Assembly (NCBI GenBank): GCA_022826755.1 | Contig: JAJDUG010000073.1 | Span: 1 to 64,000, forward strand | Direction: 5' to 3' | Length of the DNA: 64,000 nt | Source: Acidobacteriota bacterium | GTDB taxonomy: Bacteria > Acidobacteriota > Terriglobia > Versatilivoradales > Versatilivoraceae | In this document: positions 1-64,000 of the stretch, one piece after another | How positions within the stretch are numbered: position 1 is the stretch's first letter | Layout: every line of letters begins with the position of its first letter | Translations under genes and position numbers: made by a program | Notes under the pieces: model-generated | Database searches by the model: none | The model's input: only the letters and a program-made list of their open reading frames with translations | Told to the model about the DNA's origin: nothing

Positions 1-83
1 CAAGGTCTACCTCCGTTCATCATGTGGTTTAGGCACCTTCATGATACAACAGAGTGTGGTCTTGTCCCTCGACTCACCTATCC

Positions 84-209
84 TTACCTGCCTCTCACGA
101 CATCAAAATCCCCCTTCTTGCCGAATTTTGCAAAAGGCTCATAGTTGATGATGAAGCCCAGCTCCTCCGCAGTAAACTCACATTTAGCTGTAGGATCTTT
201 GTGTGCCTT
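84..209 (-). pseudogene. C-terminal relic of a methylase-like protein
   Basis: Just downstream of the methylase stop, the minus strand has an open stretch of about 41 codons ending at TAA (84-86). It contains FTAEELGFIINYEPFAKFG. The part EELGFIINY resembles the EELDFIINYDIKYR tail common at the C-terminus of large Eco57I-like adenine methylases, as I remember the family. It has no start codon or ribosome site of its own. I read it as a leftover tail from an older methylase copy or a rearranged end of the present one. Short length makes this tentative. Confidence 0.3.
122..140 (-). repeat. 19-bp repeat shared with the 62.4-kb element
   Basis: On the minus strand this reads GAGCCTTTTGCAAAATTCG. 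It is identical over 19 bases to plus-strand 62365-62383 and nearly identical to the inverted copy at 62611-62628. It lies inside the relic frame at 84-209, so it could be an element end that happens to be open, or coincidence of coding. Confidence 0.45.
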
Positions 210-215
210 TGTGGG

Positions 216-3200
216 TTAGGTATCTGACCTAGAAAAACGAATATTAAATTCTCTTATATTTTCGAAGAATTCTTGTGACAAGAATTCTATGTGCCTTGAT
301 AGAGCGTCATCTATTGATTTTGTTTCACGTTCGCAATCGGGAAGATAGAAGTTTCCAATTCTTCCCTTGTTCTCCTTAAATACGTAGTGTTTGCGTAGTT
401 CTACCCGTAGCGCTTTACCAAGATTTGAAATCTCATTTCTTCCAGCTTGGCTTAAACTGCTAGTTGATAAGGGAAAACGCAACAGCAGCCATTTTTTTAG
501 GTTGAAGCCATCGGATGCCAGAGCCCACCACCAGTACCCGAGCGAACTGCAGAGGTACGCAAAGACAATATCCGCAGTTTCATCGTCGCGAAACTGAAAA
601 CCGATTGTGCGTGCAGGCAGCGATGCCTTGCCATCTTTCGAGATTGTTTCAGGTATCTCTCTCCATGCCGGGAACCAATTGTATGCTGTGCCTCCAACAA
701 AAACAGATCGTCCTGGAAAGCTGGGGGCACCAGAAGCCAATTGTGAATTACCAATTGGATTGAGCAAGTCCGCGGCCAGAGCACGACCAGCTCCAAACAA
801 TTTTGAAAGAGCTCTTGCTTGGATATCAGAAGCAACCTTTGGAATACCAATCTCTATTTCTGACAAAGATTCGGAGTACGAAATTGTTGCAAACAAGTGA
901 TCACGTGCTTCCGCTTCCCATCGATTCAGTTGAGTAACCTGACCAGACCAGGAGACGCAGGTTGGGTCTCGACCTAAGATCGACACTGTACACCTCGTTC
1001 GCACGTCATTTCCAAACAATGCGCTCGGTATGCGGTCGAAACTCGACCACCACCAGTACCCCCGTTCTCTTGATAAACGACGTCGAAGTAAGCTGAAGGG
1101 CTTCTTTGTCGAGAATGTAAGAGACAATGGAAGAACCATTCCAAATTTTCCTGATTTGGAGAGAATTTCCTCACTTCGTTCAACGACTAACACATAGACA
1201 TTTTCGTCTCTACTCCAGGAATAGAGCGCTGTTGAAAAATTATCTACCAATACAGATCTACTAAGATTCTTAGGGATCTCAACATACGGCGGATTCCCGA
1301 CAATCACATCAAATCCACCACTGTGCATGATCCCGTAGAACTCCACAAACCAGTGAAAAGGTTGGTGGCTGTCGCGCCATCGCTTATTGGCCGTTTGATC
1401 CTCGGTCTTGACGCCGTGTTCGCTGGCCAGATAGCGGTCCAGTTCCGCCCGCAGGTCGTCGAGCCGTTTCCGAAGGTCTGACTTTGCATTGGCAAAAACG
1501 TCAGCGGCCATACCGTGCTCTGTCTGCATCTCTCGGAACCTACGAAAGGCACGGTCGGCGATTTCGGCACGCTCCTTAATTTGAGGAAGGGACAGTTGCT
1601 TTATCAGGTCGGCGCTCAATACCTCTTTCACCTCCTCAAGGGAAGTGAATCCAACTAGGGTATTTCCGGGGCGGACATTGAAATCGATGTCGGGCAGAGG
1701 CTCGACTTGCTCATAGCTGTCCAACTGGGCGACGAGCTTGAGGAACAGTCGGAGTTTGCAGATCTCCACGGCCTCTTCCATGATGTCTACACCATAGAGG
1801 CTGCTGACCATGATGGACTTGAAAATAAAGTAGCGCTCGCTGGCGTGCTCCCGGACTTGTTGCAACACCTTACGGAAATCGCTCATCTTCCCGGGGCTGT
1901 GCTTGCGTTTGGAGCGTTTCAGATCATCGAGGAACCCCTGCATAGACTCCAGGCAGGCCGTGTAGATCGGCTCCAGAATGTTGAGCGCCGCAAACAGGAA
2001 GGCGCCGGAACCGCATGTGGGGTCGAGGACGGAAATCGTATCGAGTCCCTTCCAAAAGGCGCGCACCAGTTCTGGACCTTCACTCTCGGCAATCACGTCC
2101 TGAGCAAATTTCTCGATATCCAGGTTGTAGGTGATTAGGTCGTTGATGGAGGTGACCTCGCCGGAAGCGAGCTTGGCGTGGACTTCCTGGTAGCGCTCGC
2201 GACGAGCCACGTACTCGCGCCAGGTCTCTGTCGGCAGGGCATACTCTGATGGCGCCGCCTTGTTCCAGCCGGCGCGTTGGGAGACGTCATTCAGACCGGA
2301 GGCGATCTGGGGCGGCAGCTCACGCTTTTCCGCAAGAGCCTTATCCCTATGAATGTCGTAGGTGATGCCGTGACGGACCGCTTCGTAGAAATACCGGTCC
2401 GGGTTGTCCGACAGGAGCCGCCACACTCCACCGCCTGGGGTAAATGCAATGGGACAGTGCTTTTTCGCCCGCTCGAACAGGAAGGGGATGATGGTATTGC
2501 GGCTGATATATCCGGTGATGTCCTCCTTGGTGTAGTAGGCCCCCATCTGCTTCTGGTTGATGTATTTCTCGAAGATGTAACCCAGGACGTCAGGGTTGAT
2601 TTCCTTGTCGTCGTGAAGCGGCCGATCGTCGAGGTGCCATTGGTAGGCATCGAAGAAGTTGAAGATCTGCTTGAAGGCAGCGTCCGGAATCTGTATTTCC
2701 GGGTTGTCCTGTTCAAGATCGTGCACGTCGAACAGACCGCCGTTGAGGTAGGGCACCTGTCCGAGCAATGCCGCCAATTCAGGAGAGCGGTCAGCTACAG
2801 GCTGGCCCAATCCTTCGTGAAACAGCCTCATGAGGAACAGACGGTAGAATGACTGAAAGCGGTCCTTTCCATGGCTCGTCCGCATCGCTTCCAGGCGGTT
2901 GCGCAGATAGTCCGTATCGCCGTCGAGGAAGCCGCGCTTCTGAATGAAGTAGATGAACATCATCCGGTTCAGCATGAGCGAGGCGTACCATTCCCGTTCA
3001 GCCACGTTTTCGATGCCTTCGATGAATCCCAGAAAGGCGCGATGCTCTTTCTTGAAACGTTCGTAGAACTTCTTGGTGACCTTCTCCACGTCAAAGGCGG
3101 CCCGCACCCGGCCCGACACATTGACGATGGTCAGGTCCTCTTCCTCATCCAGCGTGAAGGCGATCTGCTCCAGCTTCTGGATCAGCGCTTCGCCCGGCTG

Positions 3201-3572
3201 ATCCTGATGATAGATGTGCTGGCGCAGTCTGTCGGGTCGGCCCGGCTCGCGCTTCACCCACTGCCAGTACTGAACGTTGCCGCCATGGGAAACGTAGACG
3301 ATGAGGTGTTCGCGGACGGTCTTGGCGACCGATTTCTCGATCTTCTGACGGGTAAGGTAGTCTGGAAAGGTGTCGTCCGAGTCCGCGACATACTGGTAGG
3401 CAACCAGACCGCGCTTGTGAGCGATGGCTTCGAGACCGTAAGTTCGACCTGCGACCGCGGCTTCGGTATCCGCTCCACCGCGGTCCCAGCCAAGTTCCTC
3501 AATGAACAAGGTCTTGAGGTCGAAAGCCTCCAGGCATTGTCTGGCTCGGGTTCGGTCCAGATGGGTCGGCAC
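216..3572 (-). CDS. Large Eco57I-like N6-adenine DNA methyltransferase (R-M protein)
   Basis: 1118 residues from a GTG start; a GAGG lies about 9 nt upstream. It would transfer methyl groups from S-adenosylmethionine to adenine in a specific DNA site. Visible motifs: GAYYTKEDI (about 344-352, the region before the SAM site), DPTCGSGAF (about 517-525, motif I) and NPPY (about 760-763, catalytic motif IV). A long C-terminal region with FNLKKWLLLRFPL looks like target recognition. The N-terminal 200 residues are conserved in style with large COG1002-type enzymes but I could not identify a sure nuclease motif. Last gene of a minus-strand operon with the helicase at 4273-7635 and a VapBC pair; the stop of vapC is 21 bp upstream. 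The helicase probably supplies the translocase/nuclease, making a restriction-modification-like pair. Confidence 0.85.
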   Translation of the reverse strand: MPTHLDRTRARQCLEAFDLKTLFIEELGWDRGGADTEAAVAGRTYGLEAIAHKRGLVAYQYVADSDDTFPDYLTRQKIEKSVAKTVREHLIVYVSHGGNVQYWQWVKREPGRPDRLRQHIYHQDQPGEALIQKLEQIAFTLDEEEDLTIVNVSGRVRAAFDVEKVTKKFYERFKKEHRAFLGFIEGIENVAEREWYASLMLNRMMFIYFIQKRGFLDGDTDYLRNRLEAMRTSHGKDRFQSFYRLFLMRLFHEGLGQPVADRSPELAALLGQVPYLNGGLFDVHDLEQDNPEIQIPDAAFKQIFNFFDAYQWHLDDRPLHDDKEINPDVLGYIFEKYINQKQMGAYYTKEDITGYISRNTIIPFLFERAKKHCPIAFTPGGGVWRLLSDNPDRYFYEAVRHGITYDIHRDKALAEKRELPPQIASGLNDVSQRAGWNKAAPSEYALPTETWREYVARRERYQEVHAKLASGEVTSINDLITYNLDIEKFAQDVIAESEGPELVRAFWKGLDTISVLDPTCGSGAFLFAALNILEPIYTACLESMQGFLDDLKRSKRKHSPGKMSDFRKVLQQVREHASERYFIFKSIMVSSLYGVDIMEEAVEICKLRLFLKLVAQLDSYEQVEPLPDIDFNVRPGNTLVGFTSLEEVKEVLSADLIKQLSLPQIKERAEIADRAFRRFREMQTEHGMAADVFANAKSDLRKRLDDLRAELDRYLASEHGVKTEDQTANKRWRDSHQPFHWFVEFYGIMHSGGFDVIVGNPPYVEIPKNLSRSVLVDNFSTALYSWSRDENVYVLVVERSEEILSKSGKFGMVLPLSLTFSTKKPFSLLRRRLSRERGYWWWSSFDRIPSALFGNDVRTRCTVSILGRDPTCVSWSGQVTQLNRWEAEARDHLFATISYSESLSEIEIGIPKVASDIQARALSKLFGAGRALAADLLNPIGNSQLASGAPSFPGRSVFVGGTAYNWFPAWREIPETISKDGKASLPARTIGFQFRDDETADIVFAYLCSSLGYWWWALASDGFNLKKWLLLRFPLSTSSLSQAGRNEISNLGKALRVELRKHYVFKENKGRIGNFYLPDCERETKSIDDALSRHIEFLSQEFFENIREFNIRFSRSDT

Positions 3573-3593
3573 TCGGAATGGCCTCGGTCGGTT

Positions 3594-3989
3594 TCAGAGC
3601 GGTCGGACATCAGGCAAGCCGGCCATCTTCTGGTCCAATGTCAGAATTGCCAAGCCGTGGCGTGTGTAGTCGTCGGCGATGAGGCGGTCGAAAAGGCCGG
3701 GGGCGCCAGATGCTTCAAGAGCCTCGATTACGACCCGCCCGTTCATGGGTGCCACGAGACCGCTACGTAGTGCCTTGGATAACTCGGAGCGGGCATCGAC
3801 TGCAGCTACTCCGTAGTGGTGCCGAACCGCGACGAACGCTTCCCCGATAACTTGGTTCGACGCGAAAATCTCCGCACCGCCGGCAACCAGCACGCTTAGC
3901 CGGTTCACGCAGTGCGCATATGCGTCGGGAGGCGTGCCGGTGATCAATCGCACCAGCACCGAGGTATCAATCCCGTAGCGCCGGGTCAT
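3594..3989 (-). CDS. vapC: PIN-domain toxin, VapC-type RNase
   Basis: 131 residues. The N-terminus YGIDTSVLVRLITG carries the first PIN acidic residue (D8); E50 in NQVIGEAFVAV and the D-rich segment FDRLIADDY near 103 fit the other metal-binding acids of this RNase fold. VapC toxins cut tRNA or rRNA when free of antitoxin. Its start overlaps the end of the AbrB-like antitoxin (3967-4209) by 23 bp, the usual order for VapBC. The pair sits between the helicase and methylase genes of the R-M-like operon, in the same direction. Confidence 0.88.
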   Translation of the reverse strand: MTRRYGIDTSVLVRLITGTPPDAYAHCVNRLSVLVAGGAEIFASNQVIGEAFVAVRHHYGVAAVDARSELSKALRSGLVAPMNGRVVIEALEASGAPGLFDRLIADDYTRHGLAILTLDQKMAGLPDVRPL

Positions 3990-4209
3990 ATCCTTCCTCT
4001 CGGAACTTGCCGATGTCGAACGGCGGATGGCCAGGTGGAATCTTGCCGCGCAGCCCTCCGAGCAGAGACAAATCGATGCGACGCGGTCGCAGGATATAGC
4101 CCTCAGGACTTTCTTCCAGTTCGAGTTGGTCGCCGGGGCCTACACCTAGCTCATCCAGCACCCTTGCCGGGAAGGTGACCTGCCGCTTTGAGGTAATCTT
4201 GACAATCAT
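3967..4209 (-). CDS. vapB: AbrB/MazE-type antitoxin (VapB)
   Basis: 80 residues. The first 45 (MIVKITSKRQVTFPARVLDE onward) are a SpoVT/AbrB swapped-hairpin DNA-binding domain; the acidic C-terminal tail (DIGKFREEGYDPALRD) is the part expected to wrap the PIN toxin. Ribosome site GGAG lies 8 nt before the ATG. It should neutralise the overlapping toxin (3594-3989) and repress its own promoter. The stop of the upstream helicase is at 4273, leaving 63 bp that hold a candidate operator, so the pair may have its own promoter inside the operon. Confidence 0.88.
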   Translation of the reverse strand: MIVKITSKRQVTFPARVLDELGVGPGDQLELEESPEGYILRPRRIDLSLLGGLRGKIPPGHPPFDIGKFREEGYDPALRD

Positions 4210-4218
4210 TTCGCTTCT

Positions 4219-4245
4219 CCTTACAAAAATCTAATATAAGTAAGG
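4219..4245 (-). promoter_or_regulatory. Candidate vapB operator and -10 region
   Basis: Six-base inverted repeat CCTTAC (4219-4224) and GTAAGG (4240-4245) separated by 15 bp, directly over the vapB ribosome site. The spacer reads TATATT on the minus strand (4238-4233), a reasonable -10 element; I see no well-spaced -35. Position suggests AbrB-type autoregulation. Inference only. Confidence 0.4.
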
Positions 4246-4272
4246 TTAAGAAATCAAGTCCAGCGTATTGCC

Positions 4273-7200
4273 TCAGTCTCCAATCAGGCCCATGGAACAG
4301 ATGATCTGCGGCTCCTGACGGTCGTCTTCTTCGTGAACGACGCAAAGCCGGTTTTCATCCCTGAGCTCAATGACCCGTTGGGCCAGAGTCTCGTCGGAGA
4401 CACCGCTGCGCAATTGCCGGTTAAGCGTATCCACTGCAGCCTGCCGTAGGGGGTAGCGATAGATGTCGTCGATGGCACGCCGCAGGGACTCGGTATCGAA
4501 CAACGTACCCTTTACCTGTTCGGCATGGTTTTTGAGCCTCTCGTAGGTGCGGAACCTCGCCCCGGAAGGACGACCAAGCTGCCCGCCGACTTGTTTCTCC
4601 TCGCGGGCAATGTGTTCCGCTGCCTCACGCACTAATTGATGATGGTTGTAGTGGCGGGGCAGGGCCGGTGTATCGGGCAGGCATTCCGCCGCGCGCAAGA
4701 TCTCGAATTGACTTTCGGTCACGCTGTTGCCGGCACGATCGAGCCAGGCCAAGGCATCGTTCCCCTGCGCCGTGCGCATGTAGACCAGGGCACCCTCGGG
4801 CTGCCTAGGTTTTTGCTCGTGCGCCTTCGTGGAATAAACAACGGGAGGCAGGTCTCCGATTTTCTTCTTGAGGGACGGGTCGGCTTCGGTTGCGTTCCTC
4901 CAGATTTGATAGGCATAGGAGGACAGGTCAACGTCCGTCTCATCGTCATTGTCGAAAATCCCGGCCTTTTCGTTATAGAGGTCGAGCACGGTCTGTTTGC
5001 CTTCGTCCTCGAAGAATGCCTCGTCCGTTCCCACCACTTCGGCGTTCTCGTGGAGACGTGTTCGGACGCGGGCGCGGAGCCGGATTAGTCGCTCGATGCC
5101 CTCCGCCGGAAGGAAGGAATAACAGAGGATGTCTTGGGCCTGCTGCCCGATGCGGTCTACGCGGCCAGCCCGCTGAATCAAGCGGATAATGGCCCACGGC
5201 AGGTCGTAGTTCACAACGATGGCGCAGTCTTGCAGGTTTTGCCCCTCGCTGAGCACGTCCGTGGCAATCAAAACGCGGAGTTCCTCTTCCGACGTAATGC
5301 GGTCACCTTTCTCGTTGCTCCTGGGACTGAAGCGCCATGCCAACTGCGTCGGGTCGGGAGTATCCCCGGTCACTGCCTCCAGCCTTGGCACTCCACGCGC
5401 TTTTAGCTCCTTCACCAGATAGCGGACGGTGTCGGCGAATTGGGTAAACACCAGAACCTTGTGCTCCGGGTGTTGATTGACAAGCATTCTTTCCAGTGCG
5501 CGAAGTTTGGCGTCCTTGACCGCTTTCCACTGGCCGAATTGAACCAAGAGGTTACGTAATGTTGCGGCGTCCGTGGTGAGGTCTCGGCCAAGATCCGCGA
5601 CAAAGTGGTGGGAGGCCAGCCAGCGAAAGCGCCTATTGAATCGGCTGGCATAAAGTGCATAGATCTCAGCGGCACGCTCGCGGAACTTGTCTTCGGTCCT
5701 TGGGGTCGCGGCTCCCCCGTTCTCTTCGTTCTCGTCGTCGTCCTCTGAATCGAAAAAGTCACCGATAGACTCTTCTGCATCTTCGTCAAACGACTGCGGG
5801 TCCAGGAGCCCGGCGTCGGTGGTTCCGATCGGAAGCGGCAGACCATTTTCTATCGCGTGAATAAAGATGAAGTTCCTGAGAACATGTCGTTCAACCGACA
5901 GCAGGAAGGCATGGCCGCTGCTTTCGAGACGCTTGAAGAGATTGGTTCGGCAGAACCCCATGAGTCGCTTGCCAGCGCGTGACAAGTCGTCCAGAATCTT
6001 GTTCTCAGCTTGGGTCGGCGGCTTTTGGGGAGACGATGTAACGTAATTGCCCAAACCGTAGCGTGGGAGCCCCAGACTGTTGATGGCGTCCACCACGTGA
6101 TCGGCAAATAGCCCCGAATACTGTTCGTCGATCTTGAAACGAACTGTCTTTGGGACACGAACCGGAAAATAGGATCGGGTGCCATCCGCAAACGTCAGGT
6201 ATTTTCGCCCGTTGGCTTGGTCTGTGGACGCATAGTTTTCCTGGATGAAGCTGCGGGTCCGGCGCACCAGGTATAAGCGCATGAGCTCCCGCCAATCGTC
6301 GGCATGCTCCGATTGATCGAACCCAGCCAGGGAGCGTACGGAAGCTTGATGTCGGCGGATGAATTCTGTCGCGCCGATTGTGCGCAACAGGCGCTCGGGC
6401 CGAATTCCGAGGTCCTCGTCTTCAGGAACAAACAGGCGAAGCTGGCTGGAAAGGTCCAGGTAGGTCTTGTTGTACGGCGTTGCTGAGAGCAGGATGCACT
6501 TGCTGTCGTTCTCCCGGATATATTCCTGGATGGCCCGATATCGCTTGCCGTCACGGTTCCTCAGATTGTGGCTCTCATCAATGATCACGAGCCGATAGCG
6601 GCGAATGTCGGGGAGTACCGTAATCGCACGGCTGATGGACAGCACGCGGGCGCGCATACGGTACTGGTCACGGTAGTCTTCCCACATCGGGACGAGGTTC
6701 TTGGGACAAATAATGAGTGTTTCCAGGCCGTGATCGTCCTCGAATACACGCGCCAAGGCGGTCGCCATGAGTGTCTTGCCCAGCCCAACGACATCTCCAA
6801 TCAACACACCGCCGCGCTTGTTCAGGTGATGGGCAGCGATTTTCACGGCCGCCGTCTGAAAATCGAGTAGCTTATTGTTGAAGTCACTCGGGATGCGAAA
6901 CTCCGTCAGACCTGCCCGCGCTTCCTGCGACAGGTGGTAAGCGATCTTGAGGTAGATGTGGTGTGGCGGGATTAGTTCTTCCCGAGCCCAACTCTCCTCG
7001 ATAATCTCGACGAGTTCTTTCGAAATATTTATACACCAACGGTCTTTCCACCGGTCTTCGAACCATTTGGCGAGCTTCCGGCAGGCATCATGATCGAGCA
7101 CGTCGACGTTGAGCTCACCCTGCCGGGACAGCCCAGGAAGAGTAAGATTACTGCTACCCAGGTAGCCGATGATGGGATTGATGGGATCTGCCCGGAACAG

Positions 7201-7635
7201 CAGGTAAAGCTTGGCGTGAAGTGAATGGCGGAGGAACAACTTGACGACAACCTTACCTGCCTTCAACTGCCTGGCTAAACGGCGCAGGCCGATTTCGTCG
7301 GCATTGGTGGGCGCACCGAAGGTCAACTGGATTCTGAACTCCTCGGCAAGCTTCTTCTTGAGCCGCAGCGCCGTCTGATTGTCGAGTTGATTGAGGCTTC
7401 GAGGATTGAATCCTAATGCTGAACGGAGCTCCTCTTGTGGCAATCTCTGCATGCCTACCAGAAGCCGGCACTGGTTGCCAGCGGAACCCGGCCAGCGATC
7501 GACCAGCTCGTCGATCGCCCTCCACCCCCGAAGGTTGAAATACCCCACGCAGAAGTCCGAGCGATCGGACACCTGCAGAGTCTCACGGAGGGCAGGAAGT
7601 AGCGCTTGCTGGATGTTGTCGAAGATTCGGGGCAT
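4273..7635 (-). CDS. PLD-nuclease/SNF2-family helicase fusion of R-M-like system
   Basis: 1120 residues. The N-terminal ~200 residues resemble a phospholipase-D nuclease domain of helicase-associated type: [11 protein letters not shown] (H140, K142) followed by GYLGSSNLT (about 157-164). A superfamily-2 motor follows: Walker [10 protein letters not shown] (280-288), DESH box (353-356), SATPYNK, and motif [14 protein letters not shown] strongly acidic linker ([12 protein letters not shown]) splits the motor lobes. The family couples ATP-driven DNA translocation to cutting. It is the first gene of the minus-strand operon that ends with the adenine methylase, so it is probably the restriction/translocation partner. 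The ATG at 7635 has no close ribosome site; see the mini-ORF entry at 7635-7652. Class I DISARM was considered but drmA, drmB and drmC are absent. Confidence 0.85.
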
Positions 7636-7652
7636 CAGGGGCTTGGTATCAT
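7635..7652 (-). CDS. Five-codon leader ORF coupled to the helicase
   Basis: Minus strand: AAGGAG (7664-7659), 6 nt spacer, ATG ATA CCA AGC CCC TGA, whose final A is also the A of the helicase ATG (TGATG). The helicase itself has no ribosome site nearer than this one, and the frame above it is closed by TAA. The simplest reading is that ribosomes load on this MIPSP leader and restart on the helicase. Direct sequence observation; function inferred. Confidence 0.45.
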
Positions 7653-7763
7653 AGCACGCTCCTTATTCTGGCCTTGTCTGCATTTCGTGGAACTTGCCAA
7701 GGGTTGGGGAAGGGTCAAGTCCGAGCAGCGGACTCTGCGATCGGGTTGTATCGAGACAAGCAT

Positions 7764-7781
7764 TGTAGTAATTTACCTACA
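7764..7781 (+). promoter_or_regulatory. Candidate operator of the Phd-VapC module
   Basis: Inverted repeat TGTAG (7764-7768) and CTACA (7777-7781) with 8 bp between, 28 bp before the antitoxin start. It resembles the TGTA-type half sites bound by Phd/YefM antitoxins. The region also separates the divergent helicase operon and this module. Confidence 0.35.
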
Positions 7782-7809
7782 TCCATGTGGAACAATGGAG
7801 GTTGGATCT

Positions 7810-8067
7810 ATGGGGATCACGACGGTTACCAGTCGGGAGTTCAATCAAGATGTGAGCAAAGCCAAGAGAAAGACCTCGACAGGGCCGGTTTTCATCACCG
7901 ACCGTGGTCGAACGGCCCATGTCCTGTTGACGATTGAAGACTATCTCAGGATCACGGGAAAGGCGGAAAGCATCGTCGATTTGGTGGCCATGCCGGAAGC
8001 CGCCGATATCGAGTTCGAGCCGCCGCGCTTGAGCGGCAAGATTCATGGCGCAGTGGACTTGTCCTGA
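7810..8067 (+). CDS. Phd/YefM-type antitoxin
   Basis: 85 residues. Begins MGITTVTSREFNQDVSKAKR and continues with GPVFITDRGRTAHVLLTIEDY, the standard Phd/YefM DNA-binding fold; the C-terminal ~30 residues are the toxin-binding tail. I chose the ATG at 7810 because GGAGG lies 8 nt upstream (7797-7801); an ATG at 7795 would overlap that site. Its last base is the first base of the toxin ATG (TGATG), so the two are translationally coupled. Expected to repress the operon through the palindrome at 7764-7781. Confidence 0.88.
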   Translation: MGITTVTSREFNQDVSKAKRKTSTGPVFITDRGRTAHVLLTIEDYLRITGKAESIVDLVAMPEAADIEFEPPRLSGKIHGAVDLS

Positions 8068-8486
8068 TGTATCTGCTCGATACCAACGTCGTTGCCGAAT
8101 TGAGAAAAGCCAAGTCCCGCAAGATGGATCAAAAAGTACTGGCGTGGGCACAGAGCATCCCTGCGGCCCGTCTCTATTTGTCAGTGATTACGGTTCTGGA
8201 ACTGGAGTTGGGTACGCTGCTGGTCGAACGTCGAGATCCAATACAGGGTGCGGTGCTTCGTTCCTGGCTCAATGCCCATGTCTTGCCGGCATTCCGGGAC
8301 CGGATTCTGCCTGTTGATACAGCGGTCGGACAATGTTGCGCCAGACTTCATGTTCCCGACCCGCGTCCGGACCGGGATGCGCTCATCGCGGCCACGGCAT
8401 TGGTGCATGGAATGACAGTGGCTACCCGGAACGTGGATGACTTTGCACCCACGGGTGTTGAAACAGTGAATCCCTGGAAGCCTTGA
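8067..8486 (+). CDS. vapC: PIN-domain toxin, VapC/FitB-type RNase
   Basis: 139 residues. MYLLDTNVVAELRK gives the first catalytic Asp (D5); E47 in VLELELGT, and the DPRPDRDALIAATALVHG and RNVDDF segments, complete the PIN acidic cluster as in FitB-like toxins. Expected to be a magnesium-dependent ribonuclease, held inactive by the coupled antitoxin at 7810-8067. Second complete PIN module in the first 8.5 kb; its sequence differs clearly from the one at 3594-3989, so it is not a recent duplicate. Confidence 0.9.
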   Translation: MYLLDTNVVAELRKAKSRKMDQKVLAWAQSIPAARLYLSVITVLELELGTLLVERRDPIQGAVLRSWLNAHVLPAFRDRILPVDTAVGQCCARLHVPDPRPDRDALIAATALVHGMTVATRNVDDFAPTGVETVNPWKP

Positions 8487-8584
8487 GGCAACCACGCCAC
8501 GCGGAAAGCAGAACGGCCGTTCACCGCCGGGAGCGAAACTTCAATGGCTTGACATCAGAGGCCCATCTCCAGATCATCATCACC

Positions 8585-8650
8585 ATGAGATTCACACTCG
8601 ACATTGAGGGTCCGATCCTCCGAGACCTGAATCGGCTGACCAAGTCCTGA
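8585..8650 (+). CDS. Possible 21-residue coupling ORF before the OLD-like gene
   Basis: An ATG at 8585 opens a frame (MRFTLDIEGPILRDLNRLTK plus one Ser) whose TGA shares its last base with the ATG of the ATPase gene at 8650. The frame is open back to 8486, with TTG at 8549 as an alternative start, but no good ribosome site is seen. It may be the degraded 3' end of a lost gene or a small coupling peptide. Not recognised. Confidence 0.25.
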   Translation: MRFTLDIEGPILRDLNRLTKS

Positions 8651-10389
8651 TGCTCACCAAGCTCACTATCCGCAACTTCAAGCGTTTTGGCGCGGAGGTG
8701 GAGATCGAACTCGGGAACCCCGTGATCTTCATCGGCCCCAACAACTCGGGCAAAACCTCGGCCATGCAGGCGCTGGCCCTTTGGGATATCGGACTCAAGC
8801 GCTGGAACGAGAAACGGTTGGGGAAGAGTACGCCGGAGAAGCGTCCCGGAGTCACCGTCAACCGCCGCGATCTGATTGCCGTTCCCGCCCCGGATGCCAA
8901 TCTGCTGTGGCATGACCTGCACGTCCGGGACATGCGCAGGATCGAGGGTCGGCAGCAAACCAGCAACGTGCGAATCGATATCGTCGTTGAGGGCGTGACC
9001 AGGGACAGATCCTGGACCTGCGGCCTGGAGTTCGACTATGCCAATGACGAGTCGTTCTATTGCCGGCCCTTGAGACGTGCTGAGGGGAAAAACCCCAATC
9101 GCATGCCGGTTCCCGAGGAAGCTGGAACAGTTCAGATTGCCTTCCTTCCCCCAATGTCCGGGCTCGCCGCCACGGAGACCCGGCTCGATCAGGGAGCGGT
9201 CAATGTGCGAATCGGGGAAGGACGGACCGCCGATGTTCTACGCAATCTCTGCTACAAAGTTCACGAAGAAGAACCTGAGTTGTGGAGGGAACTTGTAGCC
9301 CATATCCAGCGTCTTTTCGGTTCTGAGCTTGCTCCTCCGCGGTATGTTGCAGAGCGCGGCGAGATACTGATGACCTATCAGGAAAACAGGGTCCAACTGG
9401 AACTCTCTTCCTCGGGCCGAGGACTGCAGCAAACGCTGCTCCTTCTTGCCTATTTGTATGCGAACCCCGGGGCAGTCCTTCTGCTGGATGAACCCGACGC
9501 CCACCTGGAGATTCTTCGCCAACGCCAAATCTACGGTTTGCTTACTAGCGTCGCAGGAGCCACCGGAAGTCAGATCATTGCCGCCAGCCACTCGGAAGTG
9601 CTATTCACCGAGGCGGCCGGCAAGGATATGGTCGTTGCCTTCGTTGGCCAGCCGCACCGTATCGATGACCAAGGCAGTCAGGTGTCGAAAGCACTCAAGG
9701 AAATTGGATTCGACCAGTACTCCCAAGCCGAGCTAACCGGCTGGGTACTCTACCTCGAGGGTTCCACCGATCTTTCTGTGCTACAAGCCCTTGCGCAACG
9801 GCTCGGTCACGATGAAGCGACCCATGCACTTGAACGACCGTTCGTGTGCTACATCGGCAACGATGCCTCCGCGGTTCGGCGCCACTTCCATGGACTCAAA
9901 GAGGCCATTCCCCATCTCAAAGGCGCGGCGCTCTTTGATCGCTTCCAAGCTGGAACTCCCGATGTCGCTCCGGTCAGATGCCTGGTCTGGAAGCGGCGGG
10001 AGATCGAGAACTATCTGTGCTCCCAGACAACTCTTGAAGCCTATGCTCAGGCGTCGTCTCCCAACCGTTGGGGCCCGTTGTTTACGGCGGCTGAAGCCGA
10101 AAGGCTAGTCCAAGCAATGCGAGAAGCCATCGTGGACATCGAGGGGGCATTGAAAGCACTTGGCAAAGAATCTCCCTGGTCCTCGGAAGTCAAGGCCAGC
10201 GACGATTTCCTCGATCCTCTCTTTCACAGCTACTTCCAAAAACTTGGCCTTCCAAACTTGATGGCGAAGAAAAACTTCTACGAGCTGACCGCACACGTTC
10301 CCGCAGCCGAAATCGATCCCGAGATATCCGAGAAATTGGACGTCATCGCGCAAGTCGCACGAAGCGCGGAGGCCGCCCAGGAGAATTAA
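8650..10389 (+). CDS. OLD-like AAA ATPase with C-terminal Toprim nuclease
   Basis: 579 residues. An ABC/SMC-type ATPase: Walker A GPNNSGKT (29-36), signature SSSGRGLQQ (253-261), Walker B VLLLDEPDAHLE (276-287) and ASHSEV after it. The C-terminal third looks Toprim-like: VLYLEGSTDLSVL gives a candidate metal-binding Glu (E370), ALFDRF a following Asp (430), and RREIENYL (449-456) is the motif commonly found after Toprim in overcoming-lysogenisation-defect proteins and in PARIS AriB. Such proteins sense phage proteins or DNA ends and cleave nucleic acid. No UvrD-like partner follows, so it is not Gabija; a fused AriA-AriB (PARIS-like) arrangement is possible. It closes the defence block; the next gene is housekeeping. 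Confidence 0.85.
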   Translation: MLTKLTIRNFKRFGAEVEIELGNPVIFIGPNNSGKTSAMQALALWDIGLKRWNEKRLGKSTPEKRPGVTVNRRDLIAVPAPDANLLWHDLHVRDMRRIEGRQQTSNVRIDIVVEGVTRDRSWTCGLEFDYANDESFYCRPLRRAEGKNPNRMPVPEEAGTVQIAFLPPMSGLAATETRLDQGAVNVRIGEGRTADVLRNLCYKVHEEEPELWRELVAHIQRLFGSELAPPRYVAERGEILMTYQENRVQLELSSSGRGLQQTLLLLAYLYANPGAVLLLDEPDAHLEILRQRQIYGLLTSVAGATGSQIIAASHSEVLFTEAAGKDMVVAFVGQPHRIDDQGSQVSKALKEIGFDQYSQAELTGWVLYLEGSTDLSVLQALAQRLGHDEATHALERPFVCYIGNDASAVRRHFHGLKEAIPHLKGAALFDRFQAGTPDVAPVRCLVWKRREIENYLCSQTTLEAYAQASSPNRWGPLFTAAEAERLVQAMREAIVDIEGALKALGKESPWSSEVKASDDFLDPLFHSYFQKLGLPNLMAKKNFYELTAHVPAAEIDPEISEKLDVIAQVARSAEAAQEN

Positions 10390-10400
10390 GGAGGACAATC

Positions 10401-11324
10401 ATGAAGATCCTTGTTTCAGGTTCCAGCGGGCTGGTCGGAACTGCCCTGTTGCCGGTGCTGAGATCGGCTGGGCACGAAGTCGTCAGGTTGGTGCGCAGCT
10501 CATCGGCACCATCAGGTCCGGGGGATTCGACGGTGCAATGGAACCCTGAGACCGGAGAACTGGACGGCAGTCGGCTCGAAGGCCTGGATGCGGTCGTGCA
10601 CCTGGCGGGCGAGAACATCGCCGCCCGGCGTTGGACGGCGGCGCAGAAGGCCAGGATCCGTGACAGCCGTGTTCGGGGAACGGCCCTGCTGAGCGACCGA
10701 TTGGCCAAACTCGCCCAGCCTCCGGCCACGCTGGTGGCGGCCTCGGCCATCGGGTTCTACGGGGACCGCGGAGACGAATTGCTCAACGAAGACAGCGCTT
10801 CCGGCAACGACTTTCTGTCGGAGGTCTGCCGCCAATGGGAGGCCGCCTCCCTGCCCGCGGCGGAAAAAGGCATTCGGGTCGTCCGCCTGCGGCTTGGCAT
10901 CGTGCTGTCCCCTCAAGGGGGCGCCCTGGCCAAGATGCTGCTGCCCTTCAGGCTTGGGGCCGGAGGCAAGATCGGCGCCGGTCAACAGCACATGAGCTGG
11001 ATCGCTCTGGATGACGCCGTGGGAGCCATTTGCCACGCTCTGACGGACTCGAATCTCAGCGGCCCCGTCAACGCGGTGGCACCCAACCCCGCTACCAACC
11101 TGCAATTCACCAAGACCCTGGGCAGAGTGCTGTCTCGCCCCACCCTGTTCCCCATGCCTGCCTTTGCAGCTCGCATCGCCTTCGGAGAGATGGCCGAGGC
11201 CCTGCTGCTGGCCGGCACCCGGGTGGAACCCCGACGGCTGGCGGACTCCGGCTACTCCTTCCAATACCCCACCCTGGAAGCCGCCCTGCGCCACCTCCTG
11301 GACAAGCCCGGCCGCGGCGGCTGA
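10401..11324 (+). CDS. NAD(P)-dependent epimerase, YfcH/TIGR01777 family
   Basis: 307 residues, complete. Starts MKILVSGSSGLVGTALLPVL, a Rossmann fold with GSSGLVG nucleotide loop; VVHLAGENIA and SAIGFYGDRG are hallmarks of the YfcH/SDR39U1 subfamily, and the C-terminus (about 250-300) matches the DUF1731 segment. Substrate unknown for the family; often linked to cell-division or envelope functions. GGAGG lies 8 nt before the ATG. It begins 11 bp after the ATPase stop but is probably unrelated to defence. Confidence 0.88.
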   Translation: MKILVSGSSGLVGTALLPVLRSAGHEVVRLVRSSSAPSGPGDSTVQWNPETGELDGSRLEGLDAVVHLAGENIAARRWTAAQKARIRDSRVRGTALLSDRLAKLAQPPATLVAASAIGFYGDRGDELLNEDSASGNDFLSEVCRQWEAASLPAAEKGIRVVRLRLGIVLSPQGGALAKMLLPFRLGAGGKIGAGQQHMSWIALDDAVGAICHALTDSNLSGPVNAVAPNPATNLQFTKTLGRVLSRPTLFPMPAFAARIAFGEMAEALLLAGTRVEPRRLADSGYSFQYPTLEAALRHLLDKPGRGG

Positions 11325-11337
11325 GACGAATCCGGCC

Positions 11338-12534
11338 TCAGGAATCCTGCCGCTTTTTCCATTCCCGAATCCCGTCGCAGAGCGCCTTCAGGGACCGGTC
11401 CAGCAACTCGTGCTGCAGGGCGAAGGTCAGGACCAGGTGGGCCGGGGCCATGTCGTAGAAATAGCCGGGATGCGCCAGGACCCCTGACTGTCTGAGAAGC
11501 TCGATGCAAAGGGCTTCCTCGTCGACCTCCGCCCCTCCCACCTTCAGGGTGAGATAGAATCCGCCCCGCGGCAAGGCGAAGCGCACATCCGGACACTGGG
11601 ACAGCCTGTCGCCGGCGATTTGGCGGCAGCGCAGAAGCCACGGCCGAAGGCCGAACGCGAACGCCTCCCGGCTCTCCAGTATGCCTCTGACCATGTGCTG
11701 GGCGAGGTCGTTGACCGGCAGGAAAGTGTCGGAGATGAGCTCCATCACTTCCAGGGATCTCCGCACCCGGGCTTGACGCCCGCTCAGCAGTATCCACCCC
11801 AGCTTCAGCCCGGGCAGACCCGCCATCTTGGAAAATCCATTGAGGGTGAAAACCAGCGGCGCGGGGGTGGCCGCGGGGCGCGGCAAGGCTTCCCCGCCGT
11901 AGAGAAACTCGCTGAAGACTTCGTCGGCGAGGACCGGCAAGTCGTGCCGGCAGGCGATGGCCGCCAGATCGTGCAGGGGCTGGCTGCCGGCTACCATGCC
12001 AGTGGGATTGTGGGGTGAGATCAGCACCAGAGCGCGGGTTCGGGTGCTGATCTGAGACTCCAGGTGGTCGAGATCGATCTCCCATCCCCGCGATTCCCGC
12101 AGTCGGTAGTACCTCAATTGGAGTCCCGCCAACTCGGCGATGGACTCGAACAGCGGGTAGGACGGGCGGGGGCAGAGGATCTCTTCTCCCGGATTGGCCA
12201 GCAGCTTGAAGCAGTAGAAATAGGAAAGGCTGGTCCCGGGCGTGATGAGGACCTGCTCGGCCGAGGCAGGGATGCCGGCCGGCCGGTAGAATTCGGCAAT
12301 GGCTTCCCGGGCGGATCGAAGTCCCAAGGGGTCGGGACGATAGATTCGAGTCCGGCCGGCGGCGTCTGCCAGGATGGACTGCAACCGCTCTTGGGGAAAG
12401 ACCCAACCCTGTTCCGCCAGGTTGGCGGATATGAGATCACGGATGGGCCGACCGGAGGAGGAGGCCTTCTCGTATTCCCTGTAGAGGCGATTGCGTTTCG
12501 CCGGCAAACGGTCGGCCAGCTTGGAGAACCGCAT
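11338..12534 (-). CDS. Class I/II PLP-dependent aminotransferase
   Basis: 398 residues from the ATG at 12534 (MRFSKLADRLPAKRN); upstream in-frame sequence is low-complexity and not family-like. Fold-type I features: LITPGTSLSYFYCFK, SPHNPTGMV, LADEVFSEFLYGG, and the PLP lysine in FTLNGFSKMAGLPGLKLGW. Closest in style to aspartate/alanine or methionine-type aminotransferases; the amino donor cannot be named from sequence. Converges with the epimerase gene, 13 bp between stops. Confidence 0.88.
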   Translation of the reverse strand: MRFSKLADRLPAKRNRLYREYEKASSSGRPIRDLISANLAEQGWVFPQERLQSILADAAGRTRIYRPDPLGLRSAREAIAEFYRPAGIPASAEQVLITPGTSLSYFYCFKLLANPGEEILCPRPSYPLFESIAELAGLQLRYYRLRESRGWEIDLDHLESQISTRTRALVLISPHNPTGMVAGSQPLHDLAAIACRHDLPVLADEVFSEFLYGGEALPRPAATPAPLVFTLNGFSKMAGLPGLKLGWILLSGRQARVRRSLEVMELISDTFLPVNDLAQHMVRGILESREAFAFGLRPWLLRCRQIAGDRLSQCPDVRFALPRGGFYLTLKVGGAEVDEEALCIELLRQSGVLAHPGYFYDMAPAHLVLTFALQHELLDRSLKALCDGIREWKKRQDS

Positions 12535-12731
12535 GGGCAGGATCGGCGGGAGAGCCCGGGGGCACGGGCGCGGCCGCTGTAGCGGGACTCCGCGCAACCT
12601 CTTGGGCCCATTCCCCATGCCCCCGGCAGCGACGCTACGGCCCGCAGGCGGAATTTCCGGCCGAGGCCGGCCAAGCGGTCCGCAATCCGGGGACAGGCCC
12701 GTCCGCAAGCACTGGCGCAACCCCGAGCGGA

Positions 12732-13256
12732 CTACCGGGGATTCAGCTCCTTGAGCTTGGAAACCACGTCCTCAGCGGCCGTGGACGCCTTGACCTGGCG
12801 ATCCACGTAAAGGATCTTCCCGTCCTTCCCGATGTAGAAGGTCCACCGCTCCGGCAGGCTTCGGCTCTCGTGGACGACGCCGTAGGCCCGAGCCGTCGCT
12901 TTTCCGGGATCGCTCAATATGGGATAGTCCGCCTTGAGAGATTCGGCGAATCGGCGGTTTTCGTCAGCGGTGTCGCAGCTCGCGGTGAAGTAGGCAACGT
13001 TCAAGGCTCGCAAGGCTTGGCCGTTCTCACGGAACGACCGGCACTCCGCCGTTCAGCCTCCTGTAAATGCCTTGGGAAACCAGGCCAGCACCACCACCTG
13101 CTTGCCCTTGAACTGCTTCAGGTCGTAGGTCTTCCCGTCCGAACCCGGAAGCGAGAATTCGGGCGCCACGTCTCCGGGCTTCAGGTCGGCTGCCAGAGAC
13201 TGACCCCAGGCGAGAACCAACACGAATGCCAGCACCATGGAGATCTTCATCAACAT
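12732..13256 (-). CDS. Exported selenocysteine-containing peroxiredoxin (UGA at codon 68)
   Basis: 174 residues if TGA at 13055-13053 is read as selenocysteine. The upstream half is MLMKISMVLAFVLVLAWGQS, a signal peptide, then LKPGDVAPEFSLPGSDGKTY and VVVLAWFPKAFTGG; the downstream half is TAECRSFRENGQALRALN, VAYFTASCDTADENRRFAES, and a thioredoxin-fold C-terminus. Joined, the site reads GG-U-TAEC, exactly where AhpC/TSA/BCP peroxiredoxins have FT-x-GCTAEC with the peroxidatic Cys; a second Cys lies four residues on (72). Start ATG 13256 has GGAG 8 nt upstream. A SECIS-type hairpin lies at 13019-13039. The enzyme would reduce peroxides outside the cytoplasm. A rhodanese gene lies 138 bp upstream. 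The only alternative is a TGC-to-TGA sequencing or nonsense change, made unlikely by the hairpin. Confidence 0.9.
13019..13039 (-). promoter_or_regulatory. Bacterial SECIS element for UGA decoding
   Basis: On the minus (mRNA) strand, 13 nt after the UGA, GGUCGUUC pairs fully with GAACGGCC (seven Watson-Crick pairs and one G-U) around loop CGUGA. The loop starts 22 nt after the UGA and has G at its second position. As I know bacterial SECIS elements, they need a short apical loop with an early G about 16-37 nt from the UGA, so this fits. The stem is made from codons for RSFRENGQ, so coding is kept. Confidence 0.85.
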
Positions 13257-13393
13257 TGGAGTCTCTCCTTTTTTGACGGCTTGGGACTTTCCATCAAGAC
13301 CCGACGGGGCTTGAGGCGAAACCGGACTGCCTTCAGGATCTTCATGACGCATCAGGGGCCCTACCGCATCCGGCCATCCTGCAGCAACCGGGT

Positions 13394-13765
13394 CTACGTC
13401 CCGGTGACCGGATTTCCCGACGCCACCCACTCCTTGTAACCTCCCGCCAGGGAGAACACGTTTTGGTAACCCATTCGCTGCAAGGCCTCGGCCGACAGCG
13501 CCGATCGGTAGCCCCCGCCGCAATAGAGAATAATCTCGTCGTCAGGGTCAGGCACCAGCTCTTGGATGTCCCTTTCGATAATCCCCTTCCCCAAGTGGAC
13601 GGCATCCTCCGCATGGCCTCGGGCCCACTCGTGGTCTTCGCGGATATCGATGAAGTGGAGGGATTGCCCGCTCTTGAGCCTTTCACGCGCCGTAGCCACC
13701 GAAACCTCTCGAATCCGGGACTTGGCATCGTTGACGATCCGCAAGAATGCCTCCGAGTGCTGCAT
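13394..13765 (-). CDS. Single-domain rhodanese sulfurtransferase
   Basis: 123 residues. The active-site loop is YCGGGYRSALSAE with the sulfur-carrying Cys near 82; FIDIREDHEWARGH and VFSLAGGYKEW are the usual flanking rhodanese motifs. It moves sulfane sulfur to an acceptor such as thiols or cyanide. GAGGAG lies 9 nt before the ATG. It lies upstream of and in line with the selenoperoxiredoxin (138 bp gap) and downstream of ttcA, another sulfur-handling gene. No signal peptide, so cytoplasmic. Confidence 0.88.
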   Translation of the reverse strand: MQHSEAFLRIVNDAKSRIREVSVATARERLKSGQSLHFIDIREDHEWARGHAEDAVHLGKGIIERDIQELVPDPDDEIILYCGGGYRSALSAEALQRMGYQNVFSLAGGYKEWVASGNPVTGT

Positions 13766-13842
13766 TGGCTTACTCCTCGACCTTAACCCGCCTGTCTCAC
13801 CGGGTTGCTTGAACCCGGGTCCGTCTCACCGGGACCCTGCCG

Positions 13843-14721
13843 CTACACTGCTTCCAACTCCACTTCCACCGAACCGGAAGGCCCGCCCAGGCGTTGAAAA
13901 TCAAACAGCTCGGCGTCCATCAGGTGGGAGGGGATCACATGCTTGAGGGCGGCCAGCATGGAGTCCCCGACTCCCGGATTCTCGGCCTGCAGCCGGGCGA
14001 TCAACTCCTTGACCTCCTGGCGCTTGAGATCGGGCTGAGAACCGCAAAGGTCACAGGGAATGATGGGATAGCCCATGAGAGAGGCGAAGCGGGCCACATC
14101 GACCTCGCGACAATAGGCCAGCGGCCTGATAACGGTGTTGCGTCCATCGTCGCTTCTCAAAATGGGAGGCATGGACTTCAACACTCCTCCGTAAAAGAGG
14201 TTCAGAAGCAGTGTCTCCACCATGTCGTCGGCGTGGTGACCCAAAGCGATCTTGTTGCACTCCATCTCGACGGCGGCATTGTAGAGGATCCCTCGACGCA
14301 GACGTGAACAGAGCGAACAGGTGGTGCCGCCCTCCGCAATGTGGGACCGGACGATGGAATAGGTGTCCTTGGCCAGTATGCGGTACTCCTGTCCCAGGCG
14401 TTGCAGATACTCCGGCAGCACCTCGGCGGGAAACCCCGGCTGCCTCTGGTCCAGATTGACGGCCACCATTGAAAATGAGACCGGAGCCCGTTTCCGCAGG
14501 TCTCTCAGCAGTGTCAACAGGACGTGGCTGTCCTTGCCTCCGCTCAGGCAGACCATGATCCGATCGCCCTCCGAGATCATGGAAAAATCGGCGATCGCCT
14601 GGCCCACCTTTCTCAGAAGCCGCCGTCTCAGCCGAGGCAGATCCCCGCCGGAGGGTCCGGAAGCACGCGGCCGGGCCGCCTCCGCCGTCCTCTGCTCAGG
14701 TAGCGTGTCATAGAGTCTCAA
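13843..14721 (-). CDS. ttcA: tRNA 2-thiocytidine synthetase TtcA-like PP-loop protein
   Basis: 292 residues from TTG. The PP-loop is [13 protein letters not shown]; Cys pair CSLC and a third site in IPCDLCGSQ are the TtcA iron-sulfur ligands; [19 protein letters not shown] is the family signature. It thiolates C32 of some tRNAs. Its TTG start lies 14 bp inside the 3' end of mqnC, so the two are co-translated. N-terminal 30 residues are basic and low-similarity, so the start could be slightly further in. Confidence 0.88.
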
Positions 14722-15805
14722 CCGTTTCCTCCAAGCGCACGTAGTCCGCCCTTCGCTTTACCGGCTGGAAGCCCTCGGCCAGGATGGCCTCGCGCAAGAT
14801 CTCTTCCGTAGCCCGGTGATGAGCGCCCGCCGGAGTGATCACGTTTTCCTCGATCATGATGCTGCCCATGTCGTTGGCGCCATGGTGAAGCCCCTGCCTT
14901 CCCACCTCAACGCCCTGGGTCAACCAGGAGACCTGGATATTGGGGACGTTGGGCAGACACATTCTGGCCAGTGACAACCAGCGCAGGTACTCCTCGCTCG
15001 ACTCCCGATCGGGGACCTTGCGGCTGATCTTGGTGTTGTCCGGTTGCAGCGTCCAGGGGATGAAGGCCACGAAGCCCCCCGTCCGCTGCTGCAGTTGGTA
15101 GACGCGCTCCAGGTGCTCGATTCGGTGCTCCACGGTTTCCCCCATCCCGAACATCATGGTGGCCGTGCTCGGCAATCCCAACCCGTGGGCGACCTCCATC
15201 ACCTCCAGCCACTCGGCCGTGTTGCACTTGTTGGTGTTCTTCTTCCTGACCTCATCCACCAGGATTTCGGCCCCGCCTCCCGGAATCGAGTCCAGTCCCG
15301 CGGCCTTCAGCCTGAGCAGCACTTCCCGGGTGTCCATGTGGAAGATCCGGGTAAAGGCACGGATTTCCGGCGGAGAGAAGCAGTGGAGGTGGATCCGGTA
15401 CCGCCGCTTCAGCTCGCTCAGGAGCCGCTCGTACCACTCCAGCGGAAGATCCGGATGGAGCCCGCCCTGCATGAGAATGCCGCTGCCGCCAAGCTCCAGG
15501 GTCTCCTCGACTTTTTCAAAGATTTGCCGGTGGCTCAGCACGTAACCTTCGCTGGAGCCGGGCGGCCGATAGAAGGCGCAAAAGGTGCAGACGGCCGAGC
15601 AGATGTTGCTGTAGTTGATGTTGCGGTCCACCACGTAGGTGACCACGCTGTCGGAATGCAGCCGTCGCCGCGCGCGGTCCGCCGCCTGCTGCAACTGTTC
15701 GAGGGAAGCCCGCCTGGCCAATAGGGCATAATCCGCCGGACTCATCCGTTCTTCCTCGGCCCGGCTGAGGCTCTCCTGCACGTCCATGGCCGCAAACTCT
15801 TCCAC
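14708..15805 (-). CDS. mqnC: Cyclic dehypoxanthinyl futalosine synthase (radical SAM)
   Basis: 365 residues from GTG. Radical SAM Cys motif [12 protein letters not shown] (CxxxCxxC), then [33 protein letters not shown] and the MqnC-typical [11 protein letters not shown] and [14 protein letters not shown]. It closes the spiro-ring of dehypoxanthine futalosine in the alternative menaquinone pathway. No other mqn gene is in the window, but a polyprenyl diphosphate synthase at 21504-22478 may supply the side chain. Starts 8 bp after the M28 peptidase stop and overlaps ttcA. Confidence 0.93.
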
Positions 15806-15813
15806 TTGCGCAG

Positions 15814-17673
15814 CTACCGCCCTTCCAGAGTGGCCGTGACTTGCAGGTCCCCGCCGTCACGCACCACTGTAATCTCCACCTCGTCCCCCGGTCGATGTTC
15901 CTGCAGGAGATGGGTCAGATCGTATATGTTGGTGATCTTTTTCCCCGACCAACCCACGATGAGATCGCCGGATTGCAATCCGCACTTGGCCGCCGGACTT
16001 CCCTCTCTTACCCCGCTAAGCCGGACCCCCTCGACCTCCTCGCCATAGTCGGGAATGATCCCCAGCGTCACTCTGAACCCGGTTCTGCCCGATTCCCGGG
16101 GCTCGCCGGCGGTCTTCCGGAAGGCAGGCCGCTGGTCCATTCCGCAGATGGAGCTGGCTGTCTGAAAGATGAACTCCACCACCCGGGCGGTCGCGACCGC
16201 CTCGATTTTATCATAGTCATCACTGGGCTTATGGTAGTCCCCGTGGACCCCGGTGAAGAAAAAGAGCACCGGAATATCCCGGCCGTAAAAGGAGGAGTGA
16301 TCACTGGGTCCGAACCCTCCGTCACGAAATTTGAGATCCAGGTCCGCATCCCTGTTCAGTTGATTCAGCAGGTCCCTCCAGCCCGGCGAGGTTCCCGTAC
16401 CGCCGACGATCAATCGGCGGTCTTGCATGCGTCCGATCATGTCCATATTGATCATGGCAACCGTCTTTTCCAGGGGAATCGCCGGATGGTTGACATAGTG
16501 GCGGGAACCCAGCAGCCCCTGCTCCTCGGCGCTGAAGGCCAGGAAAAGGACGCTGCGCCGCAGTCGATCCTTCCGGGAAGCCAGCGCCCCGGCCAGTTCC
16601 AGCACCCCGGCCGTCCCCGAAGCGTTGTCGTCGGCGCCGTTGTGGACCTCGCTCCCCGCCTTGGCCGCCAGCGAACTTACTTCGCCCAATCCCAGATGGT
16701 CGAAGTGGGCGCCGATCACCAGGACCTCCTCTGCCAGGTCTCCGCTGCCCTTCAGCAACCCCGCCACGTTGCGGGCCGAACGGGTTTCCTTGACCAGGTC
16801 CGAGCGGAACTTCAAATGGATACCCGGCATGTCGGCGGCACTGCCCTTGTGGCTGCGGGCATGCCCTTCCAGGGTGTCCAGGTTCAATCCGGCGCCGGCC
16901 AGGATCTTACGGGCGGAGGGACGGCTGATGGCCAGGGCGGCAATGCCCGAATCGGCGAAAGAGCGGTCGAATCTCAGCTTGGAGAGGGTGCTCTTGGAAA
17001 AATCTTCCGAGTCGTCCACGAAGACGATGCCCTTGGCGCCTCGGTCGCGAGCGGCTTGGGCCTTGTAGCGCAGGGCATGGTAGCGTCCGAATTGCCCGTG
17101 GGGATCGTCTCCCTCGGGGCCATAGCGCAACACGAAGACGAATTTCCCCTTCACATCCGTTTTCCGATAATCGTCGTACTGGAGCGACGGCGCCGAAATG
17201 CCGTACCCCACAAACCGGGCCGCGCCCTCGAACTCCCCGCTCAGCGAGAAGGAAACCGGTGTGAAGTCGCTGCCCGGCTCCAGCACTCTCCTTCCACCCG
17301 CCTGGCTTGAGGAGCCACCCGTTCCCCATGCCACCTCCAGGGAATTCGCGGAGCCCAACCGCACCCCGGAAACGAAGGAGAATTCCTGAAAGTAGCTCCC
17401 CTCATCACCCAGCGGCAACAGCTTGCGCCGGGCGAACTGATCTGCAATGTAGCGGGCCGCCTTCTCCGCGCCCGGGCTTCCGGCAAGCCGCCCCTCCAGC
17501 TCGTCGGAGGCCAGGTATCGGATGTGCGGCATCAGTCTTTCGGAGGTAATGACGCCGGCGGCTGTTGCCGGAATGGAGGAACGGAAATGCCAGTTGCCGA
17601 TCGGCACGAGAACGGCAGGTACCAGCAGAATGGCCCACACAATCCAGTTTTTGCGGTTGAATGAAATGGTCAT
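15814..17673 (-). CDS. Secreted M28-family aminopeptidase with PA and PDZ domains
   Basis: 619 residues. An N-terminal membrane/signal segment ([17 protein letters not shown]) is followed by a PA-like insert (about 130-270) and an M28 zinc peptidase domain: [41 protein letters not shown] and [20 protein letters not shown] give the zinc ligands and catalytic Glu. The last ~90 residues form a PDZ domain ([28 protein letters not shown]). It should trim peptides outside the cytoplasm. Sits between apbE and mqnC on the same strand. Confidence 0.9.
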
Positions 17674-17747
17674 CGTCGTTTCCTGAGACCCATCTCGCCG
17701 CCATTGACGGCAGCCACGGAGTACTCCGAGCCGGCCTCAATCCGAAT

Positions 17748-18797
17748 TCAGTTGGAGGACTCGGCCCTCTGAGCCGGGGGAACGGACAGCACTCTCCAGC
17801 CCTTCTTCTCCAGAGGCAGGAAGTAATAGGCTTGAACCCCGGGATATCGCTTCAAATAGCCTTGGGCTTTCTTCGGCCCCATCACAAAAAGCGCATTGTC
17901 CAAGGCATCCCCCTCCATCCCGGAACCGGCCACCACGGCGACGCTGAGCAGACCCTGGACAGGACGCCCTCTTCTGGGGTCCATGATATGGGAATAGGTC
18001 ACGCCCTCGTGGACGAACGCATTCTCATAGCTGCCCGAAACGGACAGGCACCGGTTCTCGAGCGCGACCGTGAGGGCACTCCTTCGGGGGTCGCGCGGAA
18101 AGGCCGGGTCTCGAACCTTGATTTTCCAGGCGGTCTTTCCGGGAGGAGCTCCCAAGCCGAAGACAGTGCTTCCGCCCGCGCTCACCAGAGCGCTTTCGAT
18201 TCGGTATTCTCTCAAGAGACTAACCGCCCGGTCGACCGCATAGCCCTTTGCAATGCCTCCTAGGTCGAGAGCCATGCCGTCCCGGGCGAACCGGACGGTA
18301 CGTCGGCCGGGATCCAGGCTGAGCTTGCGGTAACCCACCCTCTGCAGCGCCTTGCGAAGCTCGGTCTCGGGCGGCAGGCGACCCGGGCCTCCGAAAAATC
18401 CCCACGCCCTCATCAACGGCTGCACGGTTACATCGAAGGCTCCCCGGGATTGCCGGCTGAACGCCAGGCACCTTCGCAGAAAGTCGAACAGTTCCGGCTC
18501 CACCGGGACCGGTTCCCGACCTGCCCGGCGGTTGATGAAAGAGACGGCGCTGTTCCGCTTGTAGACACTCATCAGGCGGTCGATGCGGTCCACCTCATCG
18601 AAGGCTCTCTCCGCCACCAGCGGCAAGTCATCCCGCCCGGCTCCGTAGAGTTGAATCCTGTAAGTTGTGCCCATGGAGACATGACTGCCGCGGTAGTGGG
18701 CCACCGCCGGATCCGTACCGGCGGCGCCGAGGCTGCAAGGAAGGGTCGGCGCCCCCACCAGGAACACCAGTATCAGCGCCAGGGCCTTCATCGCCAT
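17748..18797 (-). CDS. apbE: FAD:protein FMN transferase ApbE
   Basis: 349 residues with an N-terminal export signal (LALILVFLVGAPTLPC). ApbE signatures: MGTTYRIQLYG, DLGGIAKGYAVDRAV, VSAGGSTVFGLG and TYSHIMDPRRGRPVQG. It attaches FMN covalently to threonines of exported flavoproteins such as Nqr/Rnf subunits. 9 bp downstream of the oxidoreductase gene and in the same direction. Whether Cys20 is a lipobox is unclear. Confidence 0.9.
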   Translation of the reverse strand: MAMKALALILVFLVGAPTLPCSLGAAGTDPAVAHYRGSHVSMGTTYRIQLYGAGRDDLPLVAERAFDEVDRIDRLMSVYKRNSAVSFINRRAGREPVPVEPELFDFLRRCLAFSRQSRGAFDVTVQPLMRAWGFFGGPGRLPPETELRKALQRVGYRKLSLDPGRRTVRFARDGMALDLGGIAKGYAVDRAVSLLREYRIESALVSAGGSTVFGLGAPPGKTAWKIKVRDPAFPRDPRRSALTVALENRCLSVSGSYENAFVHEGVTYSHIMDPRRGRPVQGLLSVAVVAGSGMEGDALDNALFVMGPKKAQGYLKRYPGVQAYYFLPLEKKGWRVLSVPPAQRAESSN

Positions 18798-18806
18798 TGC
18801 AGGACA

Positions 18807-20186
18807 CTATGCCTTTTGGGTGATCAGCTTCTGTTCCGGCTCCCCCAGCTCAGGCTCCGGCCAGGTCACCCTTTCCTTGCGGTCCATGGCCCGATTGGCA
18901 TAGATCACCGCCCGGGAGTCGGCCGTACCCACGTCCAGATCCGCCAGCGGCTTCCTGCCCTGGCGAATGCACTCGAAGAAATGCTCATCCTCGGCCTGGA
19001 TGGGATTGCGCTCGCGCTCGACCTCGATCACGCCCAGCTCGACCAGCCAGCGGCGGGCATGCTCGACTTCGCGAGCCACAAATCCCTGCGACTCGGTGGG
19101 AGGCTCCGACGTAATCGGCACCCCTTTGGCCTTCTGAAGGATGGTGGCTCCCGCCATCCAGTCCAGCTCCTTGGGAATACTGGATGACTCTCCGGCGGTG
19201 GGGGCGCCTCGAGCCAATCTCTGAGGATAGAAGGTGGCTCGGGGATCATTGCGTCCCAGGGTTATTTCAATGGTTCCCCGATCTCCCAGGATGGTTTCCG
19301 AGAATTCCAGGTGCCGGTTGTGTCCGATGGCGCTGAAGAGGAACTTCTGTCCTCGGGGATATTGGTAGATCACGGCCACGTTGTCGAAGATCTCGCGGCC
19401 ATCCTTCCAGTAGTCGTTGCCGCCGACGCCGGTGACGCTGACCGGCTCCGACTCGAAGGCCCAATTGGCCACGTCCGCCATATGGGATCCCAGTTCGGCC
19501 ATCAGGCCTCCCGAGTATTCGCGGTACATCCTCCAGTTGATGCTTCGCTCCAGTCCGGCATCGGGAACCGGGCGGCGCCAACTGGTATTTCGGTGCCACT
19601 GGGCCCGGATCGTCATCACCCGGCCCAACACTCCGGTGTGGATCATGCGCATGGCATTGCGGTAGACCCCGCTGTAACGCCGCTGAAGCCCTACCTGCAA
19701 GACCAGCTCGGGGTGGCGGCGCCTGGCCTCGTAGACCCGGGGAATCTCCTCTTCCTCTTTCATCAGGCACTTCTCGACGAAGACGTGCTTCCCGGCGCTC
19801 AAGGCATCCAGCAGCATGGGAACGTGCAGGTGGTAGGGGGTGGTGATGAAGACCGCCTCCACGTCCTTGCGCTCCAGCACGCGCCGGTAGTCGCCCGACT
19901 CGGTATCGGGCCGACCTCCAATCTCTTGGACCCCCTTGGCCAGATTGGGAGGATAGGTGTCGCACAGGACGGCGCAGCGCCCGGATTTCAGAGTGCTCAA
20001 GTTCCTCAAGTGGTTTCGCCCCTGAGAGCCGGTGCCGATCAGGGCGTAAACCACGGGCGAATCCAGGTTTTGGGCTGGGATAACGGCAGGAGCCGCCATC
20101 CGGGAGGCGGCAGCGGCCGTGGCCGCCATGGAATGCTTCAGAAAGCGGCGGCGGTCGATGGACGAACGATGCCGGCAGTCAGACAT
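18807..20186 (-). CDS. Tat-exported Gfo/Idh/MocA oxidoreductase
   Basis: 459 residues. Starts with a twin-arginine signal (SSIDRRRFLKHSMAATAAAA), then an NAD(P)-binding Rossmann domain (YALIGTGSQGRNHLRNL), VFVEKCLMKEEEEIPRV with the conserved EK.P-like step, and a C-terminal dimer/substrate domain with ELGSHMADVANWAF. Family members oxidise or epimerise sugars and polyols; exported ones are frequent in Acidobacteriota and Planctomycetes. Ribosome site GAGGGGG before the ATG. Probably co-transcribed with apbE. Confidence 0.9.
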   Translation of the reverse strand: MSDCRHRSSIDRRRFLKHSMAATAAAASRMAAPAVIPAQNLDSPVVYALIGTGSQGRNHLRNLSTLKSGRCAVLCDTYPPNLAKGVQEIGGRPDTESGDYRRVLERKDVEAVFITTPYHLHVPMLLDALSAGKHVFVEKCLMKEEEEIPRVYEARRRHPELVLQVGLQRRYSGVYRNAMRMIHTGVLGRVMTIRAQWHRNTSWRRPVPDAGLERSINWRMYREYSGGLMAELGSHMADVANWAFESEPVSVTGVGGNDYWKDGREIFDNVAVIYQYPRGQKFLFSAIGHNRHLEFSETILGDRGTIEITLGRNDPRATFYPQRLARGAPTAGESSSIPKELDWMAGATILQKAKGVPITSEPPTESQGFVAREVEHARRWLVELGVIEVERERNPIQAEDEHFFECIRQGRKPLADLDVGTADSRAVIYANRAMDRKERVTWPEPELGEPEQKLITQKA

Positions 20187-20319
20187 TCAATTCCCCCTCA
20201 TGAATCCGAACCCGGAGCGGTCGAGCCGATCGATGAAGCACCGCGGCGCCACCATGACTCGCCTGCAACACCGGTATCACAGTGTATTCCCTTTCACCCC
20301 GAAACCAAAGCATAGCCGG

Positions 20320-20325
20320 TATAAT
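20320..20325 (+). promoter_or_regulatory. -10 element for a probably leaderless peptidase mRNA
   Basis: A perfect TATAAT ends 6 bp before the GTG at 20332, so transcription should begin at or next to the start codon. No ribosome site exists. No good -35 at 17 bp is seen, so this is moderate evidence. Confidence 0.45.
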
Positions 20326-20331
20326 CACACG

Positions 20332-21507
20332 GTGACTTCTCTGCAACAGACCTTCGATCGTTCGCTGGACATCCTCTTCGAACTGATCCGGATTGAATCG
20401 GTCAACCCTACCCTGGTGTCCGGCGGGTCCGGAGAGCAAGCCATCGCCGAACATCTTTGCGGCCTGTTGAATAGCGAGGGTATCCGGAGCGAGTTGCAGC
20501 CGGTGGCAGCGGGGCGATTCAACGTGTTGGCCGCGGTGCAGGGGTCGGGCCCCGGACCCAGGGTGCTCCTCAACGGACACCTGGACACGGTGAGCATCGC
20601 CGGGATGAAACAACCCCTGGTGCCGATACTCGAGGACGGCAGGGTCTACGGCCGGGGGGCGCAGGACATGAAGGGCGGGCTGGCGGCCGCGGTTGCGGCG
20701 CTGCTGGCGTTGTCCCGGCACAGGCAGGACTGGAAGGGAGAAGTTGTGCTGGCGGCCGTGGCCGACGAGGAGGACCTAAGCCTGGGAACCACCCGGTTTC
20801 TGGAGCACTGGCCGCGGGACAGGCCCTTCGATTTCGCGCTGGTCCTGGAACCGACCGATCTGGAGGTGGCCACCGCCCACAAGGGATTTGCCTGGGTTGA
20901 AGTCACGACCTACGGAAAGGCAGCCCACGGCAGCCGTCCGGCCGACGGCGTGGATGCCATTCGCCTGATGGGCCAGGTTCTGGGCCGCCTGGACCGCCTG
21001 GACCGAGATCTGCAGAGCCACCCCCTACACCGCCTCTTGGGATCGGGCTCGCTGCACGCCTCCCTGATCCGGGGCGGCCGCCAATGGAGCAGCTATCCCG
21101 ACCGCTGCCACCTGAAATACGAGCGAAGGACCGTTCCTCCTGAAACGCGGGCCACCGTAGAAACCGAATTTCGACAAATTCTTCAAGCTTGCCGCCGGCA
21201 AGACCCGCACTTCCGGGGAGAAGCCTCGCTGGCCTGCGCGCGAGAGCCCTTTGAAGCGGACCCCGAACAGGCCCTCTTGCAGCACTTCTATGGCACCGCC
21301 CGATCCCAATGTCCCCGCCATGTTCGCTGGGGCAGCGTGTCATTCTGGACCGACGCCGCTCTCTTGGCGGCCGCCACTATCCCGACCCTGGTCTTCGGCC
21401 CTCGAGGAGCCGGGCTCCATTCCCTGGAAGAATACGTGGTGGCCGAGGACCTCGGCGATTGCGCCGAAATCATCTATCGTTTCGTGACTCAAGCCCGTCC
21501 GCATTAA
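20332..21507 (+). CDS. M20 family deacylase/peptidase (ArgE/DapE-like)
   Basis: 391 residues from GTG 20332 (frame is open further up but that part is unlike the family and lies over the promoter). Zinc-site motifs: LLNGHLDTVSI, YGRGAQDMKGG, AAVADEEDLSLGTT and the dimerisation domain around residue 180-290. The family hydrolyses N-acyl amino acids or dipeptides in the cytoplasm; the exact substrate is not readable. Divergent from the oxidoreductase gene; its stop overlaps that of the polyprenyl synthase by 4 bp. Confidence 0.85.
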   Translation: MTSLQQTFDRSLDILFELIRIESVNPTLVSGGSGEQAIAEHLCGLLNSEGIRSELQPVAAGRFNVLAAVQGSGPGPRVLLNGHLDTVSIAGMKQPLVPILEDGRVYGRGAQDMKGGLAAAVAALLALSRHRQDWKGEVVLAAVADEEDLSLGTTRFLEHWPRDRPFDFALVLEPTDLEVATAHKGFAWVEVTTYGKAAHGSRPADGVDAIRLMGQVLGRLDRLDRDLQSHPLHRLLGSGSLHASLIRGGRQWSSYPDRCHLKYERRTVPPETRATVETEFRQILQACRRQDPHFRGEASLACAREPFEADPEQALLQHFYGTARSQCPRHVRWGSVSFWTDAALLAAATIPTLVFGPRGAGLHSLEEYVVAEDLGDCAEIIYRFVTQARPH

Positions 21508-22478
21508 CGGTCGCGGTCCAGAATCATTTGGGGGATCGCCTGCAGTGCCCGACGGTAGGGGGAGGGGGGGAATTTTTCCATGGCTGCTTCAGCTCTTCCG
21601 GCGAACTCCTCCGCGCGTTTCCGAGCTTTCTCCAGGACCCGGTACCGGGTCACGATGGCCAGGATGTCCTCCTTGGCGACGGAGCGAAACGCCTTCTCCC
21701 GGAGCACCGTCTCAATCTTGCGGGATTCCTCCCGGTCGCAGGACTGAAGGGCGTAGACCAGCGGCAAGGTCATCTTGCCCTCCTTGAGGTCGCTTCCCAC
21801 CGGCTTGCCCAGTACCCGTTGCGAAGAGCTCAAGTCGAGGATGTCGTCAGTGACCTGGAAGACCAGTCCCAGGCTCAGGCCATACTCACCCAGCGCCCGT
21901 TCCTGCTCATCGCTCACTCTACCCAGCAATCCTCCGATCCTGGCGCAGCCGGAAAACAGATGAGCCGTCTTCCGCCGGGCGATATCCAGCACCTGCCGCT
22001 CGCTGACTTTGGGACTTCCATCCAGCGAAAGCTGAATCAATTCCCCCTCCACCATTCTCTGGGTCAAGTCGATCAGGATGTCGAGAATGCGGAAGTTGCG
22101 TTCCTGCAGCGCCACGTAGAAGGACTGCATGTAGAGCCAATCGCCCACCAGCACCGTGACTTGATTGCCCCACTTGTGGTTGGCGCTGGAGCGCCCTCGT
22201 CGGACCCTGGCCCCATCGATGATGTCGTCATGGACCAGGGTGGCGGTGTGAATGAACTCGACGACGGCAGCCAGCTTGATGGCCGACTCGTTGACCCGGC
22301 CGCAGAGCTTGGTGCAGAGCAGCAGCAGGCTGGGACGAATGCGTTTCCCGCCGCCCTCCTGCAGATATTTGCCGATCTCCTCGATGGTGCCAACCGAAGA
22401 ATGGCGCTGGCGCGCAAACTCCCCCTCGACCTGCCGCAATTCGTCTTTGACCAGGTGGAAAATCTCTCGAGGCTGCAC
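21504..22478 (-). CDS. trans-Polyprenyl diphosphate synthase
   Basis: 324 residues from GTG. The first aspartate-rich motif is VHDDIIDGA, preceded by GGKRIRPSLLLL; the second is FQVTDDILDL. It condenses isopentenyl diphosphate onto an allylic primer; length and motifs fit the long-chain (hepta/octa/nona-prenyl) class used for quinone tails (IspB/HepT type). Fits with the futalosine menaquinone gene in the window. Chain length cannot be set by eye. Confidence 0.9.
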   Translation of the reverse strand: MQPREIFHLVKDELRQVEGEFARQRHSSVGTIEEIGKYLQEGGGKRIRPSLLLLCTKLCGRVNESAIKLAAVVEFIHTATLVHDDIIDGARVRRGRSSANHKWGNQVTVLVGDWLYMQSFYVALQERNFRILDILIDLTQRMVEGELIQLSLDGSPKVSERQVLDIARRKTAHLFSGCARIGGLLGRVSDEQERALGEYGLSLGLVFQVTDDILDLSSSQRVLGKPVGSDLKEGKMTLPLVYALQSCDREESRKIETVLREKAFRSVAKEDILAIVTRYRVLEKARKRAEEFAGRAEAAMEKFPPSPYRRALQAIPQMILDRDR

Positions 22479-22542
22479 TCAAACCCTTCCGGTTATTGCT
22501 TTGGATAGACCTTGATTGGACCGGGAACAAGGCTCCGGGCCG

Positions 22543-23334
22543 TCATTGGGACGTCTCGCGAGCCGGGAGGAACAACCGTCGATAGTTTTCCGTCGTGCAC
22601 CTGGCGACAGTATCCAGGCTGACCTGCTTGACCTCTGCCAGTGTTTTGGCCGTCTCGACCACGAAAGCCGGCTCATTGCGTTTTCCGCGGAAGGGCACCG
22701 GAGCCAGATAGGGGGCATCCGTCTCGATCAACAGCCGGTCCATGGGCACGGCCCGGGCCACCTGGCGGAGATTGCGGGCCTTGGGAAAGGTCAGCATACC
22801 GGAAAACGAGATATGAAATCCCATTTCCAGGCAGTGCCGGGCCATGGCCAGACTGCCGCTGAAACAGTGCATCACACCCGCCGAACCGCCATTGCCGCAG
22901 TGCCGGCCCAGAATCTCCAGTGTCCGGTCTTCGGCCTCCCGGGTGTGAATCACGACCGGGAGGCCCACCTCTCGGGCCAGAGCCAGTTGGCGGTCGAATA
23001 CCGCCTCCTGCTCGTCGGGCGGAGAATGGCTGTAATGGAAGTCCAATCCGATTTCACCCCAGGCCACCAGTCTGCCCGACCTCGCCAACCGGACAAGGTG
23101 CCCCAGGCTGGTCTCCGAGGCCAGGCGAGCCTCGTGGGGATGGATCCCCGCAGCCACATCCAGGTCTTCCTCACGCTCTCCCAGCAATACCGCCTTCTCG
23201 GTCTTGGCCGGGTCTGCCCCGTCGCCGATCACCAGCACGCGTCCCACCTGCGCCAATCGGGCTCGATCCAGAACTGACGGGAGGTCCGATTGAAACTGGC
23301 CTTCCGCCAGATGGGCGTGGGAATCGATAAACAT
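22543..23334 (-). CDS. tatD: TatD-family metal-dependent hydrolase
   Basis: 263 residues from ATG 23334. Motifs FIDSHAHLAEG, WGEIGLDFHYS, VIHTREAED, MHCFSGSL and LIETDAPYLAPVP give the metal ligands of the TIM-barrel TatD/YcfH nucleases. Role: 3'-5' DNase or D-Tyr-tRNA/quality-control type functions. Its ATG shares a base with the TGA of the dedA gene upstream (TGATG), so translation is coupled. An earlier in-frame Met (23472) lies inside dedA and is rejected. Confidence 0.9.
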   Translation of the reverse strand: MFIDSHAHLAEGQFQSDLPSVLDRARLAQVGRVLVIGDGADPAKTEKAVLLGEREEDLDVAAGIHPHEARLASETSLGHLVRLARSGRLVAWGEIGLDFHYSHSPPDEQEAVFDRQLALAREVGLPVVIHTREAEDRTLEILGRHCGNGGSAGVMHCFSGSLAMARHCLEMGFHISFSGMLTFPKARNLRQVARAVPMDRLLIETDAPYLAPVPFRGKRNEPAFVVETAKTLAEVKQVSLDTVARCTTENYRRLFLPARETSQ

Positions 23335-23999
23335 CAGTGTGGTGGCGATTGCCGGCCCGCCGACTTCGCGGATCTCTCCCTGATCCGGTGCCGCGCCGCT
23401 TCGAAGAGGATGGGCGAAATGGACAGGAATATAATCAGCAGAACCACCTTCTCCAGGTTGTCGCGAATCCATGCCACCTGACCCAGGTAATACCCGGCCA
23501 AGACCATCGACACTACCCAGAAGATACCACCAAACACATTGAAGGCGGCAAAGCGAGGGTAGGACATCTGGCCGATGCCTGCCACCATCGGTGCAAAGGT
23601 TCGGGCAAAGGGCACGAAGCGGGCCAGAACGATGGCCTTGCCTCCGTGCTTCTCGTAGAACTCCCGGGCGTAGTGGAGGTGCTTCTTGCGAAACCAGAAG
23701 CTGTCTTCCCTCTTGTAGAGAGCCACTCCGGTTCGGAAGCCGATGCCATACCCCACGGCGTCGCCGACGATGGCCATCACACTGAGCAGGACCATCAGAA
23801 TGGTGACGTCGAAGAACCCTTTCGCAGCCACCAGGCCCGCCAGGAACAGCAGGGAGTCCCCCGGCAGGAAAAAACCGATGAACAGGCCGGTTTCGGCAAA
23901 GACGATCGCCGCCAGCACCAGGTAGCCGCCCGACCGGATCAGGTCGGTCAGCTTTTCCGGGTTATAGAGACTTGTGAAAAACTCGAGTATTGCTTCCAA
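23334..23999 (-). CDS. dedA: DedA/VTT-family membrane protein
   Basis: 221 residues from TTG with GGAGG 5 nt upstream. Five or so hydrophobic segments; family motifs FAETGLFIGFFLPGDSLLF and FVPFARTFAPMVAGIGQMSY with the conserved Arg residues. DedA proteins flip undecaprenyl phosphate or other lipids and support membrane potential. In line between metG (13 bp gap) and tatD (overlap). Confidence 0.9.
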   Translation of the reverse strand: MEAILEFFTSLYNPEKLTDLIRSGGYLVLAAIVFAETGLFIGFFLPGDSLLFLAGLVAAKGFFDVTILMVLLSVMAIVGDAVGYGIGFRTGVALYKREDSFWFRKKHLHYAREFYEKHGGKAIVLARFVPFARTFAPMVAGIGQMSYPRFAAFNVFGGIFWVVSMVLAGYYLGQVAWIRDNLEKVVLLIIFLSISPILFEAARHRIRERSAKSAGRQSPPH

Positions 24000-24012
24000 G
24001 GAACCTCCGGCC

Positions 24013-26025
24013 CTATTTCAGGCGAGCCCCGTTGGGAACCTCCTCCAGAAAGGTTGCCAGCACCGGTCTGTCCTCCTCTCCAACCGACGCCGCCAGCAAC
24101 ATTCCGTTGGATTCCAGTCCCCGCAGCTTTCGCGGCTGCAGATTGGCCACCACTATGATCTTCCTTCCAACCAGTTTCTCAACGGGATAGGCCTGGGCAA
24201 TCCCCGCCACAATCTGACGGGTTTCCCGTCCCAGATCCACGGTCAGCCGCAGGAGTCGGTCGGCGCCCTTGACCTTTTCGGCCTCAACCACCTGGCCTAC
24301 CCGCAGATCGACCTTGACGAAATCTTCAATGGTTATGGTGTCTGCGCCGGCGGATGACCGCGCCGAAGACTTCGTGGAGCCCGGCGCCTGTGGGGCCTCT
24401 TTCCGGACCGCCGGGGTCTTTTTCCTGTCCCGACTGTCAGCCGACTTCTTCTGCCCGCCGCTGCCGGCGCCGAAAAGCGAATCCAGCAGAGCCTTCTTGT
24501 CCAGACGCGGAAACACGGCCCTGATTTCACCCAGCATGTTTCCCGACAATTCCCGACTCCATTGGAGCCGGTCCAGGCGCTGATGGCTCAATGCCTCCTG
24601 CTGCCCCAACTGGTTCCAGACCTTGGCGCAACTGGCAGGCAGAACCGGTGCCAGCAGGACGGTGACGATGCGGACCACTTCCGCGCAAGTGTGGAGAATG
24701 GTCGCCAGGCGGGGCCGCTGGGCCTCGTCTCCCGCCATGGTCCAGGGAGCGCAGACATTGATGTACTTGTTGGTGCGGGAAAGCAATTCCCAGACCGCCT
24801 CCAGGGCTCTGCTGAAGGCCAGGCGGTCCATATGGTCCTGAAAGGCCTCAACGGTGGACAAGGCGTGCTTCTTGAGCTCGTCCTCCAGCGAAGTCAGCGG
24901 GGCGGATGGGGAGGGAACGGTGTCGTCGAAATTCCTGGAGATCAGCGCCAGCGTGCGGGAGACCAGGTTGCCCAGATCGTTGGCCAGGTCGCTATTGGTC
25001 CTCTGAATCATGGCCTGGTAGGAAAAGTTGCCGTCGGCTCCAAAGGGGATCTCCCGCAACAGAAAATACCGCACCGCGTCCGAACCGAAGTGGTTGAGCA
25101 ACAGATGGGGGTTGATGACGTTGCCGCGAGACTTGGACATCTTGGCTTCGTCCTTGAGCCACCAACCGTGGGCATGGACCCGTTCAGGCAGCGGGAGGCC
25201 GGCTGCCAACAGGAAGGCCGGCCAATAGACGGTGTGAAAGCGAATGATGTCCTTTCCCACCAATTGAACCTGGGCCGGCCAGTACTTGCGGAACTGGTCC
25301 TGCTCCTTGCCGTTCCCGAATCCGATTCCCGAGAGGTAGCCCACCAGCGCGTCGAACCAGACGTAGATGACGTGGTCGTCGGCGACGGGGACGGGAATGC
25401 CCCATTTGACCGAGGTCCGACTGACCGACAGGTCCTTGAGGCCGTCGCTGACGAAGCGAATCACTTCGTTGCGACGGGAGGGTGGGTTGATGAACTCGGG
25501 GTGTTTTTCGTAGAGCTCCAGCAGCCGCGCCTGAAAGACAGACAGCTTGAAGAAATAGCTTTCCTCCGTGACCCGCTCGGTGGAGCGCTGGCAGACGTCG
25601 CAGTCGGGTGCCGATTCAGCCTCGGGGGCAAACAGGTTGCAGGGAATGCAGTACCAGCCGGAATACTCGCCCTTGTAAATGAAACCGTTGTCGAAGGCGC
25701 GCTGGAACACCTCGGCCGCGGCAGCGTAGTGGCTCTTGCTGGTGGTTCGAATGAATCGATCGTACTCCACCCCGAACCGTGCCCACAACTTGCGATAGGC
25801 TCCCGCATTCCTGTCCGCCATCACCTCCGGCGCCACCCCTTGAGCCGCGGCAGCCCGCTCGATGTTCTGGCCGTGCTCGTCGGTACCGGTGAGGAAGCAG
25901 ACGTCACAGCCCTGCATTCTCTTGTAGCGGCTCACGCAGTCGGCCACCACGGTGGTATAGGTGTGTCCCAGATGCGGCCGGGCATTGACGTAGTAGAGAG
26001 GCGTGGTGATGTAGAAGGTGTCCAT
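24013..26025 (-). CDS. metG: Methionyl-tRNA synthetase with C-terminal tRNA-binding domain
   Basis: 670 residues, full length. Class I motifs: the HIGH-like HLGH in ARPHLGHTYTT and KMSKS in AKMSKSRGNVI. A Cys cluster (CIPC and CDVC around 125-145) is a zinc knuckle. A Lys/Ser/Ala-rich linker (about 530-570) leads to an EMAP-II/Arc1p-type tRNA-binding domain (VDLRVGQVVEAEKVKGADRL). Charges initiator and elongator tRNA-Met. Followed by dedA and tatD; this metG-tatD order is common in bacteria. Confidence 0.95.
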   Translation of the reverse strand: MDTFYITTPLYYVNARPHLGHTYTTVVADCVSRYKRMQGCDVCFLTGTDEHGQNIERAAAAQGVAPEVMADRNAGAYRKLWARFGVEYDRFIRTTSKSHYAAAAEVFQRAFDNGFIYKGEYSGWYCIPCNLFAPEAESAPDCDVCQRSTERVTEESYFFKLSVFQARLLELYEKHPEFINPPSRRNEVIRFVSDGLKDLSVSRTSVKWGIPVPVADDHVIYVWFDALVGYLSGIGFGNGKEQDQFRKYWPAQVQLVGKDIIRFHTVYWPAFLLAAGLPLPERVHAHGWWLKDEAKMSKSRGNVINPHLLLNHFGSDAVRYFLLREIPFGADGNFSYQAMIQRTNSDLANDLGNLVSRTLALISRNFDDTVPSPSAPLTSLEDELKKHALSTVEAFQDHMDRLAFSRALEAVWELLSRTNKYINVCAPWTMAGDEAQRPRLATILHTCAEVVRIVTVLLAPVLPASCAKVWNQLGQQEALSHQRLDRLQWSRELSGNMLGEIRAVFPRLDKKALLDSLFGAGSGGQKKSADSRDRKKTPAVRKEAPQAPGSTKSSARSSAGADTITIEDFVKVDLRVGQVVEAEKVKGADRLLRLTVDLGRETRQIVAGIAQAYPVEKLVGRKIIVVANLQPRKLRGLESNGMLLAASVGEEDRPVLATFLEEVPNGARLK

Positions 26026-26056
26026 GGAATCCGAGGGCCGCTCTCGGCTGCCGCTA

Positions 26057-27265
26057 CTATCCCGACTGTTTTCCCTGCCGCTTCAGGAACTCTTGCGTCA
26101 CCTGCCGCTGCACCTGCTTGTAAGGTATCCGGTGACGACGGGCCAGAGCCTTGCATTCCTCATATTCGGGAGAAAAACTCACGATTCGGCCATCGAGCCG
26201 GGCCACTTTTACCGACACCTTGCCCAGTGCGCTTTCCACCGGCTCAACCGTTCTGTCCAATACTTGTCGTTGGCATTGGTGGTAGCGAAGACCCAGGGTG
26301 GTGGTCTCCTCGAAAAGCAGCTTGCAGACCCGATCCAGGAGTTCCAATGGAAGAACCACGGTCAGAAGGGTTCCGGGACGGTTCTTTTTCATCTGGACCG
26401 GACAGGTAAATACGTCGAGGACTCCCAGCTCGAACAGCCTCCCCTGCACATATCCGAAAATCTGGGGGTTCATGTCATCGATGTTGGCTTCCAGAACCCA
26501 CACCCTGGAATCGGCGGACACCGAGTCGGAATCGGCCGATCGGCCACTCAACACTCGCAGCACGTTGGGGCCATCCTTGTGATCCCGACTGCCGGCCCCA
26601 TACCCGATTCTTTCCACCCGAAAGCCCGGCAACTCCCCGAAACTCCGGCAAATGGTGGTCAGGATAGCCGCTCCCGTCGGTGTGACCAGTTCTCCTTCAA
26701 TCCGGTTGGAGTAGACGGGTACTCCCTTGAGCAGCTCCGCCGTAGCCGGGGCGGGAACGGGCATGGTCCCGTGGGCGCAGTCTACCGTCCCCCAGCCTAC
26801 GTTGAGCGCGGAGGCCAGACACCGGGGAGCGCCCAACCAGTGCAATCCGATATAGGCTCCAACAATATCGACGATGGCATCCACGGCTCCCACTTCGTGA
26901 AAGTGCACCTTTTCCACCGTGGTGCCGTGCACCTTGGCCTCGGCTTCAGCAAGCCGCAGAAAAGATCGGCAGGCGTTGTCCTGGACCCAGGCAGCCAGAG
27001 TGCTGCTACGGATGATCTTCTCAATGGTCGAGTAGTGTCGATGATGGTGCTCTTCGCCGGTTTCCACGTCGTATTTGGTCGCCTGCACCCCTGACTTGTC
27101 GACCCGGTACGATTTGAGATGGAAGTTCCTGACGTTCAGCTTTTCCAGCTCGCAGGCGAGATGCTCCGGCGGGAGTCCCAGATCCACCAGCGCTCCCAGA
27201 ATCATGTCTCCACTGATTCCCGAGAAGCAGTCGAAATAAAGCGTGTCACTCCTTTGGGTTCCCAC
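26057..27265 (-). CDS. larC: Nickel-pincer cofactor biosynthesis protein LarC
   Basis: 402 residues from GTG 27265, chosen because GGAGG lies 8 nt upstream and LYFDCFSGISGDM follows at once as in other LarC proteins; the more upstream GTG (27382) falls inside the promoter -10. Motifs: VHFHEVGAVDAIVDIVGA, GWGTVDCAHGTMPVPAPAT, ELVTPTGAAIL, and a His-rich stretch EEHHHRHYS. LarC inserts nickel by CTP-dependent cyclometallation into the pincer nucleotide used by lactate racemase and relatives. No larA, larB or larE is present nearby. Confidence 0.88.
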   Translation of the reverse strand: MGTQRSDTLYFDCFSGISGDMILGALVDLGLPPEHLACELEKLNVRNFHLKSYRVDKSGVQATKYDVETGEEHHHRHYSTIEKIIRSSTLAAWVQDNACRSFLRLAEAEAKVHGTTVEKVHFHEVGAVDAIVDIVGAYIGLHWLGAPRCLASALNVGWGTVDCAHGTMPVPAPATAELLKGVPVYSNRIEGELVTPTGAAILTTICRSFGELPGFRVERIGYGAGSRDHKDGPNVLRVLSGRSADSDSVSADSRVWVLEANIDDMNPQIFGYVQGRLFELGVLDVFTCPVQMKKNRPGTLLTVVLPLELLDRVCKLLFEETTTLGLRYHQCQRQVLDRTVEPVESALGKVSVKVARLDGRIVSFSPEYEECKALARRHRIPYKQVQRQVTQEFLKRQGKQSG

Positions 27266-27378
27266 CTGTCTCGCCTCCACGGAACTGTCCGGCGCCCTTT
27301 GCCCAGACGGTCGATCCATCGCACGGAACTTGGCGTTGCCACCCTCAGGAACAGTGGCAACCCTGCTTCCGAGACAGA

Positions 27379-27408
27379 ACACTAGGCGCGGATTCAGCCG
27401 TTTGTCAA
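27379..27408 (-). promoter_or_regulatory. Sigma70-type promoter of larC
   Basis: Minus strand TTGACA (27408-27403), 18 bp spacer, TAGTGT (27384-27379). It would start transcription near 27372, giving a leader of about 105 nt before the GTG at 27265. It rules out the upstream GTG at 27382. Confidence 0.55.
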
Positions 27409-27508
27409 GGTGAACCCCACCCTCAACCGGTCACCGGGGAATCATCCTGCCAGGATGGCTGAGGGAGGAGCCGGTTCGACATGGAAGTCTTTGAGTGGAA
27501 TCCTGTTC

Positions 27509-28678
27509 CTACTGCATGAATTGGACGAAAACTTCGTTGGAGAACAGCCGTCCCCTGGAGGTCAGCTTCAAACGGCCTGCTTCGATTTCAATCAGGCCCC
27601 CTTGGGCCAGTTGGCTCAATTCCCGGCCGAAGCGTTCCCTCAGGTCAACCCCGAATTTTCGTCGACAGCGCCACAGGTCCAGGCCGGCATTGAGCCGCAG
27701 GCCCAGAAAGACCACCTCTTCGAGATGCCGCCTGGGAGTGATCTCGGATCGAAAGGTCGCGGCAGGCTGCCCACTCTCCAGCAGCTCGACGTAACGGACG
27801 GGGTCGCGCTCATTGCCCCAACGTTCCCCCGCCCAGTAGGAATGGGCGCCGCAACCGAAACCGATGAAGGGTTGATCGGTCCAGTACTTCAGGTTGTGGC
27901 GCGACTGGCGGCCCGGCGTGCAGAAGTTCGAGATTTCATACTGCTCCCAGCCGGCGCTTTCCAGCCAATCCACCGATTCCCGGTACCAATCGGCCACCAG
28001 GTCCTCGTCCGGCAAGGCGGCGCCGGCCAATCCCTCTCTCTTCCCCAGATGCGCATCCTCGTGGATCTCCAGCAGATACAGGGAGAGATGCTCCGGCGAG
28101 AGAACAGCCACCCGGCTCAGGTTTTCCCGCCAATCGTCCTCCGTCTGGCCCGGCAGGCCGGCAATCAGGTCGACATTCAAGTTGTCGAACCCTTTGCGGC
28201 GACACATCTCCACGGTTGAGATCGAATCCGCCACGCTGTGAGACCGGCCGACCTTCTTCAGCAGGCGATCCTGGAAAGTCTGCACCCCAAGGCTGATTCG
28301 ATTGACACCGGCGTCCCGGTAGCAGTCCAGCTTGTCGTCCGTCACGGTGCCGGGATTGACCTCCAGGGTGATCTCGGGGAAAGGAGCAAGGGAGAAGGAA
28401 TTCCGAATCCACTCCAGGGATTGCCCGATCTCCTGCCCATCCACCAGGGACGGGGTGCCGCCACCCACAAAGATGGTATCGATCACCCAATCGGCGACAC
28501 CGTTTCCCTTTGCATTCCACGTCTGCAGGAGTCCCGGCAGCGACTCCATTTCCCGCCGCAGCGCCCGGAAATAGGGCTTGATCAAACTACCGGCAAACAC
28601 TCCCGAAGCGAAATGGCAATAGCTGCACTTTGACAGGCAGAAGGGAACATGGATGTAGAGTCCTAGCCGATTCGACAT
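27509..28678 (-). CDS. hemW: HemW-like radical SAM protein (heme chaperone/HemN family)
   Basis: 389 residues. Radical SAM motif PFCLSKCSYCHFASG (CxxxCxxC), then IDTIFVGGGTPS, ITLEVNPGTV, RISLGVQTFQD and DLIAGLPGQTEDDW, and a C-terminal winged-helix-like HemN region. It lacks the N-terminal extra Cys of true HemN, so heme chaperone HemW is the better call than coproporphyrinogen oxidase. 10 bp after bshC. Confidence 0.88.
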   Translation of the reverse strand: MSNRLGLYIHVPFCLSKCSYCHFASGVFAGSLIKPYFRALRREMESLPGLLQTWNAKGNGVADWVIDTIFVGGGTPSLVDGQEIGQSLEWIRNSFSLAPFPEITLEVNPGTVTDDKLDCYRDAGVNRISLGVQTFQDRLLKKVGRSHSVADSISTVEMCRRKGFDNLNVDLIAGLPGQTEDDWRENLSRVAVLSPEHLSLYLLEIHEDAHLGKREGLAGAALPDEDLVADWYRESVDWLESAGWEQYEISNFCTPGRQSRHNLKYWTDQPFIGFGCGAHSYWAGERWGNERDPVRYVELLESGQPAATFRSEITPRRHLEEVVFLGLRLNAGLDLWRCRRKFGVDLRERFGRELSQLAQGGLIEIEAGRLKLTSRGRLFSNEVFVQFMQ

Positions 28679-28688
28679 CAGGCGATTC

Positions 28689-30314
28689 TTACAAGTAAAT
28701 CAATTTGTGGTCGGGATCGGAAAGGTCGATGGCCTCGTACAGCTCTTCCAGGAATTCCGGCCCGTAGCGCGACACAAAGTGGAAAATACTGAGTTGACGC
28801 TCCTGAAACCCGCCCGAGGGATATAGCGTCGTCAAGAGGCTGTCGACCTGCCGCGTCAGGATCTCCCGCCGGCGCGACTCGGCACTCACGAATTTGGATC
28901 GAAGGTTCTCCAATTGATATCGGATTTTCTTGCGCGCGGTCCCCAGTGCTCCGGCCAGTGTGGGATCCACTGACTTCAGGGGCTCCTCCATCTCACCCAG
29001 GCGACTGTCGATTGCACTTTCGAGCCGGTCGAACCTGGTGCCGAGCTCCTGGTTGACGGTCCCTTCCACGATCTGTTTCAGCAAGGCCTGGCTCCCTCGA
29101 AACAAATCGCAGAATTCCAGCCGGTATTTGGCCAGCAGCTTTTGCATTCTTCTTTCTATCACCGTGAAACCGGCACGCGGAACGACCGGGGGCATGACCC
29201 TCCCCAGGGCATGATAGAGCGGAGAGATCTGGGCATAGTAGGCGACCTCGGAGGGTCCGGCAACGTAGGCCAGCGTCGGAAGCAGGAAATCCTGCACAAC
29301 CGGTCTCAAGAGCACGTTGGGACTTACCTGCTCGGGAGCCCCCTCGATAAGGTCGCGGAGATCGAGCAGCAATTCGGAATTCCCCCTTAGCGAAAAACCC
29401 CCGCGGGCACCCACCACTCCCCGGCGTTTCCCGTCCAGCTCCCAAAAGAGAAAGCTCGTCCCTGCTTCCCTGCTGACTTGAGGGGAATATCCGGCACCGG
29501 CCAGTTGTCGGTTGCGGTCTCCAAGCAGCTCCTCCAGTTTCTCCCAGGCCTCGGCAACCTGTAGAAAGACCGGCCTGGCCATCTTCTTGAGGGTTGGGTC
29601 TCGCGGATCCAGCAGGATGAGTCCGTACTCGGAAAGGAGAAAGGAAACGACTTCGGCGAACGCCTCCCCAAAGGTATTTCCCTCCCGATACACCCGTTTC
29701 AATCGGGCGGCCAGTACGGGCTTGAACTCGGAATCCGGAAGGCTCTGCAGAAACTGGTCCAGGTGGCCTGCGATCGAAGGATCGAAGGCAATGGGTCCCA
29801 CCGGCAGCCGATTGCCTTCCGATTTCTGAGCGAATTGGACCGATTTCGGAGTTGAGTCCGCCGCCAGGATCCAGGTGCGACCCACTTCCTCGAGATCGTG
29901 GTCGTCGGTGGCCATCCAGAATACGGGGACCGCTTCCATACCCCGGCGTCGATAGGCCTCGGCCAGTCTGACGGCGGTCAGGGCCTTGTAAATGGTATAG
30001 GCCGGACCGGTGAACAATCCAACCTGTTGGCCGGTAACCACGGCCCGGCAGCGGTCGCCGGCCAAGCGGTCCAGGTTCTCCATGGTCTTGGCGGAAGCGC
30101 CCCAGAGCCGATTCTGGCGCTTCAGGGTGTCCACCAGGGATGCGCGATGGGCCAGGCGAGGCCCGGGGCCACCCGGTTCGGGCGTTCCCGAGAACTCACT
30201 GCCGGAAACCCCGGGAAAGAAGGACTGAACCTTCTCGGAGTGGTAGAGGTAATCCAACAGCAGGGCCGGCGTTTTCGGAATCCTTTCGAAACTCAGACCC
30301 ACCGACTTGGCCAT
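28689..30314 (-). CDS. bshC: Bacillithiol synthase BshC (cysteine ligase)
   Basis: 541 residues, typical length. The N-terminal Rossmann part has RAVVTGQQVGLFTGPAYTIY and PVFWMATDDHDLEEVGR, both hallmarks of BshC; a long coiled-coil near 430-490 (QALLKQIVEGTVNQELGTRF region) also fits. It adds cysteine to glucosaminyl-malate in the last step of bacillithiol synthesis. BshA and BshB are not in the window. Tightly placed between pyrG and hemW. Confidence 0.92.
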   Translation of the reverse strand: MAKSVGLSFERIPKTPALLLDYLYHSEKVQSFFPGVSGSEFSGTPEPGGPGPRLAHRASLVDTLKRQNRLWGASAKTMENLDRLAGDRCRAVVTGQQVGLFTGPAYTIYKALTAVRLAEAYRRRGMEAVPVFWMATDDHDLEEVGRTWILAADSTPKSVQFAQKSEGNRLPVGPIAFDPSIAGHLDQFLQSLPDSEFKPVLAARLKRVYREGNTFGEAFAEVVSFLLSEYGLILLDPRDPTLKKMARPVFLQVAEAWEKLEELLGDRNRQLAGAGYSPQVSREAGTSFLFWELDGKRRGVVGARGGFSLRGNSELLLDLRDLIEGAPEQVSPNVLLRPVVQDFLLPTLAYVAGPSEVAYYAQISPLYHALGRVMPPVVPRAGFTVIERRMQKLLAKYRLEFCDLFRGSQALLKQIVEGTVNQELGTRFDRLESAIDSRLGEMEEPLKSVDPTLAGALGTARKKIRYQLENLRSKFVSAESRRREILTRQVDSLLTTLYPSGGFQERQLSIFHFVSRYGPEFLEELYEAIDLSDPDHKLIYL

Positions 30315-30336
30315 GGTGTGTCCCGGGCAGCTCAGG

Positions 30337-32052
<1,716 letters not shown>

Positions 32053-32829
32053 TCAGTCCGCCCCGCTTCCCGGGAGCTTGCCCTGGACGGCAAGCTCATT
32101 GATTCGAACCAGGTCTTCAGGCGTGTCCACCGCCACCCCATGGTATTCGTACGGCACCACTCTTATCCGATGCCCGTTATACAGGAAACGGAGTTGCTCC
32201 AGGTCCTCCACCTCTTCCAGCCAGCAATCCGACAGATCGGGCAGGATTTCCAGGAACGCCCTGCGGTAGGCATAGATTCCCACGTGCTTGAATACGGCCG
32301 CCTCTTCCCCTTCGCCAAGCCGTTGCCGCCTCAAGTGGGGAATGCAGGACCGAGAAAAATAAAGGGCATCCCCATTGCGGTCCGTGACCACCTTGACTAC
32401 GTTGGGATCGGAGATCTCCTCAGCCTCGGCAAAACATTTCAGCGTCGAGATCATCAGGTTCGGATCAGACCGGAACGGTTGGATGACGGCTTCAATGCAA
32501 CCCGGATCGATCATTGGCTCGTCACCCTGAAGGTTGACGACCACGTCGACTTCCAGATTCCCTCCTATCTCCGCCACCCTCTCGGTTCCGGATCGGTGGG
32601 TCGCCGAAGTCATACGGACCGTGCCTCCAAAGGCCTCAACCGCGTGCACGATTCGCTCGTCATCGGTGGCCACGATGACCTCGGCAATCCCCCGAGCGGC
32701 CGAAGCCCGCTCGCAGACGTGCTGAATCATGGGTTTTCGGGCAATTTTTGCGAGGGGTTTTCCGGGAAACCGTGTGGACTGAAAACGGGCGGGTATGACG
32801 ACGACAGCCTTCAGATCATTGTTGGTCAA
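32053..32829 (-). CDS. kdsB: CMP-KDO synthetase (3-deoxy-manno-octulosonate cytidylyltransferase)
   Basis: 258 residues if started at TTG 32829. Motifs VVVIPARFQSTRFPGKPLAK, VIVATDDERIVHAVE, MTSATHRSGTERVAE and NLQGDEPMIDPGCIE define KdsB. It activates KDO for lipopolysaccharide core, so the cell should have an LPS-type outer membrane. The frame is open to a TTG at 32922, but those extra 31 residues are unlike the family and overlap a TTGATC that may be the -35, so the shorter form is preferred; no clear ribosome site is visible. Confidence 0.88.
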   Translation of the reverse strand: MTNNDLKAVVVIPARFQSTRFPGKPLAKIARKPMIQHVCERASAARGIAEVIVATDDERIVHAVEAFGGTVRMTSATHRSGTERVAEIGGNLEVDVVVNLQGDEPMIDPGCIEAVIQPFRSDPNLMISTLKCFAEAEEISDPNVVKVVTDRNGDALYFSRSCIPHLRRQRLGEGEEAAVFKHVGIYAYRRAFLEILPDLSDCWLEEVEDLEQLRFLYNGHRIRVVPYEYHGVAVDTPEDLVRINELAVQGKLPGSGAD

Positions 32830-33058
32830 AGCCTGGTCAAAGTCTGACGATGAGGGGCTCGGCCAAAACCAAGCCGTTAGAAGGATTCCCCGTATCTTTG
32901 TTGAAAATTGAGCAGAGATCAAGTCCTAAATTGGGCGGTCCCCTGCTTGAACGGATCGCCATCCGCAGGCAAATACGGCCGGCCGTGTTCGAGGCAAGCC
33001 GGTCCCCCGTCCCCGACGATGGCACGGATCATTCAGAATGAAACAGAGGTGCTTCAGA

Positions 33059-33154
33059 AGAGTGGAGAGTGGAGAGTGAAGAGTGGGGAGTGGAGAGTGA
33101 AGAGTGGGGAGTGGGGAGTGAAGAGTGGGGAGTGGGGAGTGAAGAGTGGAGAGC
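33059..33154 (+). repeat. 21-bp tandem repeat, about 4.5 units
   Basis: Purine-only-style units based on AGAGTGGGGAGTGGGGAGTG plus A repeat head to tail with a few A/G changes. Located in the 668-bp gap between kdsB and the first VWA gene, where no gene is seen. Translated, it would give repeats of SGEWGVK, but no real coding frame surrounds it. Confidence 0.8.
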
Positions 33155-33316
33155 TGCTTGATCGACACGCGAAGCATCTTGTCGGTCTCGGCGCAGTCCT
33201 TCAAGCAGGTCTGGACCCCGCCCCCCGCGACGGGGCGGATCATTCGAGAGAGAAACAGGGGACCTGGATGGCCTACCGGGAGCACGGAAAGGTTCCGGTT
33301 CCCCTCGGCGTCTCGC

Positions 33317-33366
33317 TTCGTGTGTCTTGGTAGTCCTTCTTGTGTCTTCGTGGATAACTCTTTTTT
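33317..33366 (+). repeat. Dispersed TTCGTG-rich intergenic repeat (copy 1)
   Basis: Contains CTTCGTGTGTCTTGGTAG and TCTTCGTGGATAACTCTTTT; the last 20 bases recur almost exactly at 55167-55186. Same family as the elements at 41625-41700 and 55086-55186. The rest of 32923-33497 shows only the tandem repeat and no gene. Confidence 0.6.
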
Positions 33367-33497
33367 TCGGTTGTTTCAGGCGAGCCGGACTGGGTCGTTC
33401 CGTCCTTTACTTTTCCATGGGCTTGGGGCAAACTGACACCGGGCTTCGTGTAGAAAGATTACCTACCCCAAGCCTTCATGAGCCGGAGCGGTGCTCC

Positions 33498-34475
33498 ATG
33501 AAAGGACGACGTTTTTCCGTGGCTGCTCTCTTTCGCACAACGGCCGGATTGATCGGACTTGGGCTTCTTCTCGGCGGCTCCTCATTGTGCCTGGCGCAAG
33601 GCACATTGTCGGGAGACTCGTCTTCGGATAACGGATTCTCCTCGCTGAAGATCGACGTGGATCTGGTTCTGGTCAGCGCCACCGTCACCGACCACAGCCG
33701 CCGCTTCGTTACCGGACTGGAAAAGCAGCACTTTCGCATCTTCGAAGACAAGATCGAGCAGGAGATCAGGCACTTCAGCAATGAGGATGTTCCGACCTCC
33801 ATCGGACTGCTGTTCGATGTCAGCAGCAGCATGGGGGACAAGATCGCCCGTGCCAGAGATGCGGCCGTGGCCTTCCTCAAAACCAGCAATCCGGCCGATG
33901 AGTACCTGTTGATCGCCTTCGCCGACCGGCCTTCGGTGGAGGAGAATTTCACCTCCGACATCAGCGAGATTCAAAACCGCCTGGTTCACAAGAGAGCCAA
34001 GGGATCGACGACGCTTTACGACGCCATCTATCTGGCCCTGGAAAAGATGAAGCAGGCGAACCACTCCAAGAAGGCCATCCTGCTCATTACCGACGGCGAG
34101 GACACCCGAAGCCGCTATTCCCTCGTCAACGTGCGAAACGCGGTCAAGGAAGCCGACGTGCAAATTTTCGCCATCGGCATTGTCAATTCCTACTATTCCG
34201 ACTTGGCCCGCGGCCGCTCCGGACGGGGCATTCTGGAACAGATCACCGAGATTACCGGGGGTCGGGCCTACTTCCCCAATTCCGTGTACGAGCTTGAGGA
34301 CATCTGCACCAAGATTGCCATCGAACTCAAGAACCAATACATCCTGGGCTACTCCTCTACCAACCGAGCCAAGGATGGCCGCTGGCGCAAGATCAAAGTC
34401 AAGATGAAAACGCCCAAAGGGCTCCATTCGCTATCGGTCCGGACCAAGACCGGTTACTACGGTCCCCAGGGATGA
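33498..34475 (+). CDS. Secreted VWFA-related acidobacterial protein
   Basis: 325 residues from ATG 33498 (GGAG about 9 nt before). Signal peptide RTTAGLIGLGLLLGGSSLCL, then a short beta domain with TDHSRRFVTGLEKQHFRIFE (the family's N-terminal motif), then a VWA domain with metal site LLFDVSSSMGDKI (DxSxS), Thr in GSTTLYDAIY and ITDGEDTRS. Ends KTGYYGPQG, the conserved tail of the family. Extracytoplasmic, probably binds protein partners through the MIDAS metal. First of two tandem copies; 4 bp before the next. Confidence 0.88.
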   Translation: MKGRRFSVAALFRTTAGLIGLGLLLGGSSLCLAQGTLSGDSSSDNGFSSLKIDVDLVLVSATVTDHSRRFVTGLEKQHFRIFEDKIEQEIRHFSNEDVPTSIGLLFDVSSSMGDKIARARDAAVAFLKTSNPADEYLLIAFADRPSVEENFTSDISEIQNRLVHKRAKGSTTLYDAIYLALEKMKQANHSKKAILLITDGEDTRSRYSLVNVRNAVKEADVQIFAIGIVNSYYSDLARGRSGRGILEQITEITGGRAYFPNSVYELEDICTKIAIELKNQYILGYSSTNRAKDGRWRKIKVKMKTPKGLHSLSVRTKTGYYGPQG

Positions 34476-34479
34476 TCCG

Positions 34480-35427
34480 ATGAATTCGGCCTTTGGAAGA
34501 ATCCTTCTGGCGGCGCTGCTGCTTCTGCTGGGCACTCAGATCATGGCTCAGCAGCAGACCCGGAAAGCCAGGGGCGACTTTACGCTCAAGGTGGACGTGG
34601 ATCTGAGGCTGCTCCACGTCACCGTCTTCGACTGGAAGGAACAGTTGGTAAAAGGGCTGAAACAGGAAAATTTCGAAGTCTACGAAGACAGGATTCGACA
34701 GGAGATTTCTCTCTTCAAGGTAGAGGACATCCCGGTGTCGCTGGGCCTGGTGATCGACAACAGCGGAAGTATGCGGAGCAAGCGCAACCGGGTCAATCAG
34801 GCTGCCATCACCTTTGCCAAAACCAGCAACCCGGAAGACGAGATTTTCCTGATCAACTTCAACGACCAGGTCTTCCTGGACCAGGAATTCACCCGGAACC
34901 TCGACGACCTGACGGATGCCCTGGATCATATCGATGCCCGGGGCGGCACCGCTCTCTTTGACGCCATCTACCTGGCCCTGGAGCACATTCGGGAAGGACA
35001 GGAAGAAAAGAAGGCCATACTGGTCATTACCGATGGCCAGGACCGCGACAGCCGCTACCGGTTCGATACGGTGCTGGAATTTGCCCGGGAGTCCTACGCC
35101 AGCATCTACCTGATCGGACTGTTCGACAAACTTTCGGAGCGCACCCGGAGGGTGAAAAAAGCCGCCAAGCTCCTGCAGGAGCTCTCCGTGGAAACGGGGG
35201 GAAAGTACTTCTTTCCCGAATCGGTGGACGAGGTGCATGCCATCTGCACCGAGGTGGCGCACGAAATCCGCAACCAGTACACCCTGGGCTACAAGCCCAC
35301 CAACTTGAGCCGGGACGGAACCTGGAGAGACGTCACCGTCAGAGTGCTGGGAGCTCCCAAGCCCAAGGGCAAGCGAAAGTGGATCGCCAGGACCAAGCGG
35401 GGCTACTATGCCCCTACTGAGAGCTAA
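34480..35427 (+). CDS. Secreted VWFA-related acidobacterial protein, tandem copy
   Basis: 315 residues. Short signal peptide (ILLAALLLLLGTQIMAQ), TVFDWKEQLVKGLKQENFEV, MIDAS LVIDNSGSMRSKRNR, GGTALFDAIYLALEH and ITDGQDRDSRYR; tail RTKRGYYAPTES. Same architecture as 33498-34475 but clearly diverged, so an old duplication. ATG lies 4 bp after the stop of the first copy. Its 3' end overlaps the dtd gene by 4 bp tail to tail. Confidence 0.88.
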   Translation: MNSAFGRILLAALLLLLGTQIMAQQQTRKARGDFTLKVDVDLRLLHVTVFDWKEQLVKGLKQENFEVYEDRIRQEISLFKVEDIPVSLGLVIDNSGSMRSKRNRVNQAAITFAKTSNPEDEIFLINFNDQVFLDQEFTRNLDDLTDALDHIDARGGTALFDAIYLALEHIREGQEEKKAILVITDGQDRDSRYRFDTVLEFARESYASIYLIGLFDKLSERTRRVKKAAKLLQELSVETGGKYFFPESVDEVHAICTEVAHEIRNQYTLGYKPTNLSRDGTWRDVTVRVLGAPKPKGKRKWIARTKRGYYAPTES

Positions 35428-35873
35428 AAGCTCTTGGAACTGTCCAGCAAGAGTGTCACCGGGCCGTCGTTGGTGGACCGAATCCTCATGGTTTCCCGGA
35501 AAACACCGGTCCGGACCCTGATCCGCTGCTGCCGGCAGCGTGCCACGAAGGATTGGTAGAGGCGATTGGCGGTTTCCGGGGGCGCCGCCATTGAGAACGA
35601 AGGACGCCGTCCCTTGCGGCAGTCGCCGTAGAGCGTGAACTGAGAGACGATCAAGAGGGCCCCGCCGACCTCTTTCAGAGACAGGTTCATCTTCCCGCTG
35701 TCATCCTGGAAGATCCTCAACCCCAAGACTTTGCCCACCAGGTAATCGGTGTCGGCCGGACCGTCGCCGTCCTTGACGGCAAGGTAGAGCAGCAATCCCC
35801 TGCCGATTTGTCCCACAACCTCCTCGCCGACGGTCACCGACGCTTCCAGAACTCGCTGAACCACCACACGCAT
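35424..35873 (-). CDS. dtd: D-aminoacyl-tRNA deacylase
   Basis: 149 residues from ATG 35873 (AAAAGGAG upstream; the frame above is non-family). Motifs MRVVVQRVLEASVTV, LIVSQFTLYGDCRKGRRPSF (active region) and STNDGPVTLLLDSSK with the Gly-cisPro dipeptide that excludes L-amino acids. It clears D-amino acids from mischarged tRNA. Confidence 0.93.
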   Translation of the reverse strand: MRVVVQRVLEASVTVGEEVVGQIGRGLLLYLAVKDGDGPADTDYLVGKVLGLRIFQDDSGKMNLSLKEVGGALLIVSQFTLYGDCRKGRRPSFSMAAPPETANRLYQSFVARCRQQRIRVRTGVFRETMRIRSTNDGPVTLLLDSSKSF

Positions 35874-35924
35874 CGGCCTACTCCTTTTCCCAGGGGGTAC
35901 GATAATGGAGCCCCGGCGAAATCG

Positions 35925-35953
35925 TTGACACCTTCCGGGGCCTCTTTTACTAT
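35925..35953 (+). promoter_or_regulatory. Sigma70-type promoter of the acyl-CoA mutase genes
   Basis: TTGACA (35925-35930), 17 bp, TACTAT (35948-35953). Transcription would begin near 35960, 30 bp before the ATG at 35990. It also rules out the in-frame TTG at 35963 as a likely start. Confidence 0.7.
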
Positions 35954-35989
35954 CACGCAAACTTGATCCCAGGCAAACGGGGCAACGTC

Positions 35990-37669
35990 ATGGGCAGGAC
36001 ACCGGCCGGTCAGACCCGGCAAGACAAATCGAGGCGTCGCTGGGAAGAGGAGACGCTCGCCCCTTCATGGAAGCGGTTCCCTCCGAGGTTGCCCGAGTTC
36101 ACCAGCATCTCGGGACATCCCATCCAGGCTCTCTACGGTCCCGGCGACCTGGAGGACTTCGACCCCGAACAGGAGCTGGGGTTCCCCGGAGAACCGCCCT
36201 ACACCCGGGGCATTCATCCCGGCATGTACCGCGGCCGGCTCTGGACCATGCGGCAATTCAGCGGCTTCGGTACCGCCCGAGACACCAACCGGCGCTTTCT
36301 TTACCTGCTCCAGCAGGGACAAACCGGCCTTTCGGTCGCCTTTGACCTGCCCACTCTCATGGGTCTCGACTCGGACCACCCGACAGCTTCGGGTGAGATC
36401 GGCAAGTGCGGCGTCGCCGTCGATACCCTGGCGGACATGGAAGTCCTCTTCAGGGACATCGACCTGGAAGCCATCAGCACGTCCATGACCATCAATTGCC
36501 CGGCTGCCGTCATCTGGGCCATGTTTCTGGCTCATGCCGAAAAAAGCGGCTGTAGCTGGGCCAAGCTGCGGGGCACCCTTCAGAATGACATCTTGAAGGA
36601 ATACATTGCCCAAAAGGAGTGGATCTACCCTCCCCACCCCTCCATGCGGCTGGTTACCGACACCATCGCCTTCGCAACCCAAAACGTCCCCCAGTGGAAC
36701 AGCGTCTCGATCAGCGGCTACCACATCCGAGAAGCCGGTTCCACGGCCCTGCAGGAGTTGGCCTTCACCTTGCGCGACGGCATCGAGTACGTGGAAGCAG
36801 CCATTCGGGGTGGACTGCAGGTTGACGATTTCGCGCCCCGGCTTTCCTTCTTCTTCAATGCCCACAACGATTTTTTCGAAGAAATCGCCAAGTATCGAGC
36901 CGCCCGCAAAGTGTGGTACCGGGTGATGAAAGAGCGCTTTCGCTGTAGAGACCCGCGATCCTGCGTGCTTCGATTCCATGCCCAGACGGCGGGGTGTTCC
37001 CTGACGGCTCAACAGCCCCACAACAACATCGTTCGCACCGCCATCCAGGCCTTGGCAGCCATCCTGGGCGGAACTCAGTCCCTGCACACCAACTCCATGG
37101 ATGAAACCTACGCCTTGCCCACCGAGCGGGCCGCCACCATCGCTCTCAGAAGCCAGCAGATCCTGGCCACCGAAAGCGAAGTGGCAAACACGGTCGACCC
37201 CCTGGCCGGATCCTATTTCGTCGAAAAGCTGACCCTTGAACTGGAGAAAGGCTGCTGGGACTATTTCGAGAAAATCGACGCCATGGGCGGAATGGTAGCG
37301 GCCATTGAGCGCTGCTATCCGCAGAAAGAAATTCTCGACGCCGCCTACCGCTATCAACAGTCGGTGGAACGGGGTGAGAAGGTCATTGTGGGGGTGAATC
37401 GGTTCGTCGCCGATGAGGAACAGCCGATCGACACCCTCGCCATCGAGTCCGGGGTAGCCGACAAGCAACTCGAAAGCCTCCACCGTGTCAAGAGCAGCCG
37501 CGACGGTCTGGCCGTGCAACGGTCACTGGCGGAACTGCGCCGGGCTGCCGGCACCGAACGGAACCTCATGCCTTTCCTTCTCTCCTGTGTCAAGGCCTAC
37601 GCGACCCTGGGAGAAGTCTGCGAGGAGTTGAAACAGGTGTTCGGCGCTTATGAGGAGCCGGTCTTCTAG
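35990..37669 (+). CDS. icmA: B12-dependent acyl-CoA mutase large subunit, isobutyryl-CoA mutase-like
   Basis: 559 residues, the size of stand-alone IcmA/MCM alpha chains without a B12 domain. Barrel motifs: [53 protein letters not shown] and [18 protein letters not shown]. Substrate residues: Phe90 where methylmalonyl-CoA mutase has Tyr, and Gln208 where it has the carboxylate-binding Arg. From memory, Phe80/Gln198 of Streptomyces IcmA mark isobutyryl-CoA specificity, and both positions here are offset by exactly ten. The 2-hydroxyisobutyryl type (Ile/Asp) is not matched. It would interconvert isobutyryl- and butyryl-CoA. The B12 subunit follows at 37726. Confidence 0.85.
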
Positions 37670-37725
37670 TTCGCAGCGGGTGTCGCCGGCAGGCGAGATG
37701 CAGATGTTTGAGCACAATCCCAGCC

Positions 37726-38133
37726 ATGAGTGAGAAACCCATCCGAGTCCTGGTGGCCAAGCCCGGCCTGGACGGTCACGACCGCGGCGCCAAGATCATC
37801 GCCCGGGCGCTTCGAGACGCCGGGATGGAAGTGATCTACAGCGGTCTGCGCCAGTCTCCCGAGCAGATCGTCAACGCAGCCCTGCAGGAGGACGTGAACT
37901 GCATCGGACTCTCCATTCTCTCGGGCGCCCACAATGTCATTCTTCCCCGAATCACCGAGCTGTTGCGGGAAAAGAAGCTGGACGACGTGCTGGTGGTTGC
38001 CGGAGGCATTATTCCCGATCAGGACATCCCCAAGCTGAAGGCGTGCGGAATCTCTGAAATCTTCCTGCCCGGAACCTCTACCCGGACCATCATCAAGTAC
38101 ATCCTTGAAAACACCCGGGCAGCCCCGGTTTAG
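37726..38133 (+). CDS. icmB: B12-binding small subunit of acyl-CoA mutase
   Basis: 135 residues from ATG 37726, matching IcmB-type length. Cobalamin motif [20 protein letters not shown] (DxHxxG, the His ligates cobalt), then LSILSGAH and [13 protein letters not shown] for the nucleotide tail. Pairs with the large subunit 56 bp upstream. MCM and ICM small subunits are alike here, so the specificity call rests on the large chain. No MeaB/IcmF chaperone is in the window. Confidence 0.88.
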
Positions 38134-38195
38134 AACTGCAGTGGTTAGTGCAGAACAGCAACTTTCTTCCCGGCTCCGCCATCACACCCCAGGGG

Positions 38196-38224
38196 TTGAC
38201 CCCCGGAATTCGGGTGGGTAGAAT
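38196..38224 (+). promoter_or_regulatory. Sigma70-type promoter of third VWA gene
   Basis: TTGACC (38196-38201), 17 bp, TAGAAT (38219-38224). Start of transcription near 38231; AGGAGG follows and then the ATG at 38259. Confidence 0.65.
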
Positions 38225-38258
38225 CCCGGCTATGGCGTCAGGCAGGAGGTTTCCAGCG

Positions 38259-39242
38259 ATGAAGATGGATGGGCAGGCAGGCAGGTTGCTGTTTTTCATG
38301 GCAGTGTTTCTCTTGGGTGCATCCGTCACCGCGGACCGGATCTGCGCGCAGACCACCCCGGTCAATCCGACACTCAAGAAGAAGATCCGGGCCGACATCG
38401 ATAACCTGGTGGTGAACGTTGAACTCGTCAACGTCCTGTTCACCGTCACCGATCGCAAGGGACGCCTGATCACCGATCTGCAAAGGCCCAACTTCAAGTT
38501 GTACGAAGACAACGAACTGCAGGAAATTACCAATTTTTCTCGCGAAACCGATCTTCCACTGACCATTGCCGTTCTGATCGACACCAGCACCAGCATCACC
38601 GACCGGTTCAAGTTCGAGCAGGAGGCGGCTATCGAGTTTCTTTTCCAGACCCTGAGGCCCCGCAAGGACAAGGCTCTGCTGATCACATTCGACTCTGCCA
38701 TTGAACTGGTTCAGGACTTCACCGACGATCCCCAATTGCTGGCGCGGTCCATCCGGCGCATACGACCCGGAGGAGGAACCAAGCTGCTGGACAGCATCTT
38801 CCTCACTTGCCAGGAAAAGCTGAAAGCCGAACCGGGCAGCACCAGAAAGATCATCATCCTCATCAGCGACGGAGACGACAACCTCAGCATACAAAACCTG
38901 GCCTCAACCCTGGAGATGGTCCACCGTTCGGATGTCTCGATCTATGCCGTCAGCACCAACTCCAGCGGTTTCTTCAGCATCAAGGCGCCCAAGTCCGACA
39001 AGCTCCTCCGGCGCCTGGCGCGGGAAACGGGAGGGCGAGCCTTCTTCCCCTTCAAATCGGAGGAGCTAAGCCAAAGCTTCGCCAATATCGGAACCGAACT
39101 TCGCAGCCAGTACTCTCTCGCCTATCGATCCTCGAATTCCGCACGGGACGGCTCATTTCGCTCCATCAAGATCAAGACGGACCGCAAGAGGCTGAAGGTG
39201 AAATCCCGCAAGGGGTACTACGCCTCCCGGAGTTCCAGCTAG
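38259..39242 (+). CDS. Secreted VWFA-related acidobacterial protein, third copy
   Basis: 327 residues from ATG 38259, which has AGGAGG 9 nt upstream and lies about 30 nt after a promoter. Signal peptide (LLFFMAVFLLGASVTADRIC), family motif TDRKGRLITDLQRPNFKLYE, MIDAS VLIDTSTSITDRF, GGGTKLLDSIFL and ISDGDDNLS; tail SRKGYYASRSS. Same family as the two tandem copies at 33.5-35.4 kb, separated from them by dtd and the mutase genes, with its own promoter. Confidence 0.87.
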   Translation: MKMDGQAGRLLFFMAVFLLGASVTADRICAQTTPVNPTLKKKIRADIDNLVVNVELVNVLFTVTDRKGRLITDLQRPNFKLYEDNELQEITNFSRETDLPLTIAVLIDTSTSITDRFKFEQEAAIEFLFQTLRPRKDKALLITFDSAIELVQDFTDDPQLLARSIRRIRPGGGTKLLDSIFLTCQEKLKAEPGSTRKIIILISDGDDNLSIQNLASTLEMVHRSDVSIYAVSTNSSGFFSIKAPKSDKLLRRLARETGGRAFFPFKSEELSQSFANIGTELRSQYSLAYRSSNSARDGSFRSIKIKTDRKRLKVKSRKGYYASRSSS

Positions 39243-39466
39243 ATTGGACTCCTGACCGGGTCTCACCCGTTTCTCTTCACCTTTCCCCACAGGACCGACC
39301 TCAGGCCGGCGGCGTGTTCCGAAGACTTGGGGTCAACCCGGGCTAGCTTGCGCCTCTCCCGGGAACCTGCTATGTTGCAATCCCCTGTCAACTCATCCAG
39401 ATCTCCCTCGAACAGGCGCTTGAGACCGAGTTCCGGTTTCGATCTCACTCAGAACGCAAAGGGCCC

Positions 39467-40978
39467 ATGAGCGGTTTCAGCCTGGTGGATTGGAGCATCA
39501 TCATTGCCTACCTGGTCGCCACCATGGCAGCCGGCCTGGCCATGCGCCGCTACGTCGGCAGAGTCGAGGACTTCATCCTGGCCGGGCGTGGCATGGATGT
39601 CTACTTGGGAGTAGCCTCCCTGGCGGCAACCGAGTTCGGCATCATCACCGCCATGTACACGGCCGAGCTTGGATACAAGAACGGCTTCGCGGGCGCCACC
39701 CCCGGGATCCTGATGGCTGCCGCGATGCTGGTGGTCGGGCTCACCGGTTTCGTCATCAAGCCTCTGCGGGACTCGGAGGCCTACACCATTCCCGAATTGC
39801 TGGACCGACGGTTTGGCCCGCGCGTGCGCTGGCTGGCCGGCCTGGTGATCGTCCTGGGGGGCGTTCTCAACATGGGGGTCTTCTTTCGAGCCGGAGGCGA
39901 GTTTCTGGTGATCATGACCGGAATCCCGCAGAGCTATCTGGAAATCACCATGACGGTTCTGGTGATTCTGGTTCTGATCTACACGGTGCTGGGAGGAATG
40001 ATCTCGGTCCTGATCACGGACTACCTGCAGTTTCTGGTGATGGGCATAGGGCTGGTCGCCGTATCCTTGCTGGTGGCGGTCCAGGTGGGATGGGAGCAGG
40101 TGGTGTCGGCCGTTGAAAGAGAGCACGGGTCGGGAGGTTTCAACCCCTTTACCAGCGCGGGAATGGGTCCGGCCTACGTTGCCTGGCAGACCCTCAATCA
40201 ACTGGCTGTAGTCGTCACCTGGCAGACCGTGATTCAGCGGGTTCTCTCGGCCCGCGACAGTCGGACGGCCCGACGGGTGTATACCCGGACCAGCTTCTAC
40301 TTCGTGGGGCGCTTCCTGATCCCTGCCTTTTGGGGTATGGCCGCCCTGGCCGTGCTGGGAGCCGACCATCCCCCGTCGGCCTCAATGCAGGCCATGCCCA
40401 CTTTTCTGTCCTCTCTGCTCCCTTCGGGACTGGTGGGACTGGTGATCGCGGCCATGCTGGCCGCCGAGATGTCGACCGATTCCAGCTATCTGTTGACCTG
40501 GAGCAGCATTCTCTACAACGACCTGATCTGCTCTGTCCGCCGGCAACCCTTCAGTGAGAAATCGGGACTGCTCCTGAACCGGTGCATCGTGCTGGGCATC
40601 GCCGGATTCCTGATGCTCTATGGGCTCTGGTATCAGCCTCCCGGAAGAGTCTGGGACTACTTGTCCATTACGGCCAACATCTACCTGTCCAGTATCTTCG
40701 TGCTGCTGGTGGCCTGTTGTTACTGGAAGGGCGCGCGCGCCGCGGGGGGAATCGGAGCCATCGTAGGGGGAGCGCTTCCCCCGCTGGCGTTCCTGCTGCT
40801 CAGCCAAGTCCGGCTTCCGGCGGTTGAAGGCAGCCATCCCTTCGCCCTCTGGTCAACAATCGCGCAGTGGCTGAGCCGAAGCGAAGTCAGCGGCTTGCTC
40901 TCCTTTGCCTTTGCCGCCGGCGGCATGATTCTGGGATCGTGGTTGGCACGCAGAAGGGAAAGAAACCAGCTTGCTTGA
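39467..40978 (+). CDS. Sodium/solute symporter (SSS family)
   Basis: 503 residues with about 13 hydrophobic segments. Family features: DFILAGRGMDVYLGVASLAA near the N-terminus, ITAMYTAELGYKNGFAG, the TM6-7 region WQTVIQRVLSARDSRTARR and AAMLAAEMSTDSSYLLTWSS (Na2-site-like serines). Transports a small organic solute with Na+; substrate not deducible. Followed after 4 bp by a 46-residue membrane protein, a pattern known for symporters with small accessory proteins. Confidence 0.88.
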   Translation: MSGFSLVDWSIIIAYLVATMAAGLAMRRYVGRVEDFILAGRGMDVYLGVASLAATEFGIITAMYTAELGYKNGFAGATPGILMAAAMLVVGLTGFVIKPLRDSEAYTIPELLDRRFGPRVRWLAGLVIVLGGVLNMGVFFRAGGEFLVIMTGIPQSYLEITMTVLVILVLIYTVLGGMISVLITDYLQFLVMGIGLVAVSLLVAVQVGWEQVVSAVEREHGSGGFNPFTSAGMGPAYVAWQTLNQLAVVVTWQTVIQRVLSARDSRTARRVYTRTSFYFVGRFLIPAFWGMAALAVLGADHPPSASMQAMPTFLSSLLPSGLVGLVIAAMLAAEMSTDSSYLLTWSSILYNDLICSVRRQPFSEKSGLLLNRCIVLGIAGFLMLYGLWYQPPGRVWDYLSITANIYLSSIFVLLVACCYWKGARAAGGIGAIVGGALPPLAFLLLSQVRLPAVEGSHPFALWSTIAQWLSRSEVSGLLSFAFAAGGMILGSWLARRRERNQLA

Positions 40979-40982
40979 ACTC

Positions 40983-41123
40983 ATGCTTCCCTCTCATCCC
41001 TTTTGGTTTTGTCTGACCTGGCTCTGTATCCTGTGGTATGGATTCCTGGTGCTCTACGTCGGTTGGAAGGGGTTGGGCGATATCCGTCGGCTGATTGCCA
41101 ATCTGAAGAACAGGAACAGGTAG
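40983..41123 (+). CDS. 46-residue membrane protein, probable symporter accessory subunit
   Basis: Begins MLPSHPFWFCLTWLCILWYG, a hydrophobic helix rich in Trp and Cys, followed by a basic tail (DIRRLIANLKNRNR). ATG is 4 bp after the symporter stop and the TAG is 4 bp before the next gene's start. One transmembrane helix with the positive end expected inside. Position and shape fit small accessory proteins of SSS symporters; I do not recognise the exact family. Confidence 0.6.
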   Translation: MLPSHPFWFCLTWLCILWYGFLVLYVGWKGLGDIRRLIANLKNRNR

Positions 41124-41127
41124 CATC

Positions 41128-41544
41128 TTGGAAATCCGGTTGGGATGGCTGTGCGGCATCGCACTCGCCCTTCCCTGTTTGGTGGCTTCGGCGAGCTGCC
41201 GGTGGCAAGCCTCCCAGGCCGGGAACGAGTCGGAACCACTCGTCCGACAGGAGCAGACTCCGTTACCGTCCAATTCGCTTGCACCGGACGACCGACTGGA
41301 CATCAATTCCGCCGGGCCCCGAGAATTGGAATCGCTGCCGGGGATCGGGCCCGTGCTGGCTCGACGAATCGTGGAGTTTCGGACCAAGAATCCCCCGTTC
41401 CGGAGAGTCGAGGAAATCCTGATCGTCCGGGGAATCGGCCGGCGCAAGTTCGAGGCCCTGCGCGATCGGATTCGAGTGGGAGCTCCCACCGGCCCGGCCG
41501 GAGCAGCTTTGCCTGCAACAAACGACAACGACAAAAAAGAGTAA
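41128..41544 (+). CDS. Exported ComEA-like helix-hairpin-helix protein
   Basis: 138 residues from TTG, 4 bp after the small membrane protein. Signal peptide-like start (LGWLCGIALALPCLVASASC); Cys at the end of it might be lipidated though the lipobox is weak. The core has DINSAGPRELESLPGIGPVL, ARRIVEFRTKNPPFRRVEEI and RGIGRRKFEALRDRI, two helix-hairpin-helix DNA-binding motifs as in ComEA. Could bind incoming DNA in transformation or serve elsewhere; no comEC here. Confidence 0.8.
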   Translation: MEIRLGWLCGIALALPCLVASASCRWQASQAGNESEPLVRQEQTPLPSNSLAPDDRLDINSAGPRELESLPGIGPVLARRIVEFRTKNPPFRRVEEILIVRGIGRRKFEALRDRIRVGAPTGPAGAALPATNDNDKKE

Positions 41545-41624
41545 TCCACCAAGGGCCACCAGGGCGCTGAGACGAACCGGACGGGATAGCAAGGTAACGA
41601 AGGCAGGAAAGATGTCCACCAAGG

Positions 41625-41700
41625 AAAACGACGAACCACAAATGGACACGAACGAACACCAATCATTTGTGTCTATTCATGTTCATTCGTGGTTCGTCTT
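41625..41700. repeat. Head-to-head pair of the TTCGTG intergenic repeat (imperfect hairpin)
   Basis: 41625-41663 read on the minus strand and 41664-41700 on the plus strand are two similar ~37-bp copies facing away from one centre: GTGTTCGTTCGTGTCCATTT against GTGTCTATTCATGTTCATTC, then GTGGTTCGTC in both. The minus copy differs by only about two bases from 55087-55123. Together they could fold into a long imperfect hairpin behind the comEA-like gene. Confidence 0.65.
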
Positions 41701-41781
41701 TATTGCCGACCACCTGTTTCACCACTTGAATGATCCGCCCCGTTGTCTGGGGCGGGGGCAGGACTTTCCGGAAGGCTCCAG

Positions 41782-44700
41782 ATGAAGCCCGGCATTCCGC
41801 CCCACAGCCCCTTGCCCCAGGGGTTTCACTCCTACCTGGCCCAGTGGTTCCGCCAACACTTCGCCGCCCCCTCGGCTGCCCAGAACAAGGGTTGGCCTCC
41901 GGTGATGGCCGGCAGGGATACGCTGATCGCGGCGCCCACCGGATCGGGCAAGACCCTGGCCGCATTCCTGTGGTCCCTGAACGGGCTGGTGCAGGCGGCT
42001 CTGAGCGGCCGGCTCGAAGACCGCACCTACGTGGTCTACGTGTCGCCCCTCAAGGCGCTGGGAAACGACATTCACAAGAACCTGCAGCTCCCCATGGAGG
42101 AAATCGGGCGCATTGCCCAACAACAGGGCGAGGCTCCCTTGGGAATTCGAGTGGCGGTTCGCTCGGGAGACACTCCCAGCAGCGAACGGCAGTCCATGCT
42201 CCGACATCCGCCCCATATTCTGATCACGACTCCCGAGTCACTCTACATTCTACTCACGGCCAAAGGGAGCCGCGGCTACCTGGCGGGAGCCGGAACGGTG
42301 ATCGTGGACGAAATCCATGCCGTGGCGGGCGACAAGCGCGGGTCTCACCTGGCCTTGTCCCTGGAACGCCTGGACCATCTGTCCGGCCGGCGCCTGCAAA
42401 GGATCGGGCTCAGCGCCACTCAGAAACCCGTGTCCGCCATTGCCTGCCTGCTGGTCGGGACCTCGGGGCTCATGTCCGAGGGCCGGGTCGATTGTTCCAT
42501 CGTGGACATCGGCCACCAGCGGGATCTCGAGTTGTCCATTGCCATTCCCGACGTGGAGTTCGGTCCCATCGCCAGTTTGGAACTTTGGGAAGCCCTCTAT
42601 GAGCGCATTGCCGCGGAATCGCTGGCTCATCGGTCGACCCTGGTCTTTGTCCATACCCGCCGCCTGGCGGAAAGAGTCGCCCACAAGTTGAGCCAGCGCC
42701 TGGGAGAAGATCGAGTCGCCACCCACCACGGCAGTCTGTCCAAGGAGAGCCGCCTGGCGGCGGAACAGCGACTCAAGTCCGGCGCCATTTCGGTGGTAGT
42801 GGCCACGGCCTCGCTGGAACTGGGCATCGACATCGGTCACGTCGACCTCGTTTGCCATGTCGGGGCTCCCCGCTCCATTGCAAGCCTGCTGCAGAGAATC
42901 GGCCGCTCCGGGCATGGCCTGGACACCGTTCCCAAGGGCCTCCTCTTCCCCCTCACCCGGGATGAGCTTCTTCAAACCGCCGCGGCCGTGCGGGCCGTCC
43001 GCGCCGGAGAGCTGGACCGGGTCCACATCCCCGAAAAGCCTCTGGACATCCTGGCTCAGCAGATGGTGGCCACCGTCGCCAGCGGAGAGATTGCCGAGGA
43101 GGAACTCCGGGATCTGTGCCGCAAGGCCTATCCCTATCGCGGCTTGACCCCCGAAGAGTTTGCGGAGGTGGTGGAGATTCTCTCCGAGGGAATTTCGACC
43201 CGCCGCGGGCGTAGCTCGGCCTACCTGCACCGCGACGGAGTCCACCGCCGCCTGCGGCCTCGCAGAAACGCCGCCCTTTCCGCCATCACCAGTGGGGGCG
43301 CCATTCCCGATACGGCCGATTACGACGTCATCCAGGAACCCGAAGGCATCTTCGTCGGGCGGGTCAATGAGGACTTTGCGATCGAGAGCATGGCCGGAGA
43401 CATCTTTCTGCTCGGCAACCAGTCCTGGCGCATCCGTCGGGTCGAAGCCGGCAAGCTCCGCGTGGAGGACGCTCAGGGGGCGCCTCCCACCATCCCCTTC
43501 TGGGTGGGGGAAGCCCCGGCCCGCACCGCGGAACTGTCCGAAGCGGTCTCGGAACTCCGCCGCAAGCTGGCGGAACTGCTGGAAGGTGAAACGGACTCGG
43601 CCATCGACTGGTTGTCCCGGGAGTGCGGACTGCATCGGGCCGGGGCCGAACAACTGGTCGCCTATATCACCCAGACACGGGCCGTCCTGGGAGAGGTTCC
43701 CACCCAGCAGACCGTGGTGGCCGAGCGCTTTTTCGACGAATCGGGGGGCATGCAGCTGGTGTTGCACACCCCGTTCGGAGGCCGCATCAATCGGGCCTGG
43801 GGCCTGGCTCTGAGGAAGCGGTTCTGCGTCTCCTTCAATTTCGAGCTGCAGGCGGCGGCCACCGACGACGGGGTGGTGATTTCCCTGGGAGAACAGCACA
43901 GCTTTCCCCTGCAAAGCGTGGCCTCCATGGTGCGATCCGATCGAACCGAACGAGACCTGATCCAGGGGGTGCTGGCCTCTCCCATGTTCGGAAATCGCTG
44001 GCGCTGGAACGCCACCCGTTTTCTGGCCCTGCTGCGGTTCCAGCAGGGACGCCGGGTGCCGATGCCGATTCAGAGGATGCGGGCGGAGGATCTGCTGGCC
44101 GCCGTATTCCCGGCCCAGTTGGCCTGTCAGGACAACGCCCCCGGTCCGGTGGAGCCGGTGGACCACCCCCTGGTGAACCAGACGCTGCACGACTGCCTGC
44201 ACGAGCCGTTGGACCTGGAGGGGTTCCTGGAGGTGCTTGGCCGCCTCGAGTCGGGTGACATTCGCTTCCTGGGGCGCGACACACCCGCCCCCTCACCCAT
44301 GTCGCACGAGATCCTCAACGCCAACCCCTATGCCTTCCTGGACGACGCGCCCCTGGAGGAACGACGGGCCCGGGCGGTGTCGCTGCGGCGGATGGAGCCC
44401 GATGCCATCCAGGCCGATTCACTCCTGGACCCCGAGGTGGTTGAGCGGGTAGTGGCGGAGTTGTGGCCGGATATCAGGGACCGGGAAGAACTCCATGACC
44501 TGCTCCTCAACCTGGTGGTCTTGCCCTCCGATGCGGTCGGCCCCTGGCGGGAACTCATGAACGAGCTGATCGCATCCAGCCGCGCGGCGCCGGTTTCCTG
44601 GGTCAATCCGGCAGGATTTCGCCAGGAAGGCCATGTCGCCGCCGAGCGGCTGTCCTGGCTGAAGCGCCTGGTTCCCGAGACCCGGGCAGACCCTTCCTTT

Positions 44701-46377
44701 GAACGACTGGCCCTGGATTCCGAGTCCGGTTCGCCTTTCCGGCCGCCGGCATCTCCGACCAGCAGCAGACTCCCGGGAACTTCCGAGGAGATCGCCGCCT
44801 TCCTGGTGCGCCAGTGGCTTGAATGCCTGGGACCGGCCACGGCGGCGGAACTGGCCGACCGACTCGGCCTGCCCCGCTCCATGGTGCAACTGGCCCTGGT
44901 GACCCTGGAGGCCGGTGGGGCCATTCTACGGGGCCGCTTCCGTGCCGGGCCCGGTCTGCCCGCACGAGCAGGATCCCCATCCCCGGAGGTTACTTCGACG
45001 CCAGGCGCTGTCCATGGGAAAGGCCTACACTCGGCCGGCGAACCGGGTCCCGAGACGGAGTGGTGCGAACGCCGAATCCTGGCAAGGATCCACCGCCTGA
45101 CCATCGGTCGGTTGCGCCGGGAAATCGAGCCGGCCAGCACCACCGAATTCATCCGCTTCCTGCTGCATTGGCAGCACTTGGAGCCCGGAACTCAACTCCA
45201 TGGCCGGGAGGGCCTGTTGAAGGTTCTACAACAACTTCAGGGGCTGGAGCTTCCGGCGACGGCCTGGGAGCGGGACATATTGCCGAAGCGCATTGCCGGC
45301 TATCGACCGGAGGACCTGGAAGCCCTGTGTCTCTCCGGCACGGTGGCCTGGGGCCGGTTGCGGTTCTCTCCGCCCCCCTCATTCGACCCGGAGGATCCTT
45401 CGGCCGGAATCAGTCAGGCTCGGACCAGGCCCGGCCGCTCGGCTCCTCTGGCCTTTTTCACCCGTCAGGACTCCTCCTGGTTGCTGGAGTCGAGGCCCCT
45501 CTCCCTGGAGGGCATTCCGGGTTTGTCTCCGGTGGCCGTGGAGGTGGCCAATGCACTGCGCCAATGGGGGGCCTGTTTCCTGTCGGACATTTCCACGAAT
45601 ACCGGAAGGCTTGCCGCCGAGGTGGAGGATGGGCTGTGGGAGCTGGTGAGCCGCGGCCTGGTCACCGGTGACGGGATGGCCGGGCTGAGGGTCCTGTTGC
45701 TGCCGAACCGAAAGCGGCGCGGACCGGAGCACCGTTTGCGGGTCATTCGTGGAGGCAATGCCCCCGGCCGATTGCTGCCACTCGGCCGGTGGTCGCTGTT
45801 GCAGCCTCAGCGTCCCCATCTTCCGGACCACTCGCCTGGCGAAGCTCCCCAAGCGGACGTGTCCGACAGCCGAATGACACCCCCCCCTGAGGAGGATGAA
45901 GAATTCGCCATGCGGATGGCCCGGCAGCTCTTGCGCCGCTACGGCATCGTCATCCGGGAACTCATGACACGCGAGCCTCACGCACCCCGATGGAGAATCC
46001 TGCTGAGCATTTACCGGCGGATGGAGGCTCGGGGTGAAATTCGCGGAGGGCGATTCGTGAGCGGCTTTGTGGGCGAACAGTTTGCCCTACCGGAGGCAGT
46101 GGACACCCTGCGGGCGCTGCGGCGCGGCCGGGCGCCGGGGGGCGACACGATCCTGGTCCCAGCCGCAGACCCGCTGAACCTGGTGGGCATCCTCACTCCC
46201 GGAGCTCGAGTGTCCCCCTTCTCCCACCAGTGGATCGCCATCCGGGAGGGTCTGCCGATTGAAGTGGGGGAGCTCGGAGAGGTGCTGAGCCGATTGCAGC
46301 CCAAGCGGTCTTCCGGCACCGAACAGGCGCCGCCCCGCTCAGGCCCCCGTTCCGGCGGCGACAGGCATCGGCCATGA
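41782..46377 (+). CDS. lhr: Lhr-type large DEAD/H helicase
   Basis: 1531 residues from ATG 41782 (GGAAGG 6 nt upstream). Motor motifs in the first 420 residues: Walker A APTGSGKTLAAFLW, VSPLKALGNDIHKNL, ITTPESLYILL, DEIH box VIVDEIHAVAGDKRG, LSATQKP, FVHTRRLAERV, ASLELGIDIGHVDLV and QRIGRSGHG. These are the Lhr signatures; the long C-terminal region holds the Lhr-core winged-helix part and a further ~650 residues typical of full-length bacterial Lhr. A 3'-5' ATP-dependent DNA/RNA-hybrid translocase in repair. Stand-alone gene. Confidence 0.92.
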   Translation: MKPGIPPHSPLPQGFHSYLAQWFRQHFAAPSAAQNKGWPPVMAGRDTLIAAPTGSGKTLAAFLWSLNGLVQAALSGRLEDRTYVVYVSPLKALGNDIHKNLQLPMEEIGRIAQQQGEAPLGIRVAVRSGDTPSSERQSMLRHPPHILITTPESLYILLTAKGSRGYLAGAGTVIVDEIHAVAGDKRGSHLALSLERLDHLSGRRLQRIGLSATQKPVSAIACLLVGTSGLMSEGRVDCSIVDIGHQRDLELSIAIPDVEFGPIASLELWEALYERIAAESLAHRSTLVFVHTRRLAERVAHKLSQRLGEDRVATHHGSLSKESRLAAEQRLKSGAISVVVATASLELGIDIGHVDLVCHVGAPRSIASLLQRIGRSGHGLDTVPKGLLFPLTRDELLQTAAAVRAVRAGELDRVHIPEKPLDILAQQMVATVASGEIAEEELRDLCRKAYPYRGLTPEEFAEVVEILSEGISTRRGRSSAYLHRDGVHRRLRPRRNAALSAITSGGAIPDTADYDVIQEPEGIFVGRVNEDFAIESMAGDIFLLGNQSWRIRRVEAGKLRVEDAQGAPPTIPFWVGEAPARTAELSEAVSELRRKLAELLEGETDSAIDWLSRECGLHRAGAEQLVAYITQTRAVLGEVPTQQTVVAERFFDESGGMQLVLHTPFGGRINRAWGLALRKRFCVSFNFELQAAATDDGVVISLGEQHSFPLQSVASMVRSDRTERDLIQGVLASPMFGNRWRWNATRFLALLRFQQGRRVPMPIQRMRAEDLLAAVFPAQLACQDNAPGPVEPVDHPLVNQTLHDCLHEPLDLEGFLEVLGRLESGDIRFLGRDTPAPSPMSHEILNANPYAFLDDAPLEERRARAVSLRRMEPDAIQADSLLDPEVVERVVAELWPDIRDREELHDLLLNLVVLPSDAVGPWRELMNELIASSRAAPVSWVNPAGFRQEGHVAAERLSWLKRLVPETRADPSFERLALDSESGSPFRPPASPTSSRLPGTSEEIAAFLVRQWLECLGPATAAELADRLGLPRSMVQLALVTLEAGGAILRGRFRAGPGLPARAGSPSPEVTSTPGAVHGKGLHSAGEPGPETEWCERRILARIHRLTIGRLRREIEPASTTEFIRFLLHWQHLEPGTQLHGREGLLKVLQQLQGLELPATAWERDILPKRIAGYRPEDLEALCLSGTVAWGRLRFSPPPSFDPEDPSAGISQARTRPGRSAPLAFFTRQDSSWLLESRPLSLEGIPGLSPVAVEVANALRQWGACFLSDISTNTGRLAAEVEDGLWELVSRGLVTGDGMAGLRVLLLPNRKRRGPEHRLRVIRGGNAPGRLLPLGRWSLLQPQRPHLPDHSPGEAPQADVSDSRMTPPPEEDEEFAMRMARQLLRRYGIVIRELMTREPHAPRWRILLSIYRRMEARGEIRGGRFVSGFVGEQFALPEAVDTLRALRRGRAPGGDTILVPAADPLNLVGILTPGARVSPFSHQWIAIREGLPIEVGELGEVLSRLQPKRSSGTEQAPPRSGPRSGGDRHRP

Positions 46378-46489
46378 CACCATTCGAACACTGCATCAAC
46401 CGGACAAAAATGTTGAAACCGCCCGCCGGAGGCCAGCGTTTCTAGGGTTGACCCTGAAGCGGTGAAGCATCCTGGAAAGGTAAAGGTTC

Positions 46490-48277
46490 ATGAAACTGCA
46501 ACGTAATCTGGTTCTCCCCGTCGTCGGGCTGGTCGTCCTGATCGCGGTGGTCTATCTGGTCTGGGGCGGCGGGGACGGCAATCCGGAGGAGAGATATTTG
46601 AGGGTGGAGGTGCAGCGCGGGGACGTTCGCAGGACCGTCACCTCGACCGGGACCCTGCAGGCGGTCGTCACCGTGCAGGTCGGCAGCCAGGTCTCCGGCC
46701 GCATCCAGGAATTGCACGCCGATTTCAACAGCGTGGTCAAGAAGGGACAGACCCTGGCCATTATCGATCCCGCCAACTTCGAAGCTCAGCGGGACCGCGC
46801 CGCCGCTTCCCTGGCCACGGCGGAAGCCTCGGTCAAGAACGCCGAGGCCAACCTGGTCAATCGCCAAGCCGAGATGCAGAGCGCCGAGGCCAATCTCCAG
46901 GTGTCGCGAGTGGACCACCAGGAAGCCGGCAGGCAACTGCGAAGAGCCAAGGGACTGTTCGAGGACGGTCTCATTCCCGAGCGGGACCTGGAAACGGCCC
47001 AGGCCGGCCGGGATCAATCGGCCGCGCGTCTGCAACAGGCCGAAGCCCAGATCAGCCAGATCAAGGCCTCCATTCGATCGGCCGGAGCCCAAAGGGAACA
47101 GGCCCTGGCCAACGTCAAGCAGGCCAAGGCCGAACTGAAGATGGCCCAGGTCAACCTCTATTACACCAACATCACCTCTCCCATCGACGGGGTGGTGATC
47201 GAACGCAACGTGGACATCGGCCAGACGGTGGCCGCCAGCTTCCAGGCCCCCGTTCTGTTTCTGATCGCCAACGACTTGGCCAAGATGCAGGTGATCGCTC
47301 AAATCGATGAGGCCGACATCGGAGCCATTTCCGAACAGGCAGGGGTCGATTTCACCGTCGACGCGTTCCCCGGACAAACTTTTCAAGGCAAAATCTCCGA
47401 GATTCGCCTCAGTTCCAATCTGCCGGGCTCGAACACCTCTACCGCGCAGCAGTCGGCAGCCTCTACCAACGTGGTGGTTTACAACGTCATGATCGACGTC
47501 GACAACCCCCGGTTGAAGCTGAGGCCCGCCATGACGGCTACGGTCAACTTCACCGTGGCCAGCGCGGAGGACGTCCTGAAGGTGGCCAACGTCGCCCTGC
47601 GCTTCCAGCCGTCGGACAGGAGCCCCGAGGAGATTCAAGCGATGCTTGGGGGCGGCCCGCCCGGGTCGGGAGACGGTTCGGCGGCAGCCGGCCCCTCCGA
47701 AGGCGGTGAGAATGCGGCGGATTCCGGCGGTCGGCCGGGCATGGACCCGGAGCGCATGCGGGCCATGAGAGCCCGGATGGCCCAGGGCGGAGGAGGCCGC
47801 GGCTTCGGCGGACGCGGGATGGATCCGGAACGGATGCGGGCCATCAGGGCGCGGATGGCTCAGGGAGGCCGGGGCGGACCCTTTGGAGGGGGCGGGCCCG
47901 GCATGCGTCGGGGCAGACCCGCCGGCGACGGCGCCAGGACCGTCATTGCGCCCTCCAACACGACCCAGTATGGCATCAGTCCCGGCTTGAAGATTCGGTT
48001 TCCTCAGGCCGAGAAGACCCGATCCCGGAGGGGCCTGTTGTGGGTGCTCGATTCGGAGGGGCATCCGGAACCTCGCCGAGTCCGCTTCGGCATCACCGAC
48101 GGCCGGGAGACGGCCATTCTTGACGGGAACCTGGAGGAAGGAGAACAAGTCGTCAGCGGCGAGCTGGCCACCGAGGTCAGAGCCAGCAGCACCTCCTCTC
48201 CTTTCGGCGGCCTGTTCGGCAGGCGGCGTGCGCCCCAACGAAGCCAGCAGCGAGGTCAGAGAAGCGGGAGTCGATAG
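46490..48277 (+). CDS. MacA-like periplasmic adaptor of ABC exporter
   Basis: 595 residues, longer than usual (about 380-420). Membrane anchor LVLPVVGLVVLIAVVYLVW, lipoyl/barrel part VTVQVGSQVSGRIQELHADF, a long coiled-coil hairpin (about 95-215), and TNITSPIDGVVIERNVDIGQ. The extra length includes a Gly/Arg/Met-rich insert (about 385-485) with two copies of MDPERMRA-RARMAQGG. It should link the inner-membrane ATPase/permease (48281-50304) to an outer-membrane channel. The insert is the odd part; no function known to me. Confidence 0.87.
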   Translation: MKLQRNLVLPVVGLVVLIAVVYLVWGGGDGNPEERYLRVEVQRGDVRRTVTSTGTLQAVVTVQVGSQVSGRIQELHADFNSVVKKGQTLAIIDPANFEAQRDRAAASLATAEASVKNAEANLVNRQAEMQSAEANLQVSRVDHQEAGRQLRRAKGLFEDGLIPERDLETAQAGRDQSAARLQQAEAQISQIKASIRSAGAQREQALANVKQAKAELKMAQVNLYYTNITSPIDGVVIERNVDIGQTVAASFQAPVLFLIANDLAKMQVIAQIDEADIGAISEQAGVDFTVDAFPGQTFQGKISEIRLSSNLPGSNTSTAQQSAASTNVVVYNVMIDVDNPRLKLRPAMTATVNFTVASAEDVLKVANVALRFQPSDRSPEEIQAMLGGGPPGSGDGSAAAGPSEGGENAADSGGRPGMDPERMRAMRARMAQGGGGRGFGGRGMDPERMRAIRARMAQGGRGGPFGGGGPGMRRGRPAGDGARTVIAPSNTTQYGISPGLKIRFPQAEKTRSRRGLLWVLDSEGHPEPRRVRFGITDGRETAILDGNLEEGEQVVSGELATEVRASSTSSPFGGLFGRRRAPQRSQQRGQRSGSR

Positions 48278-48280
48278 TCC

Positions 48281-49021
48281 ATGCAAGATCTCATCCACCC
48301 TGTAGCAGAAGGAGCGTCTTCGCCGGACCCGGGTTCGGCTGCCGTGATCGCATTGCAGGACGTCTGGAAGATTTACGATACGGGAGAGATTCGGGTGGAG
48401 GCGCTGCGAGGGGTTTCCCTCGAGATTGCCCAGGGGGAATTCGTGGCCATCATGGGCGCCTCGGGGTCGGGAAAGTCGACCATGCTGAATATTCTGGGCT
48501 GCCTGGATCACCCCACCCGCGGCGTCTACCGCCTGGATGGAGTGGATGTCTCCACTTTCACCCCTTCCCAAAGAGCCGATATTCGCAACCAGAAGATCGG
48601 CTTCATCTTCCAGACCTTCAACCTGTTGAGCCGCACCACCGTCTGGGAAAACGTGGAAGCCCCCATGCTCTATTCCGGGACGTCGAAGGCCGAGCGTACC
48701 CGGCGCATCGAGGAGGCCCTGCAAGTGGTCGGAATTCCCGAGAAAGCCAAGGCCCTGCCCAACCAGCTCTCGGGCGGACAGCAACAAAGGGTGGCTGCAG
48801 CCCGGGCCCTGGTCAACCAGCCCGCCATCCTGCTGGCCGATGAACCCACGGGCAACCTGGACTCGGCCACTTCGGAAGAGATCATGACCTTTCTCCAGAG
48901 CCTGAACTCCGAAAAGTGGATCACCCTGGTCATGGTCACGCACGAACAGGAGATCGCCGCCTACGCATCCAGGCAGATTCACATGAGAGACGGTCGCATC
49001 TTGCGCGACGAGAAGACCTGA
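48281..49021 (+). CDS. MacB/LolD-type ABC ATPase
   Basis: 246 residues. Walker A GASGSGKSTML, Q-loop FIFQTFNLL, signature LSGGQQQRVAAARAL, Walker B ILLADEPTGNLD and H-switch VTHEQ. Drives the permease at 49084. Three bp after the adaptor stop, so one operon. Belongs to the MacB/LolCDE/FtsE class that works as a mechanotransmitter rather than a classic pump. Confidence 0.92.
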   Translation: MQDLIHPVAEGASSPDPGSAAVIALQDVWKIYDTGEIRVEALRGVSLEIAQGEFVAIMGASGSGKSTMLNILGCLDHPTRGVYRLDGVDVSTFTPSQRADIRNQKIGFIFQTFNLLSRTTVWENVEAPMLYSGTSKAERTRRIEEALQVVGIPEKAKALPNQLSGGQQQRVAAARALVNQPAILLADEPTGNLDSATSEEIMTFLQSLNSEKWITLVMVTHEQEIAAYASRQIHMRDGRILRDEKT

Positions 49022-49083
49022 GACCACCCTCCGAGGGGATCGGCTCGAGTCGAACACATACAGTCCATATCCGGAGTACCACA

Positions 49084-50304
49084 ATGAACTACTGGATGAT
49101 CCTGAAGATTTCGCTCAAGGCCCTGAGCCGGAACAAGATCCGCTCGGCCTTGACCATGCTGGGAATCATCATCGGCATCGCGGCGGTGATCGCCATGGTG
49201 AGCCTCGGCCAGGGTGCGCAGCGCCAGATTCAGGAAGAAATCGCCAGCCTGGGAGACAACACCGTCTGGGTGAGAGCCGGCAGCCGCCGTTCCTGGGGGG
49301 TCCGGAGCGCCTCCGGATCGATGAACACCCTGAAAGCCTCGGATTTCGAAGCCATGTTGAACGAGTGCCCCGCGGTCAAGGCGGTCAGTCCAAGCGCCCG
49401 GTCGATGGCCCAGGTGGTGTTCGGAAACCAGAACTGGAACACCCGGATCGAGGGATACAACGAACTGTATCCGGAAATGCGGAATTGGACCATTTCGCAG
49501 GGCAGCTTCTTTGACGACAGCCAGGTTAAGGCGGCCGCCCGGGTGGCCGTGCTGGGCAACACCGTCTGGACAGAGCTCTTCGGCGGCAGCGACCCCGTGG
49601 GACAGACCATTCGAGTCAAGAACCTCTCCTTTCAGGTGATGGGGGTGTTCAAGGCAAAGGGATACAACTCCTGGGGCCGCGACCAGGACGACGTCATCAT
49701 TGTTCCCTACACCACCGTGCAAAAGAAGTTTCTGGGGGGCGCACTCCACGTGGAGTCGGGACTGGTCCAGGCTGTCAATGCCCGGGCAACCTATGCCGCC
49801 GAAGAACAGATCAGGGCGCTGCTGCGCCAGCGGCACCGCCTGGGGCCTTTCCAGGACGACGATTTCATGGTTCGCAACCTCAGCGAAATCGGAGAAGCCG
49901 CCGAATCAACCAACCGCATGATGGGGTTGTTGTTGGCCGGCATTGCCGCCATTTCGCTGCTGGTGGGCGGTATCGGCATCATGAACATCATGCTGGTGGC
50001 GGTCTCGGAGCGAACGCGGGAGATCGGCATCCGCATGGCCATCGGCGCGCGACCCAATCACGTGCGCGTCCAGTTCCTCTCGGAATCGATCGTGCTCTGC
50101 CTGGTGGGCGGCGTCCTGGGTCTACTGGTGGGAGTGGGTATCTCGTGGGCAATCGCTCAACTGGTCGGCTGGCCCACGATCGTCTCCCTCAATTCCGTCG
50201 CCATCTCCATGCTTTTCTCCGCCGCCATCGGAATCTTCTTCGGCTACTATCCGGCCCACAAGGCGGCGGCGCTGGATCCCATCGAAGCGCTACGCTACGA
50301 GTAG
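49084..50304 (+). CDS. MacB-like ABC permease
   Basis: 406 residues from ATG 49084. First helix after ALSRNKIRSALTMLGIIIGI, a large periplasmic domain (about 50-280), and three C-terminal helices with GGIGIMNIMLVAVSERTREI (the FtsX/MacB signature). Lacks the fused ATPase of E. coli MacB; that is the separate gene before it. With 46490-48277 it forms a tripartite exporter for a peptide, macrolide or lipid-like cargo. No outer-membrane factor is in the window. Confidence 0.9.
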   Translation: MNYWMILKISLKALSRNKIRSALTMLGIIIGIAAVIAMVSLGQGAQRQIQEEIASLGDNTVWVRAGSRRSWGVRSASGSMNTLKASDFEAMLNECPAVKAVSPSARSMAQVVFGNQNWNTRIEGYNELYPEMRNWTISQGSFFDDSQVKAAARVAVLGNTVWTELFGGSDPVGQTIRVKNLSFQVMGVFKAKGYNSWGRDQDDVIIVPYTTVQKKFLGGALHVESGLVQAVNARATYAAEEQIRALLRQRHRLGPFQDDDFMVRNLSEIGEAAESTNRMMGLLLAGIAAISLLVGGIGIMNIMLVAVSERTREIGIRMAIGARPNHVRVQFLSESIVLCLVGGVLGLLVGVGISWAIAQLVGWPTIVSLNSVAISMLFSAAIGIFFGYYPAHKAAALDPIEALRYE

Positions 50305-50406
50305 TTTCAGCACACCGGCCGAACGCGGAGGAACGCACCCGTCCCCACCTCCGGATATCCCGGGCCTGTTCGCTCCCCAAACTCGGCGTATATTCTGATT
50401 GTCGGG

Positions 50407-50715
50407 CTACAGATCTTCGAAAAAGCGGTGGTCGGTTACGTAGGTAAACCCGTCGGGGATCTCCCGTATGTAGAGTTCGGCTCTGAGCACCTGGATGCAT
50501 CCCTCGACCAGGACCCGGTCCAGGGGCCATTGGTTGTCCTTGGATACCTGGTTGGCTTTGTCCAAGGCAAGCTGGGTCAGTTTGAAATGACCCTTGCAGG
50601 TGGCTCGTCCATTGTGGACTTTCCCCGCAAACTTGTGAAATTTCCCGTCGACCTCCACCCAGCTCTCCATGGACAGGGTGTAGTGCTTCTCCAGAAATTG
50701 AAATCCCTTTTTCAT
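50407..50715 (-). CDS. Conserved-looking small protein of unknown function
   Basis: 102 residues from ATG 50715 with GAGG 5 nt upstream. Starts MKKGFQFLEKHYTLSMESWV and contains HKFAGKVHNGRATCKGHF, one Cys pair spaced widely, and an acidic C-terminus (TDHRFFEDL). No signal peptide or membrane helix. I do not recognise a family. It is a real-gene candidate by ribosome site, codon use and its own intergenic space; lies convergent to the ABC permease and divergent from the dipeptidase. Confidence 0.6.
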   Translation of the reverse strand: MKKGFQFLEKHYTLSMESWVEVDGKFHKFAGKVHNGRATCKGHFKLTQLALDKANQVSKDNQWPLDRVLVEGCIQVLRAELYIREIPDGFTYVTDHRFFEDL

Positions 50716-50808
50716 CGGTACCTCGGGCAGTTGTCGTGCCCCGAAATCAGTGACTTGCCGGTGGAAGTGTAGCCCAGATTTCCCGCCCGGCAAATTCCTT
50801 TTTCCCAA

Positions 50809-50817
50809 TGATATAAT
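50809..50817 (+). promoter_or_regulatory. Extended -10 promoter of the dipeptidase
   Basis: TGATATAAT (TGn then TATAAT), which needs no strong -35, 24 bp before the ATG at 50842; AAAGGAG follows at 50827-50833. Confidence 0.55.
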
Positions 50818-50841
50818 TCAACCGCCAAAGGAGTAACGTTC

Positions 50842-52209
50842 ATGGAATCCGTCCTGCACTATATCCAACGGAACCGGGACCGCTATATAGCGGAGCTGAA
50901 GGAATTCCTGACCATTCCCAGCATCAGCAACAACGCCGAGAACCGCGCCGACATGAAGCGCTGCGCTGCATTCCTGAAAGACCAGCTCGATAGCATCGGA
51001 ATGCAGAGGGCGGCCGTGTTTCCAACCGACGGCCATCCCGTCGTTTACGGGGAATGGCTGGGGGCGCCCGGAAAACCCACCGTGCTCTTCTATGGGCACT
51101 ACGACGTCCAACCGGTCGATCCCCTGGAACTTTGGATCTCGGGACCGTTCGAGCCGACCATCCGGGACGGTGAGCTCTATGCCCGGGGAGCCGTCGACGA
51201 CAAGGGCCAGGTCTGGATGAATTTGAAGGCGGCCGAGGCTTACCTGAAGGCTCAAGGGGCCCTGCCGGTCAACCTCAAGCTCCTGATCGAGGGAGAGGAG
51301 GAAGTCGGCAGCGCCCACCTGGACGCCTTCATCCACAGCCACCAGGACCTGCTGCGAGCGGACGTCGCCCTCATTTCAGACACTCCCCTGTTCGATCGGG
51401 GAATTCCTTCCATCTGCTACGGGCTGAGGGGATTGGCCTACTTTCAACTGGACTTGAAGGGGTCGAGCCAGGACTTGCACTCCGGCTCCTTTGGCGGGAC
51501 GGTGATCAATCCCAACTTCGCGCTGGCGCACATCATCAGCTCGCTCAAGGATTCCGAGGGGCGCATCCTGATTCCCGGCTTTTATGACGACGTCGCTCCC
51601 ATGAGCGCTCGGGAAAAGGAGGAGCTTTCCCGACTCCCCTTCGACCAGGAGCGTTTTCGGCGAGAGGTGGGCGCTCCCGAACTCTTCGGTGAAAAGGGAT
51701 ACGGCACCCTGGAAAGAATCTGGTCCAGACCCACGCTGGAGGTCAACGGCCTGGGTGGAGGCTTCACCGGCGAGGGAGCCAAGACCGTGATCCCGGCCAC
51801 CGCCATGGCAAAAATCAGCATGCGGCTGGTGCCCAATCAGGATCCTGACCGGATAGCCCACCTCTTTGAACAACACTTGAAAACGGTCACTCCCGGCTCG
51901 GTGGAACTCACGCTCACCCGCATGCACGGCGGGAACCCCTGGCTGGCCTCCATCGACCACCCGGCCATCCGGGCAGCCTCACGGGCCTTCGAGAAAGGCT
52001 TCGGCGCGAAGCCGGTCTTCGTGCGGGAAGGGGGATCGATTCCGGTGGTGACCACCTTGGCCGAGACTCTGGGCCTGTCCACGGTGCTGATGGGAGTCGG
52101 GCTCCCCGATGAGAATGCTCACGCCCCCAACGAAAGACTGGACCTGGGCAACTATCAAACCGGCATCGTGAGCATTGCCCACTTCTTCGACCAGTTCTCA
52201 AGAAGCTGA
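50842..52209 (+). CDS. M20 family dipeptidase (CNDP-like)
   Basis: 455 residues. Zinc-site motifs FYGHYDVQPVDPLELW, LYARGAVDDKGQVWMNL, LIEGEEEVGSAHLDAF and a C-terminal His region. Very close in style to bacterial carnosinase/CNDP-like dipeptidases, which cleave dipeptides with two zinc ions in the cytoplasm. AAAGGAG lies 8 nt before the ATG. Convergent with glnD, overlapping by 12 bp. Confidence 0.92.
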   Translation: MESVLHYIQRNRDRYIAELKEFLTIPSISNNAENRADMKRCAAFLKDQLDSIGMQRAAVFPTDGHPVVYGEWLGAPGKPTVLFYGHYDVQPVDPLELWISGPFEPTIRDGELYARGAVDDKGQVWMNLKAAEAYLKAQGALPVNLKLLIEGEEEVGSAHLDAFIHSHQDLLRADVALISDTPLFDRGIPSICYGLRGLAYFQLDLKGSSQDLHSGSFGGTVINPNFALAHIISSLKDSEGRILIPGFYDDVAPMSAREKEELSRLPFDQERFRREVGAPELFGEKGYGTLERIWSRPTLEVNGLGGGFTGEGAKTVIPATAMAKISMRLVPNQDPDRIAHLFEQHLKTVTPGSVELTLTRMHGGNPWLASIDHPAIRAASRAFEKGFGAKPVFVREGGSIPVVTTLAETLGLSTVLMGVGLPDENAHAPNERLDLGNYQTGIVSIAHFFDQFSRS

Positions 52210-54888
52210 CTCTGCCGACGAGCCTTGGGCTCTGCCGGAGCGACCCGGGACCGGGGTTCGCCCGAATGGCTGTGCCTGCGACTTCACTTCCAGGCGCAGC
52301 CTCTCCAGGATCTGGCTCATCCTGGCACCATCCACGACCTTCTCACCGCTTTCCGTCTGGACGTAAAACACGTCAAAGGCGTAATTCCGCTCGGTCGCCA
52401 ACTTGGCGGAAACGATATTGAGCCCCAGTTCAGCCAGAATTCCGGCAATCCGGTAACTCAAACCCCAGCTATCCTGGGCCTGCACTTCGATCACGCTGCT
52501 GTGGGCCGAAATGTCATTGTCGATTCTCAGTCGGGGAGCCACGGCAAAGGCGGCGGCTCCCGGCTCGGCACGAACTTCATAGCGCTGGCCCCGCAGCAGG
52601 TCTTCCAGACGGGTCTTCCCCAGGATGATTTCGGCGAGCACCTGGTCCACCCGGCGCCGCCCGGCGTCATCGATCAGCAGATGGCTGCCCAGATCGCTGA
52701 CGTGGAAGGTATCGATCACGATGCCATCCTCGCGAGTGTTGAGTTGGGCGCTCAACAGCCGGATGCCCAAGGCCGCAAGGGTTCCGGTGATCTGGGCGAA
52801 GCGCCCGGGCAGATCGCGGGTGGAGAGGTGGAGCTCGTGGTATCCGCCATCCGGATTGGCAACCCATTCACTCGCCAAGGGCCGTTCCTTCAGATTCTCA
52901 CAAAGACGAACGTGGGCCACGATTTGGGGAAGGGGCGTGTAGAGGGCATATTTCTCGGGAAGGAAAGAAAAATGGTTCAGCACCGAGTCCACCGGCAGTT
53001 CCCCGGCCAACTGCTCCAGGACGCCGCGCTGAATCTCGGCGACCCGGGCGTGTTCGGCTCCACTCAGTTCCCGGCCGAACATGAGACGATCCATGACCCT
53101 GAAATACAAGGACCACAACAGGAATCGGTTTCGTTCCGACCAGGCGGTTTCATCCACCGAGGTCAAGTCCGCAAAGGTATGCAGCAACAGCATGTTCAGA
53201 TTGTCGGTGGTCTCCACCACCGAGCTGATCTCCTGGACCACCAGGGGATCGTCGAAGTCTCGCCTTTGCGATACATGGGCAAGCAAGGTCTGCTCCGTCA
53301 CCAGCATCAGAACCCTGTCCCGGTCTTCCGGAGGCGCATTGAGGCGCTGCAAGGCGCGTACCGCCATGGGTTGGCCATTGCCGGACAATCGATCCGGCCC
53401 GTTCGCGCCGGTCTCATGCAAGAGCAGGCCCAGGTAGAGGATCGAAGGATCCTCCACCTGTTCCAGCAAGCCTCGATAATCTCTCAGGCCGGGGTCGGTT
53501 GAATTGGCCACCTGATCCAGGCGATCGACAGCCCGCAGCGTATGCTCGTCGATCGAATACCTGCGGCCTTGGGAAATGCCGGGGAGGCAGTCCAGGCGAC
53601 CGAACTCCGGCAGATAACGGGCAAGAAATCCAAGGTCGCGCATTCGCCGCAGCGTCGATCCCACCCTGCCCTTGTTCTTGAGGATGCCCCGAAAGTCGGC
53701 GTGCATGGCGGAAACCCGCCAATAGCGATCCGGCCACCGGTGCAGTCGCGCCTGCAGCCGAGAAACCATCGGGGGCTGGACAATCTCGGGCTCCATCTGG
53801 CTCAGGCGGAAAATCTTCATCCAGCGTTGGGGCGTCTCCTCTTCACTTCCCTGTTCCGGTTGAGAAACCAACCTGAGGTATTGAGACTTGAAGGGTTCGT
53901 TTCCTTTCAGAAAGGCCGCCTTGTTGCGTTCCAGGTAACCCTCGAAGAGGGCCATCAGTTTCCTTTTTCGCCTCAGAATGTCTCTCACCAGCAATTCCAG
54001 CGCCGGAAGCTGACGAGAATCGTGAAATCCCAGGAAACGGGCCGTTCGAACGCCGACCTCGCCCAACAGGTCCGACTCGGGTGCCCCCGCCAGGAAATGC
54101 AGATGGGTTTGAATCTGCAGCAGGCGTTCCCGAATCGCCAGAAGTTGGGTCCACTCCGCGGGCGTAATCCCTCCCTTTCCCAGAATCCGGACGGGGTCGC
54201 CGGTTCCGGCAAGCAGCCTCAAGGCCTGCAACAGCGCCCGGCAGCACCACAACCCGCCCGGCCCCTGTTCCAAACCAGCCGTCAGGGCATAAACACTCGA
54301 CTCTCCGCCGTCCAACATCTGCCGGTAGTGGCCCTCGAGGTCACAGAGAAAGACGACCGGCCGCTTGACCAGAGTCGACCGGAGCCGCTGCTGCAGATCG
54401 GACCCCACTGACCTCGCCCCGCCCAACCATCGAGAGGACAGCAGCTCCAGGCAAAAGTCCATGTCCGTCTGAGATCGGCGCAGGCACTCCCGGGAACTGA
54501 ACTGAACGACTTCGCCGGAAATTCCCATCGCCGCCATCCGGGATCGAGCGGCCTCCAGAACCCGGCTTGCCTCTCCATCTCCAATCGATCCGGTCAACAA
54601 CAACCGGAGCGGAGAAAAGGGAGTCAGTTCCAGACTGCCGTAAGCGCCCAGAGCCAGCCAACAGTGTTTCCGGCTCCGGGCGGTGCTGCCGGAAGGCGCG
54701 AGTCGGCTCGGCTTCAGCAGGGACTGCAGGCTCAGATCGACCAAGCGGCAGTGGTCGGCTGCCAGGTCCAGCGCCGGCGTTCCGTTGAAGTGGCGCCATC
54801 GCAACTGCGCCATTCTTCGCCGATAGGAGCGGTCCGGTTGGGTCGGCAACCACTCACTGCCCGGTTTGTCCGGTTTCGGCAGATTCAT
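52198..54888 (-). CDS. glnD: GlnD-like protein with degraded catalytic motifs
   Basis: 896 residues from ATG 54888. Overall GlnD layout: nucleotidyltransferase-like region, helical linker (EQGPGGLWCCRALLQALRL), HD-like region (SIDEHTLRAVDRL) and two ACT domains (STRDLPGRFAQITGTLAALG and QDSWGLSYRIAGILAELGLN). But the nucleotidyl site reads LGAYGSLELTPFSPLRLL where active GlnD has GGYGRGEL..SDIDLL, so both metal-binding Asp are gone, and the HD site reads LLLHETGANGPDR instead of LLHDIGKG. Thus uridylylation and deuridylylation are probably both lost while the amino-acid-sensing ACT part is kept. No glnB is nearby. Confidence 0.82.
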   Translation of the reverse strand: MNLPKPDKPGSEWLPTQPDRSYRRRMAQLRWRHFNGTPALDLAADHCRLVDLSLQSLLKPSRLAPSGSTARSRKHCWLALGAYGSLELTPFSPLRLLLTGSIGDGEASRVLEAARSRMAAMGISGEVVQFSSRECLRRSQTDMDFCLELLSSRWLGGARSVGSDLQQRLRSTLVKRPVVFLCDLEGHYRQMLDGGESSVYALTAGLEQGPGGLWCCRALLQALRLLAGTGDPVRILGKGGITPAEWTQLLAIRERLLQIQTHLHFLAGAPESDLLGEVGVRTARFLGFHDSRQLPALELLVRDILRRKRKLMALFEGYLERNKAAFLKGNEPFKSQYLRLVSQPEQGSEEETPQRWMKIFRLSQMEPEIVQPPMVSRLQARLHRWPDRYWRVSAMHADFRGILKNKGRVGSTLRRMRDLGFLARYLPEFGRLDCLPGISQGRRYSIDEHTLRAVDRLDQVANSTDPGLRDYRGLLEQVEDPSILYLGLLLHETGANGPDRLSGNGQPMAVRALQRLNAPPEDRDRVLMLVTEQTLLAHVSQRRDFDDPLVVQEISSVVETTDNLNMLLLHTFADLTSVDETAWSERNRFLLWSLYFRVMDRLMFGRELSGAEHARVAEIQRGVLEQLAGELPVDSVLNHFSFLPEKYALYTPLPQIVAHVRLCENLKERPLASEWVANPDGGYHELHLSTRDLPGRFAQITGTLAALGIRLLSAQLNTREDGIVIDTFHVSDLGSHLLIDDAGRRRVDQVLAEIILGKTRLEDLLRGQRYEVRAEPGAAAFAVAPRLRIDNDISAHSSVIEVQAQDSWGLSYRIAGILAELGLNIVSAKLATERNYAFDVFYVQTESGEKVVDGARMSQILERLRLEVKSQAQPFGRTPVPGRSGRAQGSSAESAS

Positions 54889-55085
54889 CCAGGCCCCCAA
54901 AACGCCGGAATCGGATCTTTACATCCTGGCAATTAGCAAAAATAAACCAGTTCGGAGGGCCAGGTAAACCGAAATCAGAAACCCCTTCCCTGGAAGGGAG
55001 TCGCAGAAGCCGAGCCGCCAAGCGAAGGTTGATGTGGTGGGTGGAATCGATTTTTTGAACATCGATGCACAGGATGCACAGGATT

Positions 55086-55186
55086 TATTGGTGTTCATTC
55101 GTGTCCATTCGTGGTTCGTCGTTCCCCTTCGTGTCGTTCTTGGTGGCCCTTCGTAATCCTTCGTGTTCCTTCGTGGATAACTCTTT
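55086..55186 (+). repeat. Dispersed TTCGTG-rich intergenic repeat (long copy)
   Basis: Starts ATTGGTGTTCATTCGTGTCC and ends CTTCGTGGATAACTCTTTT. Its first 37 bp match the minus strand of 41625-41663; its last 20 bp match 33347-33366. Lies in the 392-bp gap between glnD and aroA, which otherwise holds only the aroA promoter. Confidence 0.65.
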
Positions 55187-55195
55187 TGCCCCGCT

Positions 55196-55224
55196 TTGAC
55201 CGGCTCAAGGCCGTTCTGTATAAT
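55196..55224 (+). promoter_or_regulatory. Sigma70-type promoter of aroA
   Basis: TTGACC (55196-55201), 17 bp, TATAAT (55219-55224). Transcription from about 55231 gives a 50-nt pyrimidine-rich leader without a clear ribosome site before the ATG at 55281. Confidence 0.75.
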
Positions 55225-55280
55225 CCCCCACTTTCCGTCTCAACCCTTCCCGCCATCCGGACCGCTCTCCCCGACCGCTG

Positions 55281-56567
55281 ATGAATATCACCGTCAGACC
55301 CTCAAGCCGCATCCGGGGCCGAGTGGAGCTTCCCGGCGACAAGTCGATCTCTCACCGGCTGGCCATGCTGGGTGCCATTGCCAATGGGAAAACGGTCATC
55401 CGGGGTTTTTCCGGCAGCGCCGACTGCGCCGGCACCTTGAGCTGCCTCCGGCAACTCGGGGTTGGGGTTGAATCGCCGGGGCCTGGCCATGTGGTGATCC
55501 CGGGGCGCGGGCTTGGCGGCCTGGAGGCTTCCGAGCACCCCCTGGACGCCGGCAATTCCGGGTCGACCCTTCGAATGCTGTCGGGCATATTGGCCGGTCA
55601 GCACTTCTCGACAACCATTTCAGGAGACCCCTCGCTGAGGCGGCGTCCCATGCGGCGCATTATCGATCCCCTGTCCCGAATGGGGGCCGAAATCCGGGCA
55701 GGCCGGGACAACACGCCTCCCCTCTCCATCCGGGGCGGCGATCTCCAGGCCATCGATTACCCCATGCCGGTGGCCAGTGCCCAGGTGAAATCGGCCATCC
55801 TGCTGGCGGGACTGTACGCCTCGGGAACGACCCGCGTGGTCGAACCTCTCGCCAGCCGCGATCATACCGAGATAGCCCTTCGACAATTCGGCGTCGAACT
55901 GCAGGGTTCCGGGAGAGAACTGCTGATTCGAGGGGGTCAGCAGCCCCGGGCGCAGGCGGCTGCCGTTCCCGGAGACCTCTCCTCGGCTGCCTTCCTCATC
56001 GCGGCCACTCTCCTGCTGCCGAACTCGGAAACAGTCTTCCCGGGGGTGGGGTTGAACCCGAGGCGCCGGGCGGTGGTGGACGTTCTGATCGAGATGGGCG
56101 CCGCCATCGATGTTATCGATGAATATCCGCTCCACGGGGAACTGGCCGGCGACCTTCGAGTCCGCTCCTCCGATCTGCGCGGCGGGCGCTTGTCCGGAGC
56201 GCTGATCCCCCAGTTGATCGACGAGATTCCTATTCTGGCCGTGCTGGCGCCTTGCACCCAAGAGGGCATTCACATCCGGGACGCCGCGGAGCTGCGGGTC
56301 AAGGAGAGCAACCGGATCCAAAGCATCGTGGAGAACCTGCGCGCGATGGGAGTGGCGGTAGAGGAGTATCCGGACGGGATGTCGATTCCGGGCCGCCAAT
56401 CGTTGCGGGGAGGCCTGGTCGACTCTCATGGCGACCATCGCATCGCCATGGCGTTCTCCATCGCCGGCCTGGTGGCCGGCGGCCCCACGGTGATTGGCGG
56501 TGCCGACTGCGTGTCCGTCTCCTTCCCCGGGTTTTACGACCTGCTGGCCGGGTTGACCCAAGCCTGA
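55281..56567 (+). CDS. aroA: EPSP synthase (3-phosphoshikimate 1-carboxyvinyltransferase)
   Basis: 428 residues, full length. Motifs VELPGDKSISHRLAMLGAIA, LDAGNSGSTLRMLSGILAGQ, PGDLSSAAFLIAATLLLP, DEIPILAVLAPCT, LRVKESNRIQSIVENL and DHRIAMAFSIAGLVAGG. Catalyses the PEP-dependent step of the shikimate pathway. Contains NSGST, without the Gly-to-Ala change of class II glyphosate-tolerant forms. Has its own promoter. Confidence 0.95.
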   Translation: MNITVRPSSRIRGRVELPGDKSISHRLAMLGAIANGKTVIRGFSGSADCAGTLSCLRQLGVGVESPGPGHVVIPGRGLGGLEASEHPLDAGNSGSTLRMLSGILAGQHFSTTISGDPSLRRRPMRRIIDPLSRMGAEIRAGRDNTPPLSIRGGDLQAIDYPMPVASAQVKSAILLAGLYASGTTRVVEPLASRDHTEIALRQFGVELQGSGRELLIRGGQQPRAQAAAVPGDLSSAAFLIAATLLLPNSETVFPGVGLNPRRRAVVDVLIEMGAAIDVIDEYPLHGELAGDLRVRSSDLRGGRLSGALIPQLIDEIPILAVLAPCTQEGIHIRDAAELRVKESNRIQSIVENLRAMGVAVEEYPDGMSIPGRQSLRGGLVDSHGDHRIAMAFSIAGLVAGGPTVIGGADCVSVSFPGFYDLLAGLTQA

Positions 56568-56609
56568 CAATCAGCCCCGGTCGAGCGGCACCTTGGCGAA
56601 ATTCACCCC

Positions 56610-56638
56610 TTGACATACAGACGTTTGTCTGTTAAATA
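56610..56638 (+). promoter_or_regulatory. SOS promoter of the imuA-imuB-dnaE2 operon with palindromic operator
   Basis: TTGACA (56610-56615) and TAAATA (56633-56638) are spaced by 17 bp, and 16 of those are ACAGACGTTTGTCTGT (56617-56632): six-base arms ACAGAC/GTCTGT around GTTT. A repressor bound there would block RNA polymerase completely. Because ImuABC cassettes are LexA-controlled in other bacteria, this is the likely LexA box. It differs from E. coli CTGT-N8-ACAG and from the GAAC-N4-GTTC type. Confidence 0.75.
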
Positions 56639-56706
56639 TTCTCTTTTTGTTCCCTTTTGACTGTCATCGAAACGGGAGGGCGGCCCAACCAGCCCAGGGA
56701 GAATAC

Positions 56707-57342
56707 ATGTCAGCCTTGCGGGCCGGTATCTCAGGGAACGTCCGATCCCGACTCAAGGGAGCGGCGGCGGAACCCTGGGGGGAAACACCGCTCTGGTCGC
56801 TAATTCAATTGGCCGGACGCCTGTGCGAGCTTTCCTCCATTCCCGGGTCCACCCTGCTGACGGCTGCCTTCCGCCTGGTGCTGGACGCACAGACGGAGGG
56901 TGAGCCGGTGGCCTGGATTGCAGCCACGCCGGACACCTTCTTTCCCCCGGATGCCGCTGACAACGGTGTGGACCTGAATGCCCTGGTGGTGGTTCGCGTC
57001 CCTGGCGCCCAGGCGGCGGCTCGCTCGGCGGACCGGCTTCTGAGGTCGGGAGCCTTCGGCTTGATCGTGATGGATCTGAACTCCAATCCCACCATTTCCA
57101 TCCCGCTTCAGGCACGCCTGGTCCAACAGGCGCGCGCCCACGACACCGCCGTTCTCTGCCTGACTTCCAAAGCCGGGAACGCTCCTTCCCTGGGATCGCT
57201 GGTCTCTCTGAGAGGGCAAACCTCCTGCCGGCGCCTGGGAGCCGACCGCTTCCGGGTCGACATCGAAGTCCTGAAGGACAGACGCCATGGACCGGGTTGG
57301 CGCCACACCGAGATCTGCCGTGGACCGGACGGCCTGCATTAA
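56707..57342 (+). CDS. imuA: ImuA-like mutasome protein
   Basis: 211 residues from ATG 56707 (GGGAG upstream). RecA/SulA-like fold: [73 protein letters not shown]. The Walker-type loop of RecA is degraded, as usual in ImuA. Works with ImuB and DnaE2 in translesion mutagenesis. Overlaps imuB by 56 bp. Confidence 0.85.
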
Positions 57343-58762
57343 CATCCGGGCGCTGCCGCTGCAACTGCTGTTGAGGAGACACCCGGAGTGGAAGCAGCGG
57401 CCGGTGGCCGTGGTAGAGCAGGAGAAACCCCACAGTCCCCTCCTGTGGGTGAACGCCCCGGCCGGTCAGGCCGGCATCCGGTCGGGCATGCGCTATGCCT
57501 CCGCCCTTTCGCTGGACCGGGACTTGTGTGCCGGAACGGTCTCGGAGCAGGAAATCCGACAGGCCGTCCGGCAGGTCCATCAACTGCTGGACCGCTTCAG
57601 TCCCCGGGTTGAGCCCTGTGAGAAAGAACCCGGAGTTTTCTGGGTCGATGCCGGCGGACTCGACAAGATCTACGGATCCCTCGAGGCCTGGGCGCGGCAA
57701 ATCGACTTTCACCTCTCCCGCCTGGAGTTTCCGGCCAGCATCGTCATCGGCTTCAGCCGTTTCGGCAGCTATGCCCTGGCCAAGGCGGAGAGGCTGTTGA
57801 CCGTGCTTCCCTCTCTTGAAGTGGAGCAGGCCCAAAGCCGCCGGGTGAGCCTGCTGCATCTGCAACTCGATCCCAGGTTGCGCGATCGGCTGGAGAAGTT
57901 GGCGATTCACACCCTGGAAGACCTGCTGGGGCTTCCCGAAGCCGGCATCCAAGACCACCTCGGCGAACAGGCCTGGAATCTCTACCGTCTTGCCTCGGGG
58001 GAGCTGTCGCTGCCGCTCCAGCCCCGAAGCATCCCCGAGCCCCTCCGCGCCTGCATGGACCTGAACGAGCCCGACCCCAATGCCCAGAGACTGCTTTTCC
58101 GGATCAAGCAGTTGCTGGATCCCCTGTTGAAGGCGGCAGCGGAAAGATACCAGGCGGCGGCAGCCCTCCGGTTGCAGATTCGGCTGGAGAACGGGACCTG
58201 TCACCGCCACCGCATCCAGCCGGCCCGGCCGACACCGGAAGTTTCGGTCCTGCTGGACCTGGTCCGGTTGCGCCTGGAGAGGGTCTCCTGGTGCGCTCCT
58301 CCGCTGGAACTGTCCCTGGAGGTGGAAGCAGTCTGCGCCTCCGCCGAAACGCGGAATCTGCTGCTGCAGACCCCCCGTCGCAACAACGAAGCGGCCCTGC
58401 GCGCCCTGGCCCGGGTTCGGGCCGAATTCGGACCCGATTCGGTGCTTTGGGCCCGGCTCAAACCGGCACATCTGCCCGAAGCCCGCTGGGAGTGGCGCCC
58501 CTTCCGGAAACTCACTCCGGCCATTCTCCGGCCGGTCCCCATCCGCCCGCTGGTGCGGCGCACCCATGTCCGGCCCAAACCTCTCGACTGGAAGAAACCG
58601 CCGGACAGGCGGCCTCTGCTCGGGTATCTGATCAGCGGAGGATGGTGGAATCGGGAGATTCGAAGAGACTACCGGTTCGTCAACACCAAGCGGGGAGAGA
58701 TCCTGTGGGCCTATTACGATCCGCAAGAACGTCGCTGGTACTCCCAGGGCCGCGTGGAGTGA
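57287..58762 (+). CDS. imuB: ImuB, Y-family polymerase homologue lacking catalytic acids
   Basis: 491 residues. Y-family-like fold: [64 protein letters not shown] and a little-finger-like region. The first catalytic acid of active Y polymerases is Asn here (CINI instead of D-x-D), as expected for ImuB, which acts as an adaptor to the beta clamp and DnaE2. C-terminal [18 protein letters not shown] is the conserved ImuB tail. Stop is 9 bp before dnaE2. Confidence 0.88.
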
Positions 58763-58771
58763 ACGCGAACC

Positions 58772-61700
58772 ATGACCGGACCTCCCCAACCCTACGTTCC
58801 CCTCTGGTGCAAGAGCAACTACTCCTTTCTGGAAGGGGCCAGCCATCCCGAGGAGCTGGTGGATGCCTGCCGCCAGAAGGCCATTCCGGCCCTGGCCCTC
58901 ACCGACCGCCACGGGGTGTACGGGATGGTCAGGGCTCATGTCCGTGCCCGCCGGCAGGACATCCACCTGATCGCGGGGTCGCAGATCAGCCTGCGGGAGG
59001 GGGCCGAGATCCTGCTGCTGGCTCGGAACGAGGAAGGTTACCGCAACCTGTGCCGACTGCTGACCGACGGGCATCTGCGTTCCTCCAAGGGAAAGTGCAG
59101 GCTGGACGCGCAGTCGGTGTGTGGCTGCAGCCGCGGTCTGATTGCCCTGTGGATCGGCTCGCCCGCCCCCAAGGCTTCTCCGGAAGCCGCCCCCGACTCC
59201 CTTCTGGATCGGTTCAAAGCGGCATTCGAAGACTGCCTCTACCTGCTGCTGGCCCGACACCGCCAGGCGGAGGATGTCTCGCGGGAAATGCAACTGCGAA
59301 AGCTGGCGGAGCGGTTCAAGCTCCCTACCGTAGCTGCCGTGGAGGTCCTCTACCACTCTCCCCAACGACGCCGGCTGCAGGACGTCCTGACCTGTATCCG
59401 GGAAGGAGCGACCCTGGCCACGGCCGGCCGGCTCATCCGGCCCAACGACCAGCACGCCCTCAAGAGCCCCGAGGAGCTGGCGCGTCTCTTCAGCGACGAT
59501 CCGGAGTCGGTCCGGCGGACCCGCGAGGTGGCCGGCCGCTGTTCCTTTTCGCTGCAGGAGCTGCGCTACCGCTATCCCCTGGAGCCTCTGCCGGAAGGAA
59601 AGACCTCCAGCCAGCACCTGCGCGACCGGACCTTCGAGGGAGCCGCCCGCCGCCTGGGCAAAAAGTTCCACGGCCTGATGCCACAATTGCGCAAGGAACT
59701 CGATCTCATCCGGGAGCTGGAGTACGAAGGCTACTTCCTGACCATGCACGAGATCGTCGAGTACTGCCGCCGTCAGAACATCCTCTGCCAGGGGAGAGGG
59801 TCGGCCGCCAACTCGGTGGTCTGCTTTGCCCTGGGGATCACCAGCGTGGACCCGACCCAGGTGGATCTGCTCTTCGAGCGTTTTCTCTCCAGGGAGAGAG
59901 ACGAGCCTCCCGATATCGACCTGGACATCGAGCACGACCGGCGGGAAGAGGTGATCCAGCATGTGTACGAAACCTATGGGCGCGACCGGGCCGCCATGGT
60001 GGCCAACGTGGTCCGTTACCGGCGTCGGTCCGCCGTCCGGGAAGTGGGCAAGGTGCTGGGGGTTGCGGCCACCAGCCTGGATCGCCTGGCCAAGCTGGTG
60101 TCCCACGACCACTGGAGCGATGAGTTCATCCGGCAGGCCGGACTCGATCCCCGGAGCCCGGCCCTGCGCCATCTGACCTCTCTGGTGGAAGAGATCCAGG
60201 ACTTCCCACGCCACCTCTCCATCCATCCCGGGGGCTTTCTGCTGGGGCATCGCCCCGTCCACGACCTGGTGCCGATCGAGAACGCCTCCATGCAGGGGAG
60301 GACGGTCATTCAATGGGACAAGGAAGACGTGGACCAGGCGGGCCTGTTCAAGGTAGACCTGCTGGGGCTGGGGGCCCTCACCCACCTGCACCTCTGCTTC
60401 GATCTCCTGCGGCGGCACCGGCAAGAGGAACTGTCCCTGGCGACCATCCCCAAGGGGGACTCCTCGACCTTTGAAATGATCTGCCGCGGCGACACGGTGG
60501 GGGTGTTTCAGATCGAGAGCCGCGCCCAGATGGCCATGCTGGGGCGTCTCAAGCCGCGCAGCTACTACGACTTGGTGATCGAGATCAGCATCGTGCGCCC
60601 CGGACCCATCACCGGCGGCATGGTCCATCCCTATCTGCGGCGGCGCAATGGCCAGGAGGAGGTCGAGTATCCCCACCCCTGCCTCGTTCCCGTCCTGAAG
60701 AAGACCCTGGGCATCCCCCTGTTTCAGGAACAGGTGATGCAACTGGCCATGGTGGCCGCCGACTACTCTCCCGGGGAGGCCGACCAGCTCCGGCGGGACA
60801 TGGCGGCCTGGCGGCGTTCAGGGCGGATCGAGCGGCACCGGCAGCGGCTGGTCACCCGCATGGTGGCCAAGGGGATTCAATCCGAGTTTGCCGAGCGTGT
60901 CTTTCAGCAGATCCGGGGATTCGGCGAGTACGGCTTTCCCGAGAGCCATGCCGCCAGCTTTGCCCATATCGCCTATGCCACCGCCTACCTCAAATGCCAC
61001 TACCCGGCCGAGTTTGTCTGCGCCCTGCTGAATGCGCAGCCCATGGGGTTCTACTCGGCCGACACCATCGTCAACGATGCCCGCATTCATGGAATCGAGG
61101 TGCGTCCGGTCAGCATTCTCCACAGCCACTGGGACTGCAGCCTGGTCGAAATCGAAGGAGCTCCGGGGAAACCTGCCGAGTTCGCGGTCCGCATGGGGCT
61201 GCGCTACGTCAAGGGGCTGGGGGGGGAAGACTGGCGCAGGCTGGCGGACGCGGCCCGGCGAGCTCCCTTCCGCAACCTGCCGGACCTGGCCCGGCGGAGC
61301 CGGCTCCACCAGGACAAGCTGGAAGCCCTGGCCGAGGCCGGGGCCTTCGAGTGTTTCGGCCTGGACCGCCGAGGGGCTCTCTGGCAGATTCAGGGACTGG
61401 CAAACGGACCCCGGCCCGCGCTGCCCCTGGCCGGCCGCGACCCCATGCCCCGCTTCCCCTCCCTGAGCGGCCTGGAAACCATCCTGTGGGACTACCAGGC
61501 CAGCGGCCACAGCTCCCGGGCCCACCTCCTGCAACCGCTGCGTCCCGCCCTGGAAGCCCAGGGGCTGCCCACCGCGCGCCAACTCAACCGGATGCCGAAC
61601 GGCCGCCTGGTCCGCTACGCCGGCATGGTCATCTGCCGACAACGGCCGGGGACCGCGGGGGGAGTCACCTTCATGACCCTGGAGGACGAGACCGGCTTCG

Positions 61701-61885
61701 TCAACCTGGTCATCTGGAAACAGACCTTCGAGCGCTATTCCCTGCTGGCCAAGACCCTTTCCTGCATGGGGGTCACCGGAAACCTGCAGGTGGCGGAAGG
61801 CGTCACCCACCTGGTGGTGCAGAAAATCTGGAAGCCGGAACTGGAACAGGGATCACTCCACCTCAAGAGCCGGGACTTTCACTGA
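58772..61885 (+). CDS. dnaE2: Error-prone DNA polymerase III alpha subunit DnaE2 (ImuC)
   Basis: 1037 residues, typical DnaE2 length (shorter than DnaE1). PHP domain [20 protein letters not shown] and [18 protein letters not shown]; palm motif [16 protein letters not shown] with catalytic Asp residues; [52 protein letters not shown]-terminal OB domain ([18 protein letters not shown]). Does lesion bypass with ImuA/ImuB after SOS induction. Lies 9 bp after imuB in one operon. Confidence 0.95.
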
Positions 61886-61890
61886 CAATC

Positions 61891-61995
61891 GTGGGAGAAT
61901 TGGAGGCCACGCTTCGTAATCTCACTCAAACCTTGTGGCTCTCCCCGGCCGTGGTGGCGGAAGCATTGAGACTGGCACGGGAGGCAAGCAGATGA
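61891..61995 (+). CDS. Possible 34-residue peptide coupled to the UPF0175 gene
   Basis: GTG 61891 opens VGELEATLRNLTQTLWLSPA, ending at TGA 61993-61995 with ATGA overlap to the next gene. It may be a truncated remnant or an upstream coupling ORF. GGAG of its own is not seen. Low confidence. Confidence 0.25.
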   Translation: MGELEATLRNLTQTLWLSPAVVAEALRLAREASR

Positions 61996-62318
61996 AGAAA
62001 GAACAGATGGTGGTCGCCAGACTTCCGTCAGAGTTGGTCCGGGAATTGGAGTTTATCGAGAAGGTGGAGCAAACTGACCGCTCCACCACGGTGCGCCGGC
62101 TGCTCTCGAAAGCCATCCGCCAATGGAAGATGGAGCACTACGCCAGACTATACGGGGATGGAAAGCTGACGCTGGCACGGGCCGCTCGCGACGCCGGCGT
62201 GTCCTTGTGGGAGATGGTGGACTATACCCGCGCCAAAAAAGTATCGGCCCAGTACGACCTCGAAGATCTCCGGCGGGACCTGGGAACCATCTCCGGCAAC
62301 CTGCAGGGCCGGGGCTGA
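61992..62318 (+). CDS. UPF0175-family antitoxin-like protein
   Basis: 108 residues from ATG 61992 with GGAGG 8 nt upstream. N-terminal ribbon-helix-helix-like part MVVARLPSELVRELEFIEKV with EQTDRSTTVRRLLSKAIRQW; C-terminal part GKLTLARAARDAGVSLWEMV is the UPF0175 motif. The family often pairs with PIN toxins in putative toxin-antitoxin loci. No toxin follows directly here; the MITE-like element intervenes. Starts the right-hand accessory edge, just after the SOS operon. Confidence 0.75.
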   Translation: MKKEQMVVARLPSELVRELEFIEKVEQTDRSTTVRRLLSKAIRQWKMEHYARLYGDGKLTLARAARDAGVSLWEMVDYTRAKKVSAQYDLEDLRRDLGTISGNLQGRG

Positions 62319-62359
62319 AATCGTTCTCGGTATTGCGCGTATTCGACCATGGCCATTAC

Positions 62360-62635
62360 CATGAGAGCCTTTTGCAAAATTCGTCAGGTCGCGGGATTTA
62401 TTGCCAGGAAGGGTTGTGCCCCCCGGGAGCGCGGGCGTCCCGCCCGCATCCTTATGCCTCATTCCCTTGGCTGGCGCTGAACTTTCGTCCGGTGCTGAAG
62501 GGTGCCGGCCTGTCGGCGGCAACCTCAACGGCCAAACCGAAGCAGACCCACGGCGCAGTTCCGGGTCAATCCGAGTGGCGGAGAGGGCCAAGGCTGTGCC
62601 CGACACTGAAGAATTTTGCAAATGGCTCGCTCATG
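62360..62635. mobile_element. MITE-like element with ~25-bp terminal inverted repeats
   Basis: Left end CATGAGAGCCTTTTGCAAAA (from 62360) and right end, read on the minus strand from 62635, CATGAGCGAGCCATTTGCAA, align over about 25-30 bp including GCAAAATTC. The ~276-bp interior has no gene but a perfect hairpin (62431-62447). It occupies the 341-bp gap (62319-62659) between the UPF0175 and Phd genes. No clear target-site duplication was seen. A single end-like copy lies at 122-140. Confidence 0.45.
62431..62447. repeat. REP-like GC-rich hairpin
   Basis: GCGGGCG, TCC, CGCCCGC: a perfect 7-bp stem with 3-base loop. Such GCGGGCGTCCCGCCCGC cores are familiar intergenic repeats in several GC-rich phyla. 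Inside the MITE-like element. Confidence 0.65.
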
Positions 62636-62674
62636 AGAAAATAGTGATCACTGAACCCTATGAAGAGAAATGCC

Positions 62675-62956
62675 ATGGCCAATGATCGCAGCAAAGCGGG
62701 ACGTACCCGAACCATCAAGGCCTCCGAGTTCAAGGCCAAGTGCCTGAAGCTGATAGACGAGGTCGCGGAGAACGGCGACGAGATCGTCATCACCAAGAAT
62801 GGACGTCCGATCTCGCGGCTGATTCCCTACCGCAATAAGCCGAAAGTCCCGTTCGGCCGTCACCGCGACAAGATTCGGATACTTGGTGACATCATCGAGC
62901 CTATCGACGTGGAATGGGAGGCTGAGGCCAATCCGGACCGGGTATTCAATTCATGA
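62675..62956 (+). CDS. Phd/YefM-type antitoxin
   Basis: 93 residues from ATG 62675 (an ATG at 62660 is also in frame). IKASEFKAKCLKLIDEVAEN then GDEIVITKNGRPISRLIPYR is the standard Phd/YefM fold, with an acidic tail (IDVEWEAEANPD). It overlaps a PIN start by 4 bp (62953), but that toxin is broken, so the antitoxin is now orphaned or acts on other modules. Confidence 0.85.
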   Translation: MANDRSKAGRTRTIKASEFKAKCLKLIDEVAENGDEIVITKNGRPISRLIPYRNKPKVPFGRHRDKIRILGDIIEPIDVEWEAEANPDRVFNS

Positions 62957-63150
62957 TCCTGCTCGACACCCACGTCCTGGTCTGGTTGCTTTGCGATGAC
63001 CGCAGACCATCGGCTCCTCGAATGGCCTGGCCATTTGAGCCGGTTGCGAGCCACGGAGTGAGCGGGGCGACGGGATCAAGCCGGAAAACCTGCTCCTGGC
63101 CGCCATGCGGCTCGGCAGGCCTGCCGAAGATGATGGACCGCAATTCGTGA
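62953..63150 (+). pseudogene. Truncated PIN toxin remnant
   Basis: Starts MILLDTHVLVWLLCDD, the correct beginning of a VapC-like PIN protein with the first catalytic Asp, and overlaps the antitoxin by ATGA as in live modules. After about 18 codons the frame turns into non-PIN sequence (VASHGVSGATGSSRKTCS) and stops at 65 residues; the remaining acids are lost. A deletion joined it to the hsdM remnant that follows. Confidence 0.7.
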
Positions 63151-63421
63151 TGACCCAAGAGAAGATCACCCTCGCCCAGCTCGAATCCTTCCTCTTCAAG
63201 GCCGCCGACATCCTGCGCGGCAAGATGGACGCCTCCGAGTTCAAGGGCGGCGAGTTCTACACGCCGGCCGAGGTGGTGCGCCTGCTGGTGCAGCTCACCA
63301 AACCGGAAGCCGGCAACGAGATCTACGCCCCCCCGTCGGCTCAGGCGGCTTTGTCATCCAGTCCCATCAGTACGTCGAGAGTCTTTCTCTGATGACGCTG
63401 GCGAAGCACAATTCCGGCTAA
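63150..63421 (+). pseudogene. hsdM: Deleted and frameshifted hsdM (type I methylase) remnant
   Basis: LAQLESFLFKAADILRGKMD and ASEFK are the HsdM N-terminus; directly after comes GGEFYTPAEVVRLLVQLTKP, which normally lies over 100 residues later, so an internal segment is deleted. At a run of seven C (about 63331-63337) the frame slips: the next frame reads VGSGGFVIQSHQYVESL, the SAM-binding motif I of HsdM. Stop TAA 63419-63421. A dead type I restriction gene next to the broken PIN gene. Confidence 0.8.
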
Positions 63422-64000
63422 ACGGACCATTCCGAGTCAATGGCAAATAGTTGCCGCACGATGTCCGGCGCACGGGGTTCCTGTTGCGGGCTCTGTTTGC
63501 GAAGGCAATCGGCCCAGGAGTTGAGATATTCGGAGAAAGTGCTGTCCTGTCGAACGTCCCAATGGTTCAACCAGCCACAATCGCGCCAAAGGGCCGGGTA
63601 TTGCCTGAAGCTGCTTAGCAGCGATACCGCCGCGACTCGATTGAGTCCCCTGCGGGTGGGGTTGTTCTCCAGTAGGTCGATGTTGCGTCTAAGCCAACCG
63701 GGAAGGTCGGATCGTGAAGGTGTCGGGGTTTTCCTTTCGACTTCCTCGGCATATGACTGGTGATGCTTGGCGAACGCAGAAGCTTCGAAGACGCCGGAAG
63801 GAGGATTCTCTTTCCAGACCGCTGCCAGGGATCTCAGCACATGGAGCGAAGCCAGTTCGCAGAGGCTTTCCTCGAACCACTTGTGCTTGTGTTTCTTGAA
63901 GCTGTCGAAATGGGTCAGGATGTGACAGAGTTGATGGGAGAACTGATACACGTACTGGCTCCAGTAGGTATCGCTCGCGCTGAGAAAAACCTGGTATGGC
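63418..64000 (-). CDS. Hypothetical protein, 5' end beyond window
   Basis: At least 193 residues visible; the frame stays open to the window edge (SDTYWSQYVYQFSHQLCHIL), so the GTG at 63951 need not be the start. HQLCH in FSHQLCHIL may be a relaxed HExxH-like metal site with Gln in place of Glu, but this is a guess. Basic in the middle, acidic at the C-terminus. Family not recognised. Confidence 0.55.
   Translation of the reverse strand, partial: PYQVFLSASDTYWSQYVYQFSHQLCHILTHFDSFKKHKHKWFEESLCELASLHVLRSLAAVWKENPPSGVFEASAFAKHHQSYAEEVERKTPTPSRSDLPGWLRRNIDLLENNPTRRGLNRVAAVSLLSSFRQYPALWRDCGWLNHWDVRQDSTFSEYLNSWADCLRKQSPQQEPRAPDIVRQLFAIDSEWSV

Follow-up and report, generated by a model that had tools for sequence, protein, structure and literature searches.

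Known selenocysteine peroxiredoxins and related enzymes

Peroxiredoxins with selenocysteine (Sec) in a TxxU motif form an established family, for which there is experimental evidence from Eubacterium acidaminophilum and whose predicted members run into the hundreds (PMC13188914, PMC2398784, PMC5029168, PMC1794560). An earlier note on the DNA described here likewise mentions such proteins in some bacteria. Acidobacteria were listed in a 2006 survey with four selenoproteins in three families. The gene described here lies on the window, i.e. the whole 64-kb stretch of DNA that was analysed. Its product, with UGA read as Sec, resembles the Sec peroxiredoxin family (PF00578, TxxU; PMC13188914, PMC2398784, PMC1794560) in its AhpC/TSA domain, in Sec at the peroxidatic position of PxxxTxxU and in a bacterial-type SECIS after the UGA, but it differs by a probable signal peptide and by an unusual Cys at +4.

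The closest proteins by sequence and fold belong to the PrxQ/BCP group (PRK09437, Sulfolobus Bcp1, Mycobacterium tuberculosis BcpB), in which the peroxidatic residue likewise shares its helix with a Cys. However, PrxQ/BCP proteins have Cys where the window protein has Sec, and their second Cys is found at +5 (CTKEMC in 2ywn; CTREAC in L138, the Bcp of the same genome) instead of +4 (UTAEC). M. tuberculosis AhpE resembles the window protein in fold (TM about 0.78, normalized by query length), but it contains Cys in place of Sec and is described as a 1-Cys enzyme lacking a resolving Cys. Finally, the Prx-like UxxC thiol:disulfide oxidoreductase selenoproteins (PMC1088965, PMC2398784) share PF00578, Sec and a bacterial origin with the window protein.

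No NCBIfam model is matched at its cut-off by the window protein: PrxU (NF040737) gives 35 bits, with a cut-off of 270, thiol peroxidase PRK09437 gives 78 of 140 and PrxQ 69 of 260. The literature searched holds no description of an exported or acidobacterial Sec peroxiredoxin, while bulk lists in the supplementary tables of surveys may include the subfamily. Since no NCBIfam model fits and no describing paper was found, the gene represents a new member, and arguably a new, exported subfamily, of the known Sec peroxiredoxin family.

The gene and its in-frame UGA

On the minus strand, positions 13256-12732 form a single frame from ATG (13256-13254) to TAG (12734-12732), whose sole break is a TGA at 13055-13053; the two in-phase open frames separated only by this codon, pointed out in the earlier note, are thus halves of one gene. 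Its main features are the following:

12732-13256, minus strand: predicted Sec peroxiredoxin gene, 174 codons from ATG to TAG with one in-frame TGA (frame, Pfam match, relatives, AlphaFold2 model)
13265-13270, minus strand: Shine-Dalgarno-like AAGGAG, 8 nt 5' of the ATG (sequence reading)
13053-13055, minus strand: UGA at the peroxidatic position, putative selenocysteine 68 (every family member has TGA or a Cys codon here; PxxxTxxU motif)
13041-13043, minus strand: codon of Cys72 at +4, the probable resolving residue (conserved in all 78 aligned members)

When TGA is read as U, a product of 174 aa is obtained, which matches Pfam AhpC-TSA over residues 27-150 (109.5 bits, 1.3e-31) without interruption across the TGA. 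The codon falls exactly on the peroxidatic Cys of the PxxxTxxC motif (PKAFTGG-U-TAEC) and the Cys at +4 is retained as Cys72, both as the earlier note had read them. Promoter and terminator scans around the gene gave nothing, an Rfam search of the 64-kb window returned no RNA family and ARAGORN detected no tRNA on it.

No functional partner was found in the gene neighbourhood. A single-domain rhodanese gene (13397-13765, minus strand) lies upstream of the peroxiredoxin gene, an arrangement that only a few near relatives have. Elsewhere on the window, a protein of PLD-nuclease/SNF2-type helicase type (4276-7635, minus strand) and an AAA_21 ATPase (8653-10389, plus strand) are encoded near each other, possibly as a defence island.

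Relatives and the codon at position 68

Homologues were searched in 396 Acidobacteriota genomes, one per sampled species, and in GTDB contigs, where 80 loci with titles were obtained. In the first collection close homologues are about 49-64% identical and most have exactly one TGA; the TGA form is present in 47 of the 396 species. The nearest relatives are from Acidobacteriota, which bears out the acidobacterial context supposed before, while many of the GTDB-contig loci come from Planctomycetota and Verrucomicrobiota, where the exported subfamily is also found. Among plasmids, only distant relatives were detected.

The alignment with cysteine homologues that had been proposed as a check comprises 110 good family sequences from the three phyla, window included, with a few genomes occurring in both collections. 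The codon aligned with position 68 is TGA in 77 and TGC or TGT in 33, with no other codon. Because relatives either repeat the TGA or carry Cys at the same codon, a chance origin of the TGA is excluded at the level of sequence comparison.

A single change from TGC or TGT to TGA, either as a nonsense mutation in a Cys peroxiredoxin or as a miscalled base at 13053, would look alike in one genome, and the earlier note had indicated reads with a Cys codon at this place as one finding that would overturn its reading. The TGA is however kept in four relatives of 91-94% identity from separate records, one of them Candidatus Versatilivorator vitaminiformans, besides its recurrence in 77 of 110 sequences overall. 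Moreover, dN/dS 3' of the TGA is 0.07-0.18 between the window and these four nearest relatives; therefore the second half of the gene is under purifying selection as protein. Together with the hairpin described below, these data make a pseudogene or an assembly error extremely improbable.

Selenocysteine decoding machinery

Absence of the decoding genes from the genome had been named as the other result that would speak against a selenoprotein. The genome, of 4.6 Mb in 81 contigs and with a completeness rating of 100%, contains all of them: SelA (contig C15, 525 bits), SelB (C69, 341 bits), SelD (C68, 347 bits) and a tRNA-Sec with anticodon UCA (C74, locus L001), identified by Rfam and confirmed by ARAGORN. 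Two further loci, L002 and L003, score above the Rfam tRNA-Sec gathering score and are yet tRNA-Ser genes, hence passing this score is by itself no proof of a tRNA-Sec and L001 alone is counted as such. The selenoprotein reading is thus supported both by this machinery and by the TGA kept in relatives.

The selD gene (L021:1501-2430, contig C68) has its own in-frame TGA near the start (MVSCAGUASKLAP), so that the selenophosphate synthetase of the source genome is probably a selenoprotein as well, and UGA appears to stand for Sec in two genes of this genome or more. L138, a further peroxiredoxin match of the same genome with one TGA, was rejected, since the TGA precedes the coding part of what is an ordinary Cys Bcp.

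An open frame by itself leaves the inserted residue unnamed, and UGA could in principle specify another amino acid, through a code change or a suppressor tRNA, or be misread as Cys. Relatives, however, show Cys as the only alternative at this site, the genome has a full Sec apparatus including tRNA-Sec(UCA) and, among the genes met in the genome searches, an in-frame TGA within a conserved domain occurs only in selD and in the peroxiredoxin gene. Decoding other than Sec is accordingly regarded as very unlikely, also in view of the hairpin.

In the sampled Acidobacteriota, selA was found in 44 of the 47 species with the TGA form versus 6 of 12 Cys-only species, by our own count from the scan tables (Fisher p 0.001, which ignores relatedness). 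The three TGA genomes with no selA match are G046, G104 and G151, the last one rated 100% complete.

A SECIS-like hairpin inside the coding region

Directly 3' of the UGA, within the coding region, the RNA can fold into a stem-loop:

13019-13039, minus strand: SECIS-like hairpin GGUCGUUC-CGUGA-GAACGGCC, apical loop at 13031-13027 (folding; comparison of TGA and Cys genes)

The loop starts 21 nt after the UGA. The 7-bp stem and the loop CGUGA agree with bacterial SECIS elements, which are characterized by a G in a small apical loop, as described in PMC1088965. Folded alone, the window hairpin has a stability that is not unusual (z -1.27), and for this reason its support comes from comparison. 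All pairs of the 7-bp core stem are present in 55 of 67 unique Sec sequences versus 1 of 32 unique Cys sequences; a mean of 6.73 of the 7 pairs is observed, versus 3.62 (sd 0.20) with random synonymous codons. For the Arg of the loop, CGT is used by 64 of 65 Sec genes versus 3 of 22 Cys genes (p 4e-15), although the p values for hairpin and codon, too, ignore the relatedness of the sequences. The stem pairs covary: one is GC or AT and its neighbour CG or TA. A pattern in the protein accompanies this covariation, as all TGA sequences except three have Leu-Ser (46) or Phe-Asn (18) at +7 and +10, two residues that are uncoupled in Cys genes. Tree-aware tests on independent pairs, for both the hairpin and the residue coupling, go in the same direction without significance, the well-supported pairs being too few.

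The hairpin is kept essentially only by TGA genes, which argues against a decayed or miscalled Cys gene, and its specificity for these genes argues against decoding of the UGA as another residue. Selenocysteine insertion is therefore the reading followed below.

Fold, active site and export

An AlphaFold2 model built from 78 family members (mean pLDDT 92.1, pTM 0.84) displays a peroxiredoxin fold, with BcpB, Bcp1, AhpE and PrxQ as Foldseek matches; the first 20-odd residues are poorly placed outside the fold. In the model, Sec68 is at the start of helix 66-77 and Cys72 one turn further. Thr65, Sec/Cys68, Cys72 and Arg137 are invariant in the 78 aligned members and P61 nearly so. Thus the protein displays the AhpC-TSA domain, the PxxxTxxC/U motif and the active-site Arg of peroxiredoxins, where the conserved Thr and Arg serve to activate the residue at the peroxidatic position. 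For Cys72 we only infer a resolving role, since it is placed at +4, as against +5 in the PrxQ-type relatives.

The first half of the protein had been said to carry a signal peptide, and reading of the sequence points the same way:

13191-13256, minus strand: residues 1-22 as probable signal peptide, with cleavage likely at SLA-AD (sequence; low-confidence N-terminus; hydrophobic stretch in members)

By eye, the N-terminus MLMKISMVLAFVLVLAWGQSLA-AD shows n, h and c regions followed by a small-x-small site. A hydrophobic N-terminal stretch is present in 71 of 71 Sec members and in 31 of 33 Cys members, with a lipobox-like site in a few of them; given the occurrence of the hydrophobic stretch in all the TGA members, the family as a whole is likely to be exported or anchored in the membrane.

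A ResA/TlpA-like Sec thiol-disulfide oxidoreductase acting on periplasmic disulfides, rather than a peroxidase, would also have a signal peptide and a redoxin fold with Sec near a Cys, and the protein gives weak ResA matches. Such a function appears unlikely, since the active site is the PxxxTxxU of peroxiredoxins and not WCxxC, Thr65 and Arg137 are invariant, and the best relatives of solved structure are BcpB, Bcp1, AhpE and PrxQ. A peroxidase thus remains the preferred assignment.

Exchange of Sec and Cys and further peroxiredoxin groups

In a tree of 104 members, parsimony requires at least 13 exchanges between Sec and Cys, three of which are forced by well-supported branches; therefore the two residues were swapped repeatedly. 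The proteins of L082, which has Cys (TGT), and L089, which has TGA, are nearly identical; in L082 the CGT loop is absent and one stem pair is lost, a pattern that fits a recent switch from Sec to Cys, as expected soon after Sec loss.

The earlier note had considered an exported Sec peroxiredoxin unusual in an acidobacterial context. This was not confirmed, given its presence in 47 of 396 species and the existence of a second divergent group of exported Sec peroxiredoxins in Acidobacteriota (L142-L156, L158, L159), with TGA at the same site (FTGG-U-TxEMKAYQ; TREMKAYQ) and without the +4 Cys. Exported enzymes of this kind are therefore common in Acidobacteriota. In L142, of the second group, a different apparent hairpin is seen by eye after the UGA (GATACC-AGGCT-GGTATC). 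L157 encodes a PrxQ-like protein whose peroxidatic codon is TGA (ANTPG-U-NLEASEFRDE) and which may stand for a third Sec peroxiredoxin lineage.

Proposed function and significance

The gene very likely encodes an exported selenocysteine peroxiredoxin, with export and peroxidase activity predicted from its sequence. Because a SECIS-type hairpin follows the UGA and SelA, SelB, SelD and tRNA-Sec are encoded in the genome, we propose that SelB would bring Sec-tRNA to the UGA at 13055-13053, so that the ribosome continues to the TAG at 12732; when selenium is scarce, translation would stop at the UGA, leaving a 67-residue fragment without active site. The signal peptide would direct the protein over the inner membrane, where Sec68, activated by Thr65 and Arg137, would reduce peroxide and be converted to selenenic acid, which would then be resolved as a selenenylsulfide by Cys72, a helical turn further on. 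Regeneration might be provided by a periplasmic reductase, e.g. a thioredoxin-like protein or the DsbD-type (DsbD_TM) protein encoded in the genome, which is a candidate reductant and no more.

More tentatively, the family may constitute a widespread, undescribed clade of exported Sec-x3-Cys peroxiredoxins that protect the periplasm of Acidobacteriota, Planctomycetota and Verrucomicrobiota against peroxide, with DsbD-type recycling and repeated Sec/Cys exchange; here the SECIS, lying within the codons of the active-site helix, would constrain the protein, and the joint change of +7 and +10 (Leu-Ser or Phe-Asn) would preserve the RNA stem. Many natural Sec/Cys pairs occur in the family, such as the nearly identical L089 and L082, with which the benefit of selenium to a non-cytoplasmic peroxidase could be tested; in addition, genes that have a SECIS can be compared with matched genes that lack one. 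Standard gene calling splits or drops the gene, as had been anticipated; reports may therefore understate how far common bacteria of soil and sea depend on selenium and defend themselves against peroxide.
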